Assembly (NCBI GenBank): GCA_009930495.1
Contig: RZYB01000002.1
Span: forward strand, 1 to 64,000
Source of the DNA: Deltaproteobacteria bacterium
Lineage (GTDB): Bacteria > Desulfobacterota > Desulfovibrionia > Desulfovibrionales > Desulfomicrobiaceae
Length of the DNA: 64,000 bases
Reading direction: 5' to 3'
Part shown: piece by piece, positions 1 through 64,000 of the stretch
Numbering within the stretch: position 1 is the first letter of the stretch
Layout of the letters: each line of letters opens with the position of its first letter
Notes under the pieces: generated by a model
Seen by the model: only the letters and a program-made list of their open reading frames with translations
Told to the model about the DNA's origin: nothing
Database searches by the model: none
Position numbers and translations under genes: made by a program

Positions 1-161
1 ACTACTACAGAAGGAGGATCCCCTCAATCAAAATATTCAATTATTTTAGAAAGATTTCTGCTTCCGCGACTTTACTAACAACCCCGAAAGTCGAGTTTCT
101 TGAATGAAACGTTCGCCGCATGTATATTCAGGTATCTTTCAATGTCCGCTACGGAGATACC

Positions 162-2333
162 ATGTTCAAGCATCTGAAAATGCGGTATAAAATTCTTTTT
201 CCGGTCAGCCTGGTCATCATTTTGGTCTTAGTGGCCATGATGTTCGTTGTTCAGGACAGGCTCAAGGAACAGGCGCTCACGGACGCGCGGCGGCTGGCGC
301 AAGAGATCAGTTCCCGCTACGCGAACATGGTCAAGGGCGAGCTGGGCGCCGTCACCTCCGCGGCCAAGGCCCTGGCGGCGGGCATGGCCAACGAACGCGC
401 CCAGCCAGAGCCGGACCGGCGTGTGGCCGCGGGTCTGCTGCATCGAACATTGGATGCCTTTCCGGGGCTTTTCGGGGTCTGGACGGCCTGGGAACCGAAC
501 GCTTTTGATGGCCGTGACGCGGAATTCGTCAAGGCCGACGCCTTGCACGAGGAATCCGGTCGCTTCCTGGCCTATATCATCCGGGAAAAGACCGGGACCA
601 CCGAAACCCACACCACGGTGGTCAATGCCACGTCGCGCGCCGAGGATGACAAATGGTATTGGCAGCCTCTGCAGACCAAGCGCGTGTTTCTGACCGACCC
701 CACGACATACGAAGTGGCCGGCCAGAACAGGATGATGATCAGTGTTTGCGTGCCGCTTTTCGAACAGGGTCAGGCCGTGGTGGGGGCGGATTTAAGCCTG
801 GAGGGTCTGCAAGCCCTGGCCGCGCGGGTTCAGGTTTTCGATACGGGTTATGGCTTCTTGTTGTCCCAGACTGGGATGGTCGTGGCTCATCCCGACAAGG
901 ACTTGATCGGCGTGAATTTTCGCGATCATATCGCCGACGCCAATAGAGCCGATTTCGAAACGTCCCTGGCCCAGGGCGAACAGGTTCTCTTCACGCAGTA
1001 TTCCAACACCACGCATCAGGACATGCTTTACTGCATGACGCCCATTTCGCTTGAAGGCGTGGATGGGTACTGGAATTTTGTCATCAACATTCCGCAAGAG
1101 GCCATCTTTGCCGGCGCCCGCGACATGCAAACCCTGTTGCTGGGCCTGAGCCTGGGCGGGCTGGTCCTGCTTGTGGTGCTGGTTTATGGTATCATCGGGA
1201 TGATCGTGAAGCCCGTGGGCGAGATCACCGTCGTGGCCCAGGCTATCGCGGCCGGGGATCTGGACCGAAATATCGGGATTCAGCAGCGGGACGAGATCGG
1301 GATCCTGGCCGATTCCTTGCGGGGGATGGTTGCCTCGCTCAAGGGCAAGATCGAGACGGCCAACGTCAAGACGCGCGAGGCCGAGGAGCAGAGCCGACTG
1401 GCACGGGAAGCCATGGACCAGGCCGAGGCGGAGCGACGGCGCGCGGCTTTGGCCCGAGCCGAGGGTTTGGCCCAGGCCGGGGCGCGTCTGGAACGGATCA
1501 CGTCCGTGATCGTCGACGCTTCCGAACGCATGGCTGCCCAGACCCGGATCATGCTCCAGGGCGCGGATGAGCAAGGTGGTCGTATCCAGGGCACGGCCAC
1601 GGCCATGGAGGAAATGAACGCCACTGTTCTGGAAATCGCCCGCAACGCTTCCCAGGCGGCCGAGGTTGGGCAGCAGGCCCAATCCAAGGCCGAGGAAGGC
1701 GCGGGCGTGGTGGAACAGGCCAAGGCCACCATGGGCCAGGTCGTGTCCGAGGTGGATGTCCTGAAGCACAACATGGCCGAGCTTGGCACCCAGGCCCAGG
1801 GTATCGGAGCCATCATCGGGGTCATCGACGATATCGCCGATCAAACGAACCTCTTGGCCCTGAACGCGGCCATCGAGGCGGCCAGAGCCGGGGACGCCGG
1901 ACGCGGGTTCGCCGTGGTTGCCGACGAGGTACGCAAGCTGGCCGAAAAAACCATGACCGCGACCAAGGAAGTGTCCGCGTCCATTAGCGCCATCCAGAGC
2001 GCGGCAATGGACAATATCGGGGCCATGGATTCCGCCTTTGGTAGGATCACCGAGGCGGATCGCTATTCATCCCGATCCGGGGAAGTGCTTTTGGAAATCG
2101 TGAGCCAGTCCGAGGCCAGCGCCGCCCAGATCAGGAGCATCGCCACGGCGGCCGAGGAACAGTCCGCAGCCTCGGAGGAGATCAACCACGCCATCGACGA
2201 CATCAATCGCATCACCCAGGAAACCTCTCGGGGGGCACGCGAGGTGGGCGATTCCATCTCCGGGATGGCGGCCCAGATCGCGGAACTCAACGCCATCGTC
2301 ATGGAACTCAAATCCTCGAAAGCGGACGAATAA
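162..2333 (+). CDS. Methyl-accepting chemotaxis protein with extracytoplasmic Cache sensor
   Basis: Transmembrane chemoreceptor of 723 residues that should signal to the CheA/CheW complex. Two membrane segments (about residues 9-29 and 324-345) bracket a periplasmic region of about 290 residues with the look of a double-Cache ligand-binding domain. A HAMP linker follows (about 345-400), then a long helical signalling domain whose highly conserved hairpin tip lies at about 551-597 ([18 protein letters not shown]). The ligand cannot be read from the sequence. I chose the ATG at 162 because GGAG sits 5 bases upstream and the membrane anchor follows at once; an in-frame ATG at 120 would add 14 residues without a good ribosome site. 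It is a single gene ending at a terminator, with no che genes nearby. The family is certain; the sensor subtype is inferred from layout. Confidence 0.95.
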
Positions 2334-2345
2334 AGAGAAGAGAAG

Positions 2346-2373
2346 GGGAGGCTTCAGGCCTCCCTTAGTTTTT
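2346..2373 (+). terminator. Rho-independent terminator of the chemoreceptor gene
   Basis: Inverted repeat GGGAGGC / GCCTCCC with a 5-base loop starts 13 bases after the stop codon and is followed by TTAGTTTTT. It overlaps the last codon of the convergent U32 gene. Confidence 0.8.
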
Positions 2374-3594
2374 GGAAGGACACGCCGCGCGTAGGAAAAG
2401 CCCCGGCCGGAGGTCGGGATGATCGCAGCGCAGGATCAGGCGCAGGCCGCTGTGCGCGTCGCGCACGAGACTACCGTCGTCTTTTTCCGCGCCGAACGAT
2501 CCGGCCGCGAGACGGGGGCGGCGCAGGCCCGGGGCCAGGATTTCCAAGGGTTCGCTGTCCTGGAAGCGGTGCTTGACGTCCATGATCCATGCTCCGGGGC
2601 GGATTTCTTCCACAAGGCGGGCCACGATGTTCTTGCGGTGCTCGCGCGGCAGGGGCTGGGCCAGGGTATGGCGGATGGGCGTGAAAAAACCGGTGGACAG
2701 CGGCCGGGTCGCGGTCTGACGTAATTCGTCCAGATACAGGGCGGGGCGGAACACGCCCGTGGTCAGGTCATCGAGGGCCGTGCGGTGGATATCCGTGACC
2801 TGGGCCAGATAGGACGTGGTCTTCATGCGCCCCTCGATTTTGAGGCTGTGCACGCCGACGCGCTGGAACCAGCGCAGGTACTTGATCAGGCACAGATCCT
2901 CGGCGCCCATGATCTGGGTGTAGTCTTCGTCCTCGACCAATTCCCACATGTCCTGGCCGGACCGCAGCCGCTCTTCGAGACGGACTCCGGTGATTTTGTA
3001 ATCAAAGCGGCAAGGGTGGGTGCACAGGCCCTGGTTGGCGGACCGGGCATTGACATGGGCCGAGAGCAGACATCGCCCGGAAATGGCCATGCACATGGCC
3101 CCATGCACGAAAACTTCCACCTCCAGGTCCCGGACATTTTCAAGCACGGTGCGGATGCGCGCCGCGCCCAGTTCACGGGCCAGATTGACCCGTGTCACGC
3201 CCTGGTCGCGCCAGAACGCGGCCGAGGCGGAGTTGGATGTATTGGCCTGGGTCGAGAGATGTATGGGGATGCGTGGAGCACGTCGCCTGGCCATGGCCAT
3301 GACGCCGGGATCGGCGATGATGAGGCCATCCACGCCGGAGGCGTCCAGTTCGTCCAGATAGCGGGCGACTTCGGGCAGTTGTTCTTCCCAGGCCAACAGG
3401 TTCAGGGTGAAGTAGACCTTGGCCGCGTGGGCGTGGGCCGTGGCCACGGCCTGGCGCAGGGCTGGAAACGAAAAGCCGCCGGCCTTGGCGCGCAGGTTCA
3501 GGCCCTGGCCCCCCAGGTACACCGCGTCGGCTCCGTAGAGCAGGGCCGTGCGGAGCTTGTCCGGATCGGCGGCCGGGACCAGGAGTTCGGGCAT
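2365..3594 (-). CDS. U32 family protein, probable tRNA/rRNA hydroxylation (TrhP/RlhA-like)
   Basis: A 409-residue U32 protein. The N-terminus (MPELLVPAADPDKLRTALLY) and the U32 signature at about 160-178 (EVFVHGAMCMAISGRC) are diagnostic; Cys168, Cys175, Cys191 and Cys195 are in the positions of the four cysteines that hold an Fe-S cluster in characterised members. U32 proteins were named peptidases, but E. coli TrhP and RlhA are prephenate-dependent RNA hydroxylases; the length fits the shorter TrhP type. It follows the PHP gene with 5 bases between its start and that gene's stop, so the two probably share a transcript. An alternative ATG at 3609 would add MLVNA and overlap the PHP stop. Family is sure; the precise RNA target is inference. 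Confidence 0.88.
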   Translation of the reverse strand: MPELLVPAADPDKLRTALLYGADAVYLGGQGLNLRAKAGGFSFPALRQAVATAHAHAAKVYFTLNLLAWEEQLPEVARYLDELDASGVDGLIIADPGVMAMARRRAPRIPIHLSTQANTSNSASAAFWRDQGVTRVNLARELGAARIRTVLENVRDLEVEVFVHGAMCMAISGRCLLSAHVNARSANQGLCTHPCRFDYKITGVRLEERLRSGQDMWELVEDEDYTQIMGAEDLCLIKYLRWFQRVGVHSLKIEGRMKTTSYLAQVTDIHRTALDDLTTGVFRPALYLDELRQTATRPLSTGFFTPIRHTLAQPLPREHRKNIVARLVEEIRPGAWIMDVKHRFQDSEPLEILAPGLRRPRLAAGSFGAEKDDGSLVRDAHSGLRLILRCDHPDLRPGLFLRAACPSKN

Positions 3595-3599
3595 GGCGT

Positions 3600-4472
3600 T
3601 CACGAGCATTCGGGCAGGGCCAATCCAAGGGCTGCGCGGCGTTCCTTCATGCGTTCCACCAGCCGGTAGGACGGACGCAGGCCTCCTTTGCCCCGGCCCA
3701 GGGCGATGTTGGGCTTGTTGTCGCCGTGGAAGTCCGAGCCGGCGCTTTCCAGCAGGTCGAGACGCCGGCACAAGTCGGCGTAGACCGTGGTCTGGGCCTG
3801 GGTGTGCATGGAATAGTAGACCTCCATCCCGTCCAGGCCCCAACCCTTGAGCTCCCGCAACACGTTCTCCAATCCCCCTTCGTCCAGATGCAGGGTGCAG
3901 GGATGGGCCAGGATGACCGTGCCTCCCTCGGCCTTGAGCAACTCGATGGCCTGACGTGGATCGAATTTTTCCTTGGGCGCGTAGCCCTTGGTGCCGGGGC
4001 GTAGCCAGGATGCGAAGGCGTCGCGCATGTCCAGGGCGTGGCCCTTGCTCACCAGAAGTTGGGCGATGTGCGGCCGGCCGATGGTGCCACCGGCGGCGGT
4101 GCGTTCCAATTCATCGTAGGTGATGGCCACGCCGTGGCTGTTCAGGTTGTGGATGATGGTTTCGTTGCGGGTTTTGCGCAGCCGGGTCAGCGTGTCCAGG
4201 CTGGCCTGAAGCCGGATCGGACGCAGGGGCAGCCACAGACCCAGGATGTGCATGCTGCCCTTGGGAAAATTGACGCTCAGTTCACAGCCGCCGATGACTT
4301 CGATTTTCCAGGCGCGGCCGGCCGCGCAGGCTTCCGGCAGCCCCTGGATCGTGTCGTGGTCGGTCAGGGCCATGGCCCGAAGGCCCATGGCCGCAGCCTG
4401 GGCCACCAGCTCGGACGGCGTCAGGGTGCCGTCGGAGGCGGTGGAGTGGGTGTGCAGATCGATTTCTGGCAT
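3600..4472 (-). CDS. PHP domain phosphoesterase (RNase AM / TrpH type)
   Basis: A 290-residue metal-dependent phosphoesterase of the PHP superfamily. The metal-binding motifs are intact: HTHSTASDG at residues 7-15, TDHDT at about 37-41, the IGGCELS stretch, an AHP motif around residue 190 and GSDFHG near 252. This arrangement matches the YciV/TrpH group, in which E. coli RNase AM trims the 5' ends of small RNAs and digests short oligonucleotides. It lies directly upstream of the U32 gene, hinting at a joint RNA-related role. The start is the ATG preceding the first metal motif by six residues, as usual in the family. Substrate is inferred from homology only. Confidence 0.87.
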   Translation of the reverse strand: MPEIDLHTHSTASDGTLTPSELVAQAAAMGLRAMALTDHDTIQGLPEACAAGRAWKIEVIGGCELSVNFPKGSMHILGLWLPLRPIRLQASLDTLTRLRKTRNETIIHNLNSHGVAITYDELERTAAGGTIGRPHIAQLLVSKGHALDMRDAFASWLRPGTKGYAPKEKFDPRQAIELLKAEGGTVILAHPCTLHLDEGGLENVLRELKGWGLDGMEVYYSMHTQAQTTVYADLCRRLDLLESAGSDFHGDNKPNIALGRGKGGLRPSYRLVERMKERRAALGLALPECS

Positions 4473-4587
4473 GTAATTGGGTTGAGGCTGGAATCCGGGA
4501 ATGGCAGAGCGTGTGTTTACCCGGAAAAAACAAAAATCGGCATGCGTCGGAACACACGCCGTTTTCAGAGCGCCGGAGCGCGGGACG

Positions 4588-4806
4588 TTATTTGAAGCGG
4601 TAGGTAATTCTGCCCCGGGTCAGGTCATAGGGAGAAAGCTCCACCTTGACCCGGTCGCCCGGAAGGATGCGGATGTAGAATTTGCGCATTTTGCCAGAGA
4701 TGTGCCCCAGTACCTGATGACCGTTTTCCAGGCGCACCAGAAACATGGCGTTGGGCATGGCTTCCTCGACAATACCTTCGACTTCGATTGACTCTTCCTT
4801 GGCCAT
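4588..4806 (-). CDS. infA: Translation initiation factor IF-1
   Basis: Full-length 72-residue IF-1, a single S1-type OB-fold that binds the ribosomal A site with IF-2 and IF-3. It begins [11 protein letters not shown] and contains the family hallmarks [20 protein letters not shown] and the C-terminal LTRGRITYR. The open frame continues upstream, but the length and N-terminus of the family fix the start at 4806; AAGAAGG lies about 12 bases upstream. It stands alone here, not in a ribosomal protein operon. Confidence 0.97.
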
Positions 4807-5146
4807 ATAAGACGGATACCTTCTTTGTTTACAGGAGTTTTGATTCAAAGACGCAAATTCATACCCGCTTGAAAGTGAAATGACAAGCTTCGAAATTTCT
4901 CCCCAACCGATCCCGAGGCATGGATCAGGGGCCGATGCGCACGGGTCCGGCATCCCATCCTGGCCGTGGCCTCGTGGGGGCGCTTGTGCCCGGAGAAGGA
5001 AATACCCTCGAATTTTTGAAGCCGGAGCGGACACGCGGTTTTCGTCGAAAATGGACTTGCCTGTTCCCGCCCTTGCCTCCTAGGTCTTGGGCGGCTCGGC
5101 GCCGCTGGCGCCCTTTTTTGAACCTTTTCACGTGAGGACGATCTTC
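4807..5146. other. Intergenic region between divergent infA and the HAD gene
   Basis: About 340 bases separate infA (minus) from the HAD gene (plus), so promoters for both must lie here, but I could not pick convincing -35/-10 pairs. It contains a hairpin with a T run at 5098-5119. No coding frame in it looks real. Confidence 0.5.
5098..5119 (+). terminator. Hairpin plus T-run upstream of the HAD gene (terminator or attenuator)
   Basis: GGCGCC repeated around a 3-base loop, then C and six T residues. There is no plus-strand gene upstream to terminate, so it may act as an attenuator in the leader of the following gene or be fortuitous. Confidence 0.35.
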
Positions 5147-5803
5147 ATGAAATATAAGGCAGTTGTTTTCGATATGGATGGCACCCTGCTCGACACCCTG
5201 GATGACTTGGCGGATTCCATGAATCGGGTCCTGGTCCGGAATCATTTACCGACCCATCCCGTGGCGGCGTATCGCGAGTTCGTGGGCAGTGGCGTGAAAC
5301 AGCTGGTTCATCGCGCCCTTCCTTCCGAGGTCCGCGACAACGAGGGCGTGGCGGACGCCTGCGTGCGTGGATTTCTGGACGAATACGAAGCCAACTGGAA
5401 TGTGAAAACAGGACCTTACGCGGGCATTCCCGAGCTTTTGGACAATCTTGTGGCCCGGAACATGCCCATGGCGGTGCTGACCAACAAGCCACAGGATTTC
5501 GCGGACCTGTGCATGCAACGATTTCTGGGGAACTGGCCCTTTGCCGTGACCATGGGTCAGGTACCCGGCGTGCCGGTCAAGCCTGATCCGGCCGGAACCT
5601 GGCGCTTGATCGAGCGTTTGGCGGTGCGCCCCGAGGAAATCGCCTATCTTGGCGACACGGATGTGGATATGCGCACCGCCGTCAACGCGGGCATGTTTCC
5701 GGTGGGCGTTCTGTGGGGCTTTAGGTCGGAAGGGGAGTTGCTGGATTCCGGCGCGGCCGCGATCATCGGGCATCCCCTGGACGTGCTGCGCCTTTTGAAC
5801 TGA
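5147..5803 (+). CDS. HAD-superfamily phosphatase, phosphoglycolate phosphatase-like
   Basis: A 218-residue haloacid dehalogenase-type hydrolase. The catalytic motif I is FDMDGTLLDT (nucleophile Asp near residue 9), followed by an alpha-helical cap; motif II is LTNKP, motif III the lysine in VKPDP, and motif IV YLGDTDVDM. Length, cap type and the GTLLDTLDD opening match Gph-like phosphoglycolate phosphatases, which remove the 2-phosphoglycolate formed in DNA repair. Related enzymes with other sugar-phosphate or pyrophosphate substrates look similar, so the substrate is not certain. The ATG at 5147 is preceded by GAGG at a normal distance; an earlier in-frame start at 5087 lacks one and would run through the hairpin. 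Confidence 0.85.
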   Translation: MKYKAVVFDMDGTLLDTLDDLADSMNRVLVRNHLPTHPVAAYREFVGSGVKQLVHRALPSEVRDNEGVADACVRGFLDEYEANWNVKTGPYAGIPELLDNLVARNMPMAVLTNKPQDFADLCMQRFLGNWPFAVTMGQVPGVPVKPDPAGTWRLIERLAVRPEEIAYLGDTDVDMRTAVNAGMFPVGVLWGFRSEGELLDSGAAAIIGHPLDVLRLLN

Positions 5804-5932
5804 ACGCCGGATTGGGCGTGTCGGCTGCTTTTCGTCCGAGGCCGTGGGCTCTTTGGCTGGCACGCGTGGCCGGGAGCCGGATGGATGCGCCGATTCGGAC
5901 ATGGGTCCGAAAAACCGGGATGGTGCCCACGG

Positions 5933-6814
5933 CTAGAGCAGGTTGGGCATGCGTCCCGGTCCGGTCGTGTCCAGGACGCGTGCGTCCAGAAGTTCGTCCA
6001 GCTCTTCCAGGAGGCGGCCCCGGTCCGTTGGCAGACGCCCGGCCAGGGGCAGGATGTTCGAGACATGGTCCGCCCTGAACACCGTTTGGCGGAGGTTTAG
6101 CGCCGCGAGCAGGTCGCGCAGCTCCCGCGCGGCCTCCGCCTCGGACAGGAGGGCAAAGCGTCCGGCCTGGATCCACGCGGACAGCGGCGTCTTGGGGATG
6201 GGAACAAGACGCAGACAGGAGAGCAGCCGGGGTTGCATGGCATTCAGGGCCAGGGCCGTGTCGCGGACATGGGCGGCCGAGGCGGCGCGTCCGCCAAGGC
6301 CCAGGAGCACCATGACCGAAACCGAGATTCCCGCCATCCGCATCCTTTGGGCGCCATCGATCATGCACGCGGCCGAAGTGTTCTTGGCCATGCGTTTCAG
6401 GATGTCCTCGCAGCCACTTTCCAGACCAAGGTACACCGTGCGCAATTTGGCGGCGCGCAGCGCGTCCAGGTCGTGATCGCTTTTGGCGGCCATGGCCCGG
6501 CCCGAGGCGTAGCACGTCACCCTGGACAGTGCCGGAAAGTGCTGGTCCAGCTGCTCCAGGATGGTCAGCAGACGTGGCGTGGGCAGGGCCAGGGCGTCGC
6601 CGTCGGCGAGAAACACGCGTCGGGCCAGGGGTTTCGCGCGCGCGGCCTGGGCAATGGCGCGGGCCGTGTCCTCGGGCTCGTGGACGCGGTAGGGCACGCC
6701 CCGGTACATGGCGCAGAAGGCGCAGGCGTTGTGCGGGCACCCGTCGGCCACCCGGATGAGCACGCTATCGTGCTCGGCCGGTGGGCGGAACATTTGGTGT
6801 TGGTGTGCGGACAT
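5933..6814 (-). CDS. Radical SAM protein with CX4CX2C cluster motif
   Basis: A 293-residue radical S-adenosylmethionine enzyme. The cluster-binding cysteines are in DGCPHNACAFCAMY near residues 25-38, spaced CX4CX2C rather than the textbook CX3CX2C. The usual SAM-binding features follow: the acidic VFLADGDAL strand, YLGLESGCEDIL (GxIxGxxE-like) near residue 125, and a strand with LLGLGG. No second Fe-S domain is obvious. The group with the CPHNxCxFCxMY signature is widespread in anaerobes but I know of no characterised member. Its start lies inside the 3' end of the upstream histidine kinase gene (50-base overlap), so the two are probably co-transcribed. Confidence 0.82.
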   Translation of the reverse strand: MSAHQHQMFRPPAEHDSVLIRVADGCPHNACAFCAMYRGVPYRVHEPEDTARAIAQAARAKPLARRVFLADGDALALPTPRLLTILEQLDQHFPALSRVTCYASGRAMAAKSDHDLDALRAAKLRTVYLGLESGCEDILKRMAKNTSAACMIDGAQRMRMAGISVSVMVLLGLGGRAASAAHVRDTALALNAMQPRLLSCLRLVPIPKTPLSAWIQAGRFALLSEAEAARELRDLLAALNLRQTVFRADHVSNILPLAGRLPTDRGRLLEELDELLDARVLDTTGPGRMPNLL

Positions 6815-8696
6815 GGGCGGTTTGCGCGGTGTAGGGTTTAAGAATCTTGACCAGATCCGCCTTGGCCACGGGCTTGGGAAGATGGCCGTTCATGCCCACT
6901 TCCAGGAAGCGCGCCGTGTCCGAGGCAAAGGCATGGGCGGTCATGGCGATGATGGGGATGCTTCCTCCCTTGTCCTTGGGCCAGGACCGGATGATGGTGG
7001 TAGTCTGGATCCCGTCCATTTCGGGCATCTGGATGTCCATGAGAACCAGGTCGAAGTTATCCGAGGCCAATTTTTCCAGAACCTCCTTGCCGGTCATGGC
7101 CAGGGAGCCGTGATGGCCGAGAGATTCCAGGAATTTGAGGGCGACGGTGCTGTTGATGGGATTGTCCTCGGCCACCAGCACGTTCAGGCTGTGCTTTCCG
7201 GGCATGGCCAGGGGCGCTGTTTCGGGTTTGGCCGGGTTTTCGAGTTTGGCCGGAGGGGATGCCAGGGGCAGAAGGACATAGAAGGCCGTTCCGAGTTCGT
7301 CGGATTCAAAAGCCATGGATCCGTTGAGTAAAACCACCAGCTGGTGGGTGATGCTCAGGCCCAGGCCCGAGCCGCCGAATTTTCTGGTCTGGGTGGAGTC
7401 GGCCTGGGAAAAGGGCTCGAAAAGGCGGTCTTGGGCTTCGGGTGGGATACCCACGCCCGTGTCGCGGATTTCGATGAAAATGCGGTGCTCGCCCGGTCGC
7501 ACGGGCGAGAGCAGGGACATGGACACGTCCACCCGACCGTGCGGGGTGAATTTGACCGCGTTGCCGATGATGTTGGTCAGGATCTGGCGGATGCGCACCG
7601 TGTCTCCGAACAGATATCCGGGCACGGCCGCGTCCACGGCGATGTCCAGGACAAGGCCCCTGTCCAGGATCACGGCCTGAAAGCTGTCGTCGAGGTCCTG
7701 CATGAGCGCGCGGGGACTGAATGTCTCCGCGATCACGGGCATGCGCGAGGCCTCCAGCCGGGACAGATCGAGGATGTCGTTCAAAAGGCGTAGCAGGCTC
7801 TTGGCCGACTGCATGGCCGCCTGCAGGTAGCGTTGGTTGTCGGCCGGATCGGGGCTGTCCATGGCCAGTTGCAACATGCCCATGATGCCGTTCATCGGAG
7901 TGCGGATTTCATGACTCATGTTGGCCAGGAACTGGCTTTTGGCCCGGGCCGCCGTCTCGGCGTCCTCCTTGGCCTGGGACAGTTTTTGCTCGGCCGTCCG
8001 GCGTTCCTCCACTTCCAGACTGAGCTGGGTGAAGGTGTCGAGCAGGTTTTCGCGCATGTTTTCCAAGGCGGCGGTGACCTGGTCCAATTCGTCGTTATGA
8101 TTGTTTTTGCGCAAGATAATGGGACGACGCAGGTTCGTGGGCGAAAGATCCATGACCTGGTTGGCCAGGGCGCCGAGGTGGCGGCCGATGAGATGGTGGA
8201 ACAGGGCGATCAGGGCCGCCGCCAGGGACAGCGCGACCACGCTTTGGGCCGACAGGGTGCTCAGAAATTCCTGGCCAATTTGTTTTTGTAACGGGTCCAG
8301 GGACGCCGTGACCGAGAGCTGCCCAAGATGATAGGGCTGGCCGTTGAAGGCGTGGATGAGCTGGAAGTCGCGGTGCAGAAGATTTTTGCCGGTCATGGCG
8401 CCGGCTTCGGCGATGACCGTGCCGGATTGCGTGATCCTGGCGTGGATGAAGTTGGGCCGCTGGATCAGGCCCTGGAGCTGGATGGCGAGCAGATTGGAGT
8501 CGAGTTGCCACAGGCTGGCGGTGATGCCCTTCAAGTCGGAAGCAGCCACGTGGTCCAGGGTGTTTTTCAGCGTGGCGACATCATGACGATATTGATGAAA
8601 GAGTTGCAGGCCGGCCAGGAGGGCGCTCATGACCACGCTCAGCAGGCAGGCCGAGATGATGAGCCTGGAACTCAAGCTGCGACGGGTCGTGGACAT
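6765..8696 (-). CDS. Membrane-bound hybrid sensor histidine kinase
   Basis: A 643-residue kinase. Order of domains: N-terminal membrane helix (about 10-32), a periplasmic sensor of roughly 110 residues, a second membrane helix (about 145-170), a HAMP-like linker and coiled coil, then the dimerisation/phosphoacceptor helix with FLANMSHEIRTPMNG (His262). The ATP-binding domain carries GNAVKFTPHG, IRDTGVGIP and the G-rich GGSGLGLSI box. A receiver domain ends the protein; its phospho-acceptor is Asp554 in LVLMDIQMPEMDG. Upstream in-frame starts at 8783 and 8756 exist, but the ATG at 8696 has AAGGA 7 bases before it and begins a normal membrane anchor. No partner response regulator gene is adjacent; the downstream radical SAM gene overlaps its end. 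Confidence 0.92.
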   Translation of the reverse strand: MSTTRRSLSSRLIISACLLSVVMSALLAGLQLFHQYRHDVATLKNTLDHVAASDLKGITASLWQLDSNLLAIQLQGLIQRPNFIHARITQSGTVIAEAGAMTGKNLLHRDFQLIHAFNGQPYHLGQLSVTASLDPLQKQIGQEFLSTLSAQSVVALSLAAALIALFHHLIGRHLGALANQVMDLSPTNLRRPIILRKNNHNDELDQVTAALENMRENLLDTFTQLSLEVEERRTAEQKLSQAKEDAETAARAKSQFLANMSHEIRTPMNGIMGMLQLAMDSPDPADNQRYLQAAMQSAKSLLRLLNDILDLSRLEASRMPVIAETFSPRALMQDLDDSFQAVILDRGLVLDIAVDAAVPGYLFGDTVRIRQILTNIIGNAVKFTPHGRVDVSMSLLSPVRPGEHRIFIEIRDTGVGIPPEAQDRLFEPFSQADSTQTRKFGGSGLGLSITHQLVVLLNGSMAFESDELGTAFYVLLPLASPPAKLENPAKPETAPLAMPGKHSLNVLVAEDNPINSTVALKFLESLGHHGSLAMTGKEVLEKLASDNFDLVLMDIQMPEMDGIQTTTIIRSWPKDKGGSIPIIAMTAHAFASDTARFLEVGMNGHLPKPVAKADLVKILKPYTAQTAHVRTPTPNVPPTGRAR

Positions 8697-8852
8697 GGCA
8701 TGGTCCTTGTGGGCGACAAAAGGCTCCGCAGGATATTTTTTCCAAATATCGGGCATGCTACGTGTCCCTTGAATCTTTGACAAGTACTGTCCGAGATTGG
8801 AGATGCCGTCCTTTTTTGCATATCCGGCTGCCTCCTGCTAAACAGGCTGACC

Positions 8853-10337
8853 ATGAAGACAACATTGCGCCTGCCCGATTACTTGGACTTGGAATGGTTT
8901 TTGAGACAGGACGGCGACATCCCGCCACGGGAAGTCGCCGAACGGGATCGGGCCATTGGCTTGCGGGTGCCTTCCCCCGAGGCCGTCAACCTTGGTTTGT
9001 GGTTGGCCGCGCGGCGCCAGACGGATTTAGGCCCCCTGCCCTCGAACCTGTTTCGTTCGGCTCGGACCGTGGCGGGGTGGGGGCTTGGCTTGGTGGGATT
9101 TTTGGCCGGGGTTTCCCTGGCCCAGGTTCTGCTGGCGTACTCCGGACAGGCCCCGATCAATGTGTCCGTGTTTCTGCTCGCGGCCGTGGCTCCGCAAACC
9201 CTGCTGTGTCTGGTGTCCTGTCTGTTTTTGCTTATCCGCCGCCCCGTTCCCGGTCCAGCGGGGTCGGTTTTTTTCCTGATTTGGCGTGGGTTGGCGCGTC
9301 ATGCCGCCCCTGGCGATGCCAGCGCGCGCCTGGAGGGTCTGATCCGGGGTTCCGGGCGCTATGGTCGGATGCTGCTTCTGGAAGGCCTGCGCTTGTCGCA
9401 TCTGGCCGGGGTCGCCTTCGCGGCTGGCGCGTTGCTCTGCCTCCTGGTGGCGGTCGTGGCCACGGACTTGGCTTTTGGCTGGCAATCAACCTTGCGGACG
9501 GGCGCCGCCGGCGTGCACGATCTGGTCATGATTTTGTCCTGGCCGTGGTCCATGGCGCCGGACTCCTGGAACCTGGCCCCTGGTTTGGAGCAGATCGAGG
9601 GCAGCCGTATCGTGCTCAAGGATGGGATCGCGGCCCTGGCCAATGCCGATTTGGTGGCATGGTGGCCCTTTTTGTCCATGTGTCTGCTGGTCTACGCGTT
9701 GTTCCCGCGCGTGGGACTGCTGCTGGTCGCGCATCTGGGTCTTTCACGGTTGGAGCGTCGTTTTATCCATCCCGATCAGGCCCGTATCGAGGACCGCATG
9801 CGCGCGCCGGTTCTCGGGCTGCGCGCGCCGGCTCAAGTCGGACCATCCGTGCCCCTGCCCCTGCGCGCCCATGAACAGGTTGAGCCGCCGGCTCCTTCCA
9901 GCCAGACAGGCGAGGTCGGGTGCGCTGTCCTGGTGCCCGAGGAATTGGCCGACCGTATTCCGAAACCGGATCTGGAACGCCTCGCGGAGCGCGTTTGCGG
10001 CTATCCGGAGACCAGGATCATGACCGTGGAACTCGACGCGGACGGGGCCCGGCTGGCGGCCCAAGCCTGCGCCGGCCTGACCTGGGTCGGCGGTTTTGAG
10101 CGCGTGGTGCTCCTGGTCGAGGCTTGGCAACCCCCGATTCGCGAATCCCTTCTGGCCGTGGCCGACCTGGGTCGGGACAATCCTTCCGGACGGAGTGTTT
10201 TCGTGGCCCTGACTGGCCGCCCCCGCGGCGGGGTCTGGCTGACCCCGCCCTCGGACACGGAGCGGCGGGTCTGGACCGAGGCCTTGGCCCGCTTGGCGCC
10301 AATCCGGATCACCGTGTTTCCCGTGGAGGCAGAATGA
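8853..10337 (+). CDS. DUF2868 membrane protein paired with a GTPase
   Basis: A 494-residue integral membrane protein. Four to five hydrophobic helices are visible (about residues 68-92, 104-128, 175-205, 265-290), with a soluble C-terminal part of about 190 residues. The size, topology and the gene pairing match DUF2868, an uncharacterised family nearly always encoded directly before a DUF3482-type GTPase. Its stop overlaps the next start in ATGA (10334-10337), so the two are translationally coupled and probably act together at the membrane. The function is unknown. The assignment rests on recognition of the family and context, not on a catalytic motif. Confidence 0.8.
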   Translation: MKTTLRLPDYLDLEWFLRQDGDIPPREVAERDRAIGLRVPSPEAVNLGLWLAARRQTDLGPLPSNLFRSARTVAGWGLGLVGFLAGVSLAQVLLAYSGQAPINVSVFLLAAVAPQTLLCLVSCLFLLIRRPVPGPAGSVFFLIWRGLARHAAPGDASARLEGLIRGSGRYGRMLLLEGLRLSHLAGVAFAAGALLCLLVAVVATDLAFGWQSTLRTGAAGVHDLVMILSWPWSMAPDSWNLAPGLEQIEGSRIVLKDGIAALANADLVAWWPFLSMCLLVYALFPRVGLLLVAHLGLSRLERRFIHPDQARIEDRMRAPVLGLRAPAQVGPSVPLPLRAHEQVEPPAPSSQTGEVGCAVLVPEELADRIPKPDLERLAERVCGYPETRIMTVELDADGARLAAQACAGLTWVGGFERVVLLVEAWQPPIRESLLAVADLGRDNPSGRSVFVALTGRPRGGVWLTPPSDTERRVWTEALARLAPIRITVFPVEAE

Positions 10338-11740
10338 ATCTCCCCGTGTTCGCCGTCATCGGTCATCCCAACGAAGGCAAATCCTCGGTGGTGGCCACGC
10401 TGGCCGAGAACGACAGTATCCGGATCAGTCCCACTCCGGGAGAAACCATGGTCAGCACCGCCTACCCGGTTCTGGTGGATGGTCAGCCCGTCATCACCTT
10501 CGTCGATACGCCTGGTTTCCAGAATCCGTTGCAAACCCTTGGGTGGATGCGCAAGTACGAGGGCCCCGACGAGGAGCTGCTGCCACGGTTTTTGAAGGAG
10601 TTCGAGAACGATCCGGGCCTGGCTCACGAGCGCGAGCTCCTGCGTCCCGTGGCCGAGGGCGCCGGCGTGATCTATGTGCTCGATGCCTCGCGCCCGGTTC
10701 GACGGGTGGATCTGGCCGAGATGGAGATTTTGCGCCGGACGGGACGGCCACGCATGGCTGTTCTGAACTGCAAGACCGGCGAGGAAGCTTTTTTGGAAGA
10801 ATGGAAAGTGGAGCTGCGCAAGCATTTCAACATCGTCCGGACGTTCAACGCGCTGCGGGCGACTTTCGCCGAGCGCGTCCGGCTTCTCGAAAGTCTGCGC
10901 GCCCTGGAGCAGGACTGGGAAAAGTCCCTGGACAGGATCGTGGACGCCTTTACCCGCGACTGGTTCCGGCGCAACCGGGAGTGCGCCGCCCTGGTCTGTG
11001 ATTTTTTGGGGCGGGTGTTGGTTCTGTCCGAAAGCGCCACCCTGGGCGAGGGCGAAAACCGGGCAAGGCTGGAAAGCGCCCTGGCCGCAAAGCTCAAGGA
11101 GCGTCTCCGGTCCGAGGAATCCCGGCTGCATGGTCATGTTTGCGCCCTGTTTCGGCACGAGGCAACGCTTTTTGACCTGCCCGAGCACTCGGTGTTGCAT
11201 CAGGATTTGTTTGGCCGGACCACCTGGCGGGTCCTGGGGCTGAACCGGGCCCAGCTGGTCACGGCGGCCACGGCCGCTGGCGCGGCCACGGGCGTGGCCG
11301 TGGATCTGGCGACCCTGGGCACCAGCCTGGGCGTGTTCGCGGCCGTGGGCGGAGCCATCACGGGTTTGGCCGCCCTGTTCAAGGGGGAGAAACTGGCCCG
11401 GCACAAGATCATGGGCCTGGAACTGGGGCAGCGGACCGTGCGGGTCGGCCCGGTCGGCACGGTGCAGTGGATGTTCATTCTGCTGGACCGGTTTCTGCTC
11501 CATTACTGGTATGTGATCCGCTGGGCCCATGCCCTGCGGGACCACGGCGAACTGTCCACCGAGGTGCTGGCCGAGCGCGAAAAGCTAGAATTGAACATCC
11601 CGTGGGATCGCCCGACCCGCAAACTGTGCGCGGATTATTTTCAAGCCAGACAGGAAGGGGACGATGCGCGTCTGGTTGGCTTGGAACAGGAACTGCGGCG
11701 TTTTATCGAGGACGAGCTGAAGCGGCTTTCCTTTCTGTGA
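10334..11740 (+). CDS. GTPase with DUF3482 C-terminal region
   Basis: A 468-residue protein with an Era/TrmE-like G domain in the first 200 residues. The P-loop is GHPNEGKSS (10-18), the switch-I threonine region is TPGETMVS, and G3 is FVDTPGF (56-62). The G4 motif is unusual: LNCKTG stands where NKxD is expected. The C-terminal half is helical and contains a long Gly/Ala-rich hydrophobic stretch (about residues 312-352), as in proteins that insert into membranes. The combination is typical of the DUF3482 family that partners DUF2868. The chosen ATG overlaps the upstream stop codon and starts right at the G domain; a longer frame upstream overlaps the DUF2868 gene and is rejected. The biological role is unknown. 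Confidence 0.85.
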   Translation: MNLPVFAVIGHPNEGKSSVVATLAENDSIRISPTPGETMVSTAYPVLVDGQPVITFVDTPGFQNPLQTLGWMRKYEGPDEELLPRFLKEFENDPGLAHERELLRPVAEGAGVIYVLDASRPVRRVDLAEMEILRRTGRPRMAVLNCKTGEEAFLEEWKVELRKHFNIVRTFNALRATFAERVRLLESLRALEQDWEKSLDRIVDAFTRDWFRRNRECAALVCDFLGRVLVLSESATLGEGENRARLESALAAKLKERLRSEESRLHGHVCALFRHEATLFDLPEHSVLHQDLFGRTTWRVLGLNRAQLVTAATAAGAATGVAVDLATLGTSLGVFAAVGGAITGLAALFKGEKLARHKIMGLELGQRTVRVGPVGTVQWMFILLDRFLLHYWYVIRWAHALRDHGELSTEVLAEREKLELNIPWDRPTRKLCADYFQARQEGDDARLVGLEQELRRFIEDELKRLSFL

Positions 11741-11796
11741 GGCGCCCACCGGAAGGACATGCTTGTTTTGTCCGCTGGGCGCGCTCGCCGTGCTTG

Positions 11797-12063
11797 TCAG
11801 TCGTCGTCCTTCGTGGCCGCATCGGATGTTTTCCAGCTGATTTCAACTTCCAGCTTGGTTTTGCGTTCGCCGCCCTTGTTTTTTTGCTCGACGCTGTACT
11901 CGACGTCCACGTCCTTGGGCACGGTCACGGCCAGCGGGCCGTCGGCTGTTTCGAGGATGAATTCCCGCCGGGACAGCCCATCGGCGATTTCCTTGAGCAA
12001 GACTCCGGCCATGTAGGCCAGACGGGTCTCCTCGATATCCACCAGTTTGTTTTTTTCGGACAT
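11797..12063 (-). CDS. amphi-Trp domain small acidic protein
   Basis: An 88-residue soluble acidic protein. After a start with MSEKNKLVDIEETR it has a helix-strand pattern (LLKEIADGLSRREFIL, GPLAVTVPKDVDVEYSVE, KLEVEISW) that matches the short amphi-Trp family, including the terminal IxW. The family is of unknown function. A strong ribosome site (GGAGG, 5 bases before ATG) defines the start. It is convergent with the GTPase gene, 56 bases apart, and follows the PilZ gene on the same strand after 250 bases. Confidence 0.7.
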   Translation of the reverse strand: MSEKNKLVDIEETRLAYMAGVLLKEIADGLSRREFILETADGPLAVTVPKDVDVEYSVEQKNKGGERKTKLEVEISWKTSDAATKDDD

Positions 12064-12314
12064 GGAAACCTCCGTGTTATGGGTTCTTGGGGCGGTATTT
12101 CCGGGACCGGCTGATCGCGACACACTCCCGGACGTGAGTACGCCAATCGTTACGCCGCTTGCGCGGGGTTGACAAATCTGGGCTGGATTCCGGGTGGCGT
12201 GTCCGCGGGCCGTCCTCGGAGGCGCGGCTTGAGCCCCGGAGAGGGGCTTGGAACGGAGGGCTGGCGATGTGGCCCGGATTACTCCGGGCCGTGGCCCGAT
12301 AGCATGTCGAGGTC

Positions 12315-12659
12315 TTAGTCGTCCTGGGGCGGGACCAGGCAGTTGAGACCCACGCCGTATTCCGCCTGGGACGAAATGGGCAGATTCTTTTTCCAGATGA
12401 CCTTGGCGAAATAGCGGGCCGTGACGGCGCCGGTTTCGTCCTCGGGAGAGTGGGATGAGTCCGGTGGCGTTTCCAGGACCTCGATTTGGAGCTCTTCACC
12501 GAGTTTTGGCGGTGGGTAGTTGAGTTCCAGGTACATGCCCGTGGCGTTGTGGTTGATCATGCGACCTGGACGGTATTCGTCGTCGTTTCCAGAACAATAT
12601 CTGATGATGGCCCGATGCGGGATGCGCGGGGTACGTCGTTTTTCAAAGCCGTTGGCCAT
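12315..12659 (-). CDS. PilZ-like domain protein (probable c-di-GMP receptor)
   Basis: A 114-residue stand-alone PilZ-type protein. The arginine motif KRRTPRIPHRA lies at residues 7-17 and the second motif region INHNATGMYLEL at 35-46; here the usual D/NxSxxG is NxNATG, so the serine is replaced. The rest is a beta-barrel pattern ending in YGVGLNCL. PilZ domains bind cyclic di-GMP and control motility or exopolysaccharide; with the altered second motif, binding should be tested. GGAGGA sits immediately upstream of the ATG. A candidate sigma-54 promoter and an AT-rich inverted repeat lie upstream. Confidence 0.72.
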   Translation of the reverse strand: MANGFEKRRTPRIPHRAIIRYCSGNDDEYRPGRMINHNATGMYLELNYPPPKLGEELQIEVLETPPDSSHSPEDETGAVTARYFAKVIWKKNLPISSQAEYGVGLNCLVPPQDD

Positions 12660-12710
12660 TTCTCCTCCAATGCTGGCTGTTGGGAAGATTGTTTTTGGGA
12701 ATGGTCATAA

Positions 12711-12726
12711 TGAAATAGACGTGCCA
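12711..12726 (-). promoter_or_regulatory. Candidate sigma-54 promoter of the PilZ gene
   Basis: On the minus strand TGGCACG-TCTA-TTTCA matches the -24/-12 consensus TGGCACG-N4-TTGCW at the correct spacing, except that the G of the -12 GC pair is T. It would start transcription about 40 bases before the PilZ ATG. Confidence 0.35.
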
Positions 12727-12732
12727 AATAAT

Positions 12733-12764
12733 AAAAAATAAATAAAACTAAGTATTTATTTTTT
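12733..12764. repeat. AT-only 12-bp perfect inverted repeat
   Basis: AAAAAATAAATA and its exact complement flank an 8-base spacer. It lies just upstream of the candidate sigma-54 promoter, where an IHF-type bend or an operator would be expected. It stands out sharply in GC-rich DNA. Confidence 0.7.
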
Positions 12765-12905
12765 AATTGATACCTCTTGAAAATTGGTTTTGGGCCCGAA
12801 TGTCCTGTTTTTTCGGAGAAAGCAGGGGAGAGGGGATGAATACAAGGAGGTATTCCGGTTTGCCCGGACTTTTCGGTGAGCTGATTGAATTGGTCCGTAA
12901 ATGGC

Positions 12906-12931
12906 AAACCCCGCCAAAAGAGGCGGGGTTT
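12906..12931 (-). terminator. Rho-independent terminator after cytochrome c3
   Basis: A perfect 10-base stem (AAACCCCGCC with GGCGGGGTTT, 6-base loop) lies 58 bases past the cytochrome stop codon, with the T residues partly inside the stem. A second small hairpin (ATCCGCTT with AAGCGGAT, 12941-12958) precedes it. Confidence 0.75.
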
Positions 12932-12989
12932 GGAAGCCTGATCCGCTTCAAAGCGGATGACGCCGGGAAATCCTGTCGCGGGCAACGGT

Positions 12990-13388
12990 CTATTTGACGT
13001 GGCAGCTGTTACAGGCCAGGGGCGCGTCGCCCTGTCCGCTTTTTTTCAGGGCGCGGTGACAGCCCACGCAACTCTTGGTGGTGTCGGTGCCGGTGTGGAA
13101 GGCGGTGTACACGGAATTGGTCTCGCCCCTGGTCGCGATGTTGTCGTGGCAGCCTTCGGTGGTACAGCTTTCGATGGCAAGGCTGCTGGCCACGGTGTGG
13201 TGGCAATCGGCACAGGCGATATGCATGTGCGACGCGTGATTGAAGGTGACATCAGCCTTTTTGGGCGTGTATCCCTCGAATTTCGAGGCACTCATGACCA
13301 CGCTTTCGGGGATTTCGAAATTTTCAGCCATGGCCGCTCCAGCCGTCAGCATCAAGGCCACCAGGACAAGCATTCCGATTCGTCTCAT
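12990..13388 (-). CDS. Periplasmic tetraheme cytochrome c3
   Basis: A 132-residue class III c-type cytochrome that shuttles electrons from periplasmic hydrogenases and formate dehydrogenases to membrane complexes in sulfate reducers. A cleavable signal peptide (MRRIGMLVLVALMLTAGAAMA) is followed by a mature chain of about 111 residues with four haem sites: CADCH, CTTEGCH (four residues between the cysteines), CVGCH and CNSCH at the extreme C-terminus. Extra histidines (FNHASHMHIACADCHH, YTAFH) are available for bis-histidine ligation. The ATG at 13388 has AAGGAGG 5 bases upstream; the open frame extends further but without a signal sequence. It is a monocistronic gene ending at a strong terminator. 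The type I versus type II subclass is not resolved. Confidence 0.93.
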   Translation of the reverse strand: MRRIGMLVLVALMLTAGAAMAENFEIPESVVMSASKFEGYTPKKADVTFNHASHMHIACADCHHTVASSLAIESCTTEGCHDNIATRGETNSVYTAFHTGTDTTKSCVGCHRALKKSGQGDAPLACNSCHVK

Positions 13389-13689
13389 TTTTTCCTCCTT
13401 GAAATGTCTCCATGTTTCGTTTTCCGTGTTCGTGCCCGGGTTCGGGCGGAGCCGGAAAACGCACCCCTTCCCGTCAAGGGGCAAGTGCTACCTTGTCCCG
13501 ACCGGAAGAGCAAGTCTCCAATGCCTGGGCAAGGCCTTCTTTTTTGGGCTAATAGTTTGAAAAAAAAGTTTAATTCTTTTTTCACAAGGTACCTTGCTTG
13601 ACAAGGCGACGGGCCCCCGGCAAGCCCCGTTCCAAAGCGACCCGAACCGCCATGGGACGCTTCGGGCATCACGAACAGCAGGAGGATTC
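13389..13689. other. Divergent promoter region between cytochrome c3 and fdhD
   Basis: About 300 bases shared by two divergent genes. It holds an A/T-rich tract (13556-13583) and directly after it the perfect palindrome CAAGGTACCTTG (13585-13596), followed by TTGACAAGG. The palindrome is a candidate operator. I could not assign -10/-35 boxes with confidence. Confidence 0.5.
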
Positions 13690-14484
13690 ATGGCTGATCA
13701 GCATCCCCTGGAGCCACTCATCCAGGTCGAAATCGTCAAGGTCACGCCTGAAGGGCGGCGCGTCGAGTCCGACGTGGTCGCCACGGAAGTTCCGGTGACC
13801 ATCATGGACGGCGCGGTGGAAATCGCGACCCTGATGTGCACGCCGGAAAATTTGGACGATCTGGCGCGGGGTTTCTTGTATACTTCGGGGTTGCTGGCCC
13901 GCCCCGAGGATTTTTTGGATTGTGAAATCGACCCTGGGCAGTGGGTGGCGCGGGTTCGCCTCGCGCGGAGCGTGGACCCGAGTCAGCTGGCCAGTCGGGC
14001 TTTCACCACGGGCTGTGGCAAGGGCGTGCTTTTTGGAAGCCCCCTGGAGCTGGCCGGGCATGAGCCGCTGCCCTCGGGGTTTACCGTGGCCGCGCCACGC
14101 ATCCAGGATTTGGCCAACTGGTTTCGTCGTTATTCGGATTTGCATCACGCCACGGGAGGGGTACACACCGTGGCCTTGAGCCTGGATGGAGCCGAGCCGG
14201 GCCTGATTCGGGACGATGTCGGCCGCCACAACGGCATGGACAAAGTCGTGGGGCGGGCGCTGCGCGACGCTTTGGATTTGACCGCGACCATCCTGATTAC
14301 CTCGGGACGGATTTCCTCGGAAATCGTGCACAAGGCGCGTCGGGCCGGAATTCCGGTTTTGGTGTCCCTGGGCGCGCCCACGCATCAGGCCGTGTTGCAG
14401 GCCCGGGAGCTTAACGTGACCCTGGTCGGCTTTGCCCGTCAGGCTCGTTTTTCCATTTTTTCCGCGCCCGAGCGGATCAGGTGA
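13690..14484 (+). CDS. fdhD: Formate dehydrogenase accessory sulfurtransferase FdhD
   Basis: A 264-residue FdhD. This cytoplasmic protein carries sulfur from the cysteine desulfurase IscS to the molybdenum/tungsten bis-MGD cofactor before it enters formate dehydrogenase. Hallmarks seen: ARGFLYTSGLL, the catalytic TTGCGKG (Cys109), GGVHTVAL, RDDVGRHNGMDKVVG and LITSGRISSEIVHKA. Where E. coli has CGVC, only the first cysteine is kept; a single cysteine suffices for the essential residue. GGAGG six bases upstream fixes the ATG at 13690. No formate dehydrogenase structural genes are in the window. Its stop lies 11 bases before the rhodanese lipoprotein start, so the two form an operon. Confidence 0.95.
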   Translation: MADQHPLEPLIQVEIVKVTPEGRRVESDVVATEVPVTIMDGAVEIATLMCTPENLDDLARGFLYTSGLLARPEDFLDCEIDPGQWVARVRLARSVDPSQLASRAFTTGCGKGVLFGSPLELAGHEPLPSGFTVAAPRIQDLANWFRRYSDLHHATGGVHTVALSLDGAEPGLIRDDVGRHNGMDKVVGRALRDALDLTATILITSGRISSEIVHKARRAGIPVLVSLGAPTHQAVLQARELNVTLVGFARQARFSIFSAPERIR

Positions 14485-14495
14485 GGTTGGAAACC

Positions 14496-14915
14496 ATGTC
14501 TCGGAAGGAAGTTCTGGTGTTTTTGGCGCGTCTTTTCGTGGTTGCAGTGCTGTTTTTGCCCGCGTGCTCGCGGCGCGATCCCAACGTTCTGGAGCCGACC
14601 GCCGCTCTGGAGTTGATCGCGTCGCGGCGGGGACACCCGGATTTTGTCCTCGTTGACGTGCGCACCCTGGGTGAGTTTCGCGCCGGGCATATCGAGGGCG
14701 CGCGTTTGATCGACTTCCACGGGGCGGACTTTTTGCAAAAAATGGCCGAGCTGGACCGCGAGTCCACGGTTTTTCTGTATTGCCGTAGTGGTAATCGCAG
14801 CGCCAAGGCCAGGAGGGAGCTTCGTGAGATGGGCTTTGTCACGACGTATGACCTGGCCGGTGGCGTTATCGCCTGGAGCGAGACTGGGTTGCCCTTGGTT
14901 CGGGCGGCGCCGTGA
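14496..14915 (+). CDS. Rhodanese-domain lipoprotein
   Basis: A 139-residue protein with an N-terminal lipoprotein signal (hydrophobic LVFLARLFVVAVLFLPAC, lipobox LPAC) and a single rhodanese domain. The active-site loop is CRSGNRS, with the preceding VDVRTLGEFRAGHIEGA and following MGFVTTYDLAGGVIAW all typical. It should therefore be an envelope-anchored sulfurtransferase or persulfide carrier. It follows fdhD closely and is closed by a hairpin. A GTG at 14481 overlapping the fdhD stop is possible, but ATG 14496 has a GAGG upstream and gives a normal lipoprotein signal. The substrate is unknown; adjacency to fdhD may only reflect shared sulfur chemistry, since FdhD works in the cytoplasm. Confidence 0.85.
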   Translation: MSRKEVLVFLARLFVVAVLFLPACSRRDPNVLEPTAALELIASRRGHPDFVLVDVRTLGEFRAGHIEGARLIDFHGADFLQKMAELDRESTVFLYCRSGNRSAKARRELREMGFVTTYDLAGGVIAWSETGLPLVRAAP

Positions 14916-14938
14916 CACGGTTGGCCGGTGACCCATCG

Positions 14939-14976
14939 ATGCCGCCTTTCGTCGGGATGACGATTGGCGGCATTTT
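14939..14976 (+). terminator. Hairpin terminator of the fdhD-rhodanese unit
   Basis: ATGCCGCC pairs with GGCGGCAT, with an inner stem TCGTC/GACGA, followed by TTT. It begins 24 bases after the rhodanese stop. Confidence 0.5.
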
Positions 14977-15319
14977 GTATCCGGGACGCATTCCGCGTGC
15001 GCGGTAGCGCGGTCGAGGCGCCCCACCGCTGGCCCAAAGCCCGAAACGGGCATGCTTGGCGCCGATGTCGTTGTCCCGGGGACAGCTCCGTCCGGCCATG
15101 ATCACGCTGGACATGCCCCATCGCCGATGACTATGGCATCGAATCTGCTTATGTTTGACCTCAAGTCCCGTGAATGCACGCGGTGTCGTTGCCCCCTGTG
15201 TCAATTTGTTCCATTGGTCACGAATGATGATGTATCAAATTGGGTCATTATGGGCTGTGTGTCCGGGGCTGGGATTCATGTCAACCGGACGGTTCGCCGT
15301 TCCTTACCGCAAGTTGGGT
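14977..15319. other. Leader region of the hdr-flx operon
   Basis: This 343-base region must contain the promoter of the operon that starts at 15320. The last 130 bases are less GC-rich than the rest, but no consensus sigma-70, sigma-54 or Rex operator was recognised. A cysteine-rich frame starting at 15151 has no ribosome site and is not considered a gene. Confidence 0.45.
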
Positions 15320-15886
15320 ATGCCTATGCAAATCTTTGATCTTGCTACTGCCGACCTTGATTTCATCGCCGAGGTCGAAGCCCGCAGCCATCAGAACGTC
15401 AAAAACTGCTACCAGTGCGGCAACTGTACGGCCGGATGTCCGTACAATTTCGCCTACGATTATTCGGTCAGCCAGATCATGCGCTTGATCCAGACCGGAC
15501 AGAAGGAAGCAGTGCTCAAGAGTCGTTCCCTGTGGCTGTGTGGGTCCTGTCAATCCTGTACCACGCGGTGTCCGAACAACATCGACGTGGCCACCATCAT
15601 GGATGTATGCCGGCACATGGCGCGGGAACAGGGCTACGCCACGGAGCGCAACGTCAAGTTGTTTTCCGACGCGTTCCTGCATTCCGTCGAGAAGCATGGC
15701 CGGGCTTACGAATTGGGGCTCATGACCGAGTACATGACCCGTTCGGGTCGGGTTTTTACCGATGTCGACCTGGCGCCGACGGTGCTCATGCGCGGCAAGC
15801 TGCCGTTCAAGCCGCATCCCATCCAGGGGCGGGAACAAGTGACACGCATTTTCGAGCGGTTCCGTAAAGGAGGCATCAATGAATAA
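15320..15886 (+). CDS. hdrC: Heterodisulfide reductase subunit C (HdrC)
   Basis: A 188-residue iron-sulfur protein, the electron-relay subunit of the soluble Hdr complex. It has two ferredoxin-type CX2CX2CX3C motifs (CYQCGNCTAGC near residue 31 and CGSCQSCTTRC near residue 74), each for one [4Fe-4S] cluster. First gene of the seven-gene hdrCBA-flxDCBA cluster; it overlaps hdrB by 8 bases. Two ATG codons (15320 and 15326) are possible starts, neither with a strong ribosome site; the open frame upstream is not conserved-looking. In sulfate reducers this complex is not a methanogen CoM-CoB reductase; a small protein disulfide such as DsrC has been proposed as substrate. Confidence 0.92.
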   Translation: MPMQIFDLATADLDFIAEVEARSHQNVKNCYQCGNCTAGCPYNFAYDYSVSQIMRLIQTGQKEAVLKSRSLWLCGSCQSCTTRCPNNIDVATIMDVCRHMAREQGYATERNVKLFSDAFLHSVEKHGRAYELGLMTEYMTRSGRVFTDVDLAPTVLMRGKLPFKPHPIQGREQVTRIFERFRKGGINE

Positions 15887-16763
15887 AATTGCCTATTATC
15901 CGGGCTGCTCCGGCCAGGGCACTTCCGAGGAATACGACCGCTCCTCGCGGGCGATCTGCAAGGCCCTCGGCATCGATCTGGTGGATATCCCGGATTGGAG
16001 CTGTTGCGGCTCCACGCCCGCGCACACGGTCAACCATGTTCTGTCCGCGGCCCTGTCCGCCCGCAATCTGGCCCTGGTGGAGGGCATGGGTTTGGACACG
16101 GTGACCACGCCCTGTCCGAGCTGCCTGACCAATCTGCGCACGGCGGCTCACAAGATGGAGAATCCCGAGTTCCGCGCCAAGGTCAACGCCCTGCTCGACG
16201 TGCCCTGCACGAAGACGATCGAGGCGCAGTCCGTGCTGCAGATCCTCACCGAGAACGTGGACATGACGTTGATCAAGTCCAGGGTCGTCAAACCCCTGAC
16301 CGGGATCAAAATTGCCTGTTATTACGGCTGCATCATGAACCGTCCGCCGGAGCTTATGCGTTTTGACCATCACGAGAATCCCATGGCCATGGACAACATC
16401 ATGACCGCCCTTGGCGCCGAGGTCGTGCCGTACCCGCTCAAGGTGGAATGTTGTGGGGCGTCCTTCGGCATCGCGAGGGGCGATATCGTGGCCCGGCTTT
16501 CGGGCAAACTGCTGGACGCCGGCCGCCGGCTGGGGGCGGATGCGTTCGTGACGGCCTGTCCCTTGTGTCAGATGAATCTGGACATGCGCCAGGGCCAAAT
16601 CAACGACGCCTTGCACGAAAATTTCAAGATTCCGGTTTTCTACTACACGCAGTTGCTGGGCTACGCCCTGGGACTGGACCGCGCGGACCTGGGATTTGAA
16701 AAACTGTGTGTGGATCCGCGACTGGCCCTGGGCAGGATCAAACAACCGGCGCAGGCCAGCTAG
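15879..16763 (+). CDS. hdrB: Heterodisulfide reductase subunit B (HdrB)
   Basis: A 294-residue catalytic Hdr subunit. Two cysteine-rich CCG domains are intact: the first runs from CSG at residue 10 through SCCGS (42-45) to CPSC (about 79-82), the second from YYGC (about 148) through ECCGAS (190-194) to CPLC (about 228-231). These bind the two noncubane [4Fe-4S] clusters that cleave disulfides in the characterised enzyme. The start overlaps the hdrC stop, with AAGGAGG upstream. The disulfide substrate in a sulfate reducer is inferred. Confidence 0.93.
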   Translation: MNKIAYYPGCSGQGTSEEYDRSSRAICKALGIDLVDIPDWSCCGSTPAHTVNHVLSAALSARNLALVEGMGLDTVTTPCPSCLTNLRTAAHKMENPEFRAKVNALLDVPCTKTIEAQSVLQILTENVDMTLIKSRVVKPLTGIKIACYYGCIMNRPPELMRFDHHENPMAMDNIMTALGAEVVPYPLKVECCGASFGIARGDIVARLSGKLLDAGRRLGADAFVTACPLCQMNLDMRQGQINDALHENFKIPVFYYTQLLGYALGLDRADLGFEKLCVDPRLALGRIKQPAQAS

Positions 16764-16773
16764 GGAGGACGCG

Positions 16774-18756
16774 ATGCGAATTGGTGTTTTTATCTGCCAC
16801 TGTGGCAGCAATATTGCCGCAACCGTGGACTGTCCGAGTGTCGCGGCCACGGCCCTGACCTATCCCGACGTGGTTTTTTCCACGGACACGATGTACGCCT
16901 GCTCCGAACCGGGTCAGGACGCCATCATTCAGGCCGTCAAGGAAAAGAACCTTGATGGCGTGGTTGTCGCCTCGTGTTCGCCGCGCATGCACGAGCCGAC
17001 TTTTCGCCGTGCCGTGGAGCGGGCAGGGCTGAATCGCTACATGTTCGAAATGGCCAACATCCGGGAGCATGTATCCTGGATCGGCAAGACCAAGGACCTG
17101 AACACGGGCAAGGCCGCCGAACTGGTGCGCATGGCCGTGGAAAAATTGCGCCGCGACCGTCCACTGCTTGCCAAGCGTTTCGAGACAACCAAGCGCGTGC
17201 TGGTCATTGGCGGCGGCGTGGCCGGCATCCAGGCCGCCCTGGACTGCGCCGATGGCGGCCTGGAAGTGATCATGGTCGAGCGCGAGCAGAGCATCGGCGG
17301 CAAGATGGCCAAACTGGACAAGACCTTTCCCACCGTGGACTGTTCGTCCTGCGTTTTGGGCCCGAAGATGGTCGACGTGGCCCAGAATCCGAACATTACC
17401 CTGTACGCCTGTTCCGAGATTGAATCCGTCGGCGGCTACGTGGGTAATTTCCAGGTCACCATCCGCAAAAAAGCGACGTATGTGGACTGGAACAAATGCA
17501 CGGGCTGCGGTCTGTGCACGGAAAAATGCCCCAGCCGCAAGCACCCGGATACGTTCAACGAAAATTTGTGCAACGCCCCATCCATCAACATTCCGTTCCC
17601 CCAGGCCATCCCCAAGAAGGCGGCCATCAACCCCGAGACATGTTTGATGCTGACCAAGGGCAAATGCGGGCTTTGCGCCAAGGTCTGCCCGACCAAGTGC
17701 ATCGACTTCGAGCAAAAGGACGAGCTCATCAACGTGGATGTCGGCGCCGTGGTCGTGGCCACCGGGTACGATCTTTTTGATTGGCACAAGTATCCGCAGT
17801 ACGGCGAAGGCCGCTATCCGGACGTGATCACGTCGTTGCAGTACGAGCGTCTGCTTTCGGCTTCCGGCCCCACGGGCGGACACATCAAGCGTCCTTCCGA
17901 CGGCAAGGAGCCCAAGAACGTGGTCTTTATCCAGTGCGTGGGCTCGCGCGACAAGTCCGTGGGCCGTCCGTACTGTTCGGGGTTCTGCTGCATGTACACG
18001 GCCAAGCAGACCATTTTGACCAAGGACCACCTTCCGGATTCCCAGTCCTATGTTTTCTACATGGACATCCGCTCCCCCGGAAAGATGTACGACGAGTTCG
18101 TGCGCCGGGCCATGGAAGAGTACGGCGCCCAGTACGTGCGTGGTCGCGTGTCCATGATCTACCCCAAGGATGACAAGCTCATCGTGCGCGGCGCGGACAC
18201 CCTCATCGGCACCCAGGTCGAGGTCCCGGCCGATCTGGTCGTGTTGGCCGTGGGCGTGGAAGCGGCCCATGGCGCGGTGCAGCTCGGTGAAAAGCTGCGC
18301 GTGGCCCCGGATCAGTATGGGTTCTTCGTGGAAAGCCATCCCAAGCTCAAACCCGTGGAAACCAACACCGCCGGCGTGTTTCTGGCTGGAGCCTGTCAGG
18401 GCCCCAAGGACATTCCGGCTTCCGTCGGCCAGGGCAGCGCCGCCGCGGCAAAAGCCCTGGTTCTTCTCTCCAAGAAAGAACTGGAATCCGATCCGGCCGT
18501 GTCCAGAGTTAATCCGGCCCGGTGCGTGGGTTGCGGCAAATGCGCCCAGACCTGCCCCTTTGGAGCCATCAAGATGGTCGAGGACCGCTTCGGCAACCCC
18601 AAGGCCGAGGTCATCGACACGGTTTGCCAGGGTTGTGGCATCTGCACCGTGACCTGCCCGCAGGGCGCGATCCAGCTTGAACATTTCACCGATAACCAGA
18701 TCCTCGCGGAGGTGAACGCCTTATGCCCGCCCAAGATTCTCGCGAACTGCGAATAG
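16774..18756 (+). CDS. hdrA: Heterodisulfide reductase subunit A (HdrA), FAD electron-bifurcating subunit
   Basis: A 660-residue flavoprotein, the size of a canonical HdrA. The N-terminal domain starts MRIGVFICHCGSNIA and includes SCSPRMHEPTFR. A Rossmann FAD motif GGGVAGIQAALD lies near residue 147, and the HdrA-specific cysteines (VDCSSCVLGPKM) follow. Inserted ferredoxin motifs are CTGCGLCTEKC and GKCGLCAKVCPTKC; the C-terminus has a two-cluster ferredoxin domain (CVGCGKCAQTCP and CQGCGICTVTCP). FAD in HdrA splits electron pairs between ferredoxin and the disulfide. GGAGG five bases upstream marks the ATG at 16774. The flxD start lies inside its 3' end (34-base overlap). No selenocysteine codon is present. 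Confidence 0.95.
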   Translation: MRIGVFICHCGSNIAATVDCPSVAATALTYPDVVFSTDTMYACSEPGQDAIIQAVKEKNLDGVVVASCSPRMHEPTFRRAVERAGLNRYMFEMANIREHVSWIGKTKDLNTGKAAELVRMAVEKLRRDRPLLAKRFETTKRVLVIGGGVAGIQAALDCADGGLEVIMVEREQSIGGKMAKLDKTFPTVDCSSCVLGPKMVDVAQNPNITLYACSEIESVGGYVGNFQVTIRKKATYVDWNKCTGCGLCTEKCPSRKHPDTFNENLCNAPSINIPFPQAIPKKAAINPETCLMLTKGKCGLCAKVCPTKCIDFEQKDELINVDVGAVVVATGYDLFDWHKYPQYGEGRYPDVITSLQYERLLSASGPTGGHIKRPSDGKEPKNVVFIQCVGSRDKSVGRPYCSGFCCMYTAKQTILTKDHLPDSQSYVFYMDIRSPGKMYDEFVRRAMEEYGAQYVRGRVSMIYPKDDKLIVRGADTLIGTQVEVPADLVVLAVGVEAAHGAVQLGEKLRVAPDQYGFFVESHPKLKPVETNTAGVFLAGACQGPKDIPASVGQGSAAAAKALVLLSKKELESDPAVSRVNPARCVGCGKCAQTCPFGAIKMVEDRFGNPKAEVIDTVCQGCGICTVTCPQGAIQLEHFTDNQILAEVNALCPPKILANCE

Positions 18757-19214
18757 TTGGTTTTTTGTGTAACTGGTGCTCGTACGGCGGCGCGGATACG
18801 GCGGGCGTTGGGCGCTTCATTCAGCCCACGGATCTGCGCGTCATCCGCGTACCCTGTTCGGGCCGTATCGATCCGTTGTTCGTGGTCCGCGCGCTTATGA
18901 ACGGGGCCGACGGCGTGCTCGTGTCCGGCTGCCATCCCCGTGACTGCCATTATTCCGAAGGCAATTACTATGCCCGGCGGCGGCTGGAACTCCTGAAGCG
19001 CTTTTTGCCCATCACCGGGATCGATGAACGGCGCTTTGAGTACACCTGGGTTTCGGCCTCGGAAGGCCAGCGCTGGCAGCACGTGGTCACGGAATTCACC
19101 CGACGCATCCATGAGCTTGGCCCGGCGCCGCTGTTCAACCCCGTGTCCGAGGCGGACTGGAACGCCCTGGCGCTCAAGGCCAGCCAGGGACTGGGCTGTT
19201 CGTGTCACGGTTAG
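18723..19214 (+). CDS. flxD: FlxD / MvhD-type [2Fe-2S] electron-transfer subunit
   Basis: A 163-residue MvhD-family protein that links a dehydrogenase module to HdrA. Conserved cysteines are FLCNWCSYGGAD (near residues 15-23), VPCSGRID, SGCHPRDCHY and a C-terminal GCSCHG. The family carries one [2Fe-2S] cluster. It overlaps the 3' end of hdrA, supporting a fixed stoichiometry; GGAGG lies about 11 bases upstream of its ATG. In methanogens MvhD joins hydrogenase to Hdr; here the neighbours are Flx proteins, so electrons should come from NAD(P)H. Confidence 0.92.
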   Translation: MPAQDSRELRIVGFLCNWCSYGGADTAGVGRFIQPTDLRVIRVPCSGRIDPLFVVRALMNGADGVLVSGCHPRDCHYSEGNYYARRRLELLKRFLPITGIDERRFEYTWVSASEGQRWQHVVTEFTRRIHELGPAPLFNPVSEADWNALALKASQGLGCSCHG

Positions 19215-19290
19215 GGACCACAATGACCGCCGTTTCGCGGCAAGAGCATCAACGCGGATGCCTGGCATCCGTTTTTCTAAGGAGGACTCC

Positions 19291-20247
19291 ATGTCCCAAT
19301 TGGACGATCTGAAAGCAGCCATCAAGGACCGCCTTGGCGAGCTGGATTGCGTCATCGGCTGGGAGCAGGGCTACGATGCCCTACATGCCACGCCGCTGTT
19401 CATCCGCTCCGAGGCAGATCTGGACCGGCTGATCATCGGCCCCCTGGCCGTACATAACCTGTCCACCTATCTACCTGGACTCAAAGGTAAAAAAGTGGGC
19501 ATTGTGGTCAAGGGCTGCGACAGCCGCAGCGTTATCGAACTTTTGAATGAAAAATTGATCAACCGGGACGACGTGGTCATTTTTGGCCTGTGTTGCGACG
19601 GCGTGGTCAGTCAGCGTAAAATCCGGGCGGCTCTTTCCGCCGATCCAGGCTTTGTCGAATCCGTGACCGTTGGCGCCGACGATCTGAAAATCACCGTCGC
19701 TGGTCAGAACGCGACCCTCAAACTGGCCGACGTCAAGGCGGACAAATGCCTGACCTGCCAGCATCCCGACGCAGTGCTTTCCGACGTCCTGATCGGCGCC
19801 AAGCACGGGGCTCCGGCCTTGGCCAGTCTGGCCTGCCAGGATGAATTCGAGGCCAAGTCCGACGCCGAAAAATTCGCGTTCTGGCAGGAGACCATGAGTC
19901 GGTGCATCCGGTGCTATGCATGCCGCAACGCCTGTCCCATGTGTGTCTGTCGGGATTATTGCATCGCCACCAGCCGCGATCCGCTTTGGGTCAGTCAGGA
20001 AAATTCCCCGACCGAAAACATGATGTTCCAGATGATCCATGTGTCCCATCTGGCTGGTCGGTGCACGGAGTGTGGCGAGTGCGAACGGGCCTGTCCCGTG
20101 GACATCCCGTTGATGCTGCTGCGGCGTTACATGAACAAGCAGGTCAAGGATGTTTTCGAGCATCAGGCCGGAACGGCCCTGGATCAGACACCGCCGCTCT
20201 TTACCTTCAAGGTCGAGGAAGAGCGCATCCACGAGCGAGGCTGGTAA
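19291..20247 (+). CDS. flxC: FlxC-like iron-sulfur protein of the Flx-Hdr complex
   Basis: A 318-residue protein. The N-terminal 190 residues resemble the FrhB/coenzyme F420-type region (VKGCDSRSVIELL, FGLCCDGVV, CLTCQHP). The C-terminal part is a dicluster ferredoxin domain: CIRCYACRNACPMCVC and, after about 45 residues, CTECGECERACPVDIP. It is therefore an electron-wire subunit. It follows flxD by 76 bases with a GGAGG six bases upstream, and its TAA stop overlaps the next ATG by one base (TAATG). The B/C lettering of the two Fe-S subunits follows gene order and could be swapped. Confidence 0.85.
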   Translation: MSQLDDLKAAIKDRLGELDCVIGWEQGYDALHATPLFIRSEADLDRLIIGPLAVHNLSTYLPGLKGKKVGIVVKGCDSRSVIELLNEKLINRDDVVIFGLCCDGVVSQRKIRAALSADPGFVESVTVGADDLKITVAGQNATLKLADVKADKCLTCQHPDAVLSDVLIGAKHGAPALASLACQDEFEAKSDAEKFAFWQETMSRCIRCYACRNACPMCVCRDYCIATSRDPLWVSQENSPTENMMFQMIHVSHLAGRCTECGECERACPVDIPLMLLRRYMNKQVKDVFEHQAGTALDQTPPLFTFKVEEERIHERGW

Positions 20248-21275
20248 TGGAAAGATTCATCACAAAAACAAACCTGACCCGCCTGGCCGAGGATCTGGCC
20301 GCCACCTGCCGGGTGTTGGCACCCGTGGCCACGGGCGGCACCGTTACCTTCCACCGGCTTCGGTCCGGCATGAGCATTGACCTGCACTCGCGCATGGCCG
20401 CCGTGTCGCCCAAGGCCGCGACTTTTCCCCAAACCGAGGAATTGCTGCAGGTCACCCGCGAAGGCGAGGACAAGAAGCCGGAAATTCACGAAACCCTGCC
20501 CCAGGGCAAGAACGTGGTTATCGGTTGCCGGCCGTGCGGAGCCCGGGGCAAGCTTATCTTTAACCCGGTTTACGAGACCGAAAAGATCAAGGACCCGTAC
20601 TTCATCCAGCGGCGCGACAACACGATCTTTATCACCCTGGCCTGCGACCGGCCGGAAACGACCTGTTTCTGTCACAGCGTGGGCGGTGGACCGGCCGACA
20701 CCGCCGGTTCCGACGTGCTCCTGACGTTGGTCGGCGAAGGCTACGTGGCCCGGTCCGTGACTCCGGAGGGCGAGGAGATCATGAAGCACGCCCTGTTCGA
20801 GGATGCTGGCGACAAGGGCAAGGAAGCCGATGCCAAGAACGCCCGTGCCCTTGAAATGATGGGCCCGGCCCATGATTATTCCTCGGCCCCGGCCAAGATC
20901 CTGGCCCGTTTCGACGACATGGATTTTTGGACCGCCCAGTCTGCCAAGTGCATCTCCTGCGGCGCCTGCACCTACATGTGCCCGACCTGTTACTGCTTCA
21001 ACATCACCGACGACGACCTGGGTCTGACCAGCCGTCGCATCCGGACCTGGGACAACTGCATGTCCCATACCTTCACCCTGGAAGGCAGCGGGCATAATCC
21101 GCGTCCAACCAAGGCCCATCGCCTGAAAAACCGGGTCGGCCACAAGTTCAGCTACTATCCGGATCTGCACAAAAAGGTCATCGCCTGTTGCGGATGCGGC
21201 CGGTGCATCAAGCAGTGCCCCGCCGGCGTGGACATCCGGCAGATCGTGAACGCAGCACAGGAGTATTCCGAATGA
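20247..21275 (+). CDS. flxB: FlxB-like iron-sulfur protein (anaerobic sulfite reductase subunit A-like)
   Basis: A 342-residue protein of the AsrA / 4Fe-4S dicluster type. An N-terminal domain contains GCRPCGARG and LACDRPETTCFCHSVGG (cysteine ligands for an additional cluster are likely). The C-terminal domain has CISCGACTYMCPTCYC and CCGCGRCIKQCPAGVDI. AsrA relatives transfer electrons from an AsrB-like flavoprotein, and the next gene is just that. Start codon overlaps the flxC stop (TAATG), and its own stop overlaps the flxA start (ATGA), so translation is coupled throughout. The role in the Flx complex is inferred from family and context. Confidence 0.87.
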   Translation: MERFITKTNLTRLAEDLAATCRVLAPVATGGTVTFHRLRSGMSIDLHSRMAAVSPKAATFPQTEELLQVTREGEDKKPEIHETLPQGKNVVIGCRPCGARGKLIFNPVYETEKIKDPYFIQRRDNTIFITLACDRPETTCFCHSVGGGPADTAGSDVLLTLVGEGYVARSVTPEGEEIMKHALFEDAGDKGKEADAKNARALEMMGPAHDYSSAPAKILARFDDMDFWTAQSAKCISCGACTYMCPTCYCFNITDDDLGLTSRRIRTWDNCMSHTFTLEGSGHNPRPTKAHRLKNRVGHKFSYYPDLHKKVIACCGCGRCIKQCPAGVDIRQIVNAAQEYSE

Positions 21276-22102
21276 ATACCAATCCCTATCTCCCGGACAT
21301 GGCCACCATTGTCGAGGTGATCCAGGAGACGCACAACATCAAAACTTTCCGCGTGGTGCTCAATGACGAGGAGAAGATGAAGAATTTCACCTTCCGTCCT
21401 GGTCAGGTCGGGCAGCTCTCGGTTTTTGGTGTCGGCGAATCCACCTTTGTCATCAACTCCTCGCCAACCCGCATGGACTATCTCCAGTTCAGCGTCATGC
21501 GCGTGGGCGAGGTGACCACCCGTCTGCATCAGCTCCAGCCAGGAGACCAGATCGGCGTGCGCGCGCCCCTGGGCAATTCCTTTCCCATCGAGGACTTGAA
21601 GGGCAAGAACATCGTTTTTGTCGGCGGTGGCATCGGTATGGCCCCCTTGCGCACCCTATTCACATATATGCTCGACAATCGTAAGGATTACAAAGACATC
21701 ACGCTTCTGTACGGTGCGCGCAGCCCGGCCGACCTGACCTACAAGGCCGAACTGCCCGAATGGACCAGCCGTAAGGACGTGAACACGGTACTGACCATCG
21801 ACAATCCCTTCGACGGCTGGGAGCACAAGGTTGGCCTCATCCCGAACGTGCTCCTGGAAATCAACCCCTCGCCCAAAAACACGGTGGCCATCACCTGTGG
21901 TCCGCCGATCATGATCAAGTTCACCCTCCAGGCCCTCAAAAAGCTGGGTTTCGAGGATGAAAACATCATCTCCACGTTGGAGAAGCGCATGAAGTGCGGC
22001 GTGGGCATCTGCGGACGATGCAACATCGGCACCAAGTATGTGTGTCTGGATGGACCTGTATTCACCTATGCGCAGCTCAAGCAGCTGCCATCCGAACTCT
22101 AG
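21272..22102 (+). CDS. flxA: FlxA-like NAD(P)H:acceptor flavoprotein
   Basis: A 276-residue ferredoxin-NADP+ reductase-type protein (AsrB / dihydroorotate dehydrogenase electron-transfer family). The FAD domain has FRPGQVGQLSVFG, and the nucleotide domain has VFVGGGIGMAPLRTLF and LLYGARSPADL. The C-terminal [2Fe-2S] motif is MKCGVGICGRCNIG with a further Cys in KYVCLDGP. It should oxidise NADH or NADPH and feed the Flx/Hdr chain. AGGAG precedes the ATG, which overlaps the flxB stop codon. The choice of NADH over NADPH cannot be made by eye. Confidence 0.9.
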   Translation: MNTNPYLPDMATIVEVIQETHNIKTFRVVLNDEEKMKNFTFRPGQVGQLSVFGVGESTFVINSSPTRMDYLQFSVMRVGEVTTRLHQLQPGDQIGVRAPLGNSFPIEDLKGKNIVFVGGGIGMAPLRTLFTYMLDNRKDYKDITLLYGARSPADLTYKAELPEWTSRKDVNTVLTIDNPFDGWEHKVGLIPNVLLEINPSPKNTVAITCGPPIMIKFTLQALKKLGFEDENIISTLEKRMKCGVGICGRCNIGTKYVCLDGPVFTYAQLKQLPSEL

Positions 22103-22110
22103 GAGGCATC

Positions 22111-22587
22111 ATGGCGGGAATATTCAAGGCGACCGACATTCTCCTGGCGGCTCAGGAAATCGAAACACGCGGCGAAGTCTTCTATAACCGGCTGGTGGCC
22201 ACGACCGAAGACGCCAAACTCAAGGAAACGTTTTCGTTTCTGGCCAAGGAAGAAAGCAAACACAGGGAAATATTCCGCAAACTCTACGAGCGCGTGGGGC
22301 AGGTGGAACTTCCGGCCTGGGCCGAGGAAGATGAATATGTGGAATACATCAGGTTTCTCATCGATTCCCACACCTTGTTCCGGCTGGGAGACCTGGATCA
22401 GTTGAAACAGTTCATGGGCTCTCCCGAGGACGCCATTGAAAAGGCCATGGGCTTCGAGAAGGATACCATCCTTTTCTTCGTGGAAATGCACGAGTTCGTG
22501 CCCGAAGGCGAAAAGAAATACATCAAGGCCTGCATCGACGAGGAGCGCTCTCACCTGAGATTGTTGGCGAGCATGCTCCGGAAATAA
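22111..22587 (+). CDS. Ferritin-like / rubrerythrin-type diiron protein
   Basis: A 158-residue four-helix-bundle protein. Iron ligands typical of rubrerythrin are present: ETRGEVFY (Glu about 19), KEESKHREIF (Glu/His about 47-50), a glutamate in MEKDTILFFVEMHEF-like helix 3, and DEERSHLRLL at about 145. The rubredoxin domain of classical rubrerythrin is missing. Related proteins detoxify peroxide or store iron. It starts 8 bases after flxA with AGGAGG upstream and is followed by the operon terminator, so it is the last gene of the hdr-flx transcript; that position suggests a protective or electron-accepting role. Confidence 0.85.
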   Translation: MAGIFKATDILLAAQEIETRGEVFYNRLVATTEDAKLKETFSFLAKEESKHREIFRKLYERVGQVELPAWAEEDEYVEYIRFLIDSHTLFRLGDLDQLKQFMGSPEDAIEKAMGFEKDTILFFVEMHEFVPEGEKKYIKACIDEERSHLRLLASMLRK

Positions 22588-22613
22588 ACCCTAACAGAGT
22601 CACATCCTCCTCC

Positions 22614-22656
22614 AGAGGCTTCTTGGATGCAAATCCAGGGAGCCTCTTCTTTTGCG
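22614..22656 (+). terminator. Rho-independent terminator of the hdr-flx operon
   Basis: AGAGGCT pairs with AGCCTCT, with an inner TGGAT/ATCCA stem, followed by TCTTTT. It starts 26 bases after the last stop codon. Confidence 0.8.
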
Positions 22657-22692
22657 CGGTCAGCCTGGGGAGTAGGTCTAGGCGGGAGGCGC

Positions 22693-23619
22693 TTATGGTT
22701 GTTGTTGGTCCCGTGCCCAGATACGGGCCAAGGCCATGCCGGCCAGATTTTGCCAGAGACTGAAGATGGCGCCGGCCAGGGCCGATGTCGGGCCGAAAAA
22801 TGCTCCAGCCAGAGCCACGGCCAGGCCCGAGTTTTGGATTCCGACTTCCAGGGAGATGGTCCGGGCGGAGCATTTGTTCGCTCCCAGGATGCGGGCACTC
22901 CAGAAACCGGCGAGAAAACCCAGACCATTGTGGAGGATTACCGCCAGAAAAATCAAACCAGGAAATTCCAGAAGATTTTTTTGGTTCAGGGCGACAACAC
23001 AGGCGATAACCGCGGAAATGGCCAGCACGGAAATGGATGGAAAAATGTCGAGCAGGGGTTCAAGGCGTTTGCGGAACAGGCGGCGCAAGACAAGGCCGTC
23101 CAGCAGGGGAAAAACCACGATCCAGAAAACCGAACCGACCATGGCCCAGAAATCCACGCGTACCCGCGTGCCAGCCAAAAGTTCCACCAGGGCCGGAGTG
23201 GCCAGCGGAGCCACCAGGGTGGAGACAAGGGTCATGACCACGGACAGGGGGACATCGGTTTTGGCGAAATAGGCGACGACATTGGAGGCCGTTCCCGATG
23301 GGCAGCACCCGACCAGGATGACACCGATGGCGGCCTCGGTCGGCAGACCGAGGATGAAACACAATGACCAGGCCAACAGTGGCATGAGCGTGTATTGCAA
23401 CGCCACGCCGAGTCCGGCCGTGCGCCATTCCCGTCCGACACGGGAAAAATCACCGAACTCCAGGGTCAGGCCCATGCCGAACATGATGATCCCCAGCCCC
23501 AGGGAAATGTGGGGTTTGATCCAGGCGAAAAGAGGCGGATACACCAATGCCAGGGCGGAAAACCCCACGGCCAGCGTCAGAAAGTGGTGTTCGATCAGTC
23601 GGGGCAGGGTGGATGGCAT
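22693..23619 (-). CDS. Bile acid:sodium symporter (BASS) family transporter
   Basis: A 308-residue membrane protein with nine to ten hydrophobic helices. The family signatures are visible: IIMFGMGLTLEFGDF near residue 45, VILVGCCPSGTASNVVAYFAK (the discontinuous helix with the Gly-Ser-Asn sodium site) near 100, and EVGIQNSGLAVALA near 255. BASS members take up organic anions such as bile acids, pantothenate or 2-keto acids with sodium; the substrate is unknown. GGAGAG stands 4 bases before the ATG. It is the last of the minus-strand group with gcvT and rsmE but separated from rsmE by 138 bases. Confidence 0.9.
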   Translation of the reverse strand: MPSTLPRLIEHHFLTLAVGFSALALVYPPLFAWIKPHISLGLGIIMFGMGLTLEFGDFSRVGREWRTAGLGVALQYTLMPLLAWSLCFILGLPTEAAIGVILVGCCPSGTASNVVAYFAKTDVPLSVVMTLVSTLVAPLATPALVELLAGTRVRVDFWAMVGSVFWIVVFPLLDGLVLRRLFRKRLEPLLDIFPSISVLAISAVIACVVALNQKNLLEFPGLIFLAVILHNGLGFLAGFWSARILGANKCSARTISLEVGIQNSGLAVALAGAFFGPTSALAGAIFSLWQNLAGMALARIWARDQQQP

Positions 23620-23757
23620 GGGCTCTCCGGGCGCGTGACCAGCTGTTGGAGTTCTTTCTTTTGTTGAGGCGTTGCTTTCCCGGGAATGCGTTTTGTCCTG
23701 GCGACATAGTGCACGTGATGCCCTGCATGCCAGGCCTCGTCGTGATGTTGGGGGAAT

Positions 23758-24483
23758 TCAGCGCGGCCTGGTTGCGTTCCAAAGGCGCAGGGAGAGAAGA
23801 AACACCGCGGCCGTTTCGAAACGCAAAATGTTTGGTCCAAGGGTTCTGGGCGCAAAGTCATGGGCCTGGAAGATCTGGGCTTCCTTTTGCTCCAGGCCGC
23901 CCTCGGGGCCCAGCACGGCCACCGTGCCGCCGGCGTGGGTCAGATCGTCCGGATGGATGATCCGCGTTTGTTCGTGCTCCCAGCACAGGACGCGGCAGGA
24001 AAATCCGGCCGCGGCGTCGATCACGTCGCGTGGTCCGCCCAAGGAGCGTATTTCCGGCAGCCAGGATGTACCGCACTGTTTGGCCGCCGCCACGAGTTGG
24101 CGTTCCCATCCGTCCTTGCCCTGGTCCGGCGGGGCGCCTTGGGAACGCTCGGCCTCCCAAAACCAAATCCCCGCCGCGCCCAATTCCACGGCTTTTTCCA
24201 GCAGAAAGCCACGTCGGATATTCTTGGCCCAGCCCACGGCGAGAACAAGCGGGAATGCCGGGGCTGGGGCCTCGTTTTCCGAGATTCTGGCGAGGCGCAC
24301 CTCTTTTTTGTCCATGCCGAGGATGCGAAACAGGCCGGTTCGGCCCTGGCCATCCATCAGCCGGACCTCCTGTCCGGTTTTAGCCCGCAAGACACGGGTG
24401 AGGTGATGGGCTTCCTCGCCGCCCAGAACAAAAGGCTCCCTCCATAAGGAAGGAGCCAGATAAAATGTGTTCAACCGGGCCAT
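23758..24483 (-). CDS. rsmE: 16S rRNA (uracil1498-N3)-methyltransferase
   Basis: A 241-residue SPOUT-class methyltransferase that modifies U1498 of 16S rRNA with S-adenosylmethionine. An N-terminal PUA-like part (HHLTRVLRAKTGQEVRLMDG) leads to the trefoil-knot domain with KAVELGAAGIWF, VLGPEGGLEQKE and the C-terminal LGPNILRFETAAVFLL, all RsmE signatures. Its start is one base after the gcvT stop, so the pair is co-translated. The frame extends far upstream through gcvT but the family N-terminus fixes the start. Confidence 0.94.
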   Translation of the reverse strand: MARLNTFYLAPSLWREPFVLGGEEAHHLTRVLRAKTGQEVRLMDGQGRTGLFRILGMDKKEVRLARISENEAPAPAFPLVLAVGWAKNIRRGFLLEKAVELGAAGIWFWEAERSQGAPPDQGKDGWERQLVAAAKQCGTSWLPEIRSLGGPRDVIDAAAGFSCRVLCWEHEQTRIIHPDDLTHAGGTVAVLGPEGGLEQKEAQIFQAHDFAPRTLGPNILRFETAAVFLLSLRLWNATRPR

Positions 24484-24484
24484 G

Positions 24485-25567
24485 TCAGCCGAGTTTTGTC
24501 CGCGCGGTTCCGGCGGTGTAAAAAGGCATGTCCGCGCGAATTGCCTCAAGGGTTGTTTTGGGGCCTTTGACCGTGAAGACGCCCTGGTCGGCCATGTCCG
24601 CCCGGACGTAGGCCATGGCCACGCAGTAGCCGAGGCTGGGAGCGAAGGAGCCGCTGGTGATCGTGCCCACCCGGGTTCCGCCCACGAAAACCTCGTCGGA
24701 GTGACGCGCGCTGCGGCGGCCGTCGATACGCAGGCCGACAAGGCGCTCCCGGACCGTGCCCAGTCCTGACTTGCCGATGAAATCCGCCTCGCTTTTGAGC
24801 ATGCTTCCGTATCCGGCCTCGATCGGAGTATGGCCGGTGTCCAGGTCCTGGCCATAGAGGGGGAGGCCCACTTCAAGACGCAGCGTGTCCCGCGCGCCCA
24901 GGCCGGCCGGGCGCACGGCCGTGTCGGCCAAAAGGCGGGTCCAGAGTCGTTCGGCCTTGTCCCAGGGCAGATAAAATTCATAGCCCAGTTCGCCTGTGTA
25001 GCCCGTGCGACTCACGAGAAGCTTGAAGCCATCGCATTCGACCTCGCGGAATCCAAAATATCCCAGCGAGGCCCAATCGCCAGGCATGGTCCGGGTCAAC
25101 ACGGCGAAAGATTCGGGTCCTTGCAGGTCGATCTTGGCGATTTCGAAGCTGTGGTTGCTCAAGGACAGCCCCGTCGCGAGGTGATCCTTGATCCAGGCGA
25201 AATCGGAGTCGATGCACGCGCCGTTGACCACCAGCATGTACCTGTCCGCGGCCAGTCGATAGACAATGAGGTCGTCCAGGACGCCGCCGTGGTCATTGAG
25301 CAGGAAGCCGTAGCGGCATTTTCCCGGGGTCAACGTGGCTAGGTTTTGAGTGGCGACACGGCTCAGGGCTTCGGTCGCGCCCGGTCCGGAGAGGTAAAAT
25401 TCGCCCATGTGGGAAATATCGAAAACGCTGGCCCTGGCGCGGGTATGCTTGTGCTCGTCCAGGATGCTGCTGTACTGGACCGGCATTTCCCAGCCGGCGA
25501 AGGGCACGATCCGACCGCCGTTTTCCTTGTGCCAGGTGTTGAGCGGGGTCTTGAGCAACTCGGCCAT
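24485..25567 (-). CDS. gcvT: Aminomethyltransferase (glycine cleavage T protein)
   Basis: A 360-residue GcvT, the usual length. It transfers the methylene group from the lipoyl H protein to tetrahydrofolate, releasing ammonia. Visible signatures: PFAGWEMPVQY, the folate-binding FDISHMGEF, SRTGYTGELGYEFYLP and ARDTLRLEVGLPLYGQDL. AAGGAG nine bases upstream supports the ATG at 25567. Genes for the P and H proteins are not in the window, so either they are elsewhere or this copy serves one-carbon metabolism. rsmE follows with a single base gap. Confidence 0.94.
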   Translation of the reverse strand: MAELLKTPLNTWHKENGGRIVPFAGWEMPVQYSSILDEHKHTRARASVFDISHMGEFYLSGPGATEALSRVATQNLATLTPGKCRYGFLLNDHGGVLDDLIVYRLAADRYMLVVNGACIDSDFAWIKDHLATGLSLSNHSFEIAKIDLQGPESFAVLTRTMPGDWASLGYFGFREVECDGFKLLVSRTGYTGELGYEFYLPWDKAERLWTRLLADTAVRPAGLGARDTLRLEVGLPLYGQDLDTGHTPIEAGYGSMLKSEADFIGKSGLGTVRERLVGLRIDGRRSARHSDEVFVGGTRVGTITSGSFAPSLGYCVAMAYVRADMADQGVFTVKGPKTTLEAIRADMPFYTAGTARTKLG

Positions 25568-25584
25568 GGAGATTCTCCTTGCTG

Positions 25585-27309
25585 CTAGAGGTTGATGGCG
25601 CAATCGCTTTTTGTCTTGCGTATGGCCCGCAGTTCGTCAACCAGGGCGACGAGACGGCGATAGAGCCTTTTGATCTGGAGTCCGTTTTCGGTAAGCTGAT
25701 CGTCCTTGCGGTTGATATAGGATCGGATCAGATACCGATCGTTGAGCATGGATTCCGCGAAGTAAATCGCCTTGAAGAAAAGCTGCTCGTAGTAATTGAT
25801 GAACTCGAATTTCAGGTTCGTGAGAAGCTCGGTCCCCACCAGAAGCATCTGTTTGTACCCGATGCGTTTTCCCTTGTGGTATCTGTTGCCGAGGTCTTCG
25901 AGCTGTTTGATGTTCCGCGCCTGTTTGATGTAGCTGTAAATGGATCTGACCTCGTTGTGGACATCGTGCAGGTCGGCGAAGTCGTCCGCGAATTGTGGAT
26001 TGGTCAGGTAGCCATCCAAAACCTGGGTTATTTCACTATAAAATTCGTCGGAATATCCGATCAGGCGGCGTTGATGCTTGTTGAGCCACGAATGGAGAAA
26101 TTTGAGGCGTTTTTCGTGGCTGTCCGTGTTCTCGACGACTTCGCTACCCTTGAAAAGGATACGGCCTTCAAATTCTCCCCGTACGATGTCGTTGAGTTTG
26201 AGGCTCATGGAATACGAGTCCTTGATGACATTGACCGAGGAGCACACGGCACCGGTCAGGGGGTGGATGATCTCCTGGCGCGCCACGGACAGGGCCCGCT
26301 CCTGGCGGACGTTGTTGGCGTTGAATTCATGCTGGCGGTACAGGACGCGCAGGATGACAACCCGTTTTTTCGCGTCCACGAAGAACCCGTCGCGCTCCAA
26401 AAGCTGCACGGCCTCGGTGTTGCTTGTTTCCAACCGGACCAGGGCTGTCTTTTCCACATGGGGATAATGAAAGCCGGCCTTGATGTTGTGGATCGAGGTC
26501 AGAGTCCGGTCGGACTGTCCCAGAACCTTGATCAGGAAACGCTCACCCATTTTGTGTAGGCGTCGGGCGAAGATGGCGGCCGAGGTTTTCCGTTCGGAGG
26601 AGATGGGGTAGCCGTAGAGTTCCATCAAAAATTGATACACGAAATCCCGGTGGGCTTCATAGGACTGGTTGTCGTTGGGCCGGAATTTTTTGGTTTTCAG
26701 GCCAAACCGCTTGAGTTCCGTGTCCAGGTCCGAGGGAAGCGACGCGTAGATGCCGGACAGATAGAAATTTCCATCACAATCCCGGGCGAGTACATGTGCC
26801 CGGTCCATGTGGCTCAAATAATGGACAAGCAGGCTGTAGGTCGCGATATCCGAAATTTGGCGATCCTCGGTGGCGGCTTTGAATCCGTCGCGGGCTTGGC
26901 GGGGCAAACGACGCAAAAAGATCTCTTGGTTTTTTTGCTGCAACACGTCCTCCAGGACACAGGCTTGCCCCCGCGCCGAGCAGTCCGCGTCCCGGCAGGT
27001 GTGCAACAGGTCGAACTGGAAGACCTCGTTGAAATAGTCGATGCCCCTGTTGAAAACGACCATGGAGAATCCAGGCAGATCCGCGAATTCGTACAAACTC
27101 GGTTCGAATGACGGGAGCAGGTCCCGGGCGTCGACAAGGGGGTAGTTTTTGATTTCCCGAAAGGGTTCGAGCAGACAGAATTTGATGTGGATAAATTCCA
27201 AATAGTCCTTCAGATGTCCGAAATCGCGCAGCACATTGGTTGGCAGCAGATGGCCGTTGTCCAGGCAACGTAGGGAAGGGACCTTGGAGAATGCGGAATG
27301 CCATTTCAT
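25585..27309 (-). CDS. Uncharacterised 574-residue cytoplasmic protein
   Basis: I do not recognise this family. The protein is soluble, without signal peptide or membrane segments. A short cysteine group HTC-X4-C-X6-C (Cys105, 110, 117) could bind a metal. The middle (about 260-400) has mixed alpha/beta character with a conserved-looking HPLTGAVCSSV. The last 160 residues are rich in charged and aromatic residues with long predicted helices. The start is the first ATG in frame; no clear ribosome site precedes it. It sits 17 bases upstream of gcvT on the same strand and is divergent from the GAF-mreB unit. Composition and length suggest a genuine gene, not an artefact. Confidence 0.75.
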   Translation of the reverse strand: MKWHSAFSKVPSLRCLDNGHLLPTNVLRDFGHLKDYLEFIHIKFCLLEPFREIKNYPLVDARDLLPSFEPSLYEFADLPGFSMVVFNRGIDYFNEVFQFDLLHTCRDADCSARGQACVLEDVLQQKNQEIFLRRLPRQARDGFKAATEDRQISDIATYSLLVHYLSHMDRAHVLARDCDGNFYLSGIYASLPSDLDTELKRFGLKTKKFRPNDNQSYEAHRDFVYQFLMELYGYPISSERKTSAAIFARRLHKMGERFLIKVLGQSDRTLTSIHNIKAGFHYPHVEKTALVRLETSNTEAVQLLERDGFFVDAKKRVVILRVLYRQHEFNANNVRQERALSVARQEIIHPLTGAVCSSVNVIKDSYSMSLKLNDIVRGEFEGRILFKGSEVVENTDSHEKRLKFLHSWLNKHQRRLIGYSDEFYSEITQVLDGYLTNPQFADDFADLHDVHNEVRSIYSYIKQARNIKQLEDLGNRYHKGKRIGYKQMLLVGTELLTNLKFEFINYYEQLFFKAIYFAESMLNDRYLIRSYINRKDDQLTENGLQIKRLYRRLVALVDELRAIRKTKSDCAINL

Positions 27310-27506
27310 GCGGAAGCCAATTATCTCGTTGTGTTCGGTAGTGGTCTGTGTAGAGTGCGTTACACGTTTCGAGCGGTCCGTAAACAGGATTTTGTCTTCG
27401 GGGCCTGGCCGCGCTGGTTGCCGGTTGGATTGTTTCCCTATATGCCGGGCCTCGTTATTTTCGGCATAAACCAGCCTTTCCTCGATACCATGGCGATGTC
27501 TTGAAC

Positions 27507-28541
27507 ATGATGAAACATTCTTCCCTGGACCGGCTTTTGGAGACCATTGGCAGCGTTTTCGACGCCTATTCCGTGGTTTTGTTCCGTGGCGACGCCTCGG
27601 GCATGTACGAGCTGGTGTCCTCCTTTAGTCTGGGCGATTCCGTTATTCCGGGTTTGCGGATCGATTCCGGCCATGGTTTGGTGGGGTGGATCCTCAAGCA
27701 TGGCAAGCCCCTGTTGGTCGACCGTTTTGATCAGAAAAACGCGCTGTTGGGGTATTACGGATACGAGCAGGAAGAGCAGATCAAGGTTTTTGTTGGCTGT
27801 CCCCTCCCCGGAGGTCGGGGCGCTTTGTGCATGGACAGCAAGAAAACCTATGCGTTCACCGACAAGGATCAACGCATCCTGGCCCTGTTCGCCGGAGTCA
27901 TCGAGGCGATTTTCACGGATTTGGGGGATGCCTCGATCTCCAGTCAAGACCAAAAATTCTACAGATTTTTGCAGCTGGTCTATGCTCTGCGCGAAAAGCA
28001 TCCCAAATGGACGGATTTTTTGAAGCGGTATTTGACGCTGTTGTCCGATGCCAGTGGCTATGAATATTCCTTTCTCGTGGTCAGCGACGAGTGGGGGAAC
28101 AATTATTTTTTGGAAGGATGCAACAAGCCTTTTGCGGTTGATGGCATGCTGGATCGACTGACTTTCAGCACTGGCAGTGGCTTGTTGGGATGGGTGTTCA
28201 AGAAGAACCAGCCCGTTTTTTTGGGTGACGGCAAGGGCGAGCTGGGACGCGTTCCCCTGTTTGGCCGGGATGTTCCTGGACTGGCCCTGAACACGGTGCT
28301 GGCCTTTCCGCTCAAGGTGCACACGCGTTGTCGGGGGGTGTTGGTTTTCGGCGACCCGACCAGCCACGCCATTGGCGATGATGTCCGTGCCTTTGCCAAG
28401 ATGACCGCGGAATATCTCGCTCTTTTTTTGGAGAATTTGTATTTGAAGAATCGGCTCAAGCAGGTAGCCGCCCAGGGGGCCGCGGACCGCTGCGATGCCT
28501 CCAAGGCTTCCTTTCCCGACAACTCCGACCTTATCGATTAG
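27507..28541 (+). CDS. Tandem GAF-domain protein
   Basis: A 344-residue cytoplasmic protein made of two GAF-like sensor domains (about 5-140 and 155-320). The repeated pattern GHGLVGWILKHGKPLLVD / GSGLLGWVFKKNQPVFLGD, each followed by a strand with GRGALCMDS or CRGVLVFGD, is typical of GAF folds. No output domain is attached, so it may act by protein contact or bind a small ligand or redox cofactor. The last residues are low in structure. Two consecutive ATGs (27507, 27510) and a TTG at 27501 are possible starts; ribosome site weak. The stop is 8 bases before mreB, suggesting one transcript. Confidence 0.78.
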   Translation: MMKHSSLDRLLETIGSVFDAYSVVLFRGDASGMYELVSSFSLGDSVIPGLRIDSGHGLVGWILKHGKPLLVDRFDQKNALLGYYGYEQEEQIKVFVGCPLPGGRGALCMDSKKTYAFTDKDQRILALFAGVIEAIFTDLGDASISSQDQKFYRFLQLVYALREKHPKWTDFLKRYLTLLSDASGYEYSFLVVSDEWGNNYFLEGCNKPFAVDGMLDRLTFSTGSGLLGWVFKKNQPVFLGDGKGELGRVPLFGRDVPGLALNTVLAFPLKVHTRCRGVLVFGDPTSHAIGDDVRAFAKMTAEYLALFLENLYLKNRLKQVAAQGAADRCDASKASFPDNSDLID

Positions 28542-28549
28542 GATTGCCT

Positions 28550-29575
28550 ATGTTTTTTAGCAAATTATTTGGCTTTCTCGGCAAGGATCTGGCCATGGAT
28601 CTGGGCACGGCCAATACGCTTTTATATTCCCCCAAGGACGGCATCGTGTTGAACGAACCGTCCGTCGTGGCCCTGGATGTGCGCAGCGACTCCATTTTGG
28701 CAGTGGGGCGGGAGGCCAAGGAGTACCTGGGGCGTACTCCGGATCGGATTCGGGCCGTGCGCCCCTTGAAGGACGGGGTGATCGCGGATTTCGAGGTGAC
28801 CAAGGCCATGATTGCCTACTTCATCCGCAAGGTCATCACCGGCATGCGCCTGGTCAAGCCGCGCATGGTTATCTGCGTGCCGGCCGGCATCACCCAGGTC
28901 GAGAAACGGGCAGTCATCGAATCCGCCCTGCAAGCCGGGGCGCGGGAAGTGAAACTCATCGAGGAGCCCATGGCCGCGGCCATCGGCGCCGGATTGCCCA
29001 TCGACGAACCGCGCGGCAACATGGTCGTGGATATTGGCGGCGGCACCACGGAGGTCGCGGTTATTTCCTTGTCCGCCGTGGCGTATTCCGAATCCGTGCG
29101 CATCGCCGGTGATGAGATCAATGACGCCATCCAGCGCTTCGTGCAGGATGAATTTCAGCTTTTGATCGGCGAGAACATGGCGGAAACGGCCAAGATTCAC
29201 ATTGCCTCGGCCTTGCCGTTGGCCGAGCCCATGCAGTTTCGTGTGGCGGGGAAGAATCTGGTCGACGGCACGCCCAAGACCGTTGTCTTGACCGACAGCC
29301 ATGTCCGTGAAGCCATCAAGGAGCCGGTGGCGGCCATTGTCGCGGCGGTACGTCGGGCCCTGGAGAAAACGCCTCCGGAGCTCGTGGCCGATATCGCCAC
29401 CAACGGTCTGCTTCTGGCAGGAGGCGGGGCGCTTTTGAAAGGGCTCGACAAGTTGATCACCCAGCAGAGCTCCTTGATGGTGCACATCGACGACGATCCT
29501 TTGACCACGGTCGTGCGGGGCACTGGCCGATCGTTGGAGAACGAGGCCGCGTTTTCCAAGGTTTATATCAACTAG
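28550..29575 (+). CDS. mreB: Rod-shape determining actin homologue MreB
   Basis: A 341-residue MreB, the membrane-associated actin-like filament protein that guides lateral wall synthesis. Actin-fold nucleotide motifs are complete: phosphate-1 AMDLGTANTLLY, phosphate-2 VVDIGGGTTEVAVISL, adenosine motif LLLAGGGALLKGLD. The N-terminal MFFSKLFGFLG is an amphipathic membrane-binding helix. AGGA six bases upstream supports ATG 28550; a TTG at 28544 is less likely. The usual mreC, mreD and mrdA neighbours are absent; the gene is preceded by a GAF protein. Its 3' end overlaps the convergent Nudix gene by 8 bases. Confidence 0.94.
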   Translation: MFFSKLFGFLGKDLAMDLGTANTLLYSPKDGIVLNEPSVVALDVRSDSILAVGREAKEYLGRTPDRIRAVRPLKDGVIADFEVTKAMIAYFIRKVITGMRLVKPRMVICVPAGITQVEKRAVIESALQAGAREVKLIEEPMAAAIGAGLPIDEPRGNMVVDIGGGTTEVAVISLSAVAYSESVRIAGDEINDAIQRFVQDEFQLLIGENMAETAKIHIASALPLAEPMQFRVAGKNLVDGTPKTVVLTDSHVREAIKEPVAAIVAAVRRALEKTPPELVADIATNGLLLAGGGALLKGLDKLITQQSSLMVHIDDDPLTTVVRGTGRSLENEAAFSKVYIN

Positions 29576-30080
29576 GCCCAAAGGCGATCTGCTCCGTCCA
29601 CACAGTGATGAGCGCCGGGGTGAACAGGTCCGGGTGGGCGCTGGCCAGGGCGTCCAGTTCGTCCTGGTCCACGGAAAGGTAGTCATGATCGTGCAGCAAG
29701 GTCGAGCCTTGGGCGCTGTCAAGGCGGGCAAGGAAAATTTCCACGAAAGCATTGCCGGTACGGGCCGATGCGCCAAGAGTCCGCGCATGCCAGACCTCCA
29801 GACCGGGGAGGGAGGCAGGAACGCAGGCCCGGGCCACGTCTTCGGCGGCCAGACCGGCCTGAACATGTCCACCGCCGGCGATGTCCCAGCGGCCGGGATA
29901 GATAGGATGATCCGCCGGGCGCCGTCGCAGGACAAGACGGCCACGGGCGTCACTCAAGACCAGGGCCACGTTTCTGTGCTTGAGCCCCTGGCGTAGGACC
30001 TGTTCGCGGTCCATGACCGCGAGGGGTCGGTTGTTTGCGTCCACGACATAGATCTGGGTGTTGGTCGATTCTTCCGTCAT
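29568..30080 (-). CDS. Nudix-fold protein with degenerate Nudix box
   Basis: A 170-residue protein with the overall Nudix fold: RNVALVLSDARGRLVLRRRP, PGRWDIAGGGHVQAG and later strands, closest to isopentenyl-diphosphate isomerase-type and YfcD-type Nudix proteins. The catalytic box GX5EX7REUXEEXGU falls at residues 71-93, but every glutamate is lost: Leu77 replaces the first, and ACVPAS stands where REUXEE should be. It is thus probably not a normal Mg-dependent pyrophosphatase and may bind a nucleotide or a partner. The stop codon lies within the end of mreB on the opposite strand. Confidence 0.75.
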   Translation of the reverse strand: MTEESTNTQIYVVDANNRPLAVMDREQVLRQGLKHRNVALVLSDARGRLVLRRRPADHPIYPGRWDIAGGGHVQAGLAAEDVARACVPASLPGLEVWHARTLGASARTGNAFVEIFLARLDSAQGSTLLHDHDYLSVDQDELDALASAHPDLFTPALITVWTEQIAFGPS

Positions 30081-30106
30081 CGGTGATCCTTGCGAGGTGT
30101 CCGTCG

Positions 30107-30571
30107 GTGCTTTCCGAAATAAAATTACGCCCCTTGAATACTGGTGACGCCGAGGCCCTGGCCGCGTTGGAGGCGGGTGTCTTCGTCGACGCCTGGAATG
30201 CCTCTCATTTCGGGGAGTTGCTTGTCCAGGAGTGTTTCATGGCCGTGGGCGCGATGCGTGCCGAGGATTTGCTCGGGTACGTAACCGCCTATGGCATCGA
30301 AGACGAGGTGGAAATCGTCAATGTGGCCATCCGGGCGGACATGCGTGGCCATGGTCTGGGTACCCGGTTGCTGCGGTTTTTTTTGGAACACGTCCGGGCA
30401 ATGGGTGGACGCCGTGTTTTTTTGGAAGTGCGTGCTGGCAATTCTGTTGCCCTGGCCTTGTACGCCCGGGCTGGATTTGTCCATGTTGGTGTCCGGAAGC
30501 GGTATTATGCGGATACGGGCGAGGACGCCCTGATTTTGGCCTGGCCCGACTCGCATGGTCGGAATCCTTGA
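30107..30571 (+). CDS. rimI: GNAT acetyltransferase, RimI-like
   Basis: A 154-residue GNAT-fold enzyme. The acetyl-CoA loop is [11 protein letters not shown] (Q/RxxGxG/A), preceded by EVEIVNVAI and followed by [21 protein letters not shown] and RYY, the pattern of RimI, which acetylates the N-terminal alanine of ribosomal protein S18. The best start is the GTG at 30107 with GAGG upstream; earlier in-frame codons overlap the divergent Nudix gene. Followed after 28 bases by the cyclophilin gene. Confidence 0.85.
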
Positions 30572-30599
30572 AACAGAGAACAAACGAGACGGAGTTGTA

Positions 30600-31085
30600 A
30601 TGATTGTCATGGAAACGTCCCTGGGGACAATGAAAATTGAACTTTTCGCCGACAAGGCGCCTTTGACCTGCGATAATTTCCTGACCTACGTTCGGGATGG
30701 TTTTTATGATGGCACCATTTTTCATCGGGTCATCCCGAATTTTGTCCTGCAAGGCGGGGGCATGACCGAGACCATGGCCGAAAAAACGACGCGGAGCCCC
30801 ATTAAAAACGAAGCCGACAATGGCCTGCGCAATGTGCGGGGCACCTTGTCCATGGCCCGAACCCAGGCCGTTGACAGCGCCACGTCCCAGTTTTTCGTCA
30901 ATCTGCGGGATAACGCCTTTTTGGACCACGGCGCGCGTGATTTTGGATACGCGGTTTTTGGCAGGGTCGTGGACGGCTTGGATGTGATGGATGCCATAGC
31001 CGCAGTGGAGACGGGCACATATGGATTTCATCAGGACGTGCCCAAGGCGCCGGTCCTCATGACGCGGGTGTTCGTGGAGGAGTAG
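30600..31085 (+). CDS. Cyclophilin-type peptidyl-prolyl cis-trans isomerase
   Basis: A 161-residue cytoplasmic cyclophilin (PpiB type) lacking a signal peptide. The active-site residues are clear: [43 protein letters not shown]. It speeds proline isomerisation during protein folding. GGAG six bases before the ATG at 30600 supports this start; MIVMETSL also allows 30609. It is 3 bases upstream of the YheT hydrolase gene, so the pair is co-transcribed. Confidence 0.93.
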
Positions 31086-31088
31086 GCC

Positions 31089-32042
31089 ATGGTGCGCCTG
31101 CGGACCGGTTTTCCGTTCTCCTCCGGGCACGTGCATACAATTTTCCCGCCGTTGTTTCGACCTCGGCCGCGTTTGGAATACCAGCGTCAGCGTGTCGAGA
31201 CAGCGGATGGGGATTTCGTGGACGTGGATTGGCATTGCCGCGGTAGCGACCACTTGGTGATTATCCTGCATGGCCTGGAGGGCCATTCCCGCCGGACCTA
31301 TGTTTTGGGCATGGCCCGGGCCGCTCGGGATCACGGCTTCGATGTCCTGGCAATGAATCTGCGGGGATGCAGTGGCGAGCCCAACCGTAAACTGCCTTCG
31401 TATCATTCCGGACTGACCGAGGACCTGCACGATGTGTTGCGCATGGTCCGCGCTCTGAACCGGTATGCGTCCTGCTTTCTGATCGGATTTAGTCTCGGGG
31501 CGAATCTTGTGCTCAAGTATCTGGGGGAGGCGCCGGAGCGCGTTCCCGTCGAGGTTCGGGGCGCGGTGGCTGTTTCCGTGCCCTGCGACCTGGAGGATTC
31601 GGCTCAAAGTCTGGCGCGCCCTGGATGCCGGTTTTATATGCGCTATCTGCTTGACCAGCTCGGAAGGAAGGTTATCGAAAAGGAGCGCCTTTTTCCGGGA
31701 GCTGTCGATCTTGCAGCGCTACGACATGTTCACACATTTCGGGAATTCGACGATCTGTGCACCGCTCCCTGGCACGGATTTCGCGACGCCCTGGATTATT
31801 GGCGCAAGTCAAGCAGTAAGCAATTTTTGGTCGCGATCGACCGACCCACATGCATCATCAATGCCCTGGATGATCCTTTTCTGGGTCCGAAATGCTTTCC
31901 CGAGTGGGAGGTTGAATGCAACCCATTCCTGATCCTGATCACGCCACCTGTCGGTGGTCATGTGGGTTTTGTCGGCACGGGGGATATGTATTGGTCCGAG
32001 TGGCAATCCATGCGTTTTTTGACCAGTCTGCGCCAGGACTAA
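31089..32042 (+). CDS. YheT-family alpha/beta hydrolase
   Basis: A 317-residue alpha/beta-fold hydrolase. It begins with the YheT-type SGHVHTIFP stretch, has an oxyanion strand VIILHGLEGHSRRTYV, the nucleophile elbow GFSLGANLVLKYLG, an acid in NALDDPFLG and the histidine in GGHVGFV. Members act on esters or lipids; the physiological substrate is unknown. It lies 3 bases after the cyclophilin gene. Confidence 0.87.
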   Translation: MVRLRTGFPFSSGHVHTIFPPLFRPRPRLEYQRQRVETADGDFVDVDWHCRGSDHLVIILHGLEGHSRRTYVLGMARAARDHGFDVLAMNLRGCSGEPNRKLPSYHSGLTEDLHDVLRMVRALNRYASCFLIGFSLGANLVLKYLGEAPERVPVEVRGAVAVSVPCDLEDSAQSLARPGCRFYMRYLLDQLGRKVIEKERLFPGAVDLAALRHVHTFREFDDLCTAPWHGFRDALDYWRKSSSKQFLVAIDRPTCIINALDDPFLGPKCFPEWEVECNPFLILITPPVGGHVGFVGTGDMYWSEWQSMRFLTSLRQD

Positions 32043-32074
32043 ACATGGGGGCATTGTGCAAACAGTGGGCGCCG

Positions 32075-32096
32075 ATGTGCACGTAAACGTGCACAT
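32075..32096. repeat. Perfect 10-bp inverted repeat upstream of the DegP gene
   Basis: ATGTGCACGT and its complement, separated by AA, lie 32 bases after the hydrolase stop and 110 bases before the protease start. No T run follows, so an operator is more likely than an intrinsic terminator. Confidence 0.6.
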
Positions 32097-32205
32097 TCAA
32101 CACAGAGGGTGTGCTTTCATGCCGTGATTTTTGATTTTTTTTACGGTACGATCGATGCATCCGCATGGTGTTTCGTAATGGAGCATTGGATTGATTGGAG
32201 GTTTT

Positions 32206-33627
32206 ATGAAGAAATTTTTGTCTGTTCTCATTATCTGCTTGGTATTTCCACTATCTGTTGCCCTGGCGCGGGACTTGCCCGATTTTACCGATTTGGCGGC
32301 CTCGTCCGGGCAGGCGGTGGTGAACATCAGCACGGTCAAAATTGTCAAGAAGCAGCAGCAATTGCAGCGTTTTTTTCCACAAAATCCGCACGGTCAAAAC
32401 CCTTTCGAGGATTTTTTCGAGCAATTTGATCGTTTTTTTGGCGATCAGGGGCGTCGTGCTCCCCGCGAACAGCGTTCGTTGGGATCGGGGTTTGTCATTT
32501 CCGCCGACGGCTATATCGTGACCAACAACCATGTCATCGACGGCGCGGATAAAATCAAGATCAACCTGCAATCCGACAAGGGCGGCGCGGACAAGTCCTA
32601 TGACGCGGAGGTTGTGGGCTCGGATGCCGAGACGGATCTGGCCCTGCTCAAAATAAATGCCGGCACTTCCTTGCCATATTTATCCCTAGGCGATTCCGAT
32701 GCTCTCAAGGTCGGGCAGTGGGTCATGGCCATCGGCAATCCGTTTGGACTGGACCATACCGTTACCGCCGGTATCGTCAGCGCCAAGGGGCGGACTATCG
32801 GGGCCGGCCCGTACGACAATTTCATCCAGACCGACGCGTCCATCAATCCGGGCAACAGTGGCGGGCCGCTCATCAACATGAATGGCGAGGTCATTGGTAT
32901 CAACACGGCGATCATCGCTTCCGGGCAGGGCATTGGATTTGCCATCCCGAGCAAACTTGCCGGTCAGGTCATCGAACAGCTCAAAACACACAAGATGGTA
33001 AAACGGGGCTGGCTTGGTGTCTCCATCCAGGACGTGGACGACAATTCGGCCAAGGCGCTTGGGCTGGATGACGCGCGAGGCGCTTTGGTGGCCAATGTCA
33101 CGCCTGGCGATCCAGCGGAAAAAGGAGGCGTGCGCGCCGGAGATGTCATTGTCGCCGTCGATGGGATCGATATTGAAAACGCGGGCGATTTGACCCGTAA
33201 AATCGGGGACTTGTTGCCGGGCGTGAAGATTACCCTGTCCGTGTGGCGTCAGGGCAGGCTGTCCAAGGTGGGGGTGGTTCTGGGTGAGCGCAATGCCGAA
33301 AAAGTTGCCCAGGGTCAGCCCGAGGCTGGGGCGGCTGGCGAGATGATACTCGGTCTGTCGGTGCGGCCGGTAAGCGCCGAGGAAGCCAAGGTCCTGGAGA
33401 TGGACAAGCCCAGGGGGCTTCTTGTGCTCGAGGTGGAGGACGGGTCGGCGGCCATGGAGAGCGGAGTAAGTGCTGGCGATGTGATCGTGGAAGCCAACGG
33501 ACTCCCGGTGAATACCGTCAAGGCGTTGCGGGACGTGGTCCAGGGCGATGCCAAGGCCAAGGGAGCGGTAATGCTCCTGATGCAACGACAGGGGCGCAAC
33601 GTGTTCAGGACAATTCCTGTGAATTAA
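32206..33627 (+). CDS. Periplasmic serine protease DegP/DegQ (Do family)
   Basis: A 473-residue envelope protease-chaperone. A signal peptide (MKKFLSVLIICLVFPLSVALA) precedes a trypsin-like domain with the triad His109 (TNNHVID), Asp144 (TDLALLK) and Ser218 (PGNSGGPL). Two PDZ domains follow (about 255-345 and 370-470), including KRGWLGVSIQDV and GVRAGDVIVAVDG. An N-terminal segment rich in Gln and Phe (QQLQRFFPQNP) is typical of the LA loop region. GGAGG five bases before the ATG. It likely degrades misfolded envelope proteins; DegP versus DegQ is not distinguishable here. Confidence 0.95.
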   Translation: MKKFLSVLIICLVFPLSVALARDLPDFTDLAASSGQAVVNISTVKIVKKQQQLQRFFPQNPHGQNPFEDFFEQFDRFFGDQGRRAPREQRSLGSGFVISADGYIVTNNHVIDGADKIKINLQSDKGGADKSYDAEVVGSDAETDLALLKINAGTSLPYLSLGDSDALKVGQWVMAIGNPFGLDHTVTAGIVSAKGRTIGAGPYDNFIQTDASINPGNSGGPLINMNGEVIGINTAIIASGQGIGFAIPSKLAGQVIEQLKTHKMVKRGWLGVSIQDVDDNSAKALGLDDARGALVANVTPGDPAEKGGVRAGDVIVAVDGIDIENAGDLTRKIGDLLPGVKITLSVWRQGRLSKVGVVLGERNAEKVAQGQPEAGAAGEMILGLSVRPVSAEEAKVLEMDKPRGLLVLEVEDGSAAMESGVSAGDVIVEANGLPVNTVKALRDVVQGDAKAKGAVMLLMQRQGRNVFRTIPVN

Positions 33628-33668
33628 CGACACAAGGCGCCGCCAAGGCGCCTTGTTCACGAGGTCTC

Positions 33669-34535
33669 ATGAGTTGGACATTGCACGCTGGCTGCAAGAT
33701 CAATTTATACTTGGATATCGTCGGGGTGCGGGAAGACGGCTATCACGAACTTGAAAGTTTGTTTTATCCACTGTCCGAGCCGTGTGACACGTTGCGCATA
33801 GGCCCTCGGACGGAGCCGGGGTTGGCTTTACGATGTTCCATTCCCGCGTTGGCTTCCTCGAAAAATATTTTGGCCCAGACCTACGATCGTTTTGCGCGGG
33901 CAACAGGGTTTGCTCCGGGCTTGGCTGTGTGGCTGGACAAGGGTATCCCAATGGGCGCTGGGTTGGGCGGGGGGAGCAGCGATGCCGCTGTTTTTTTGCG
34001 GTGGCTCAATGACCATGCGGGAACATCGGCCCTTGATGGCGCTGCTCTTCATGGGATGGCTTTGTCCCTGGGCGCGGACGTGCCTTTTTTTCTGGTCAAC
34101 AAACCGGCCTGGGTGACGGGAATCGGGGACACAGTCCGTGCCGTGGCGCTCGATCTGTCCGCGTTCACGATGGTGCTGGCGTGCCCGGACGTGCATGTCG
34201 ACACGAAATGGGCGTATGGTCGTTGGGATGCCATTCATGCTCGCGTGGAAGAGAGAGAAAGAAAATCGTTGACAGGGGATGACCTCCCGCATAAGAGACT
34301 TTGCTTCACGAATCTCTCGGGATTTCGGAATGTATTTGAAGAAGTGGTTTTTCCTGACTTTCCGGTTCTTTACAAGATCAAGCAGGGGCTTCTTCGGTCT
34401 GGAGCCGATGTTTGTGTCATGAGTGGTTCGGGTTCCAGTCTCGTGGCGATTTTTTCGACACGAACCGGCGCGCTTCAGGGCGCCAGCCTGATGCGGGCAT
34501 GGAATGTTCGTTGTCATGTTGTTCAGTTCTCGTGA
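33669..34535 (+). CDS. ispE: 4-diphosphocytidyl-2-C-methyl-D-erythritol kinase
   Basis: A 288-residue GHMP kinase of the non-mevalonate isoprenoid pathway; it phosphorylates the 2-hydroxyl of CDP-methylerythritol. Signatures: KINLYLDIVGVREDGYHELES at the start, the ATP loop PMGAGLGGGSSDAA at about 94-107, DVPFFL, and MSGSGSSLVAIF near the C-terminus. The gene starts 42 bases after the protease stop and is followed by tRNA-Gln. No other isoprenoid genes are close. Confidence 0.95.
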   Translation: MSWTLHAGCKINLYLDIVGVREDGYHELESLFYPLSEPCDTLRIGPRTEPGLALRCSIPALASSKNILAQTYDRFARATGFAPGLAVWLDKGIPMGAGLGGGSSDAAVFLRWLNDHAGTSALDGAALHGMALSLGADVPFFLVNKPAWVTGIGDTVRAVALDLSAFTMVLACPDVHVDTKWAYGRWDAIHARVEERERKSLTGDDLPHKRLCFTNLSGFRNVFEEVVFPDFPVLYKIKQGLLRSGADVCVMSGSGSSLVAIFSTRTGALQGASLMRAWNVRCHVVQFS

Positions 34536-34580
34536 ACGTGTTTCGCGAGAAATCGGTGGATGGCAAAGATCCCGCGTGGG

Positions 34581-34610
34581 TTGAAATTTTTTTGTGGCTT
34601 AGAGTTTGAT
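34581..34610 (+). promoter_or_regulatory. Possible sigma-70 promoter of tRNA-Gln
   Basis: TTGAAA and TTTGAT are separated by 18 bases and lie 32 bases before the tRNA. The -10 box is a poor match, so this is tentative. Confidence 0.35.
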
Positions 34611-34642
34611 ACGCTGCCAGGAATTTTACTGGCAAGCCAGGA

Positions 34643-34718
34643 TGGGGCGTCGCCAAGCCGGCAAGGCAACGGGTTTTGGTTCCGTCATTCGGAGGTTCGA
34701 ATCCTCCCGCCCCAGCCA
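34643..34718 (+). tRNA. tRNA-Gln (anticodon UUG)
   Basis: A 76-base cloverleaf with encoded CCA. Acceptor stem TGGGGCG/CGCCCCA, discriminator G, T-arm GGAGG-TTCGAAT-CCTCC, anticodon loop TTTTGGT with TTG at 34676-34678. It lies between ispE and prs and probably joins their transcript. Confidence 0.97.
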
Positions 34719-34741
34719 ATATTTTTTTTGAGGATTGTCCA

Positions 34742-35683
34742 ATGCGAGTGGGTGAACTGAAGATCGTCACAGGTACCGCTAATCCGGCCTTGGCTGCTCG
34801 AATCTGTGATCATTTGGGGTGTAAGATTACCCCGTCGCTTGTGGATGTTTTTAGCGACGGCGAGATCCGGATAGAGATGGGTGACAATGTGCGGGGGGAT
34901 GATGTTTATGTCGTCCAACCGACCTGTGCTCCGGTCAACCATAACCTGATGGAGCTCTGCCTCATGCTGGACGCCTTGAAGCGAGCCAGCGCGGGCCGTG
35001 TCACGGCCGTGGTTCCATATTTTGGCTATGCCCGGCAGGATCGGAAGGTCGTGCCCCGTGTGCCGATCAGCGCCAAGATGGTCGCCGACTTCATCACCGT
35101 GGCCGGAGTGGATCGGGTTTTAACCATTGATTTGCACTCGGGTCAGATTCAGGGCTTTTTTGATCGGCCCGTGGACAATCTGTACGCGGCTCAGGTTATT
35201 TTGGAGTATATCAAGAATCTTGGGGACAATCTGATTATTGTTTCGCCGGATGCTGGGGGCACGGAGCGTGCCCGTGCCTACGCCAAACGTCTCGGAGTAG
35301 GGCTGGCTATCGTCGACAAGCGGCGTGAAGGCCCCAACCGCGCGCACGCGATGCAATTGATTGGCGACGTCAAGGGTAAAATCGCGGTGGTGCTCGACGA
35401 CATGATCGACACTGCTGGCACCATGACCGAGGCAGGAAATCTGTTGGCCGAAAACGGAGCCGAGGATGTGGTCGCCTGCGCGACGCATCCGGTTTTGTCT
35501 GGCCCTGCGGTGGAGCGGCTGATGAGTTCCGCTTTTTCCCAGGTCATTGTCACGGATACTATTCCGCTCAATTCCAAGGCGGCGGCCAGCGACAAATTCA
35601 AGGTGATTTCCGTGGGCAGCCTTATTGCCAAGGCCATCCACAATATCCATTCCGAATCTTCGGTCAGCGTTCTTTTCAGCTAG
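34742..35683 (+). CDS. prs: Ribose-phosphate pyrophosphokinase (PRPP synthase)
   Basis: A 313-residue class I PRPP synthase that makes 5-phosphoribosyl-1-pyrophosphate for nucleotide, NAD, His and Trp synthesis. Key parts: FSDGEIRIEMGDNVRG, the ATP loop YFGYARQDRK, DLHSGQIQGFF, SPDAGGTERA and the PRPP-binding VVLDDMIDTAGT. The ATG at 34742, with GAGGA eight bases upstream, gives a normal N-terminus; the open frame extends back into the tRNA and is not used. It is followed by the L25 gene, a pairing common in many bacteria. Confidence 0.97.
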   Translation: MRVGELKIVTGTANPALAARICDHLGCKITPSLVDVFSDGEIRIEMGDNVRGDDVYVVQPTCAPVNHNLMELCLMLDALKRASAGRVTAVVPYFGYARQDRKVVPRVPISAKMVADFITVAGVDRVLTIDLHSGQIQGFFDRPVDNLYAAQVILEYIKNLGDNLIIVSPDAGGTERARAYAKRLGVGLAIVDKRREGPNRAHAMQLIGDVKGKIAVVLDDMIDTAGTMTEAGNLLAENGAEDVVACATHPVLSGPAVERLMSSAFSQVIVTDTIPLNSKAAASDKFKVISVGSLIAKAIHNIHSESSVSVLFS

Positions 35684-35729
35684 CAGCTGGCGGAAATTGA
35701 TTTTTAGTTGGTGCATAAAGGAGTACAGC

Positions 35730-36320
35730 ATGTCTGAAGTCACTAGTTTGACGATCGTAAAACGCGAGGAAAGAGGCAAGGGCCCTTGTGGTCGTCTGCG
35801 CGCCCAGGGTTTTGTCCCCGGTGTATTCTATAATTCCAAGGGCGAAAATATTTCGTTTACCGTGGATAATCTGGCTTTGGGCAAGGCTTTCGAGAAAGTC
35901 CGCTACTCCAAGATGATTGAGTTGCAGATCGAAATCGATGGCAAGACGGAAAAGCGCAACGCGCTCTTCAAGAAGTTGGTCTCCCATCCGGTCAAGCGCC
36001 GTTACGATCATGTTGACTTCGTGGGTATTGATTTGGATAAGGAAGTCCAGGTCACAATCCCGGTTGAAGTTACTGGCCGTGCCAAGGGCGTGGTTCTTGG
36101 TGGTAAGCTCGAAGTTTTTCAGGAACGTGTTTTGGTTCGTTGTCTGCCTACCATCATTCCTGATTCCATCGTTGTCGATATTACCGAACTGGGTATTGGG
36201 GACAAAATTTTTGTCGACCAGTTGGTTCTGCCCGAAGGCGTGTCCGCCGTTTACGACCGCAACTATGTTGTGATGTCCGTTCTGGCTGGCCGTGGCGCCA
36301 AGGCTGGCGAAGAAGCTTAG
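35730..36320 (+). CDS. rplY: 50S ribosomal protein L25 (CTC form)
   Basis: A 196-residue protein of the long L25/CTC class that binds 5S rRNA. The L25 domain covers about residues 1-95 (REERGKGPCGRLRAQGFVPGVFY, HPVKRRYDHVDF), followed by the C-terminal TL5-type beta domain (VTIPVEVTGRAKGV, PDSIVVDITELGIGD). GGAG stands eight bases before the ATG at 35730. It is downstream of prs and upstream of pth, the standard order, with a terminator between L25 and pth. Confidence 0.96.
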   Translation: MSEVTSLTIVKREERGKGPCGRLRAQGFVPGVFYNSKGENISFTVDNLALGKAFEKVRYSKMIELQIEIDGKTEKRNALFKKLVSHPVKRRYDHVDFVGIDLDKEVQVTIPVEVTGRAKGVVLGGKLEVFQERVLVRCLPTIIPDSIVVDITELGIGDKIFVDQLVLPEGVSAVYDRNYVVMSVLAGRGAKAGEEA

Positions 36321-36344
36321 CGTCTTTTCCAAGACAACTTCCGG

Positions 36345-36373
36345 GCCCTGCCTTGCGGGGCCTTTCTTCTTTC
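36345..36373 (+). terminator. Rho-independent terminator after rplY
   Basis: GGCCCTGC pairs with GCGGGGCC around a CTT loop, followed by TTTCTTCTTT. It starts 24 bases after the L25 stop. Confidence 0.85.
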
Positions 36374-36405
36374 TTTCCTGAACATTTCGCGTCCAACGGC
36401 TTCCA

Positions 36406-37005
36406 ATGAAATATGATGGCCTGATTGTCGGTTTGGGCAATCCGGGAACGCAATATGCCCGCACGCGGCATAATTTTGGGTTCATGCTTGTGGATTGCCT
36501 GCTTGATCGTTGGGCGGGATTGTCCGGTGTTTCATGCACGCCGATCAAAAATCGGGGGAACTCCTGCCTGTGGGAGGTCTCCGAGCCCTGTGGGGGGAGG
36601 CGTTGGCTAATCGCCAAACCTCTGACCTTCATGAATTTAAGCGGTCAGGCCGTGGGAGAGTTATGTCGTAAGAACGGGATCGAGGCCTCAAGGGTTTTGG
36701 TCCTGCACGACGAGTTGGACTTGCCCTTGGGTACGGTCCGTTTGAAATTTTCCGGAGGGTTGGCGGGCCATAATGGCTTGAAGTCCGTCGCGGCTCATCT
36801 CGGAACGCGGGATTTTGCTCGCTTGAGGCTGGGAATCTCCCGCCCCGCGACTCAGGAGCCCGTTGTTGACTATGTTTTGCGTGGATTTCCGCCCGCCGAA
36901 AGAGAGCTCGTCCGCGAAGCACTCGAGATTGGCGTCATGGCGGTCATGGATTATTGTGCCTTGGGACTGACTGCCGCCATGGAACGCCTTCATTCGCGAG
37001 CGTAA
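36406..37005 (+). CDS. pth: Peptidyl-tRNA hydrolase
   Basis: A 199-residue Pth that recycles tRNA from peptidyl-tRNA dropped by ribosomes. Signatures: LIVGLGNPGTQYARTRHNFGF (catalytic His near residue 23), KPLTFMNLSG, the catalytic Asp in LVLHDELDLPLG and SGGLAGHNGLKSV. The ATG lies after a terminator, so it either has its own promoter in the 35 bases after the T run or is expressed by read-through. The CarD gene follows after 92 bases. Confidence 0.96.
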   Translation: MKYDGLIVGLGNPGTQYARTRHNFGFMLVDCLLDRWAGLSGVSCTPIKNRGNSCLWEVSEPCGGRRWLIAKPLTFMNLSGQAVGELCRKNGIEASRVLVLHDELDLPLGTVRLKFSGGLAGHNGLKSVAAHLGTRDFARLRLGISRPATQEPVVDYVLRGFPPAERELVREALEIGVMAVMDYCALGLTAAMERLHSRA

Positions 37006-37097
37006 ACACCATTTTTGAGTCTTAGTGGACTACCGCCTGTTTTTCATTTATATGAATTCTCCCATGCAGCTAGATTTCGTTTTTCTGGAGGTCGCTT

Positions 37098-37628
37098 GTG
37101 TTTTCAGTTGATGAACTTGTCGTCTATCCCGCTCAGGGGGTCGGTAAGGTCGAAAGAATTGAGACCCAGGAGATCGGTGGTGTTGCCACGGAGCTGATCA
37201 TCGTGCGCATCTTGAGTAACAATGTCACCCTGATGGTTCCGGTTAAAAATGCCAAGAATGTAGGGCTGCGTGGTGTCTATTCTCCCGAGCAAGCGGATGA
37301 AATCCGTTCCTACCTTCGGGACCGTTCCGATTTCACGGGGTATTCCGGTCAGAATTGGAACCGTCGATACCGCGAATACTCGGAGAAACTCAAGAGCAGC
37401 AATCTCCGCGACGTGGCCTACGTGCTCAAGGAGCTCATCCTCATCGGCAAGGACAAGGAGTTGTCCTTTGGGGAGCGAAGGCTTTTGGAGCAGGCCATGG
37501 GGTTGATCACGCTTGAACTTTCCTTCGCGCTGCATCAGGATCAGGCTGATGTCAAAAAAGACATTGAAAGCCTTTTTGCCGATATTTTACAGGCAAAGGA
37601 TGATTCCGCGTCTGAAGATATTGATTGA
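37098..37628 (+). CDS. CarD-family transcriptional regulator
   Basis: A 176-residue CarD/CdnL-like protein. The N-terminal Tudor-like RNA-polymerase interaction domain is evident (ELVVYPAQGVGKVERIE, then LMVPVKNAKNVGLR), followed by an all-helical DNA-binding part (DVAYVLKELILIGKDKELSFGERRLLEQA). Such proteins stabilise open promoter complexes, often at rRNA genes. The start is GTG with GGAGG six bases upstream. The gene ends in a strong terminator that begins at its stop codon. Confidence 0.93.
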   Translation: MFSVDELVVYPAQGVGKVERIETQEIGGVATELIIVRILSNNVTLMVPVKNAKNVGLRGVYSPEQADEIRSYLRDRSDFTGYSGQNWNRRYREYSEKLKSSNLRDVAYVLKELILIGKDKELSFGERRLLEQAMGLITLELSFALHQDQADVKKDIESLFADILQAKDDSASEDID

Positions 37629-37656
37629 AGGGGGTATGTCCCCCTTGTTTTTTTCT
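37628..37656 (+). terminator. Rho-independent terminator after carD
   Basis: AAGGGGG and CCCCCTT form a perfect stem around TATGT, followed by GTTTTTTTT. Its first base is the last base of the stop codon. Confidence 0.92.
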
Positions 37657-37874
37657 TGAACGTCCATTACGGCTCTTTGCAATTCCTACCACATGGTCGA
37701 GTTCAGCTCGGTTTTCACGAATATATCTTGATTGATGCCCTATAGGGGTTCTCATAATCGATTTATCCAATTTTATATTCGGATTCTTTGTCCGCATTAG
37801 AGCACTTCAAGTCCGCTTGTTGCGAATCACATCGTCATGGCCACGGTCATATTTTATTGTTGCGAGGAATTGAC

Positions 37875-39122
37875 ATGAATCTTTCTGAATTGAAAACCAA
37901 AACCATGTCTGAACTCATGGACATTGCCAGTGAGTATCAGATTGAAAACATGAGCGGGTTACGCAAGCAAGAGCTTATATTTGCCTTGCTTCAGGCTTGT
38001 GCCTCTCAGAATGGTTCGATTTTTGGCGAAGGCGTGCTTGAAATCCTGCCGGATGGTTTTGGCTTTCTGCGGTCACCAATGTATAGCTACATGCCTGGGC
38101 CAGATGATATTTATGTTTCTCCTTCGCAGATTAGACGCTTCGGCTTGCGGACCGGCGATGTTATTTCCGGTCAGATTCGGCCTCCCAAGGAAGGTGAACG
38201 GTATTTTGCGTTGCTGCGGGTTAAGGAAATTTGCTTCCGCGAGCCCGAGGAAGCCAAGCGCATCGTTTTATTCGATAATTTGACCCCGATTTACCCGGAC
38301 TCGCAATTCCGGCTGGAGAATGGGGACAAGAATTATTCCGCTCGAATCATGGATCTGATGACCCCCATCGGCAAGGGGCAGCGAGGCCTGATCGTCGCGC
38401 CGCCGCGAACCGGTAAAACCATGCTGTTGCAGACGATCGCCAACTCCATCAGCATCAACCATCCCGATGCGTACCTGATTGTTCTGCTCATCGACGAACG
38501 CCCCGAGGAAGTGACGGACATGGAACGCACGGTCAGGGCCGAGGTCATCAGCTCGACCTTCGACGAGCCGCCGCAACGCCATGTGCAGGTCGCGGAAATG
38601 GTTTTGGAAAAAGCCAAGCGCCTAGTCGAGCGCAAGGTGGATGTGGTCATCCTGCTTGATTCCATTACCCGCCTGGGACGCGCCTACAACGCCACCACTC
38701 CGTCATCCGGAAGGGTTCTGTCCGGCGGCCTTGACGCCAATGCCCTGCAGCGCCCCAAGCGGTTTTTTGGTGCGGCGCGCAATATCGAGGAGGGGGGCAG
38801 CCTGACCATTATTTCCACGGCCTTGATTGATACAGGCTCCCGCATGGACGAGGTTATTTTCGAAGAATTCAAGGGAACTGGCAACGCTGACATTTATCTG
38901 GACCGGCACCTGTCGGATAAGCGTGTCTTTCCAGCCATTGATCTCAATCGATCGGGGACCAGAAAAGAAGAACTTCTCCTTGACCCCGATGTCCTCAACA
39001 AGGTCTGGATCCTGCGTCGGATCATGGCCCCCATGAACTCCATTGACAGCATGGATTTTCTTCTGGATAAAATGCGCGGTACCAAGAGCAATAAAGATTT
39101 TCTCGACATGATGAATTCATAG
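37875..39122 (+). CDS. rho: Transcription termination factor Rho
   Basis: A 415-residue Rho, the hexameric RNA helicase for factor-dependent termination. Order: N-terminal helical domain ([20 protein letters not shown]), cold-shock-like RNA-binding domain ([29 protein letters not shown]), then the ATPase with Walker A APPRTGKT near residue 177, [10 protein letters not shown] and the Q/R-loop region. It lacks the long insertions of some species. GAGGA precedes the ATG at the usual distance. The 246 bases upstream, after the carD terminator, carry the promoter or a leader, but no specific autoregulatory site was identified. nadE follows after 8 bases. Confidence 0.97.
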
Positions 39123-39130
39123 GAGATCGC

Positions 39131-40030
39131 ATGGCCGCCTTGCTCCGGATGGATTGCCCTCAAGACACCGATTACCGACTTTGGCTTGAGCTGTTATCTC
39201 TCAAGGCGTCGCCCGCCCTGCTCGACGCCATCGGGGACTCACTGGACGCCTACTTGCGCCATTCCGGATTGGCTACATATGTGATGGGTCTTTCCGGGGG
39301 TATTGATTCTTCCTTTCTCGCGGCGATTTTGCATTGGCGTCGTATCCCCTATCTGGGCTTTTGCCTGCCCATTGCCACCAACACCCCCGCCGAAATCGAA
39401 CGTGGAGCCATGGTTGCCCAAGCTTACGCCAGCCCGCCAGCTGGAACGCAAGTTGGAGCCATGCAGGATTTTTCCACGTTGTATGCTGAGATATCCCGTG
39501 CCTTTGAGAGTGTTCACCTCAAGACAACGCCCTTGGCCGAGGGGAATATCAAGGCGCGTCTCCGGATGATGTTTCTGTATCATACCGCTCAGATTCATCA
39601 TGGTTGTGTTTTGTCCACGGACCAGTTGGACGAATTGCTGACAGGATTTTGGACCTTGCACGGCGATGTCGGGGATATCAGTCCCATTCAGCTCATTCCC
39701 AAAAGCGTTGAATATGAACTGGCGAGGCAACTGTGCGCCAAGCTGGCGAATCCAGGGCCTCTCGAGGCCGCTATCGAAGCCGTGCCAACAGACGGTTTGG
39801 GCATCAGTGCCTCGGATCTTGATCAGCTGCAGGTGGACTCCTACGCCGAGGTGGAGCGTCTTTTTGTCGAATACTTTTCCCTGAAGTCCAAGGAGAATGC
39901 CCAGGGTTTGCTTCCCGGGGAACAAGCGCGTCGTGACTCCTTGGAACAAAGCGGCCCGGTGCGACGTTTTCTGAGCAGCGGCTTCAAGCGGAGAGGACCG
40001 GTTCTGTTTGACCCGAGGAGTGTGTGCTGA
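39131..40030 (+). CDS. nadE: Ammonia-dependent NAD+ synthase
   Basis: A 299-residue NAD synthase catalysing the last step of NAD synthesis from nicotinate adenine dinucleotide. The N-type ATP pyrophosphatase loop is VMGLSGGIDSSFLA (about 52-65), followed by GNIKARLRMMFLYHTA, GCVLSTDQLDELLTGFWTLHGD and DISPIQLIPKS. There is no glutaminase domain, so free ammonia is the nitrogen donor, as in the short form. It begins 8 bases after rho and its stop overlaps the GTG of the next gene. Confidence 0.94.
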   Translation: MAALLRMDCPQDTDYRLWLELLSLKASPALLDAIGDSLDAYLRHSGLATYVMGLSGGIDSSFLAAILHWRRIPYLGFCLPIATNTPAEIERGAMVAQAYASPPAGTQVGAMQDFSTLYAEISRAFESVHLKTTPLAEGNIKARLRMMFLYHTAQIHHGCVLSTDQLDELLTGFWTLHGDVGDISPIQLIPKSVEYELARQLCAKLANPGPLEAAIEAVPTDGLGISASDLDQLQVDSYAEVERLFVEYFSLKSKENAQGLLPGEQARRDSLEQSGPVRRFLSSGFKRRGPVLFDPRSVC

Positions 40031-41460
40031 GATTCGTACAGTCTGATTGGTTGATTCGCTGTGTTTCCGCCGTGTGCGTGGTGGTATTGCTCGCTCCGGT
40101 CCGATGCTGGCCTGGGTTTGGGGAATTCACTATCCGCGACGAGATCGACTTGGCCCGTAAGTTCGATTTATTGATCGAATCGCGTTTTCCCGTTGTTGAA
40201 GACAGATTGATTGTCAATTACGTCAAAGGGTTGGTTGATCGGCTGGTCGAGGCCATGCCTCCCCAACCCTTCCCCGTCAAGGTGACCGTGGTGCGCGATG
40301 GGACCATGAACGCCTTTGCCTCGGCTGCTGGCCATATCACGGTTTTCACGGGCTTGATCACCAATCTGCGGAGCGAGGATGAGTTGGCCAGTGTGCTGGC
40401 ACACGAACTGGCCCATGTTTCGGAGCGCCATGTCGCCAAGTCCATTGAAAAAAGTCAGTTGATCGGGGCCGGATCGTTGCTGGGCATGTTGGCCGGGGTC
40501 TTGATTGGTACCCAGGGTGATTCCGACGCTTCCGAGGCGTTGATCATGGGATCCGTGGCGGGTGGCCAGGCGATGGCGCTCAAGTATTCCCGTGCCAATG
40601 AAGAAGACGCGGACCAGCTTGGGCTTGGGTTTCTCGTCGGCGCGGGCTTCAACCCAATGGGCATGACCAGCGCCTTCGAGCGGATGCGCAAACTCCAGTG
40701 GCTCGGAGGTGGCGGGGCCGTGCCGTCTTATCTGGCCACGCATCCAGGCATGGATGAACGCGTTGGCTACATGCAGGAGCGTGTGGCTCGTCTGCCCCAG
40801 GACATTCGCCGTCGTCATACCGACAACAGTGCCTTTACTCGGGTGCAAGCCTTGGTCTTGGCGTGGTATGCAGATCCAAATACCGCCCTGGCCACGTTTT
40901 CCTCCAAGGGTAAATTTCCCGAATGCCTGGCCAGCCTGGGTTTGGCCATCGCGCACAGCCGCCTTGGGCAAAGCGAAAAAGCCAAGATGGAATTTCAACA
41001 AGCCTTGGCCTGCAATGGGCGGGATCCCCTCTGGCAACGCGAATATGGCCGATTTTCCTTTGAGTACGGGAAGCTCGACGTGGCGGCGGAAGCTTTGCGG
41101 ACCGCCGTGCGCGAGGTCCCGGATGATTTGTTCGCTTTGTTTTTTTATGCCCGGGCCTTGGCCGAACAGGGCGATTTCGCCGCCAGTATCACGGCCATGC
41201 AACGTGTTTTGAAGGATGTTCCGCGCGATTCCGAGGTGCTTGAACATCTTGGGCGTTATCAAGCTGCCGCTGGCCGGCATTTCGACGCCCATGTGTCGTT
41301 TGCCAGGGCTTTTGCGTACACGCGAAAGTTTCGGAAATACGAGTACCATTTGCAACGGGCGGAATCCATGGCCCAAAGCGACAGCCAGCACGAGACTATC
41401 GACGACTTGCGCGATGAAATCGCGGAGTACCGGAACATTCTCGAAGGCAAGGCTGGCTAG
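40024..41460 (+). CDS. BepA/YfgC-like M48 metalloprotease with TPR repeats
   Basis: A 478-residue secreted protease. An N-terminal hydrophobic segment (LIRCVSAVCVVVLLAPVRCWP) acts as a signal or anchor. The M48 domain has HELAH at residues 127-131 with the third zinc ligand in NEEDADQLG about 65 residues later. The C-terminal half (about 265-470) is built of tetratricopeptide-like helices (LGLAIAHSRLGQSEKAKMEFQQAL and others). This is the layout of BepA, which handles stalled outer-membrane protein assembly. The start is GTG overlapping the nadE stop, with GAGGAG upstream. Confidence 0.92.
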   Translation: MLRFVQSDWLIRCVSAVCVVVLLAPVRCWPGFGEFTIRDEIDLARKFDLLIESRFPVVEDRLIVNYVKGLVDRLVEAMPPQPFPVKVTVVRDGTMNAFASAAGHITVFTGLITNLRSEDELASVLAHELAHVSERHVAKSIEKSQLIGAGSLLGMLAGVLIGTQGDSDASEALIMGSVAGGQAMALKYSRANEEDADQLGLGFLVGAGFNPMGMTSAFERMRKLQWLGGGGAVPSYLATHPGMDERVGYMQERVARLPQDIRRRHTDNSAFTRVQALVLAWYADPNTALATFSSKGKFPECLASLGLAIAHSRLGQSEKAKMEFQQALACNGRDPLWQREYGRFSFEYGKLDVAAEALRTAVREVPDDLFALFFYARALAEQGDFAASITAMQRVLKDVPRDSEVLEHLGRYQAAAGRHFDAHVSFARAFAYTRKFRKYEYHLQRAESMAQSDSQHETIDDLRDEIAEYRNILEGKAG

Positions 41461-41529
41461 CCCTTGAATTTCAACCTGCTACAGGGTAGCGAGTTCGTGG
41501 ACACCACGCATACATTATTGGAGGAACTC

Positions 41530-41889
41530 ATGTTTTTTGAAAATTTTGCCCATGCCATGGGGCAGGCCGGAGGGGTCGCCGGCGGACAGCCTGGAAATCC
41601 CCTGATGTCGTTCATGCCCCTCATCCTTATGTTCGTGATTTTTTATTTTTTGCTCATTCGGCCGCAGCAAAAAAAACAGAAAGAGCACAAGATGATGTTG
41701 GACAATCTTGGTCGTGGGGATCGTGTCGTCACCGCCGGGGGGCTGTACGGCCGCGTGGTCGAGGCCAAGGACGACATGTTGACCGTTGACTTGGGAAACG
41801 ATGTCCACGTTCAGGTCGGACGGAGTTTTATTTCCGCGGTGCTTAATGGCGACGCCAGCAAGGCCAAGGATAAGGACAAGAAGAAATAA
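41530..41889 (+). CDS. yajC: Preprotein translocase subunit YajC
   Basis: A 119-residue membrane protein of the SecDF-YajC accessory complex. One transmembrane helix (PLILMFVIFYFLLI) is followed by RPQQKKQKEHKMMLDNLGRGDRVVT, the family hallmark, and a basic C-terminal tail. GGAGG seven bases upstream selects the ATG at 41530; the frame starting at 41464 has none. secD and secF follow, as in most bacteria. Confidence 0.95.
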   Translation: MFFENFAHAMGQAGGVAGGQPGNPLMSFMPLILMFVIFYFLLIRPQQKKQKEHKMMLDNLGRGDRVVTAGGLYGRVVEAKDDMLTVDLGNDVHVQVGRSFISAVLNGDASKAKDKDKKK

Positions 41890-42023
41890 GACGACCGAAG
41901 CAGCGGATACGGCGGGCCTGTCTCGAGAACTGGGGCAGGCCTTGTTTTGCGTATTTCGGGCATGATTGGTCTCGGCGACGCGGTCATGCTTCAACCTGTT
42001 TGCTGGGATAAGGAAGAAGAGAC

Positions 42024-43622
42024 ATGGGGAGTTTGCGTTGGAGGGCGATAGTGGCCGCCATGGTGGTGCTTTTGGCCCTTGCTTACATTTTGCCCTCGAT
42101 TCCCGCTGTCCGTACTTCGCCCCTGGGCGTGGTTTTGCCGGACGCTGAAATCAATCTGGGCCTTGATCTGAAGGGCGGCATCCATTTGACTCTGGGCGTG
42201 GATCTGGACACGGCCTTGTCCAATGCCATTACCAGTTATGGTCAGGATTTGCGTGTCGAGGCCCGGGAGAAGAAAATCGCTCTGTTTCGGCCCCGTCTTC
42301 AAGGCAAGACCAAGCTTGAATTTGTTTTGGTCAAGGCCGATCAGCGTGCCGAGCTGGATGCATTGCTCTCCTCGCGATTTTCGCAAATGCGGGTTGTTGC
42401 CCGTGACGAACAGGGCAACGGCCAGTTGCGTTACCTTCTCGAACCGACGCCTGACTACGTGAAGACCATCGAGACCTTGACCATGGATCAGGCATTGAAG
42501 ACGATCCGTAATCGGGTGGACCAATTCGGGGTGGCCGAGCCGGATATCCGCAAGCAGCAGGGCAATAGGATCATAATCCAGCTGCCGGGCCTGGCCGATC
42601 CAAAGCGCGCCATCAGCATCATTGGCCGCACCGCGCATCTGGAATTCAAGCTTGTCGATGAAACCGCCGACGCACAGACCCTGGCCAAGGGTATCGCACC
42701 CTTGGACAGTGAATTGGCCTATCTGTACGATAAAACTCCGGAAGGCGCGGAAATCAAGACTCCCATCATGCTGCGCTCCGAAGTCGTCCTGACCGGTGAA
42801 TACATCACCGACGCCAATGTGCAGTTTGATTCCTACGGACAGGCCTATGTGGGCATGACTTTCAACGCCCGGGGCGCTCGGATTTTCGAGGAAGTGACAG
42901 GCTCGAACGTCAAGAAGCGCTTGGCCATCGTGCTTGACGGCAAGGTGCATTCCGCCCCGGTCATCCAGGACCGGATTTCCGGTGGTCGCGCCTCCATCAC
43001 CGGTCAGTTCACGACCGAGGAGGCCCACGATCTGGCCGTGGTGCTGCGGGCCGGCTCCTTGCCGGCGCCGGTGACCATTCTGGAGGAACGCACCGTCGGT
43101 CCTTCCCTGGGCCAAGAGTCCATTGAAAAGGGGATGTTCGCCGCGGCCGTGGGCGGCATCGCGGTGCTGCTGTTCATGAGCATTTACTACCGTCGCGCCG
43201 GTTTGATCGCCGCGTTCGAGGTGGTCTTGGACATGGCGTTGATTTTGGCTGGCATGGCCGCTTTCGGGGCCACCCTCACCCTGCCGGGCATCGCGGGCAT
43301 TATCTTGACCATCGGCATGGCCGTGGATGCCAACGTGCTCATTTACGAGCGGATCCGGGAGGAGCTGCGCTCCGGCGCGGCGATTGGCGCCGCCATCCGG
43401 GACGGCTTCGAGCGGGCCACGCTGACCATTTTTGATTCCAATCTGACCACGATCATCGCGGCCGTGATTTTATACCAGTTCGGCACCGGGCCGGTGCGCG
43501 GATTCGCGGTGACTCTGACCTTGGGCATCCTGGCTTCCATGTTCACGGCGATTTTCGTGTCGCGGATCTTTTTCGACGCTTGGCTGGCTCGTCGTCAGCC
43601 GGGTACGCAACCGAGCATTTAA
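42024..43622 (+). CDS. secD: Protein translocase subunit SecD
   Basis: A 532-residue integral membrane protein that uses the proton gradient to assist late export through SecYEG. It has an N-terminal helix (AIVAAMVVLLALAYILPS), a large periplasmic P1 domain (with LGLDLKGGIHLTLGVD near residue 45 and IRNRVDQFGVAEPDIRKQ), and five C-terminal helices from about residue 370 on, including GIIlTIGMAVDANVLIYERIREE, the SecD/F signature. GGAAGAAGAG precedes the ATG. secF follows after 9 bases. Confidence 0.97.
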   Translation: MGSLRWRAIVAAMVVLLALAYILPSIPAVRTSPLGVVLPDAEINLGLDLKGGIHLTLGVDLDTALSNAITSYGQDLRVEAREKKIALFRPRLQGKTKLEFVLVKADQRAELDALLSSRFSQMRVVARDEQGNGQLRYLLEPTPDYVKTIETLTMDQALKTIRNRVDQFGVAEPDIRKQQGNRIIIQLPGLADPKRAISIIGRTAHLEFKLVDETADAQTLAKGIAPLDSELAYLYDKTPEGAEIKTPIMLRSEVVLTGEYITDANVQFDSYGQAYVGMTFNARGARIFEEVTGSNVKKRLAIVLDGKVHSAPVIQDRISGGRASITGQFTTEEAHDLAVVLRAGSLPAPVTILEERTVGPSLGQESIEKGMFAAAVGGIAVLLFMSIYYRRAGLIAAFEVVLDMALILAGMAAFGATLTLPGIAGIILTIGMAVDANVLIYERIREELRSGAAIGAAIRDGFERATLTIFDSNLTTIIAAVILYQFGTGPVRGFAVTLTLGILASMFTAIFVSRIFFDAWLARRQPGTQPSI

Positions 43623-43631
43623 GGAGCGGTC

Positions 43632-44711
43632 ATGTCTTTTGAACTCATCCGGCACGACACGAATTATGATTTCGTGGGAATACGCAAGTACGCGTACGCG
43701 TTGTCTGCGATTTTGTTGCTTATCGGCGTGTTTTCGTTGCTGTTCAAGGGCGGTCCTCGCTACGGGGTCGATTTCGCTGGCGGCATCAATATCCAGGTCA
43801 AGTTCAACCAGGGCGTCGAATTGGACGCCTTGCGCGTTGCCTTGGATTCTCCGGCTCTGCCCGGCCTCGTGGTTCAGAATTTTGGGGATGCCGATGCGCA
43901 CGAGGTCTTGATACGGGCCGCGATGTCCTCGGCCACGGCCAATGAGATCCGCGATGTCGTCGCCCAGAGTTTGAACGCGAGTTTTTCTGGAGTGGGGCAC
44001 GAGATCCAGCGCCTGGAAATGGTTGGCCCCAAGGTCGGAGCTGACTTGCGGGAAAAGGCTTTACAGGCGATTTTTTACGCGATTCTCCTTATTGCCACGT
44101 ATATTTCCGGTCGCTTCGAACAGCGGTGGATGGTGGCCGGGCTCATGGCCGCGGCGCTGTCGGCCGTGGTTTATGTCTTGGAATTACTGCACGCCCCCAT
44201 GAGCATGTCCGTCATCGCGGCCACCCTGGCCACCCTGGTTCTTTGCGCCGTGCTGCGATTGAAATATGCCCTGGGAGCGATGGTCGCCCTGATCCATGAT
44301 GTCATGATCCCGCTTGGGATATTTTCCTTGCTGAACAAGGAAGTGGATTTGACCATCATCGCGGCCCTGCTGACCATTGTCGGTTATTCCCTGAATGATA
44401 CGATCATCATCTACGACCGTATCCGCGAAAACATGCGGACCAAGCTTTCCCCGTCCCTGGATCAAATTATCAACCGGTCCGTGAATCAAACCCTGTCCCG
44501 GACCATCATCACCGGTGGCACGACCCTGATCGCGGTTTCGGCCTTGTATGTTTTGGGCGGAGCCGTGATCCAGGATTTTTGCCTGGTCATGATACTGGGA
44601 ATCGTGGCGGGAACGTATTCCTCTATTTTCGTGGCATCTCCGATACTGCGTGCCTTTAACCCGCGGATCGACGACGAGCCCGCGCCCAAGACCGTCCAAG
44701 CCGAGGCTTGA
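43632..44711 (+). CDS. secF: Protein translocase subunit SecF
   Basis: A 359-residue partner of SecD. An N-terminal helix after FVGIRKYAYALSAILLLIGVF leads to a periplasmic domain beginning YGVDFAGGINIQVKF; five helices follow, with IAALLTIVGYSLNDTIIIYDRIREN, the SecF signature. AAGGAG precedes the ATG by six bases. It is the last gene of the yajC-secDF group and is followed by the strongest terminator in the window. Confidence 0.97.
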   Translation: MSFELIRHDTNYDFVGIRKYAYALSAILLLIGVFSLLFKGGPRYGVDFAGGINIQVKFNQGVELDALRVALDSPALPGLVVQNFGDADAHEVLIRAAMSSATANEIRDVVAQSLNASFSGVGHEIQRLEMVGPKVGADLREKALQAIFYAILLIATYISGRFEQRWMVAGLMAAALSAVVYVLELLHAPMSMSVIAATLATLVLCAVLRLKYALGAMVALIHDVMIPLGIFSLLNKEVDLTIIAALLTIVGYSLNDTIIIYDRIRENMRTKLSPSLDQIINRSVNQTLSRTIITGGTTLIAVSALYVLGGAVIQDFCLVMILGIVAGTYSSIFVASPILRAFNPRIDDEPAPKTVQAEA

Positions 44712-44733
44712 GGTTTTTCGTTGCCCGTTCACG

Positions 44734-44770
44734 GCCCCCGCTTTTTGGCGGGGGCTTTTTTTTTTTTTTT
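44734..44770 (+). terminator. Rho-independent terminator of yajC-secDF
   Basis: GCCCCCGC and GCGGGGGC form a perfect 8-base stem with a short T-rich loop, followed by 15 T residues. Confidence 0.97.
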
Positions 44771-44833
44771 ATTCGAGTCGGATAGATCGTCTTGAGCGTG
44801 GCGCTCGGGAAGGCCTGTTCGTGGGTGCTGCCG

Positions 44834-45298
44834 CTACTGACGCAGGTCGGCAAATTTGGCGTTGATCAAGCGGGCGAGATCGTGTGGCGCGAGCTCGATT
44901 TCCACGCCTCTTCGTCCCGCGCTGACATGGATGGTGGGGTAGGTGAGCGCCGTGGCGTCGATGAAGGTCCGCAGACGTTTTTTTTGTCCCAAGGGACTAA
45001 CCCCGCCCAGAACATAGCCGGTGGACCGTTCGACGAGCGTCGCCTCGGCCATGATCGCCTTTTTGCTCCCAGCGGCCTTGGCGATGTGCTTCAAGGCGAG
45101 CATGGCATTGACCGGCACAAGGGCGACGACCAACTCGCCCCCGGCGTCGACGACCAATGTCTTGAAGATTCTGCCGGGTGGAACATGCAATTTTTCCGCG
45201 GCTTCAAGACCGTAGGCGACACAGTCCGGGTTATGTGGATACTCATGGACAGTGAACGTGATTTTACCTTTTTTGGCGGCATTGATTGCTGGGGTCAT
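44834..45298 (-). CDS. ybaK: Cys-tRNA(Pro)/Cys-tRNA deacylase YbaK
   Basis: A 154-residue trans-editing protein that hydrolyses mischarged Cys-tRNA(Pro). Family features: a PHNPDCVAYGLEAAEKL start region, the lysine in RIFKTLVVDAGG, LVPVNAMLALKHIAKAAGSKKAIMAEA and TGYVLGGVSPLGQKKRL. The start at 45298 matches the family N-terminus (MTPAINAAKKG); earlier frame codons overlap the ribB 3' end. The ribosome site is weak. It follows ribB by 73 bases on the same strand. Confidence 0.92.
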   Translation of the reverse strand: MTPAINAAKKGKITFTVHEYPHNPDCVAYGLEAAEKLHVPPGRIFKTLVVDAGGELVVALVPVNAMLALKHIAKAAGSKKAIMAEATLVERSTGYVLGGVSPLGQKKRLRTFIDATALTYPTIHVSAGRRGVEIELAPHDLARLINAKFADLRQ

Positions 45299-45371
45299 GG
45301 ACGTGCGGCTACAAAGAGGCGGGGCAAATGTCCAGGGCTGGGCGTCGTCTGGCGACGACGTCCAACGGGAA

Positions 45372-46025
45372 TTATACGGCAACCCTGGCTGTGTTCTGGA
45401 TGTAGTCCTTTAGGTCGTCGATGGTCACCACGGGAATGTCGTGACGCCTGGAAAATTCCAGAATTTCGGGCATGCGGGCCATGGTTCCGTCGGGGTTGGT
45501 TACTTCGCACAGCACCCCGTACGGTTTGAGTCCGGCCAGACGCATGAGATCCACGGTCGCTTCGGTATGTCCCTCGCGTTCCAGGACTCCACCGGGCCTG
45601 GCTTGCAGGGGAAAGACATGTCCGGGACGGTGTAAATCGGCGGGGGTGGCGTCATCGGCGATGGCGGCATGCACGGTTCGGACCCGGTCCGTCGCCGAGA
45701 CTCCGGTGGTCACGCCCTGGGCGGCCTCGATGCTGACCGTGAACGCGGTTTGATAGCGGCTGGAATTGGTCGCGACCATGGGCGTCAGACCCAGGGCTTG
45801 GGTTTTGGACTCGGGCAGGCACAAACAGACGATCCCGCTGCATTCGCGGATGAGCATGGCCATTTGTGTCGCGGTCAGGGTTTGGGCTGGAAAAACGAGG
45901 TCGCCCTCGTTTTCCCGGTTTTCGTTGTCGGTCACCAAGACTCCGCGACCATTCCGAAGGGAGGCAAGGGCGCGTTCGACCCGGTCGAGGGGGGAGAGCT
46001 GATCAAAAAGGCTGGTCTGATTCAC
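45372..46025 (-). CDS. ribB: 3,4-dihydroxy-2-butanone-4-phosphate synthase
   Basis: A 217-residue RibB that converts ribulose 5-phosphate to the four-carbon precursor of riboflavin. Motifs: [23 protein letters not shown] (metal and substrate site), [34 protein letters not shown] and [24 protein letters not shown]. There is no GTP cyclohydrolase II fusion. The start is GTG at 46025 with AGGAG eight bases upstream. An FMN riboswitch ends about 70 bases before it, so flavin represses the gene. The other rib genes are not linked here. Confidence 0.95.
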
Positions 46026-46059
46026 GGTGGTACTCCTGTCGTGACGTGAATCAGGGCGC

Positions 46060-46095
46060 GGCCACAAAGAACCGTCCAGTTCATGAACGGTGGCC
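46060..46095 (-). promoter_or_regulatory. Hairpin in the expression platform of the FMN riboswitch
   Basis: GGCCACCGT and its imperfect complement (ACGGT...GTGGCC) can pair between the aptamer and the ribB ribosome site. No T run follows, so control of translation seems more likely than transcription termination. Confidence 0.45.
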
Positions 46096-46096
46096 G

Positions 46097-46242
46097 TCTT
46101 CTCTTCCATCCGGACTGTTACCGTCGGCCCTGGCCTCGCACCAGGTCTGCTGACCTTCCGGACATCCGGAAGCGCTCGCGGGCTCCCCGCCGCGAAGCGG
46201 GATACCGCCGGTGGGGAATTTCACCCCGCCCTGAGAATCAGG
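46097..46242 (-). promoter_or_regulatory. FMN riboswitch (RFN element)
   Basis: The minus strand contains all conserved RFN blocks in order: GGCGGGGTGAAATTCCCCACC, CGGCGGTAT, GAGCCCGCGAGCG, the variable stem with GGTCAGCAGACC-like bases, CCAGGGCCGACGGT and AGTCCGGATGGAAGAGAA. TTCTC/GAGAA closes the P1 helix. It directly precedes ribB. Binding of FMN is known to switch such genes off. Confidence 0.97.
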
Positions 46243-46353
46243 GCACCATGCGCGGCCACATATTACCTGTCAAGAATTTGTTGCCGTCCATTCCGGTGGG
46301 TATTCCGGCGTTGCCTATTGACCGGGAACAAGATAGAAAAACAGAAATGCAGC

Positions 46354-46383
46354 GCCACAAGGATATCCTTGTGGCTTTTTTTT
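46354..46383 (+). promoter_or_regulatory. 22-bp perfect palindrome followed by T run
   Basis: GCCACAAGGAT is followed directly by its exact complement and then eight T residues. It has the form of an intrinsic terminator, yet no plus-strand gene lies upstream and the next ATG is 28 bases after the T run. It may be an attenuator, an RNA-stabilising hairpin or a protein-binding palindrome for the following gene. Confidence 0.7.
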
Positions 46384-46410
46384 CCAGACCTCTCATCCCA
46401 AGGATCCTCG

Positions 46411-46854
46411 ATGTCCCAAAAACAAATACAGGCCGGTAGTTCCGTGGAGTCCATGTGTAAACGATGCAAGACTGTCACCGACCACCATGTCGTGGTCATG
46501 GATGGTGACAAGATCGCCAAGGTGGAATGCAAGGTGTGTGGAGGCCGACATGCTTTCCAATCGGCCACGCCCGCTCCCAAGGCCAAGCCCAAGACCACGA
46601 CTCCTCGGGCTCCGAAGGGGCAGTCCGCGGCGGCCCAACGCAGGCAAAGCGCCGCCGTGGAGGCGGTCTGGGAGAAGAACGTGGCCGGAAGCGTTCCCCA
46701 ACCCTATGCCATGACCTTTTCCTTCAAGGCCGGGGACGTCATCGACCACCCTACTTTTGGTCTTGGACATGTCCAAAAAATGATCGCGGCGAACACCATG
46801 GAGGTTTTGTTTCACGACGGTATCCGCAATCTGCGCTGCGCTCCGGGGAAATAA
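46411..46854 (+). CDS. Small zinc-ribbon protein with C-terminal Tudor/CarD-like segment
   Basis: A 147-residue protein. Residues 15-50 contain two cysteine pairs, CKRC and CKVC, spaced about 26 apart, forming a likely zinc ribbon (with histidines DHHVVV between). A basic Ala/Pro/Lys/Arg-rich linker (about 50-90) follows. The last 45 residues (FKAGDVIDHPTFGLGHVQKM...VLFHDGIRNLRCA) have the pattern of the small barrel at the C-terminus of UvrD/PcrA and in CarD, which contacts RNA polymerase or nucleic acid. It may therefore be a transcription- or repair-associated accessory protein. The ATG has AAGGATCC upstream; the hairpin above precedes it. Confidence 0.72.
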   Translation: MSQKQIQAGSSVESMCKRCKTVTDHHVVVMDGDKIAKVECKVCGGRHAFQSATPAPKAKPKTTTPRAPKGQSAAAQRRQSAAVEAVWEKNVAGSVPQPYAMTFSFKAGDVIDHPTFGLGHVQKMIAANTMEVLFHDGIRNLRCAPGK

Positions 46855-46966
46855 TCCCGACCGGATTGGCGTTTCGTCGAATTTCCCTCCTTGGTGGCGC
46901 CCATGCCATGCTCTGATCACCGTTGATGTATCCAGGCGGAGACTGTTTGCCAGGGTCGTGTGAAAA

Positions 46967-48739
46967 ATGAAAGACAAACCATCCGTTTCGGTCATGGGGC
47001 GCGCTCTGTGGCGTTTGACGCGGTTTGCCCGGCCACACGGCTCTTTGGTCGTGCTTGGATTGGCGGCCAATGCCGGCGCGCGTTTTTTTGATTTGCTGCC
47101 CATGATCGTGGTAGGCCAGGTCGTCGATACCGTGACCCGCGCCATCCGGGATGGGCAGGATCTGGCTCGGACCGAGTTTGTCTGGGCCGGCCTGCTTGTC
47201 CTGGCCACTTTTGCCGGTCTGGCCCTTTTCCAAAGCCTGAGCGATTACTGTCTGGACACCGTGGCCCAGAAGATCAGGCACGAGCTCCGGGTGGCCCTTT
47301 ATGCCCACGTCCAGAAACTCGATGTATCCTATTTCGAGTCCCGCCAGACTGGAGACATCATGGCTGTCCTGGCCGGGGACGTGGACAATCTGGAACGGTT
47401 TTTCTCCGACACCTTGACCAGCATCGTCCGCCTGGTCATCACGTTCTCCGGTGTGTACGGCATCCTTTTCTGGCTCGATTGGCATTTGGCCGTATTGTTG
47501 ATGGCGCCCATGCCCCTGGCGGTTTGGGCCGTGCGCTTTTTCGCCACCCGTGTCGCCCCGCGCTACCGCGAGGCAAGGCGGTCCGTGGGCGAAATCAATG
47601 CCGTTCTTGAAAACAACGTCCAGGGCATGCCGGTTATCCAGGCGTATTCAGCCCAGAGTCACCAGACAGAGCGTATCCGTCAGTGCTCCGCCGAGTATCG
47701 CGACGCGGCCATGCGCGCGGCCAAGGAGCGTGCCCGTTTCATTCCCCTGTTGTACGGGGTGGCTGGCGTGGGCTACGGCCTTTTGATCGGCCTGGGCGGG
47801 TGGATGACCCTGACGGGCACCGGCCCGAGCCTGGGGGATTTCACGACGTTTGTGCTCATGGCCATGCGCCTTGTCCTGCCGCTGTTCATTTTTGGCATGC
47901 TCATCAATCAGATCCAGCAGTCCGAGGCTTCGGCGCTGCGTATCAACGAGATTTTTGACACCAATCCCGTGGTTCGCGACCGTCCTGGATCCAGGGAGCT
48001 CGCCGGAGACTTGGAGCGGGTGGACGTCCATGACGTTTCTTTTGCCTATCCCGATCGAGATCGTGTTTTGTGTGGTATTTCCCTTTCCTTGGAACGGGGA
48101 CGGGTCTTGGGCGTGGTTGGGCCGACGGGTGCTGGCAAGAGTTCCCTTGCCAAGCTCATGCTCCGCTATTTTGACCCCACCGAAGGGGAGATCGTGGTCA
48201 ATGGAGTCCCCTTGTCCGATATCGCCCTGGATTCCTGGAGGCGCCGCATCGGATATGTTTCCCAGGACGCGTATTTGTTTCATGGCAGCGTGGACGAGAA
48301 TATCCGTCTGGGCTCGCCCCTGGCCGTCGAAGCCGACGTCATCCAGGCCGCGCGCATGGCTGGAGCCCACGAGTTCATCGCGGCCTTGCCCCATGGCTAT
48401 GCCACGATGGTCGGAGACCGGGGACTGAAGTTGTCTGGCGGTCAGCGGCAGCGAATTTCCCTGGCCCGGGCCATTTTGCGCGCTCCGGAATTTTTGATTT
48501 TGGACGAGGCAACGTCCAGCGTGGATACCCGGACCGAGGAAGTCATCCAAAGTAATCTCAAATCGCTCCGTGATGGCCGCATCACACTGGCCATTGCCCA
48601 TCGTTTGTCCACGGTCCGGCATTGCGACGAAATCGTTGTTGTTGTCGATGGCGTCATTGTCGAGCGCGGAACGCACGCGGGTTTGGTGGACGCCGGCGGT
48701 GTTTACGCGGGACTGTGGCGGGTGCAGAGCGGTCTGTAG
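46967..48739 (+). CDS. ABC exporter, fused permease and ATPase
   Basis: A 590-residue half-transporter of the lipid/drug/peptide exporter class (ABCB/MsbA-like). Six membrane helices in the first 320 residues; the ATPase domain has Walker A GPTGAGKSS near residue 386, Q-loop YVSQDAYLFHG, signature LSGGQRQRISLARA, Walker B FLILDEATSSVD and the H-loop AHRLSTV. It should work as a homodimer since no partner gene is adjacent. The substrate is unknown. Followed by a small exported protein after 190 bases. Confidence 0.93.
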   Translation: MKDKPSVSVMGRALWRLTRFARPHGSLVVLGLAANAGARFFDLLPMIVVGQVVDTVTRAIRDGQDLARTEFVWAGLLVLATFAGLALFQSLSDYCLDTVAQKIRHELRVALYAHVQKLDVSYFESRQTGDIMAVLAGDVDNLERFFSDTLTSIVRLVITFSGVYGILFWLDWHLAVLLMAPMPLAVWAVRFFATRVAPRYREARRSVGEINAVLENNVQGMPVIQAYSAQSHQTERIRQCSAEYRDAAMRAAKERARFIPLLYGVAGVGYGLLIGLGGWMTLTGTGPSLGDFTTFVLMAMRLVLPLFIFGMLINQIQQSEASALRINEIFDTNPVVRDRPGSRELAGDLERVDVHDVSFAYPDRDRVLCGISLSLERGRVLGVVGPTGAGKSSLAKLMLRYFDPTEGEIVVNGVPLSDIALDSWRRRIGYVSQDAYLFHGSVDENIRLGSPLAVEADVIQAARMAGAHEFIAALPHGYATMVGDRGLKLSGGQRQRISLARAILRAPEFLILDEATSSVDTRTEEVIQSNLKSLRDGRITLAIAHRLSTVRHCDEIVVVVDGVIVERGTHAGLVDAGGVYAGLWRVQSGL

Positions 48740-48929
48740 CCGGGGCGCGATTCTTGCTTGATGTTGGAGTTCCCCGCGCGGCGCATGGGGAAGGCCAGCT
48801 GAATTTTTTTGATTTGTTCTTTTTCTCGTTGAGCCAGATTGGTATTGCATGGTTCAGGCGGGATTGGGGAGTCTGGAAAATTCGGATTTTTGTCCGGGAA
48901 AAATGGATTTGCAGAGACAAGGAGGCGTT

Positions 48930-49379
48930 ATGGACGTGGCGATTGAAAAACAGAAATGGGCATGGTGTTTTTTGTCCGTGGCAATGCTCGTGGTCGTATC
49001 CCTGGCGTGTTCATTCAGAACGGTCCACGCCAGCACGGAGGTCAAGGACCATGGCGTGGTCATTATTGGAAAGAATTACGTTGATGTGGATATCAACGAC
49101 GAGGGCGTGACAGTCAAAAGCAAAAAGAAAATTTTCGCGCCGACCACGTTTCTCGGAGCTGAAGGCACGGCGTTGATGCTTTTTCTACACAACAGAATAA
49201 CCCGCGACATGGGCGTCGACATTGTCGAGCGGACCTACACGGGCAGGATCGAAAGGCGGGACGCCGAGAAAATTGTTGACCGGGTGCTTGCTTTTTACAG
49301 GGACAACAAGTTGGTTTTCAAAAGTCGGTTCGAGGAAAGGCCGGCCACGAAAGTCGGCATTCTGCGTTTTCGGATTTAG
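48930..49379 (+). CDS. Small exported protein of unknown function
   Basis: A 149-residue protein with an N-terminal hydrophobic segment (FLSVAMLVVVSLACS) that is a signal anchor, signal peptide or, given LACS, a lipobox-like site. The mature part is rich in charged residues, with a repeated VDVDINDEGVTVKSKKK and a terminal RPATKVGILRFRI. I do not recognise the family. GGAGG six bases upstream fixes the ATG at 48930; an upstream in-frame ATG at 48849 has none. Composition is like that of its neighbours. Confidence 0.68.
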   Translation: MDVAIEKQKWAWCFLSVAMLVVVSLACSFRTVHASTEVKDHGVVIIGKNYVDVDINDEGVTVKSKKKIFAPTTFLGAEGTALMLFLHNRITRDMGVDIVERTYTGRIERRDAEKIVDRVLAFYRDNKLVFKSRFEERPATKVGILRFRI

Positions 49380-49437
49380 TGCATCCATTGGCAGGGGGCG
49401 CATGCCCGATGTTGACCAAAAGGGCATTCGCCCCTGT

Positions 49438-50349
49438 CTACGCCGTTTGCCGGTCCCGTTCCCCGAGCATGGCCAGGACCATCTCCTTTTCCGCGTTCAT
49501 CCTCCCCCGCACGCTGGCCTGAACCGAGGCTGTCGACGACCCGAAATGCTCCTTGCGATCATCGTACACGTTGTTGATGAGCTGTTGCGCGAAAGCGGTA
49601 CCCGAGTGCGTGCCCTTGATGGAGCTGATGATCCGGCCAAAAATTCCGGCAGCTCCGGCCGGACCGTGCTGGACCGACGTGCTCCATAGGGCTTCCTGGG
49701 CCGCCTTGGGCAAGGTGTCCATGTCCACGCCGGTTTTGGCCAAAATTTTTTGGCGGGCCGGTTCGTAGTGCGTGGCGTCGACGAACTCTCGCTGGATTTG
49801 TCCAAATCGATCCGGGTCTTCCTTGGCGATGGCCGCCCATGCCTCGGGCATGCGACCCTTTCGGGAGCCGGTGTTGGCCGGCCCGGCCGCCTTGAGCTTG
49901 GCCGCCCAAGAGGGCTCCCGCTCTTCCAGATATTCAATGAACCGCCCCATGGTGCCGGGTTTCGACGCGATTTGATATGTGCCATAGGACGTGCCGCCCG
50001 TTCGGTCATAGCCGATGGCGTTCACGCCCTGGGTTCCGGACTCGAATCGCGCGGACAGGCTGCCCACGCCCTGGTGGGCTGATTGTTGACTCCGTGATGC
50101 CTTGCTGGAAATTTTGCTCCGCAAGCTCACGAGGCTGGACAGCCCATTCAGGGCGTCACGCATGAGCGTGTTTTCCATTCCCGACCCTTGTAGATTTTCC
50201 AGGACGTCCCTGTCGGATTGCGACATGGCGTTTTGGATCTGGCGCTGAAATCCGCCGGCTTTTTGGCTTGTGCCGGCGAGAGCGCGGTTGCTTCGGTCCG
50301 GGGCCGTGCCCATGAGGGTCATCAAGTGCAGGGGATCAATCAAGGTCAT
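49438..50349 (-). CDS. Lysozyme-like domain protein with extended N-terminus
   Basis: A 303-residue protein. Residues 1-90 are Gln/Ser-rich and helical, without a signal peptide (MTLIDPLHLMTLMGTAPDRS). From about residue 98 a domain begins with SLSARFESGTQGVNAIGYDRTGGTSYGTYQI, a pattern found in predicted peptidoglycan-cutting enzymes attached to secretion or phage tail spikes; the glutamate in ARFESG is the likely catalytic acid. No phage, type VI or flagellar gene lies nearby. The N-terminus recalls flagellar rod-cap FlgJ-type proteins, but this is only a resemblance. GGAG seven bases upstream of the ATG. Confidence 0.65.
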   Translation of the reverse strand: MTLIDPLHLMTLMGTAPDRSNRALAGTSQKAGGFQRQIQNAMSQSDRDVLENLQGSGMENTLMRDALNGLSSLVSLRSKISSKASRSQQSAHQGVGSLSARFESGTQGVNAIGYDRTGGTSYGTYQIASKPGTMGRFIEYLEEREPSWAAKLKAAGPANTGSRKGRMPEAWAAIAKEDPDRFGQIQREFVDATHYEPARQKILAKTGVDMDTLPKAAQEALWSTSVQHGPAGAAGIFGRIISSIKGTHSGTAFAQQLINNVYDDRKEHFGSSTASVQASVRGRMNAEKEMVLAMLGERDRQTA

Positions 50350-50563
50350 GCGCGGTCTCCGTGTCAAAAAACTGTCGATAGTGTGTGCCCACAAATGACA
50401 AGCAGTTTTCAGGCCAATTTTTCGGAGCTGCTCGCGAAACGCCGGCACGGCTCGTTTCCTGGACGATGTGGTCACGCTTTTGTCACGTTCTTGTCATGCA
50501 TTTACGCCAATGATACGTGATTTTGCCTCCATGTCTTTCACCATCCAAAAGGAGAGTTGTCGC

Positions 50564-51619
50564 ATGAAAAAAATGATTGTGTTGGCGGCGTTGTTGGTGC
50601 TGGCTTCGACCCCGGTCATGGCCGAAACCCTGCAGCTCTTGACCTGGAAAGGGTACGCGCCAAAGGAATTGGTGGACAAATTTCAAAAGGAAACCGGGAT
50701 CACTGTCGAAGTGACCTATTCCAACAACGAAGAGATGATCGCCAAGCTGCGGGCCACGCGCGGCGCCGGCTTTGATCTGGCCCAACCCAGCCAGGATCGT
50801 ATTTCCTCGGTACAAGAGGCGTTCGGTATCTACCAGCCCATCGACTACTCCAAGATCGACACGAATTTATTCATTCCGTCCATGCTCGACGCGGTCAAGA
50901 AGAACACCGTGGTCAAGGCCCAGTCCCATGCCGTGCCGTTTTGTTGGGGTACTTCGGGTCTGGTCGTCAACGCGGCCAAGGCCCAGGGCGCGACATCCTG
51001 GAAGGCGCTCGTCGATCCCCGGTACAAGGGCCGCGTCAGCTACCGTCTGAAGCGTCCCGTGATCATCGGCCTGGCCTTCGCGCTCGGGTACGATCCCTTC
51101 GCGCTGTATGCCGATGAGAAAGGGTATGCCGAGATGTTGATGAAGGTCGAGGCGGAGTTGATCAAGGCCAAGCCCTTGGTCAAGAATTACTGGGCCAATG
51201 GCGATCAGCTCTTGGAGTCCGTCCGTTCCGGCGAGGTGACCGTGGCCGAGGCCTGGGACAATGGTGGGTGGAAGCTGCACGACGAGAACAAGGATTTGGA
51301 TTTCGTGGCCCCTGTTGAAGGCGCCCTGGGCTGGATCGACACGTTTGCCATTCCGGCCAAGGCCAAGAATGTGGATGCCGCCTACAAATGGATCAATTTC
51401 ATGATGAAGCCCGAACACGCCGCGCTGTTCACCAGTGCCGAAAAGACGCCCACGGCCTCCAGGGACGCGGGCAAATTTATCGATCCGGCTTTTCAGGCGC
51501 ATTTCGAACGATCCTTTCCGCAGGCGGTGATTGACAACATCAAATGGTACCCACCGGTTCCAGCCAAGCTCGAAGCCCTGGAAGGCAAGGTGCTGGACAA
51601 AGTCAAGGCATCGAAATAG
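50564..51619 (+). CDS. potD: Polyamine ABC transporter substrate-binding protein
   Basis: A 351-residue periplasmic binding protein for spermidine/putrescine-type substrates. The signal peptide MKKMIVLAALLVLASTPVMA is followed by the PotD-like LQLLTWKGYAPKELVDKFQKETG and, further on, VPFCWGTSGLVVN, YWANGDQLLESVRSGEVTVAEAWDNGG. AAGGAGAG lies upstream of the ATG. First gene of the potDABC operon; the binding protein usually trails in E. coli potABCD, so the order differs here. Confidence 0.93.
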   Translation: MKKMIVLAALLVLASTPVMAETLQLLTWKGYAPKELVDKFQKETGITVEVTYSNNEEMIAKLRATRGAGFDLAQPSQDRISSVQEAFGIYQPIDYSKIDTNLFIPSMLDAVKKNTVVKAQSHAVPFCWGTSGLVVNAAKAQGATSWKALVDPRYKGRVSYRLKRPVIIGLAFALGYDPFALYADEKGYAEMLMKVEAELIKAKPLVKNYWANGDQLLESVRSGEVTVAEAWDNGGWKLHDENKDLDFVAPVEGALGWIDTFAIPAKAKNVDAAYKWINFMMKPEHAALFTSAEKTPTASRDAGKFIDPAFQAHFERSFPQAVIDNIKWYPPVPAKLEALEGKVLDKVKASK

Positions 51620-51675
51620 CGTGCTTTTCGTCAATGGCCGGGAGCTGTTCCCGGCCACAACTTTTTGGGAGAACC

Positions 51676-52767
51676 ATGGACGTCGATCTGGCCATCACGC
51701 ATCTGGTCAAGCAATTCGGAACCTTTCTGGCCGTGGACGATGTGTCCTTCGAGGTGCCCAAAGGGTCGTTTTTTTCCATTCTCGGTCCTTCGGGTTGTGG
51801 CAAGACCACGTTGTTGCGGATGATCGCCGGGTTCGAGACGCAAACCAGTGGAACCATCGCCATCAGCGGGCGGGACATGCAGGGCGTGGCCCCCAACAAA
51901 CGGCCGGTTAACTTGGTCTTCCAGCACCTGGCCCTGTTTCCCATGATGGACGTGGCCGGGAACATCGCCTTTGACCTGAAACGGCGGGGTCTGTCCTCGG
52001 CCGAGATTCGCCGCCGCACCGATGAGATCCTGGAACGGGTCGATCTGCCTGGTTTTGGGGGCAAGCGTGTTCAGCAATTATCCGGAGGCCAAAGGCAGCG
52101 CGTGGCCATTGCCCGGTGTCTGGTTCTGGAGCCCACCGTGTTGCTGCTGGACGAGCCCTTGGGGGCCCTGGATTTGAAGTTGCGCGAACAGATGAAGGTC
52201 GAACTCAAGAAACTCCAGGCCAAGATCGGAACCACCTTTGTCTATATCACCCACGACCAGTCCGAGGCCCTGGTCATGTCCGACCGGGTGGCGGTGATGA
52301 ACAAGGGACGTTTCGAGCAGGTTGGCACGCCGCGCGAGTTGTACTCCGATCCGTGCACGCCCTTTGTCGCGGGTTTTGTCGGCGACACCAACCGCTGGCT
52401 CGGGGAGGTGCGGGGCCTGGACGGAGACGTGGCCGAGATCCGGACCACGGAAGGCTTTGTCTTTCGGTCCCGGTTTCGTCCTGGGATGACATCCGGGCAG
52501 CAGGCCATGCTTTTTTTGCGGCCCGAGGCCATGCGGATCGAGCCCGCCCCGGCTCCTGGGCTGAATCGCTTTCCGGTCACGGTCAAGGCCGTGCTTTTCG
52601 ATGGCGCCAACAGCCGTTTGCTGACCATCACTGCTTCTGGTCATGAATTGCTGGTGGCCTTGCCCCAGAATCGGTCCTTCGATCATATTGTTCCGGGTGC
52701 GGTCATCGATATTGGATGGCATCCCCAGTCCGGCATCGCCTTCGAGCACCGGGGAGACGAGGCATGA
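51676..52767 (+). CDS. potA: Polyamine ABC transporter ATPase
   Basis: A 363-residue ATPase of the importer. Walker A GPSGCGKTT near residue 39, the Q-loop, signature LSGGQRQRVAIARC, Walker B VLLLDEPLGALD and H-loop THDQSEAL are intact. The C-terminal 110 residues form the TOBE regulatory barrel. GGGAG precedes the ATG by five bases. Its stop overlaps the next start (ATGA). Confidence 0.94.
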   Translation: MDVDLAITHLVKQFGTFLAVDDVSFEVPKGSFFSILGPSGCGKTTLLRMIAGFETQTSGTIAISGRDMQGVAPNKRPVNLVFQHLALFPMMDVAGNIAFDLKRRGLSSAEIRRRTDEILERVDLPGFGGKRVQQLSGGQRQRVAIARCLVLEPTVLLLDEPLGALDLKLREQMKVELKKLQAKIGTTFVYITHDQSEALVMSDRVAVMNKGRFEQVGTPRELYSDPCTPFVAGFVGDTNRWLGEVRGLDGDVAEIRTTEGFVFRSRFRPGMTSGQQAMLFLRPEAMRIEPAPAPGLNRFPVTVKAVLFDGANSRLLTITASGHELLVALPQNRSFDHIVPGAVIDIGWHPQSGIAFEHRGDEA

Positions 52768-53600
52768 GGATGCGCGCCACGTTCTGGTTTTTCCTGACTC
52801 CGGTTTTGCTGTGGCTTTTTTTGCTCATCCTCCTGCCGCATCTGGATCTTCTGATCCTCAGTTTTCGCGCCGACGGCGCCTGGACCCTGGCCAACTACAT
52901 CACGTTTTTCACCGAGCCCATCTATTGGAACACATTCGTGCGCACGGCTTTGTATTCCATCGTGACCACGTTTTTGACCCTGATCCTGTCCCTGCCCGTG
53001 GCCTTTTACGTCACCAAGCTGGCCCGTCCGGGAGTGCGCGGTTTTTTCATGGTCCTTTTGCTGCTGCCGTTTTGGGTCAGCGAGCTGGTCCGGGTCTATG
53101 GCTGGATGATTTTGCTGCGCGAGTCCGGAGTGATCAATTATTTTTTGCTCAAAACAGGGCTGGCGCACGCCCCCGTCGAGATGCTCTACAATGACGCCAC
53201 CATGATCATGGGTTTGGTTTATACCTCGATGCTGTTCATGGTCGTGCCGCTGGTCTCGGTCATGGAAGGCCTGGACGACAGCCTGATCGAGGCCGCCCAC
53301 GATTTGGGCGCGAGCAAGCCGGTGATTTGGTGGTCGATCATCATCCCGCATTGCAAATCGGGCATTACCTCGGGCTCCATCGTGGTTTTCATGTTGGTTC
53401 TGGGAAATTATCTGACCCCGAATCTGATGGGCGGCAAGAATTCCCTGTGGTTCACGGAGCAAATTTACAATCAGTTCATCGCCAGCTTCAACTGGAACCA
53501 GGGTGCCGCCTTTGGATTTTTGCTGCTGGTTTTAAGCTCCGGCATCATCTGGGGCGGGCTCAAACTGTCCGGACAAAAGCTGGGCGAGGTGGCGTCATGA
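52764..53600 (+). CDS. potB: Polyamine ABC transporter permease PotB
   Basis: A 278-residue permease with six membrane helices. The loop that contacts the ATPase (EAAHDLGASKPVIWWSIIIPHCKSGI) is conserved. It starts MRMRATFWFFLTPVLLWLF, with the ATG overlapping the potA stop and GGGGAG upstream; a second Met at 52770 is possible. Stop overlaps potC start by ATGA. Confidence 0.92.
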   Translation: MRMRATFWFFLTPVLLWLFLLILLPHLDLLILSFRADGAWTLANYITFFTEPIYWNTFVRTALYSIVTTFLTLILSLPVAFYVTKLARPGVRGFFMVLLLLPFWVSELVRVYGWMILLRESGVINYFLLKTGLAHAPVEMLYNDATMIMGLVYTSMLFMVVPLVSVMEGLDDSLIEAAHDLGASKPVIWWSIIIPHCKSGITSGSIVVFMLVLGNYLTPNLMGGKNSLWFTEQIYNQFIASFNWNQGAAFGFLLLVLSSGIIWGGLKLSGQKLGEVAS

Positions 53601-54454
53601 TCCGTGGCCTGCCCAGATCCAGGCGGTATGACTGGTCCTTCGGGCTTTTCATTGCCCTGTATTTTATTTTTTTGTTCGCGCCCCTGGCGGTGACCTGTGT
53701 CCTGGCCTTCAATGACTCGAATTTTCCATCCCTGCCCTGGAACGGATTCAGCGTGGATTGGTTTTTCGCGGCCGGCCCGGAGCGGGTGGGGATTTTCGAG
53801 GACGCGGACAATTTGCGCGCCCTCAAGGTCAGTCTGCAAACCGCGGCCTGGGTATCGGTCTTGTGCGTGCTGGTTGGGGTCTGCGCGGCTTTTTTGTTCG
53901 AACAGGAAACATTTTGGGGCAAGGGCCTTTTGTATTTTCTGATGCTTGCGCCCCTGGTCATCCCCGGGGTGATTCTGGGCATTTCCATTTTGCTTGGCGC
54001 CAACACGGCCGGAGTGTTTTTCGAGGACTACCTGGGGTTGGATCTGGAGGTTTTCCGGCCCAGTTTCTGGCTGGTGATTCTGGGGCAGTTTTCGTTCATC
54101 ACGACCTTTGTCTGTTTGGTGGTCTCGGCCAAGCTGCGCAAATTCGATCCAGCCCTGGAGGAGGCGGCTCTCAATTTGGGCGCGACCCGGTTTCAGGTGA
54201 TCTGGTATATTACCCTGCGGTATTTGCGGAGTTCCATCATTGGCTCGGGAGCCGTGGCTTTTTTGATGAGTTTCGAAAATTTCAACACCACGCTTTTTTT
54301 GGTCGGTTCCCAACCAACCCTGCCCATCAATCTGTACCTGCAGGTCCGCGACGGCTCCACGCCGGTCATCAACGCCATCTCGTTGCTGTTGATCGTCGGC
54401 ACCTTCTGTCTGGCCTTGATCAATCTGTATTTTGACCGGGCGGGCACGGACTGA
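53597..54454 (+). CDS. potC: Polyamine ABC transporter permease PotC
   Basis: A 285-residue permease, partner of PotB. It has six membrane helices and the EAA loop EEAALNLGATRFQVIWYITLRYL. The start overlaps the potB stop, so the four genes are one translationally linked operon. Next comes the unrelated membrane hydrolase gene after 149 bases, with no clear terminator. Confidence 0.92.
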   Translation: MIRGLPRSRRYDWSFGLFIALYFIFLFAPLAVTCVLAFNDSNFPSLPWNGFSVDWFFAAGPERVGIFEDADNLRALKVSLQTAAWVSVLCVLVGVCAAFLFEQETFWGKGLLYFLMLAPLVIPGVILGISILLGANTAGVFFEDYLGLDLEVFRPSFWLVILGQFSFITTFVCLVVSAKLRKFDPALEEAALNLGATRFQVIWYITLRYLRSSIIGSGAVAFLMSFENFNTTLFLVGSQPTLPINLYLQVRDGSTPVINAISLLLIVGTFCLALINLYFDRAGTD

Positions 54455-54603
54455 CGCGTTCACTTCCGAGGCGTCGGCCAGATGTCGTTCGTCCAAGGAT
54501 GGATGGACTTGCGCCGCGGCGCGCGTCGTGGCGTGTGAATCCTTATGTGCTCGATTTGCAAGGGAGCTGGGCGCATTCATGATATTTCAATGCAGGAGGA
54601 ACC

Positions 54604-55053
54604 ATGCCGGGATACAAAGGGCATTTGATTGGCGGGGCGCTCGCCGCCGGCGCTGTTGGCGGCGGTGTGTATTGGTTTGGGCAATATCAGCCAGAGCCGC
54701 CGGTCGTGGCTGTTTTGGGCGGGTTGGTGCTGCTTGGTGCGCTTTTTCCGGACGTGGACACGGACTCCAAGGGTCAGCATGTGTTTTACACGATCCTGGG
54801 CGTGCTTGATTTTGCCCTCATCATCAAGGGGTTATACAGGTGGGCGGCCATCATCGGGTTCGTGGCCATGCTTCCCGCCATCGGGTCCCACAGGGGCTGG
54901 ACGCACACCTGGTGGGCCATGCTTTTGGTGCCGCTGCCCCTGGTGCTGTTGCCGGTCTGGCTGTACGGCTCCTCGCCCCAGGACATGGCCCCGTATTACG
55001 CCGCGGCCGTGCTGGGGTACGCTTCCCATCTGTTGCTGGATCGGAAATTTTGA
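54604..55053 (+). CDS. LexA-binding-type inner membrane hydrolase (YdjM family)
   Basis: A 149-residue membrane protein with about four helices. Metal-binding motifs of the YdjM family are present: H7 in MPGYKGHLIGG, FPDVDTDS near residue 48, HRGWTHTWWA near residue 98 and the C-terminal SHLLLDRKF. Members are predicted metal-dependent hydrolases of the membrane, some SOS-regulated. GGAGGA six bases upstream of the ATG. It converges with the 1056-residue gene, leaving 5 bases. Confidence 0.87.
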   Translation: MPGYKGHLIGGALAAGAVGGGVYWFGQYQPEPPVVAVLGGLVLLGALFPDVDTDSKGQHVFYTILGVLDFALIIKGLYRWAAIIGFVAMLPAIGSHRGWTHTWWAMLLVPLPLVLLPVWLYGSSPQDMAPYYAAAVLGYASHLLLDRKF

Positions 55054-55058
55054 GTTTT

Positions 55059-58000
55059 TTAGCCGCGTTGACGTGGCGGATGCGCGGCGCCCAACTGCTC
55101 CAATCCTTGAAGATACTCGTCCGAATGGTCCAGGTAGAAAGCCAGGGCCTTGGAAAAATTCTTTCCGACCAATCCATCCACGAACAGTTGGCTGATCTCA
55201 CGGTAGCGTTTGAGCACGAATTGTGATCGGTAGAAAATCAGCCATTCCTCCTGGGTCATGCTGCCAAGCAGTATGGACAGGGCTTTTCTGGCCCGTGGTT
55301 GGTACATCCAAAAATACATCAGATCCAACCCATTGACGATAAAGACCTGTTCGAGATCCCGGGTTTCATAGTTGATGGTTTCGATGAACATTTTGGGCGA
55401 CCGCAGCATGTCCAGCACGTCCTCTTCCGGAAAAAGAACGTCCAGTCGGGCAAAGGCGTCGAACATGAGGATGAGTTTGGCGTGGTAGTCGGTCAGGCGC
55501 ATGCGCACGTTGTTTTGGCGATCGGCCAGGCCTTCGATGACCGCGGCCACGCAGTCCGAGGCCAGCTTGGAAATCACGGCCGCCCATTTTTGCAGAGCCT
55601 GTTCGACTCCGGGAATGGCGGCCATGTGCATGGCGCCGGCCAGGCCGGCGTTGAAAAGGACCGCCAGGGGAATGGACAGAATGCTCCGGAAGAAATTGCC
55701 CACGGCCGCGCTCCGAGGCAGCCCGCGCACGATATTGTGGCTTGAGATGTAGATGCCATTGGCCAGGGCCATGACCGCATAGAGGGTTATGGGATCGGTC
55801 GCGGTGGTTATGCCCAGGCCTTTTTCCATCAACAGGCTTTTGACCAAAAAGTCGAGCAGGGGAACGGAAAAGCCCGTGTACAGCAATGATTCCGAGATAC
55901 GGCTCCAGCTGACCAGGGAGTTCCATTGCAGCAGTGGAGAGCGCCGTAATCCGCCACCTCCCAGCACCGCCTGGATGATGTTGCGCACGCCCGTGATGCC
56001 GAACCAGATGAAGCCGCCCAGGTAGGCCAGCACCCACCAATCCTTGGTCAGGGCAAAGGTCAAAAAAGCCGGCACGAACCCGACCAAAATTTTGAGACAA
56101 TTCTTGAACGCCGTGTTCAGATATCTGCAGCCCAGGCGACTTTTGATTCTGGGGGTGTCCGAAGCCTCGATGCGCAGTCCGTTGTCGTGGCAGGTCTGGA
56201 CCCCGCCCAGGGTAAGGATGTTGCCTGGATGTCCCGGATGGATTTCGATCCGGTCCAGGCTCCAATCGACGCGCGAATCCTGGCCATTCATGTCGAGGCC
56301 GGGACAGCGTGCCAGCAGACTGGCGAAACATGACCGATCCGCGCTGGCGCCAAGCCGCGTCGAGGAGCGGGCCGTCATGCGGGCCGTGACGGGTATGAGC
56401 CGGCGTTGGCCGGGCTGCTGCCGGGCTTTTTCCCGTGCCCGGGCGGGCAGGGTGTCGATCACGACCAATCCCATGCCGTGCTGGTGGCGGGACTGGCCGG
56501 TGGAGCCGCTGCCGATGCGTGATTCCAGGGGGCGTTTTTTGTAAAATTTGTGGAAGGACTCGATGTCGAACAGAATATCGAGCAGCTTGGCCTTGCGTTC
56601 ATTCATGACCGCCAGGGCGTGTTCGAGTTGCGGCACGAGGTTGGCGTCCTCCCCGGCCCTGGCCACCGCCAGGTTTTTCTCCAAGGTCAGGCGGTCTTCC
56701 TCGTGGGCCCAGACCACGGTCCGGATGGCCCGCTTCAAGGCGATGACGTTTTCTTCGTTCAGCGCTTTTTGCAGGGCCGAGACCTGGGCAAAAGTCCGCT
56801 CTGGGCTGATGAGTTCCACGGCGTCCCCGGGGCAGACGCGTGGCGCGTTGACGGGGAAGGACCATTTGCCCCGCGAGGCGTCCTTGAGATTGTAGACTTC
56901 CAGGTGGCTGACATGCCCCCGGCAATCGTACAGAATCTCCAGGGTATCGGGGATGCTCAGATTGCTCAGGTTGAGGGTGAAACGCGAGCCGGAATGGAAT
57001 CGGGCCAGTCGCGGCAGAAGCTGGCCGGGTTCCAGATGCAGGATGGCGGGCACGTCCGGCCCGTTTTGTGGCGTGGTCGGATCGTGCAGGTCCGGATTGC
57101 GGCAGGGCTGCAGATAGGCCGAGATCAGCATTTCGGAATCGATGGCGTTCAGGCCGTCGACCAGCTGCGTCAACTCCTGGCGTCTTTCCGGCCTGGCCCG
57201 GGGATACTCCTGGCGCATTCGCTCCACGGCCTGCTTCAATTCCGGGAGCATGAGACTTTGGATGTACTTGGCCAGGTGCAGCAAGGAGGGCTGGCCGGTG
57301 CCGACAAACCGGGTGAATCCGGCTTCGTCCAATTCGGGCAGGTTCATGCCGTATTCGTCGTTGAGTGTCTGGCGGTGGCGCTGGTTGAAGGCGGCCAGGG
57401 CCTGGAACACGTACCGTTGCTGATAGGCCGAGACCTGTCTGCCGTCCTTCATGAAGTCCATGACCGGCTGTTCTTGCAGAAACTCCAGAAAGGATTGGCT
57501 GTCCGTGAATCCATGCGGTTCCCAGGTGATGCGCACATATTTTCCCCGGAAACGCGCCGAGACTTCGATGCCGATGCGGATATGCATGTCCAGGATGGCC
57601 GCCGCCTCAAGCAATTCCTCGACCACGGCCGGTTCGACATAGTTGTAATACACCACGGTCAAATAGCGGATACCCTTGACCCAGGCGTCCATGACCAGGT
57701 GGGTGGGGGATTTGCGGCCCTTGGTGTTGGCGTCGTGGACATGGTCGTCAAAGGCCAGCTGGTTCCATTCCTCGGGCATTTCGAGCAAATGGTATTTGTC
57801 CAGTTCGGCCCGCACCACGCGGGGCTTTCCCGCCGCGGCCATGCGGAAGTCGTGGGCCAGCTGGAGCTGCTTGAGTTCGTCGTCCGGATGGCGGATCAAT
57901 TCCTTCATGATCTGGATCAGGACCCGGGCCGTGTTTTTACGCAGATAGGTCGTGGCCGAATGCAGGACTTCATCCATGAGGCTGCGCAGGGCGCCGAGTC

Positions 58001-58229
58001 GGTCCGAAGCCTTGCCGGCCTCGAGCGATCCCAACAGGCCGACGATGGCGTAGGCGATCCGCAATCCCTTGGGCGCGGCCATTTCCTTGATTCCATGCGG
58101 GTGCATGTAGGGCGCCAGCAGGGAGCTCATGGTCTGGGGACGCGTGCTCCGGGTCAGGACGTCGTTGACGATGCGCAAAAGCTGGTGATCGTTGTTGTCG
58201 AAGAAGAGGCGGGAATGGACGTGTTTCAA
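55059..58229 (-). CDS. Large membrane protein with PHP-like N-terminal domain, function unknown
   Basis: A 1056-residue protein. Residues about 1-150 are helical. Residues 160-245 look like a PHP phosphoesterase module: DDHVHD (162-166), a helix, GIRYLTVVYY where TDH is expected, and IGIEVSA (219-225), so some metal ligands are missing. The middle (250-700) is mainly soluble helices. Four or more membrane helices lie at about 712-900 (ILVGFVPAFLTFAL, WWVLAYLGGFIWFGITGV, ALANGIYISSHNIV). The start is TTG, one base after the stop of the response regulator, with GGCGAGAAC before it; a later ATG at 58130 is the fallback. I do not recognise the full-length family. Coupling to the regulator suggests a shared role. 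Confidence 0.72.
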   Translation of the reverse strand: MKHVHSRLFFDNNDHQLLRIVNDVLTRSTRPQTMSSLLAPYMHPHGIKEMAAPKGLRIAYAIVGLLGSLEAGKASDRLGALRSLMDEVLHSATTYLRKNTARVLIQIMKELIRHPDDELKQLQLAHDFRMAAAGKPRVVRAELDKYHLLEMPEEWNQLAFDDHVHDANTKGRKSPTHLVMDAWVKGIRYLTVVYYNYVEPAVVEELLEAAAILDMHIRIGIEVSARFRGKYVRITWEPHGFTDSQSFLEFLQEQPVMDFMKDGRQVSAYQQRYVFQALAAFNQRHRQTLNDEYGMNLPELDEAGFTRFVGTGQPSLLHLAKYIQSLMLPELKQAVERMRQEYPRARPERRQELTQLVDGLNAIDSEMLISAYLQPCRNPDLHDPTTPQNGPDVPAILHLEPGQLLPRLARFHSGSRFTLNLSNLSIPDTLEILYDCRGHVSHLEVYNLKDASRGKWSFPVNAPRVCPGDAVELISPERTFAQVSALQKALNEENVIALKRAIRTVVWAHEEDRLTLEKNLAVARAGEDANLVPQLEHALAVMNERKAKLLDILFDIESFHKFYKKRPLESRIGSGSTGQSRHQHGMGLVVIDTLPARAREKARQQPGQRRLIPVTARMTARSSTRLGASADRSCFASLLARCPGLDMNGQDSRVDWSLDRIEIHPGHPGNILTLGGVQTCHDNGLRIEASDTPRIKSRLGCRYLNTAFKNCLKILVGFVPAFLTFALTKDWWVLAYLGGFIWFGITGVRNIIQAVLGGGGLRRSPLLQWNSLVSWSRISESLLYTGFSVPLLDFLVKSLLMEKGLGITTATDPITLYAVMALANGIYISSHNIVRGLPRSAAVGNFFRSILSIPLAVLFNAGLAGAMHMAAIPGVEQALQKWAAVISKLASDCVAAVIEGLADRQNNVRMRLTDYHAKLILMFDAFARLDVLFPEEDVLDMLRSPKMFIETINYETRDLEQVFIVNGLDLMYFWMYQPRARKALSILLGSMTQEEWLIFYRSQFVLKRYREISQLFVDGLVGKNFSKALAFYLDHSDEYLQGLEQLGAAHPPRQRG

Positions 58230-58230
58230 G

Positions 58231-58656
58231 TCAGTTCTCGCCGACGGTCCCGTTTTCGTTCTGTTTCCTGTCGCCCCGGTCGCGCAGGGTTTTTTTGCGG
58301 AAGGCGTCCTCCAGTTTGTAGAGCAGATCCTCGAAATCCGCTGGCTTCATCAGGTAGTCGAAGGCCCCGCCGTCCATGCCTTCCACGGCGGCCTCGACGC
58401 TGGCATGCCCGGTTAGCATGATGACCTCGGTGTTGGGCCATTGGTCCTTGATGCGCTTGAGAACCTCCAGGCCATCCATGCCCGGCATTTTGACATCCAG
58501 AACGACCACGTCACGAGGGAATTCGGCCATGAGTTCCAGGGCCTGCTCGCCACGGGTGGCGCCGACGGCCTCGATGCCGCGCTTGGTCAGGCGCTTGATG
58601 ATGGTGCGTAGGAATTCTTCCTCGTCATCGACCAGCAAGACAGAAAATGTTTCCAT
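58231..58656 (-). CDS. Single-domain response regulator
   Basis: A 141-residue receiver-domain protein. The acidic pair is in VLLVDDEEEFL, the phospho-acceptor is Asp54 in VVVLDVKMPGMDG, and the Thr/Ala and Lys positions are in VIMLTGHASVE and YLMKPADFEDLL. A charged tail of about 20 residues follows, but no DNA-binding output domain. GGAGT seven bases before the ATG at 58656. Just downstream is the 1056-residue membrane protein. The cognate kinase is not in the immediate neighbourhood. Confidence 0.9.
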   Translation of the reverse strand: METFSVLLVDDEEEFLRTIIKRLTKRGIEAVGATRGEQALELMAEFPRDVVVLDVKMPGMDGLEVLKRIKDQWPNTEVIMLTGHASVEAAVEGMDGGAFDYLMKPADFEDLLYKLEDAFRKKTLRDRGDRKQNENGTVGEN

Positions 58657-58873
58657 GCGTACTCCGGAAAAGAAAGGTTTCGTGGACATGACGCCGTGAC
58701 GGGGTGTCTGGAACGGGCCCTCGTGGACGTGGCCCGGATTCGCCGGGATCACGGGGAGCGAAGCATACATTGGCTTTGACTTCAATCCCTTCGGCCAGGG
58801 AAAATAACCTTGAATGCACCAACCCGTCCACCCCCGGCCTTGACCAGCCGCCTTCCAGGGATCAAGGAAGGGC

Positions 58874-60244
58874 ATGGCGAAAAATGGAACCACCCTGGCC
58901 CCGGCATCCACCGAAGCCATCCTGGAAAGCATTTCCGATGGCGTGTTCACCGTGGATTCGAGCTGGCGCATCACGTTTTTCAATCGGGCGGCCGAGGAAA
59001 TCACCGGCGTGCCCAAATCCGAGGCTCTGGGCCGGCTGTGCTCGGAAGTTTTTCGGTCCAGTCTGTGCGGCGACGACTGCCCGTTGCAACGCACCCTGGC
59101 CAGCGGGCGGCCGATTATCGGCTCGTGTGGGTATATCGTCACCGCCCAGGGCGAACGGCTGCCCATCAGCGTGTCCACCGCCGTGCTCCGCGACGAGACC
59201 GGCCGTGTCATCGGCGGCGCCGAAACCTTTCGCGACCTGTCCGAAATCGACGCCCTGAAGCGGGAGCTCGAAGGGCGCTATCATGTCGGCGAGCTGACCA
59301 GCCGCAGTCCGCGCATGCATCGGCTGTTCGGGGTTTTGCCGGCCATCGCGGCCAGTCCGAGCACTGTGCTGATCACCGGGGAGACGGGCACGGGCAAGGA
59401 GCTTTTCGCGAGGACGATCCATTCCCTGAGCCCCCAGGCCGGCGGCCCCTTCATTGCCGTGAATTGCGCGGCCCTGCCCGACACCCTGTTGGAGTCCGAA
59501 TTGTTCGGGCACAAGGCCGGAGCCTTCACCGGGGCGATTCGGGATCGTCTGGGACGCTTTGCCCAGGCCCGGGGAGGGACCATCTTTCTGGATGAAATCG
59601 GGGAAATCAGCCCGGCCTTGCAGGTCCGCCTGCTGCGCGTGGTGCAGGAGCGCACCTTCGAACCTCTTGGGGCGTCCAGGACCGAAACCACGGATGCCCG
59701 GATCATCGCGGCCACCAACCGCAACTTGCCGGATCTGATCCGTTCGGGAGAATTTCGGGAGGATCTGTATTACCGGATCAACGTCGTCCGCTTGGAGCTG
59801 CCTCCCCTGCGTGAACGCAAGGAGGATATCGCCCTGCTGGTCGATCAGTTTATCCGGCATTTCAACCAGATCCAGAACCGCGCCGTGCCCGGCATTGATT
59901 CCGAGGCCTTGTCCCTGTTCATGGCGCACCATTGGCCGGGCAATATCCGCGAGCTGGAGAACGCTGTCGAAAGGGCGTTTATTCTTTGCGGCCGGGACCG
60001 GATCGGTATCGCCCATTTGCCCGAGGAACTGGCTCCCGCCGCGCGCCACGAGCATGCCGATCAATTGGACACGGCCCACGACTTGCTCGATATCCAGGCG
60101 ATTCAGGAAGCCCTGGAGCGGAACGGTTTCAATCGACTGGCCGCGGCGCGCGAGCTTGGCATTCACAAGACCACGTTGTTTCGGCGCATGAAGCGTCTGG
60201 GTATGACCGCCCCGGCTCGGGATGGCCGGAGTCATCGGGAATAG
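58874..60244 (+). CDS. Sigma-54-dependent activator with PAS sensor
   Basis: A 456-residue enhancer-binding protein. PAS domain at about 12-125, including a cysteine pair (SLCGDDCPLQ near 65-72) that may bind a metal or sense redox. The AAA+ domain has Walker A GETGTGKE (169-176), the sigma-54 contact loop GAFTGA (216-221) and GGTIFLDEIGE. A Fis-type helix-turn-helix ends it (NRLAAARELGIHKTTLFRRMKRLG). AAGGAAGGG precedes the ATG. A good sigma-54 promoter lies 124 bases after its stop and faces the NifX-like operon, its probable target. This arrangement resembles the orp regulator of Desulfovibrio vulgaris. Confidence 0.93.
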   Translation: MAKNGTTLAPASTEAILESISDGVFTVDSSWRITFFNRAAEEITGVPKSEALGRLCSEVFRSSLCGDDCPLQRTLASGRPIIGSCGYIVTAQGERLPISVSTAVLRDETGRVIGGAETFRDLSEIDALKRELEGRYHVGELTSRSPRMHRLFGVLPAIAASPSTVLITGETGTGKELFARTIHSLSPQAGGPFIAVNCAALPDTLLESELFGHKAGAFTGAIRDRLGRFAQARGGTIFLDEIGEISPALQVRLLRVVQERTFEPLGASRTETTDARIIAATNRNLPDLIRSGEFREDLYYRINVVRLELPPLRERKEDIALLVDQFIRHFNQIQNRAVPGIDSEALSLFMAHHWPGNIRELENAVERAFILCGRDRIGIAHLPEELAPAARHEHADQLDTAHDLLDIQAIQEALERNGFNRLAAARELGIHKTTLFRRMKRLGMTAPARDGRSHRE

Positions 60245-60295
60245 TAGCCGTGGCGCTCTCGCGAAGGAGATCGAGGGTGCGGGGATGCAACGCTT

Positions 60296-60321
60296 CCCGC
60301 CTCTGGCGGGGTCGGATTTTT
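60296..60321 (+). terminator. Possible terminator after the sigma-54 activator gene
   Basis: CCCGCC and GGCGGG form a short hairpin with a TCT loop; a run of five T residues follows after six bases. The gap weakens the case. Confidence 0.4.
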
Positions 60322-60367
60322 GAAAAAAACGGCCCGGGGTCTTGTTTGTGGTTTTTTGGGATTTCAG

Positions 60368-60383
60368 CGGCACGGTCCATGCT
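60368..60383 (+). promoter_or_regulatory. Sigma-54 promoter of the NifX-like operon
   Basis: CGGCACG-GTCC-ATGCT matches TGGCACG-N4-TTGCW with the essential GG (60369-60370) and GC (60381-60382) exactly ten bases apart; only two positions of the consensus differ. It lies 27 bases before the next ATG and just after the activator gene. Confidence 0.75.
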
Positions 60384-60409
60384 TTTTGGTGTGACCATGA
60401 GGAGTTTTC

Positions 60410-60955
60410 ATGCCGCGTATAGCCATTCATGTCTGGCGGAACCGGGTCGCCCCTGTCTTTGACACGGGCGGGCGGATTCTGATTTTGGCCGATCAGCCGG
60501 AAGACGGCACCCTGAACTGTCCACAGCCCGCGTTGCGCGCCGAGGAAATGGTCGGATTGGGGGTCGATACCCTGATCTGCGGGGCCATTTCCCGGCCCAT
60601 GCACGAGGCGCTCATGGCGCGGGGCATCCGTGTTGTCGGTTTCGTGGCCGGAGACGTGGAGATGGTGGTCGCGGCGTGGAAGAGCGGCGGCTTGGACGAA
60701 CGTTTTGCCATGCCCGGCTGTCGGGGCATGGGGTTTGGGCGTGGCCGCCGGCGCGGGGTTGATTCCCGAATAAACCGCGAATCACGGAGGATGTCATGCC
60801 ACGAGGAGATGGAACAGGACCACGGGGACTCGGGCCTCAAACCGGACGCGGCGCCTGGCTATGCACGGACCCGGATCAGGGGACGACGAGCCAGGGACTT
60901 GGCGTCGGCGCGGGCTTCGGACTTGGACGGAAACGGGGATTCTGTCGACGGATGA
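60410..60955 (+). CDS. NifX/NifB-type (dinitrogenase iron-molybdenum cofactor) domain protein, orange-protein-like
   Basis: The first 110 residues form a NifX/ORP-like domain (MPRIAIHVWRNRVAPVFDTG, LGVDTLICGAISRPMHEAL, RGIRVVGFVAGDVEMVV), a fold that holds metal-sulfur clusters; the D. gigas orange protein carries a Mo-Cu one. A Gly/Arg-rich stretch (CRGMGFGRGRRRG) follows, as usual in this family. The frame then runs on for about 65 more residues that overlap the DUF5320 gene by 160 bases and look non-native. The two other frames would have stopped at 60762 and 60773, so a frameshift or a recently lost stop is likely. Functional length is probably about 120. Confidence 0.78.
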   Translation: MPRIAIHVWRNRVAPVFDTGGRILILADQPEDGTLNCPQPALRAEEMVGLGVDTLICGAISRPMHEALMARGIRVVGFVAGDVEMVVAAWKSGGLDERFAMPGCRGMGFGRGRRRGVDSRINRESRRMSCHEEMEQDHGDSGLKPDAAPGYARTRIRGRRARDLASARASDLDGNGDSVDG

Positions 60956-61095
60956 CTCCTGGGGCGGGCTGGGCCGAACCGACGCCGCCCTCGGCCCCGA
61001 CCGTCGAGGCCGAGGCACTGCAAGCCAGGGTGCGCCAGCTGGAGCAGGAACTTGCGACCGTGGCGACTCGGTTGCGAGAAATCGATAACAAATAA
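60796..61095 (+). CDS. DUF5320 protein
   Basis: A 99-residue protein with the characteristic opening MPRGDGTGPRGLGPQTGRGA, a Gly-rich middle and a C-terminal coiled coil (EALQARVRQLEQELATVATRLREI). DUF5320 genes are commonly found beside NifX-like and Mrp/NBP35 genes in anaerobes. GGAGG seven bases before the ATG is strong evidence for translation despite the overlap with the upstream frame. Function unknown. Confidence 0.87.
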   Translation: MPRGDGTGPRGLGPQTGRGAWLCTDPDQGTTSQGLGVGAGFGLGRKRGFCRRMTPGAGWAEPTPPSAPTVEAEALQARVRQLEQELATVATRLREIDNK

Positions 61096-61120
61096 CAGGT
61101 AACAGGCATCGAGGAATCGA

Positions 61121-62032
61121 ATGGAGAACATGGAACACAGTGGGGCGCCCAAGGCCAGTGCGTGCGATTCGTGCAAGGATGGTTCGTGCTCGGCTTCCAA
61201 ACGCCAGACCGGAGAGAACGACAGGGACTTCGAGGAACGTCGGGCCCTGCAATCGAGATTGTGTCATATCAAGCATAAAATCATGGTCATGTCCGGCAAG
61301 GGCGGAGTCGGCAAGAGCACGGTGGCCGTGAATCTGGCCATGGGACTCATGCTGGCTGGCAAGAAAGTCGGCCTGTTGGACGTGGACATTCACGGACCCA
61401 GCGTGCCGACCATGCTTGGCCTGGAAGGAGCCACCATCGAGAACGGCCCGGACGGTCTGCTGCCGGTGGAGCTGGGCAATTTGAAGGTCATGTCCATGGG
61501 CTTTTTGCTGCGCAATCCCGATGACGCGGTGATCTGGCGTGGACCAATGAAGGGTCAGGTCATCCGGCAGTTCTTGTCCGACGTGGCCTGGGGGGAGCTG
61601 GATTACCTGATCATCGACGCGCCTCCAGGAACGGGTGACGAGCCCTTGTCCGTGTGCCAGCTCATCAAGCCCATCGATGGAGCAGTGGTCGTGACCACGC
61701 CGCAGCGCGTGGCGGCCATGGATGTCCGCAAGTCCATCACGTTTTGCGCCCAGGTGGGGATGAAGGTGTTGGGTGTCGTCGAGAACATGAGTGGGTTTGT
61801 CTGTCCGAAGTGCGGCGAAGTGACCCAGATTTTGCGTTCCGGCGGCGGCAAGGCCATGGCCGAGGACATGGGCGTGCCCTTCATGGGCTCCATCCCCATT
61901 GATCCCCAAATCGCCGTGGCCGGAGACGAAGGACAGGCTTTTGTCATGCACTATGCGTCGAGTCCTTCCGCGGAATTGATGCGGGCGGTGGTCGAGCCCT
62001 TGCTGCATCTTCCCGATCCCAAGGCTGTTTAG
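61121..62032 (+). CDS. Mrp/NBP35-family Fe-S cluster carrier ATPase
   Basis: A 303-residue P-loop ATPase. An N-terminal cysteine cluster (ACDSCKDGSCS) precedes the deviant Walker A MSGKGGVGKST near residue 58, DVDIHGPSVPTMLG, IIDAPPGTGDEPL and the bridging CPKCGE motif at about 227-230, which holds a [4Fe-4S] cluster between subunits. It should load or transfer clusters to apo-proteins. In orp operons a homologous MinD/Mrp-type ATPase accompanies the orange protein. It follows DUF5320 by 25 bases. Confidence 0.93.
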   Translation: MENMEHSGAPKASACDSCKDGSCSASKRQTGENDRDFEERRALQSRLCHIKHKIMVMSGKGGVGKSTVAVNLAMGLMLAGKKVGLLDVDIHGPSVPTMLGLEGATIENGPDGLLPVELGNLKVMSMGFLLRNPDDAVIWRGPMKGQVIRQFLSDVAWGELDYLIIDAPPGTGDEPLSVCQLIKPIDGAVVVTTPQRVAAMDVRKSITFCAQVGMKVLGVVENMSGFVCPKCGEVTQILRSGGGKAMAEDMGVPFMGSIPIDPQIAVAGDEGQAFVMHYASSPSAELMRAVVEPLLHLPDPKAV

Positions 62033-62044
62033 GCGGGAGTGGCT

Positions 62045-62890
62045 ATGACGCAACGGGCTGAATTGACGGTGTTGGTGGATAATCAGGCTGGTCCTGGGTG
62101 CATGCCGGAGCATGGCTTTGCCTTGTGGATCGAGACCAAGGACCGGCGTATTTTGCTGGACACCGGCCAGGGCGAGGCCCTGGCCGGAAACGCCCTGGCC
62201 CTGGGCATGGATTTGGGGCGGCTCAACACATTGGTTCTGAGTCATGGACATTATGACCATACCGGCGCGGTGCCGCTTGTTCTGGCGACCGCGTTGGAGG
62301 TCAATGTCCACGCCCATGCCGGCGTGACCGAGCCCCGGTACAGTGTCCGCGCGGGCGAGGCCCGGGATATCCGCATGCCGGCGGCCTCGGTTCGCGCCCT
62401 GTACCGACTGCCCTTGTTCCGGATGCATTGGGCCAGTGGGCCGGTGTCCCTGGGTGAAGGTCTGGGGCTGACCGGGGCCATTTCCCGGCGCACGGATTTC
62501 GAGGACACGGGCGGACCGTTTTTTCTCGATCCCGAGGGGCAGCGCCCGGATTTGCTCGAGGACGACCAGGCGCTATGGATCGCCACCGAAGCGGGGTTGG
62601 TGGTTTGCCTGGGCTGTTGCCATTCCGGGCTCATCAATACATTGACCTATGTGCGCGAAATCACTGGCGAGAATCGTATTCACGCCGTTATCGGTGGCTT
62701 GCATTTGAACGCGGCCAGCCCGGAACGGCTGGAAAAAACGGTGAACGCCTTGCGCGAGTCGCGGCCCGACATGCTCGTGCCGTGTCATTGCACGGGGGAG
62801 GCGGCCGCGACCTATCTCCGTGAAAATCTGGATTGTCCCGTGCAGACCGGGTATTCTGGATTCCGGATGGAGATCCCTTCGGCCTCGTGA
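62045..62890 (+). CDS. Metallo-beta-lactamase-fold hydrolase (COG1237 type)
   Basis: A 281-residue MBL-fold protein. The metal motif is LSHGHYDHTGAVPLVL (residues about 67-82), with further ligands in GCCHSGLINTL and GGLHLN. This signature marks the COG1237 group related to methanopterin-biosynthesis enzymes. The start at ATG 62045 has GGAG six bases upstream; GTG 62039 is also in frame. It is 12 bases after the Mrp gene, so it belongs to the same transcript. Substrate unknown. Confidence 0.85.
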   Translation: MTQRAELTVLVDNQAGPGCMPEHGFALWIETKDRRILLDTGQGEALAGNALALGMDLGRLNTLVLSHGHYDHTGAVPLVLATALEVNVHAHAGVTEPRYSVRAGEARDIRMPAASVRALYRLPLFRMHWASGPVSLGEGLGLTGAISRRTDFEDTGGPFFLDPEGQRPDLLEDDQALWIATEAGLVVCLGCCHSGLINTLTYVREITGENRIHAVIGGLHLNAASPERLEKTVNALRESRPDMLVPCHCTGEAAATYLRENLDCPVQTGYSGFRMEIPSAS

Positions 62891-62944
62891 ACCGTTTGTG
62901 GGGCTGGATGCGTTGATCGGCACTCTTGATACACGGAGCAGGGC

Positions 62945-63691
62945 ATGACCTACATCATCCACCCCATCGTCATGGGGACCAAGGTTTTCGACAAGGGCAT
63001 GATGACCTATCAGTACGATTATGGCACCTCCTACACCATTCCCATCTATTGTTGGTATCTGGAAGGCGGGGACATCACGATCTTGGTCGATACCGGGGAG
63101 ATGAACCCGGTTGTCTCGGAGGAGCGGGAGCGGGCCATCGGGGGCACGATCCACACCTTTGAAAGCGGTTTGGCCCGGTATGGCTTGAAACCTGAGGACA
63201 TCGACATTGTCCTGCACACGCATCTGCACAATGATCACTGCGAAAATGATTACAAATGCGTCAACGCCCGGTTTTATGTCCACGAAAAAGAGCTGACCCG
63301 GGTTCATGATCCGCATCCGCTCGATTTCCGATACTTGGAAGATTACATCGAGGACGTCGAGGAAAACGGCCAGATCGTGGCCTTGACCCAGGACACGGAG
63401 ATCGTGCCCGGCATTACCATGATCCACACACCCGCCCACACCGAAGGCGGTATGTCGGTGCGGGTGGAGACACCGCGCGGCAGCGCCCTGATCTGCGGGT
63501 TTTGCACTATTCTGGAAAATCTGTACCCCCCCAAGGCGATTCGGGCCATGGACATGGAGGTCATCCCGCCGGGTACCCATGTCGACACGTACGAAGCCTA
63601 CGCCACCCTGGTCCGGGCAAAGACCCTGGCCGAACATATCCTGCCGCTACACGAACCCAAATGGGCCGGTATGGAGCGGGTGCCGGAATAG
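62945..63691 (+). CDS. Metallo-beta-lactamase-fold hydrolase (lactonase-like)
   Basis: A 248-residue MBL protein with the metal motif LHTHLHNDHCEND (HxHxDH) near residue 99, later ligands in HTPAHTEGGMSV and a C-terminal HEPKW. The closest known group is AHL-lactonase/AttM-like, but no quorum-sensing genes are near. It is preceded by GGAGCAGGGC and lies 54 bases after the previous MBL gene. The two MBL proteins are of different subfamilies, so this is not a recent duplication. Confidence 0.83.
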   Translation: MTYIIHPIVMGTKVFDKGMMTYQYDYGTSYTIPIYCWYLEGGDITILVDTGEMNPVVSEERERAIGGTIHTFESGLARYGLKPEDIDIVLHTHLHNDHCENDYKCVNARFYVHEKELTRVHDPHPLDFRYLEDYIEDVEENGQIVALTQDTEIVPGITMIHTPAHTEGGMSVRVETPRGSALICGFCTILENLYPPKAIRAMDMEVIPPGTHVDTYEAYATLVRAKTLAEHILPLHEPKWAGMERVPE

Positions 63692-63761
63692 TCGAAATCC
63701 ATGGCGCTTGCCACCGGGTCACGGATTCCGTGGAGCCGGCCAAGCCGGGATCGACCATGCT

Positions 63762-64000
63762 TCAGGCCTGCCCGAGGATTCGGCAAGCCGCGCAGGCCGC
63801 GCCGAAGCCGTTGTCGATATTGACCACGGTCACGCCACTGGCGCAGGAATTGAGCATGCTCAAAAGGGCCGAAAACCCGGACAGGGCCGCGCCGTAGCCG
63901 ACCGACGTCGGCACGGCGATGACGGGCTGGGGCACCAGCCCCCCGACCACGCTGGCCAGGGCTCCTTCCATGCCGGCCACGACAATGACCACGCTGGCCC
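63762..64000 (-). CDS. larB: Nickel-pincer cofactor biosynthesis protein LarB (partial, 3' part only)
   Basis: The visible C-terminal 79 residues match LarB, which carboxylates nicotinate adenine dinucleotide in the synthesis of the nickel-pincer cofactor for lactate racemase. Signatures: [33 protein letters not shown] and [18 protein letters not shown]. This is the PurE/LarB-like fold. The 5' end lies beyond the window. Confidence 0.85.

Follow-up and report, generated by a model that had tools for sequence, protein, structure and literature searches.

On the minus strand of the window, that is, the whole 64,000-nucleotide stretch of DNA analysed here, a 1056-residue membrane protein (55059..58229; open reading frame and homologue comparison) is encoded directly downstream of a 141-residue receiver-only, i.e. 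single-domain, response regulator (58231..58656; open reading frame, PF00072 match and check of the phosphorylation residues in orthologues). Based on structural modelling and sequence comparison, residues ~158-595 of the large protein are predicted to adopt a PHP fold of the RNase AM/TrpH type, the metal site of which appears to have been remodelled under selection rather than to be decaying. With a confidence somewhat short of even, we propose that the protein is a membrane-anchored pseudo-PHP receptor or scaffold, to which the Desulfomicrobiaceae have added a phospho-switch via the receiver-only regulator.

A protein of ~1,000 residues that occurs in about four fifths of the sampled Desulfovibrionales stands without a Pfam or NCBIfam family, and no described function was found for it. 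Here an enzyme fold has clearly stayed under strong selection after most of the metal site was lost, and the intact receiver paired with it offers a direct handle on the role of such a pseudoenzyme. Furthermore, many of the receiver-only regulators in sulfate reducers have no known target, and the coupling proposed here, if true, would assign one.

Gene structure and distribution of the family

The initial annotation of this locus, made from the sequence alone, described a receiver-only protein ending one base before a TTG-started gene of 3.2 kb, and the coordinates of the reading frames in the window agree with this: the coding part of the regulator occupies 58234-58656 with its TGA at 58231-58233, and, after a gap of one base, the large frame runs for 1056 codons from a TTG at 58229 to a stop at 55059-55061, all on the minus strand. 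This TTG is the sole start codon near position 58229 in the window. The relatives start with GTG, ATG or TTG and mostly do so ~15-30 bases past the regulator stop, so the two genes are typically separated by a short intercistronic gap. No sigma-54 site was found upstream of the regulator in 58657-58873, and counts of the motif across the window were at chance level.

The large gene is real and intact. It is not a chance reading frame, because dozens of species encode full-length homologues and conservation in the motif block ranks with the highest in the protein. In a scan with one genome per species, relatives were encoded by 394 candidate stretches, of which the top 80 are full-length or nearly so, share 48-72% identity and mostly lie in one uninterrupted frame. 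The odd composition of residues ~570-700 had raised the possibility of a frameshifted stretch, which was ruled out by homologues that are collinear there in one frame. The gene is present in 163 of the 199 sampled Desulfovibrionales genomes and in 33 of 297 genomes of the phylum, several genomes having two copies, and the family extends to relatives in the Desulfobulbales, Desulfobacterales and Syntrophales. For the large protein, the spread considered at the outset, the Desulfovibrionales, was correct as to that order yet too narrow. A divergent member, L111 (954 aa, 26% identity), has the same layout and likewise lacks the ligands discussed below, and no match to the large gene was found in plasmid records. 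Papers on PHP domains combined with membrane parts, and on those of Desulfovibrio, contained nothing relevant, and in the literature searched the assertion that no system of such layout had been described held up.

The PHP domain, its metal site and the membrane domain

An AlphaFold2 model of the large protein, built on a 56-sequence alignment (pLDDT 81, pTM 0.79), was compared with the PDB by Foldseek, which returned at the top the PHP phosphoesterases 3o0f, 3e0f, 9etk (Vibrio cholerae RNase AM) and 2yb1 with probability 1.00 (E 1.1e-5 to 3o0f and 1.2e-4 to 9etk; TM-score on target 0.51-0.59). With the large protein as query, tblastn recovered a canonical PHP gene of ~299 aa at E 7.8e-5, and the reciprocal search with a canonical RNase AM-type PHP protein led back to the large gene of the window at E 3.4e-4. 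An hhalign comparison of the large-protein family with canonical PHP proteins spanned 135 columns (E 3.2e-5), part of the inserted helical domain included. The PHP-like domain proposed in the initial annotation is upheld by the agreement of Foldseek, reciprocal tblastn and hhalign; the two motifs that it had read in PHP order are present as D161-D-H-V-H-D166 and I219-G-I-E-V-S-A, and the barrel fold for which it had suggested structure prediction emerges as one of the RNase AM/TrpH type. In library searches, the Pfam PHP model matched none of the 42 members scanned, the NCBIfam RNase AM-type models scored below cut-off (NF047791, 12.9 bits versus 375; NF041577, 15.3 versus 400), and no Pfam or NCBIfam family exceeded its cut-off in the window protein or these 42 members; PDB sequence searches with the single sequence and with profiles gave nothing significant.

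The best structural and sequence relative is the RNase AM/TrpH group (YciV; NF047791, RNase RNM; NF041577, 3',5'-nucleoside bisphosphate phosphatase), which shares both the PHP fold and a matching inserted helical domain. Its members are soluble enzymes of ~290 aa with nine metal ligands, whereas the large protein has lost six of these and has ~700 extra residues including a membrane domain. The canonical RNase AM-type gene of the same genome is located at 3600-4472 (minus strand) in the window, and the large protein was thereby ruled out as the RNase AM orthologue.

From the N-terminus, a helical region without a match in any library (residues 1-157; 57759..58229; delimited by the model and conservation) leads into the N-terminal half of the predicted PHP core (residues 158-242; 57504..57758), which is delineated by Foldseek, tblastn, hhalign, the 78-member alignment and conservation. 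There follows a helical domain inserted in the manner of RNase AM/TrpH PHPs (residues 243-400; 57030..57503), placed by the model and by hhalign, in which GQPSLLHLA aligns with GRPHIAQ of the canonical PHP. The C-terminal half of the core (residues 401-455; 56865..57029) carries the strands RFTLN, at the AHP position, and HLEVYN, in which E444, N447 and K449 are near-invariant; its motifs were assigned by strand order and not by sequence score, and a profile comparison of the C-terminal PHP half alone gave no PHP signal, the likeness there being structural only. A long, poorly conserved helical insertion (residues 456-562; 56544..56864; model and conservation) separates it from the last PHP strand (56445..56543), which bears IGSGSTG at the GSDxH position together with a GMG motif and is likewise assigned by strand order. 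The remainder comprises a weakly conserved small beta region (residues 596-700; 56130..56444; model and conservation), the membrane domain (residues 701-900; 55530..56129; hydropathy, model, Foldseek and conservation) and a C-terminal helical region predicted to be cytoplasmic (residues 901-1056; 55062..55529; hydropathy and models).

The metal site was scored over 78 family members against the canonical ligands H, H, D, H, E, H, H, D, H. The large protein lacks the full set of nine conserved metal ligands that marks an active PHP phosphoesterase or RNase AM: the window protein keeps three, namely H163, H165 and E222 (retained in 70, 78 and 71 of the 78 members, respectively), and about six are gone. 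The Asp of ASDG has become K170 (77/78); the TDH position reads Y194-Y195-N196, the His being replaced by Y195 and followed by N196 in all 78 members; and the His of the third motif corresponds to about R233, with W236 alongside in 77. As the C-terminal half has no profile match, the last three ligand positions were assigned from the order of strands in the model: the AHP strand lacks its His, and at the GSDxH position the window protein has G575, where 39 of 78 members have Asp, while the His is T577 in 75 of 78. K170, Y195, W236 and T577 exceed random positions of the PHP domain in conservation (p 0.0007), and D161, D166, R172, K173, H177 and D181 are invariant in the N-terminal half of the core. 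Recent decay of the domain was ruled out by replacements that are common to the whole family, and the simplest reading of the alignment would be that the site changed once, early, and was then held. Accounts of the domain as lacking the TDH ligands were correct as to that motif but understated the family-wide loss of about six of nine, and “eroded” gives way to a pocket that appears remodelled and conserved. The remaining H163, H165 and E222, with Asp at position 575 in half of the family, may still permit residual metal binding or catalysis.

The long helical part and several membrane helices noted at the outset are borne out by hydropathy peaks, the model and the positive-inside rule, which predict about six helices at residues ~706-900, within the domain of residues 701-900. 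The positively charged loops 757-776 and 833-845 are predicted to be cytoplasmic, and both ends of the protein would accordingly lie in the cytoplasm. The membrane domain is the best-conserved segment of the large protein and has 33 near-invariant polar residues, a higher number than a simple anchor would call for. When residues 700-1056 were modelled separately (pLDDT 87), Foldseek gave no relative in the PDB (best E 0.49), and the search of this region against membrane families that had been recommended earlier gave no supported Pfam or NCBIfam family and no significant PDB sequence match.

The response regulator and the genomic neighborhoods

Residues 6-115 of the 141-residue regulator match PF00072 (E 1.1e-30), and there is no output domain; D10, D11, D54, T82 and K104 are present and invariant in 19 of 19 distinct orthologues, which marks it as an intact receiver-only response regulator. 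No kinase gene lies beside it in the window. Its pairing with the large gene is real but lineage-restricted. The two genes adjoin in every one of the 16 genomes of the window's genus; a sister genus adds three more (L184-L186), in which the large protein shares only 51-54% identity with that of the window. The pair persists while the upstream flanks vary among species, a gene named by eye as comEC-like being found there in several and other genes in L191 and the window. The regulator is not beside the large gene in L187 and L188, from other genera of the same family, nor in nearly all other loci, and the pair is thus not conserved across the large-protein family; in the tree, the regulator-paired large proteins form two groups within one larger clade. 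Because most homologues have no adjoining receiver, the regulator cannot be essential to the role of the large protein, and the idea that the latter is controlled by the regulator fails as a general claim. Homologues lacking the neighboring regulator, which the initial annotation had named as evidence against its reading, exist outside the paired lineage; within the window's genus, every genome has the pair that it had proposed to check for conservation.

Genomes of the window's genus contain 33-148 receiver candidates each, so a single receiver or kinase neighbor means little alone. In other families, genes for relatives of the regulator cluster with those for a dCache kinase, a PPDK_N/PEP-utiliser protein and two or three receivers, and a TauE transporter is part of some of these clusters. 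The sister genus has the order regulator - large gene - PPDK-like gene, and in the window's genus the PPDK-like orthologue is located elsewhere (contig C59 of genome G000). Among the Desulfovibrionaceae, the large gene and neighboring receiver genes are divergent at three loci (L202, L203, L205), with kinase and PPDK-like genes close by, and L204 encodes PPDK-like protein, kinase, receiver, kinase and large protein in one direction with a 4-bp overlap between kinase and large gene. Since a search for receiver, kinase, PPDK-like and GDPD (glycerophosphodiesterase) genes found none nearby at 58 of the 99 distinct loci examined, the signalling linkage is not general, and no neighbor is conserved across all examined loci.

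Proposed role and alternative readings

Under the reading we tentatively favor, the metal site of an RNase AM/TrpH-type PHP domain would have been swapped in the family ancestor for a conserved basic/aromatic pocket (K170, R172, K173, Y195, N196) next to the retained H163, H165 and E222. The most likely function of this pocket is to bind, rather than to hydrolyse by a multi-metal mechanism, a phosphorylated small molecule or a partner protein, and its bound state would be relayed to the membrane domain as the probable effector or output; the role would be of the sensor or scaffold kind initially suggested. Receiver-only response regulators act via protein contact. In the Desulfomicrobiaceae, the regulator, directly upstream and probably on the same transcript as the large gene, would act only in this manner because it has no output domain, and in its phosphorylated form it probably binds the cytoplasmic part of the large protein and sets its activity. 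A broader proposition, which we regard as rather unlikely, is that the family represents a new class of bacterial membrane signal receivers at the core of the Desulfovibrionales, combining a previously unseen membrane fold with a pseudo-PHP domain as the binding site of a phosphorylated metabolite or a nucleotide second messenger, and repeatedly wired into kinase/receiver/PPDK phosphotransfer modules.

The retention of H163, H165 and E222 and the enzyme-like near-invariance of D161, D166, K170, R172, K173, H177, Y195 and N196 would also suit a re-tooled enzyme, in which the PHP pocket retains phosphoester hydrolysis, using fewer metals or Lys, Arg and Tyr in place of metal ions, while the membrane domain supplies or tethers the substrate. 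We consider this unlikely, though to be taken seriously: six of nine canonical ligands are missing in the window protein, the substitutions T577 for the last His and K170 for the first Asp are family-wide, and the most distant member, L111, is also without the motifs. It gains from GDPD genes, which adjoin the large gene in three separate placements, namely directly downstream (L044, L052, L057), in the order TRAP transporter - GDPD - large gene (L033, L192, L193; adjacency also in G438 and G440) and directly upstream (L111). The same adjacencies, along with the superior conservation of the membrane domain, speak for that domain being itself an enzyme or transporter in glycerophospholipid or glycerophosphodiester handling, with the PHP barrel as a structural platform and the regulator as an occasional add-on. 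This we deem improbable, as a GDPD gene is missing altogether from 31 of the 71 genomes with the large gene, the GDPD link was noticed after the fact, and a passive platform would have no need for a PHP pocket conserved almost to the degree of the membrane domain.

It is more doubtful still that the regulator is unrelated to the large protein and belongs to a kinase-receiver-PPDK module with which it merely shares a transcript. Its nearest relatives elsewhere in the order do lie in dCache-kinase/receivers/PPDK-like clusters without the large gene, and in the sister genus a PPDK-like gene still follows the large gene; yet the pair is intact in all 16 species of the window's genus despite the relocated PPDK-like orthologue, and in other lineages the neighbors of the large gene include receivers and kinases, in differing arrangements.

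The receptor or scaffold reading finds a precedent for a PHP domain as protein-binding platform in DNA polymerase III alpha (DnaE1), of which the E. coli PHP domain binds the epsilon subunit; in DnaE1, three major proteobacterial classes are exceptions to the conservation of the PHP metal site (PMC3919608). This domain belongs to another PHP subfamily and has neither a membrane part nor a response regulator. The regulator itself resembles CheY, Spo0F and DivK in being a single receiver that lacks an output domain and has all its phosphorylation residues intact; unlike these, its candidate partner belongs to an undescribed family and no kinase adjoins it in the window. The sister-genus order of regulator, large gene and PPDK-like gene resembles, by analogy and not by membership, the D. 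vulgaris “nitrate cluster” DVU0251-DVU0245, where the large gene is not described and the phosphatase-type member has a dual-specificity phosphatase fold. That cluster encodes a kinase, a receiver-only regulator, a PPDK_N/PEP-utiliser and this phosphatase-fold protein, and affects nitrate resistance in D. vulgaris (PMC4001038).

Kinase, receiver and PPDK clusters

The nearest relatives of the window's receiver-only regulator are located in Desulfovibrionales gene clusters, which combine a dCache kinase with two or three receiver-only regulators and an 869-aa PPDK_N plus PEP-utiliser protein (locus L198, 3699-11410, with further examples in L196, L197 and L200), a TauE/SafE transporter being an extra member in L198. 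In composition these clusters resemble DVU0245-DVU0251, the nitrate-resistance cluster of D. vulgaris (PMC4001038).

Other genes of the window

Adjoining the regulator, and divergently oriented to it, is a run of genes (window 58874-62032, + strand) coding for a PAS/sigma-54 activator followed by NifX-like, small Gly-rich and Mrp-like ATPase proteins, the last three named by eye; the arrangement is like that of the orange-protein (orp) clusters of Desulfovibrio. Elsewhere, the window encodes a canonical PHP phosphoesterase of the RNase AM/TrpH type (3600-4472, - strand; 290 aa), which displays the complete set of DLHTH, ASDG, TDHD, AHP and GSDFH motifs and served as the reference for the ligands lost from the large protein.

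Neighbourhoods and copies of the large gene

At three loci (L192, L193 and L033) TRAP transporter genes, named by eye, and a glycerophosphodiesterase-like gene lie 5' of the large gene, all co-directional, an arrangement found in Desulfovibrionaceae and Desulfocapsaceae alike. Genomes of genus g3 often carry two diverged copies (L115, L121, L110), with a PPDK-like gene about 4 kb from one of them; in L206, a second label for the G190 locus L121, a kinase and a receiver occupy the far side of the PPDK-like gene. In L194, FliR- and FlhB-like genes (again named by eye) immediately precede a diverged copy at 5072, co-directionally and with a gap near zero. Finally, in G307, which belongs to the window's genus and consists of a single contig, the large gene (L191, 4672-7829, - strand) is divided over two reading frames, with a break near residues 759-792 that reflects a frameshift, a sequencing error or a pseudogene.
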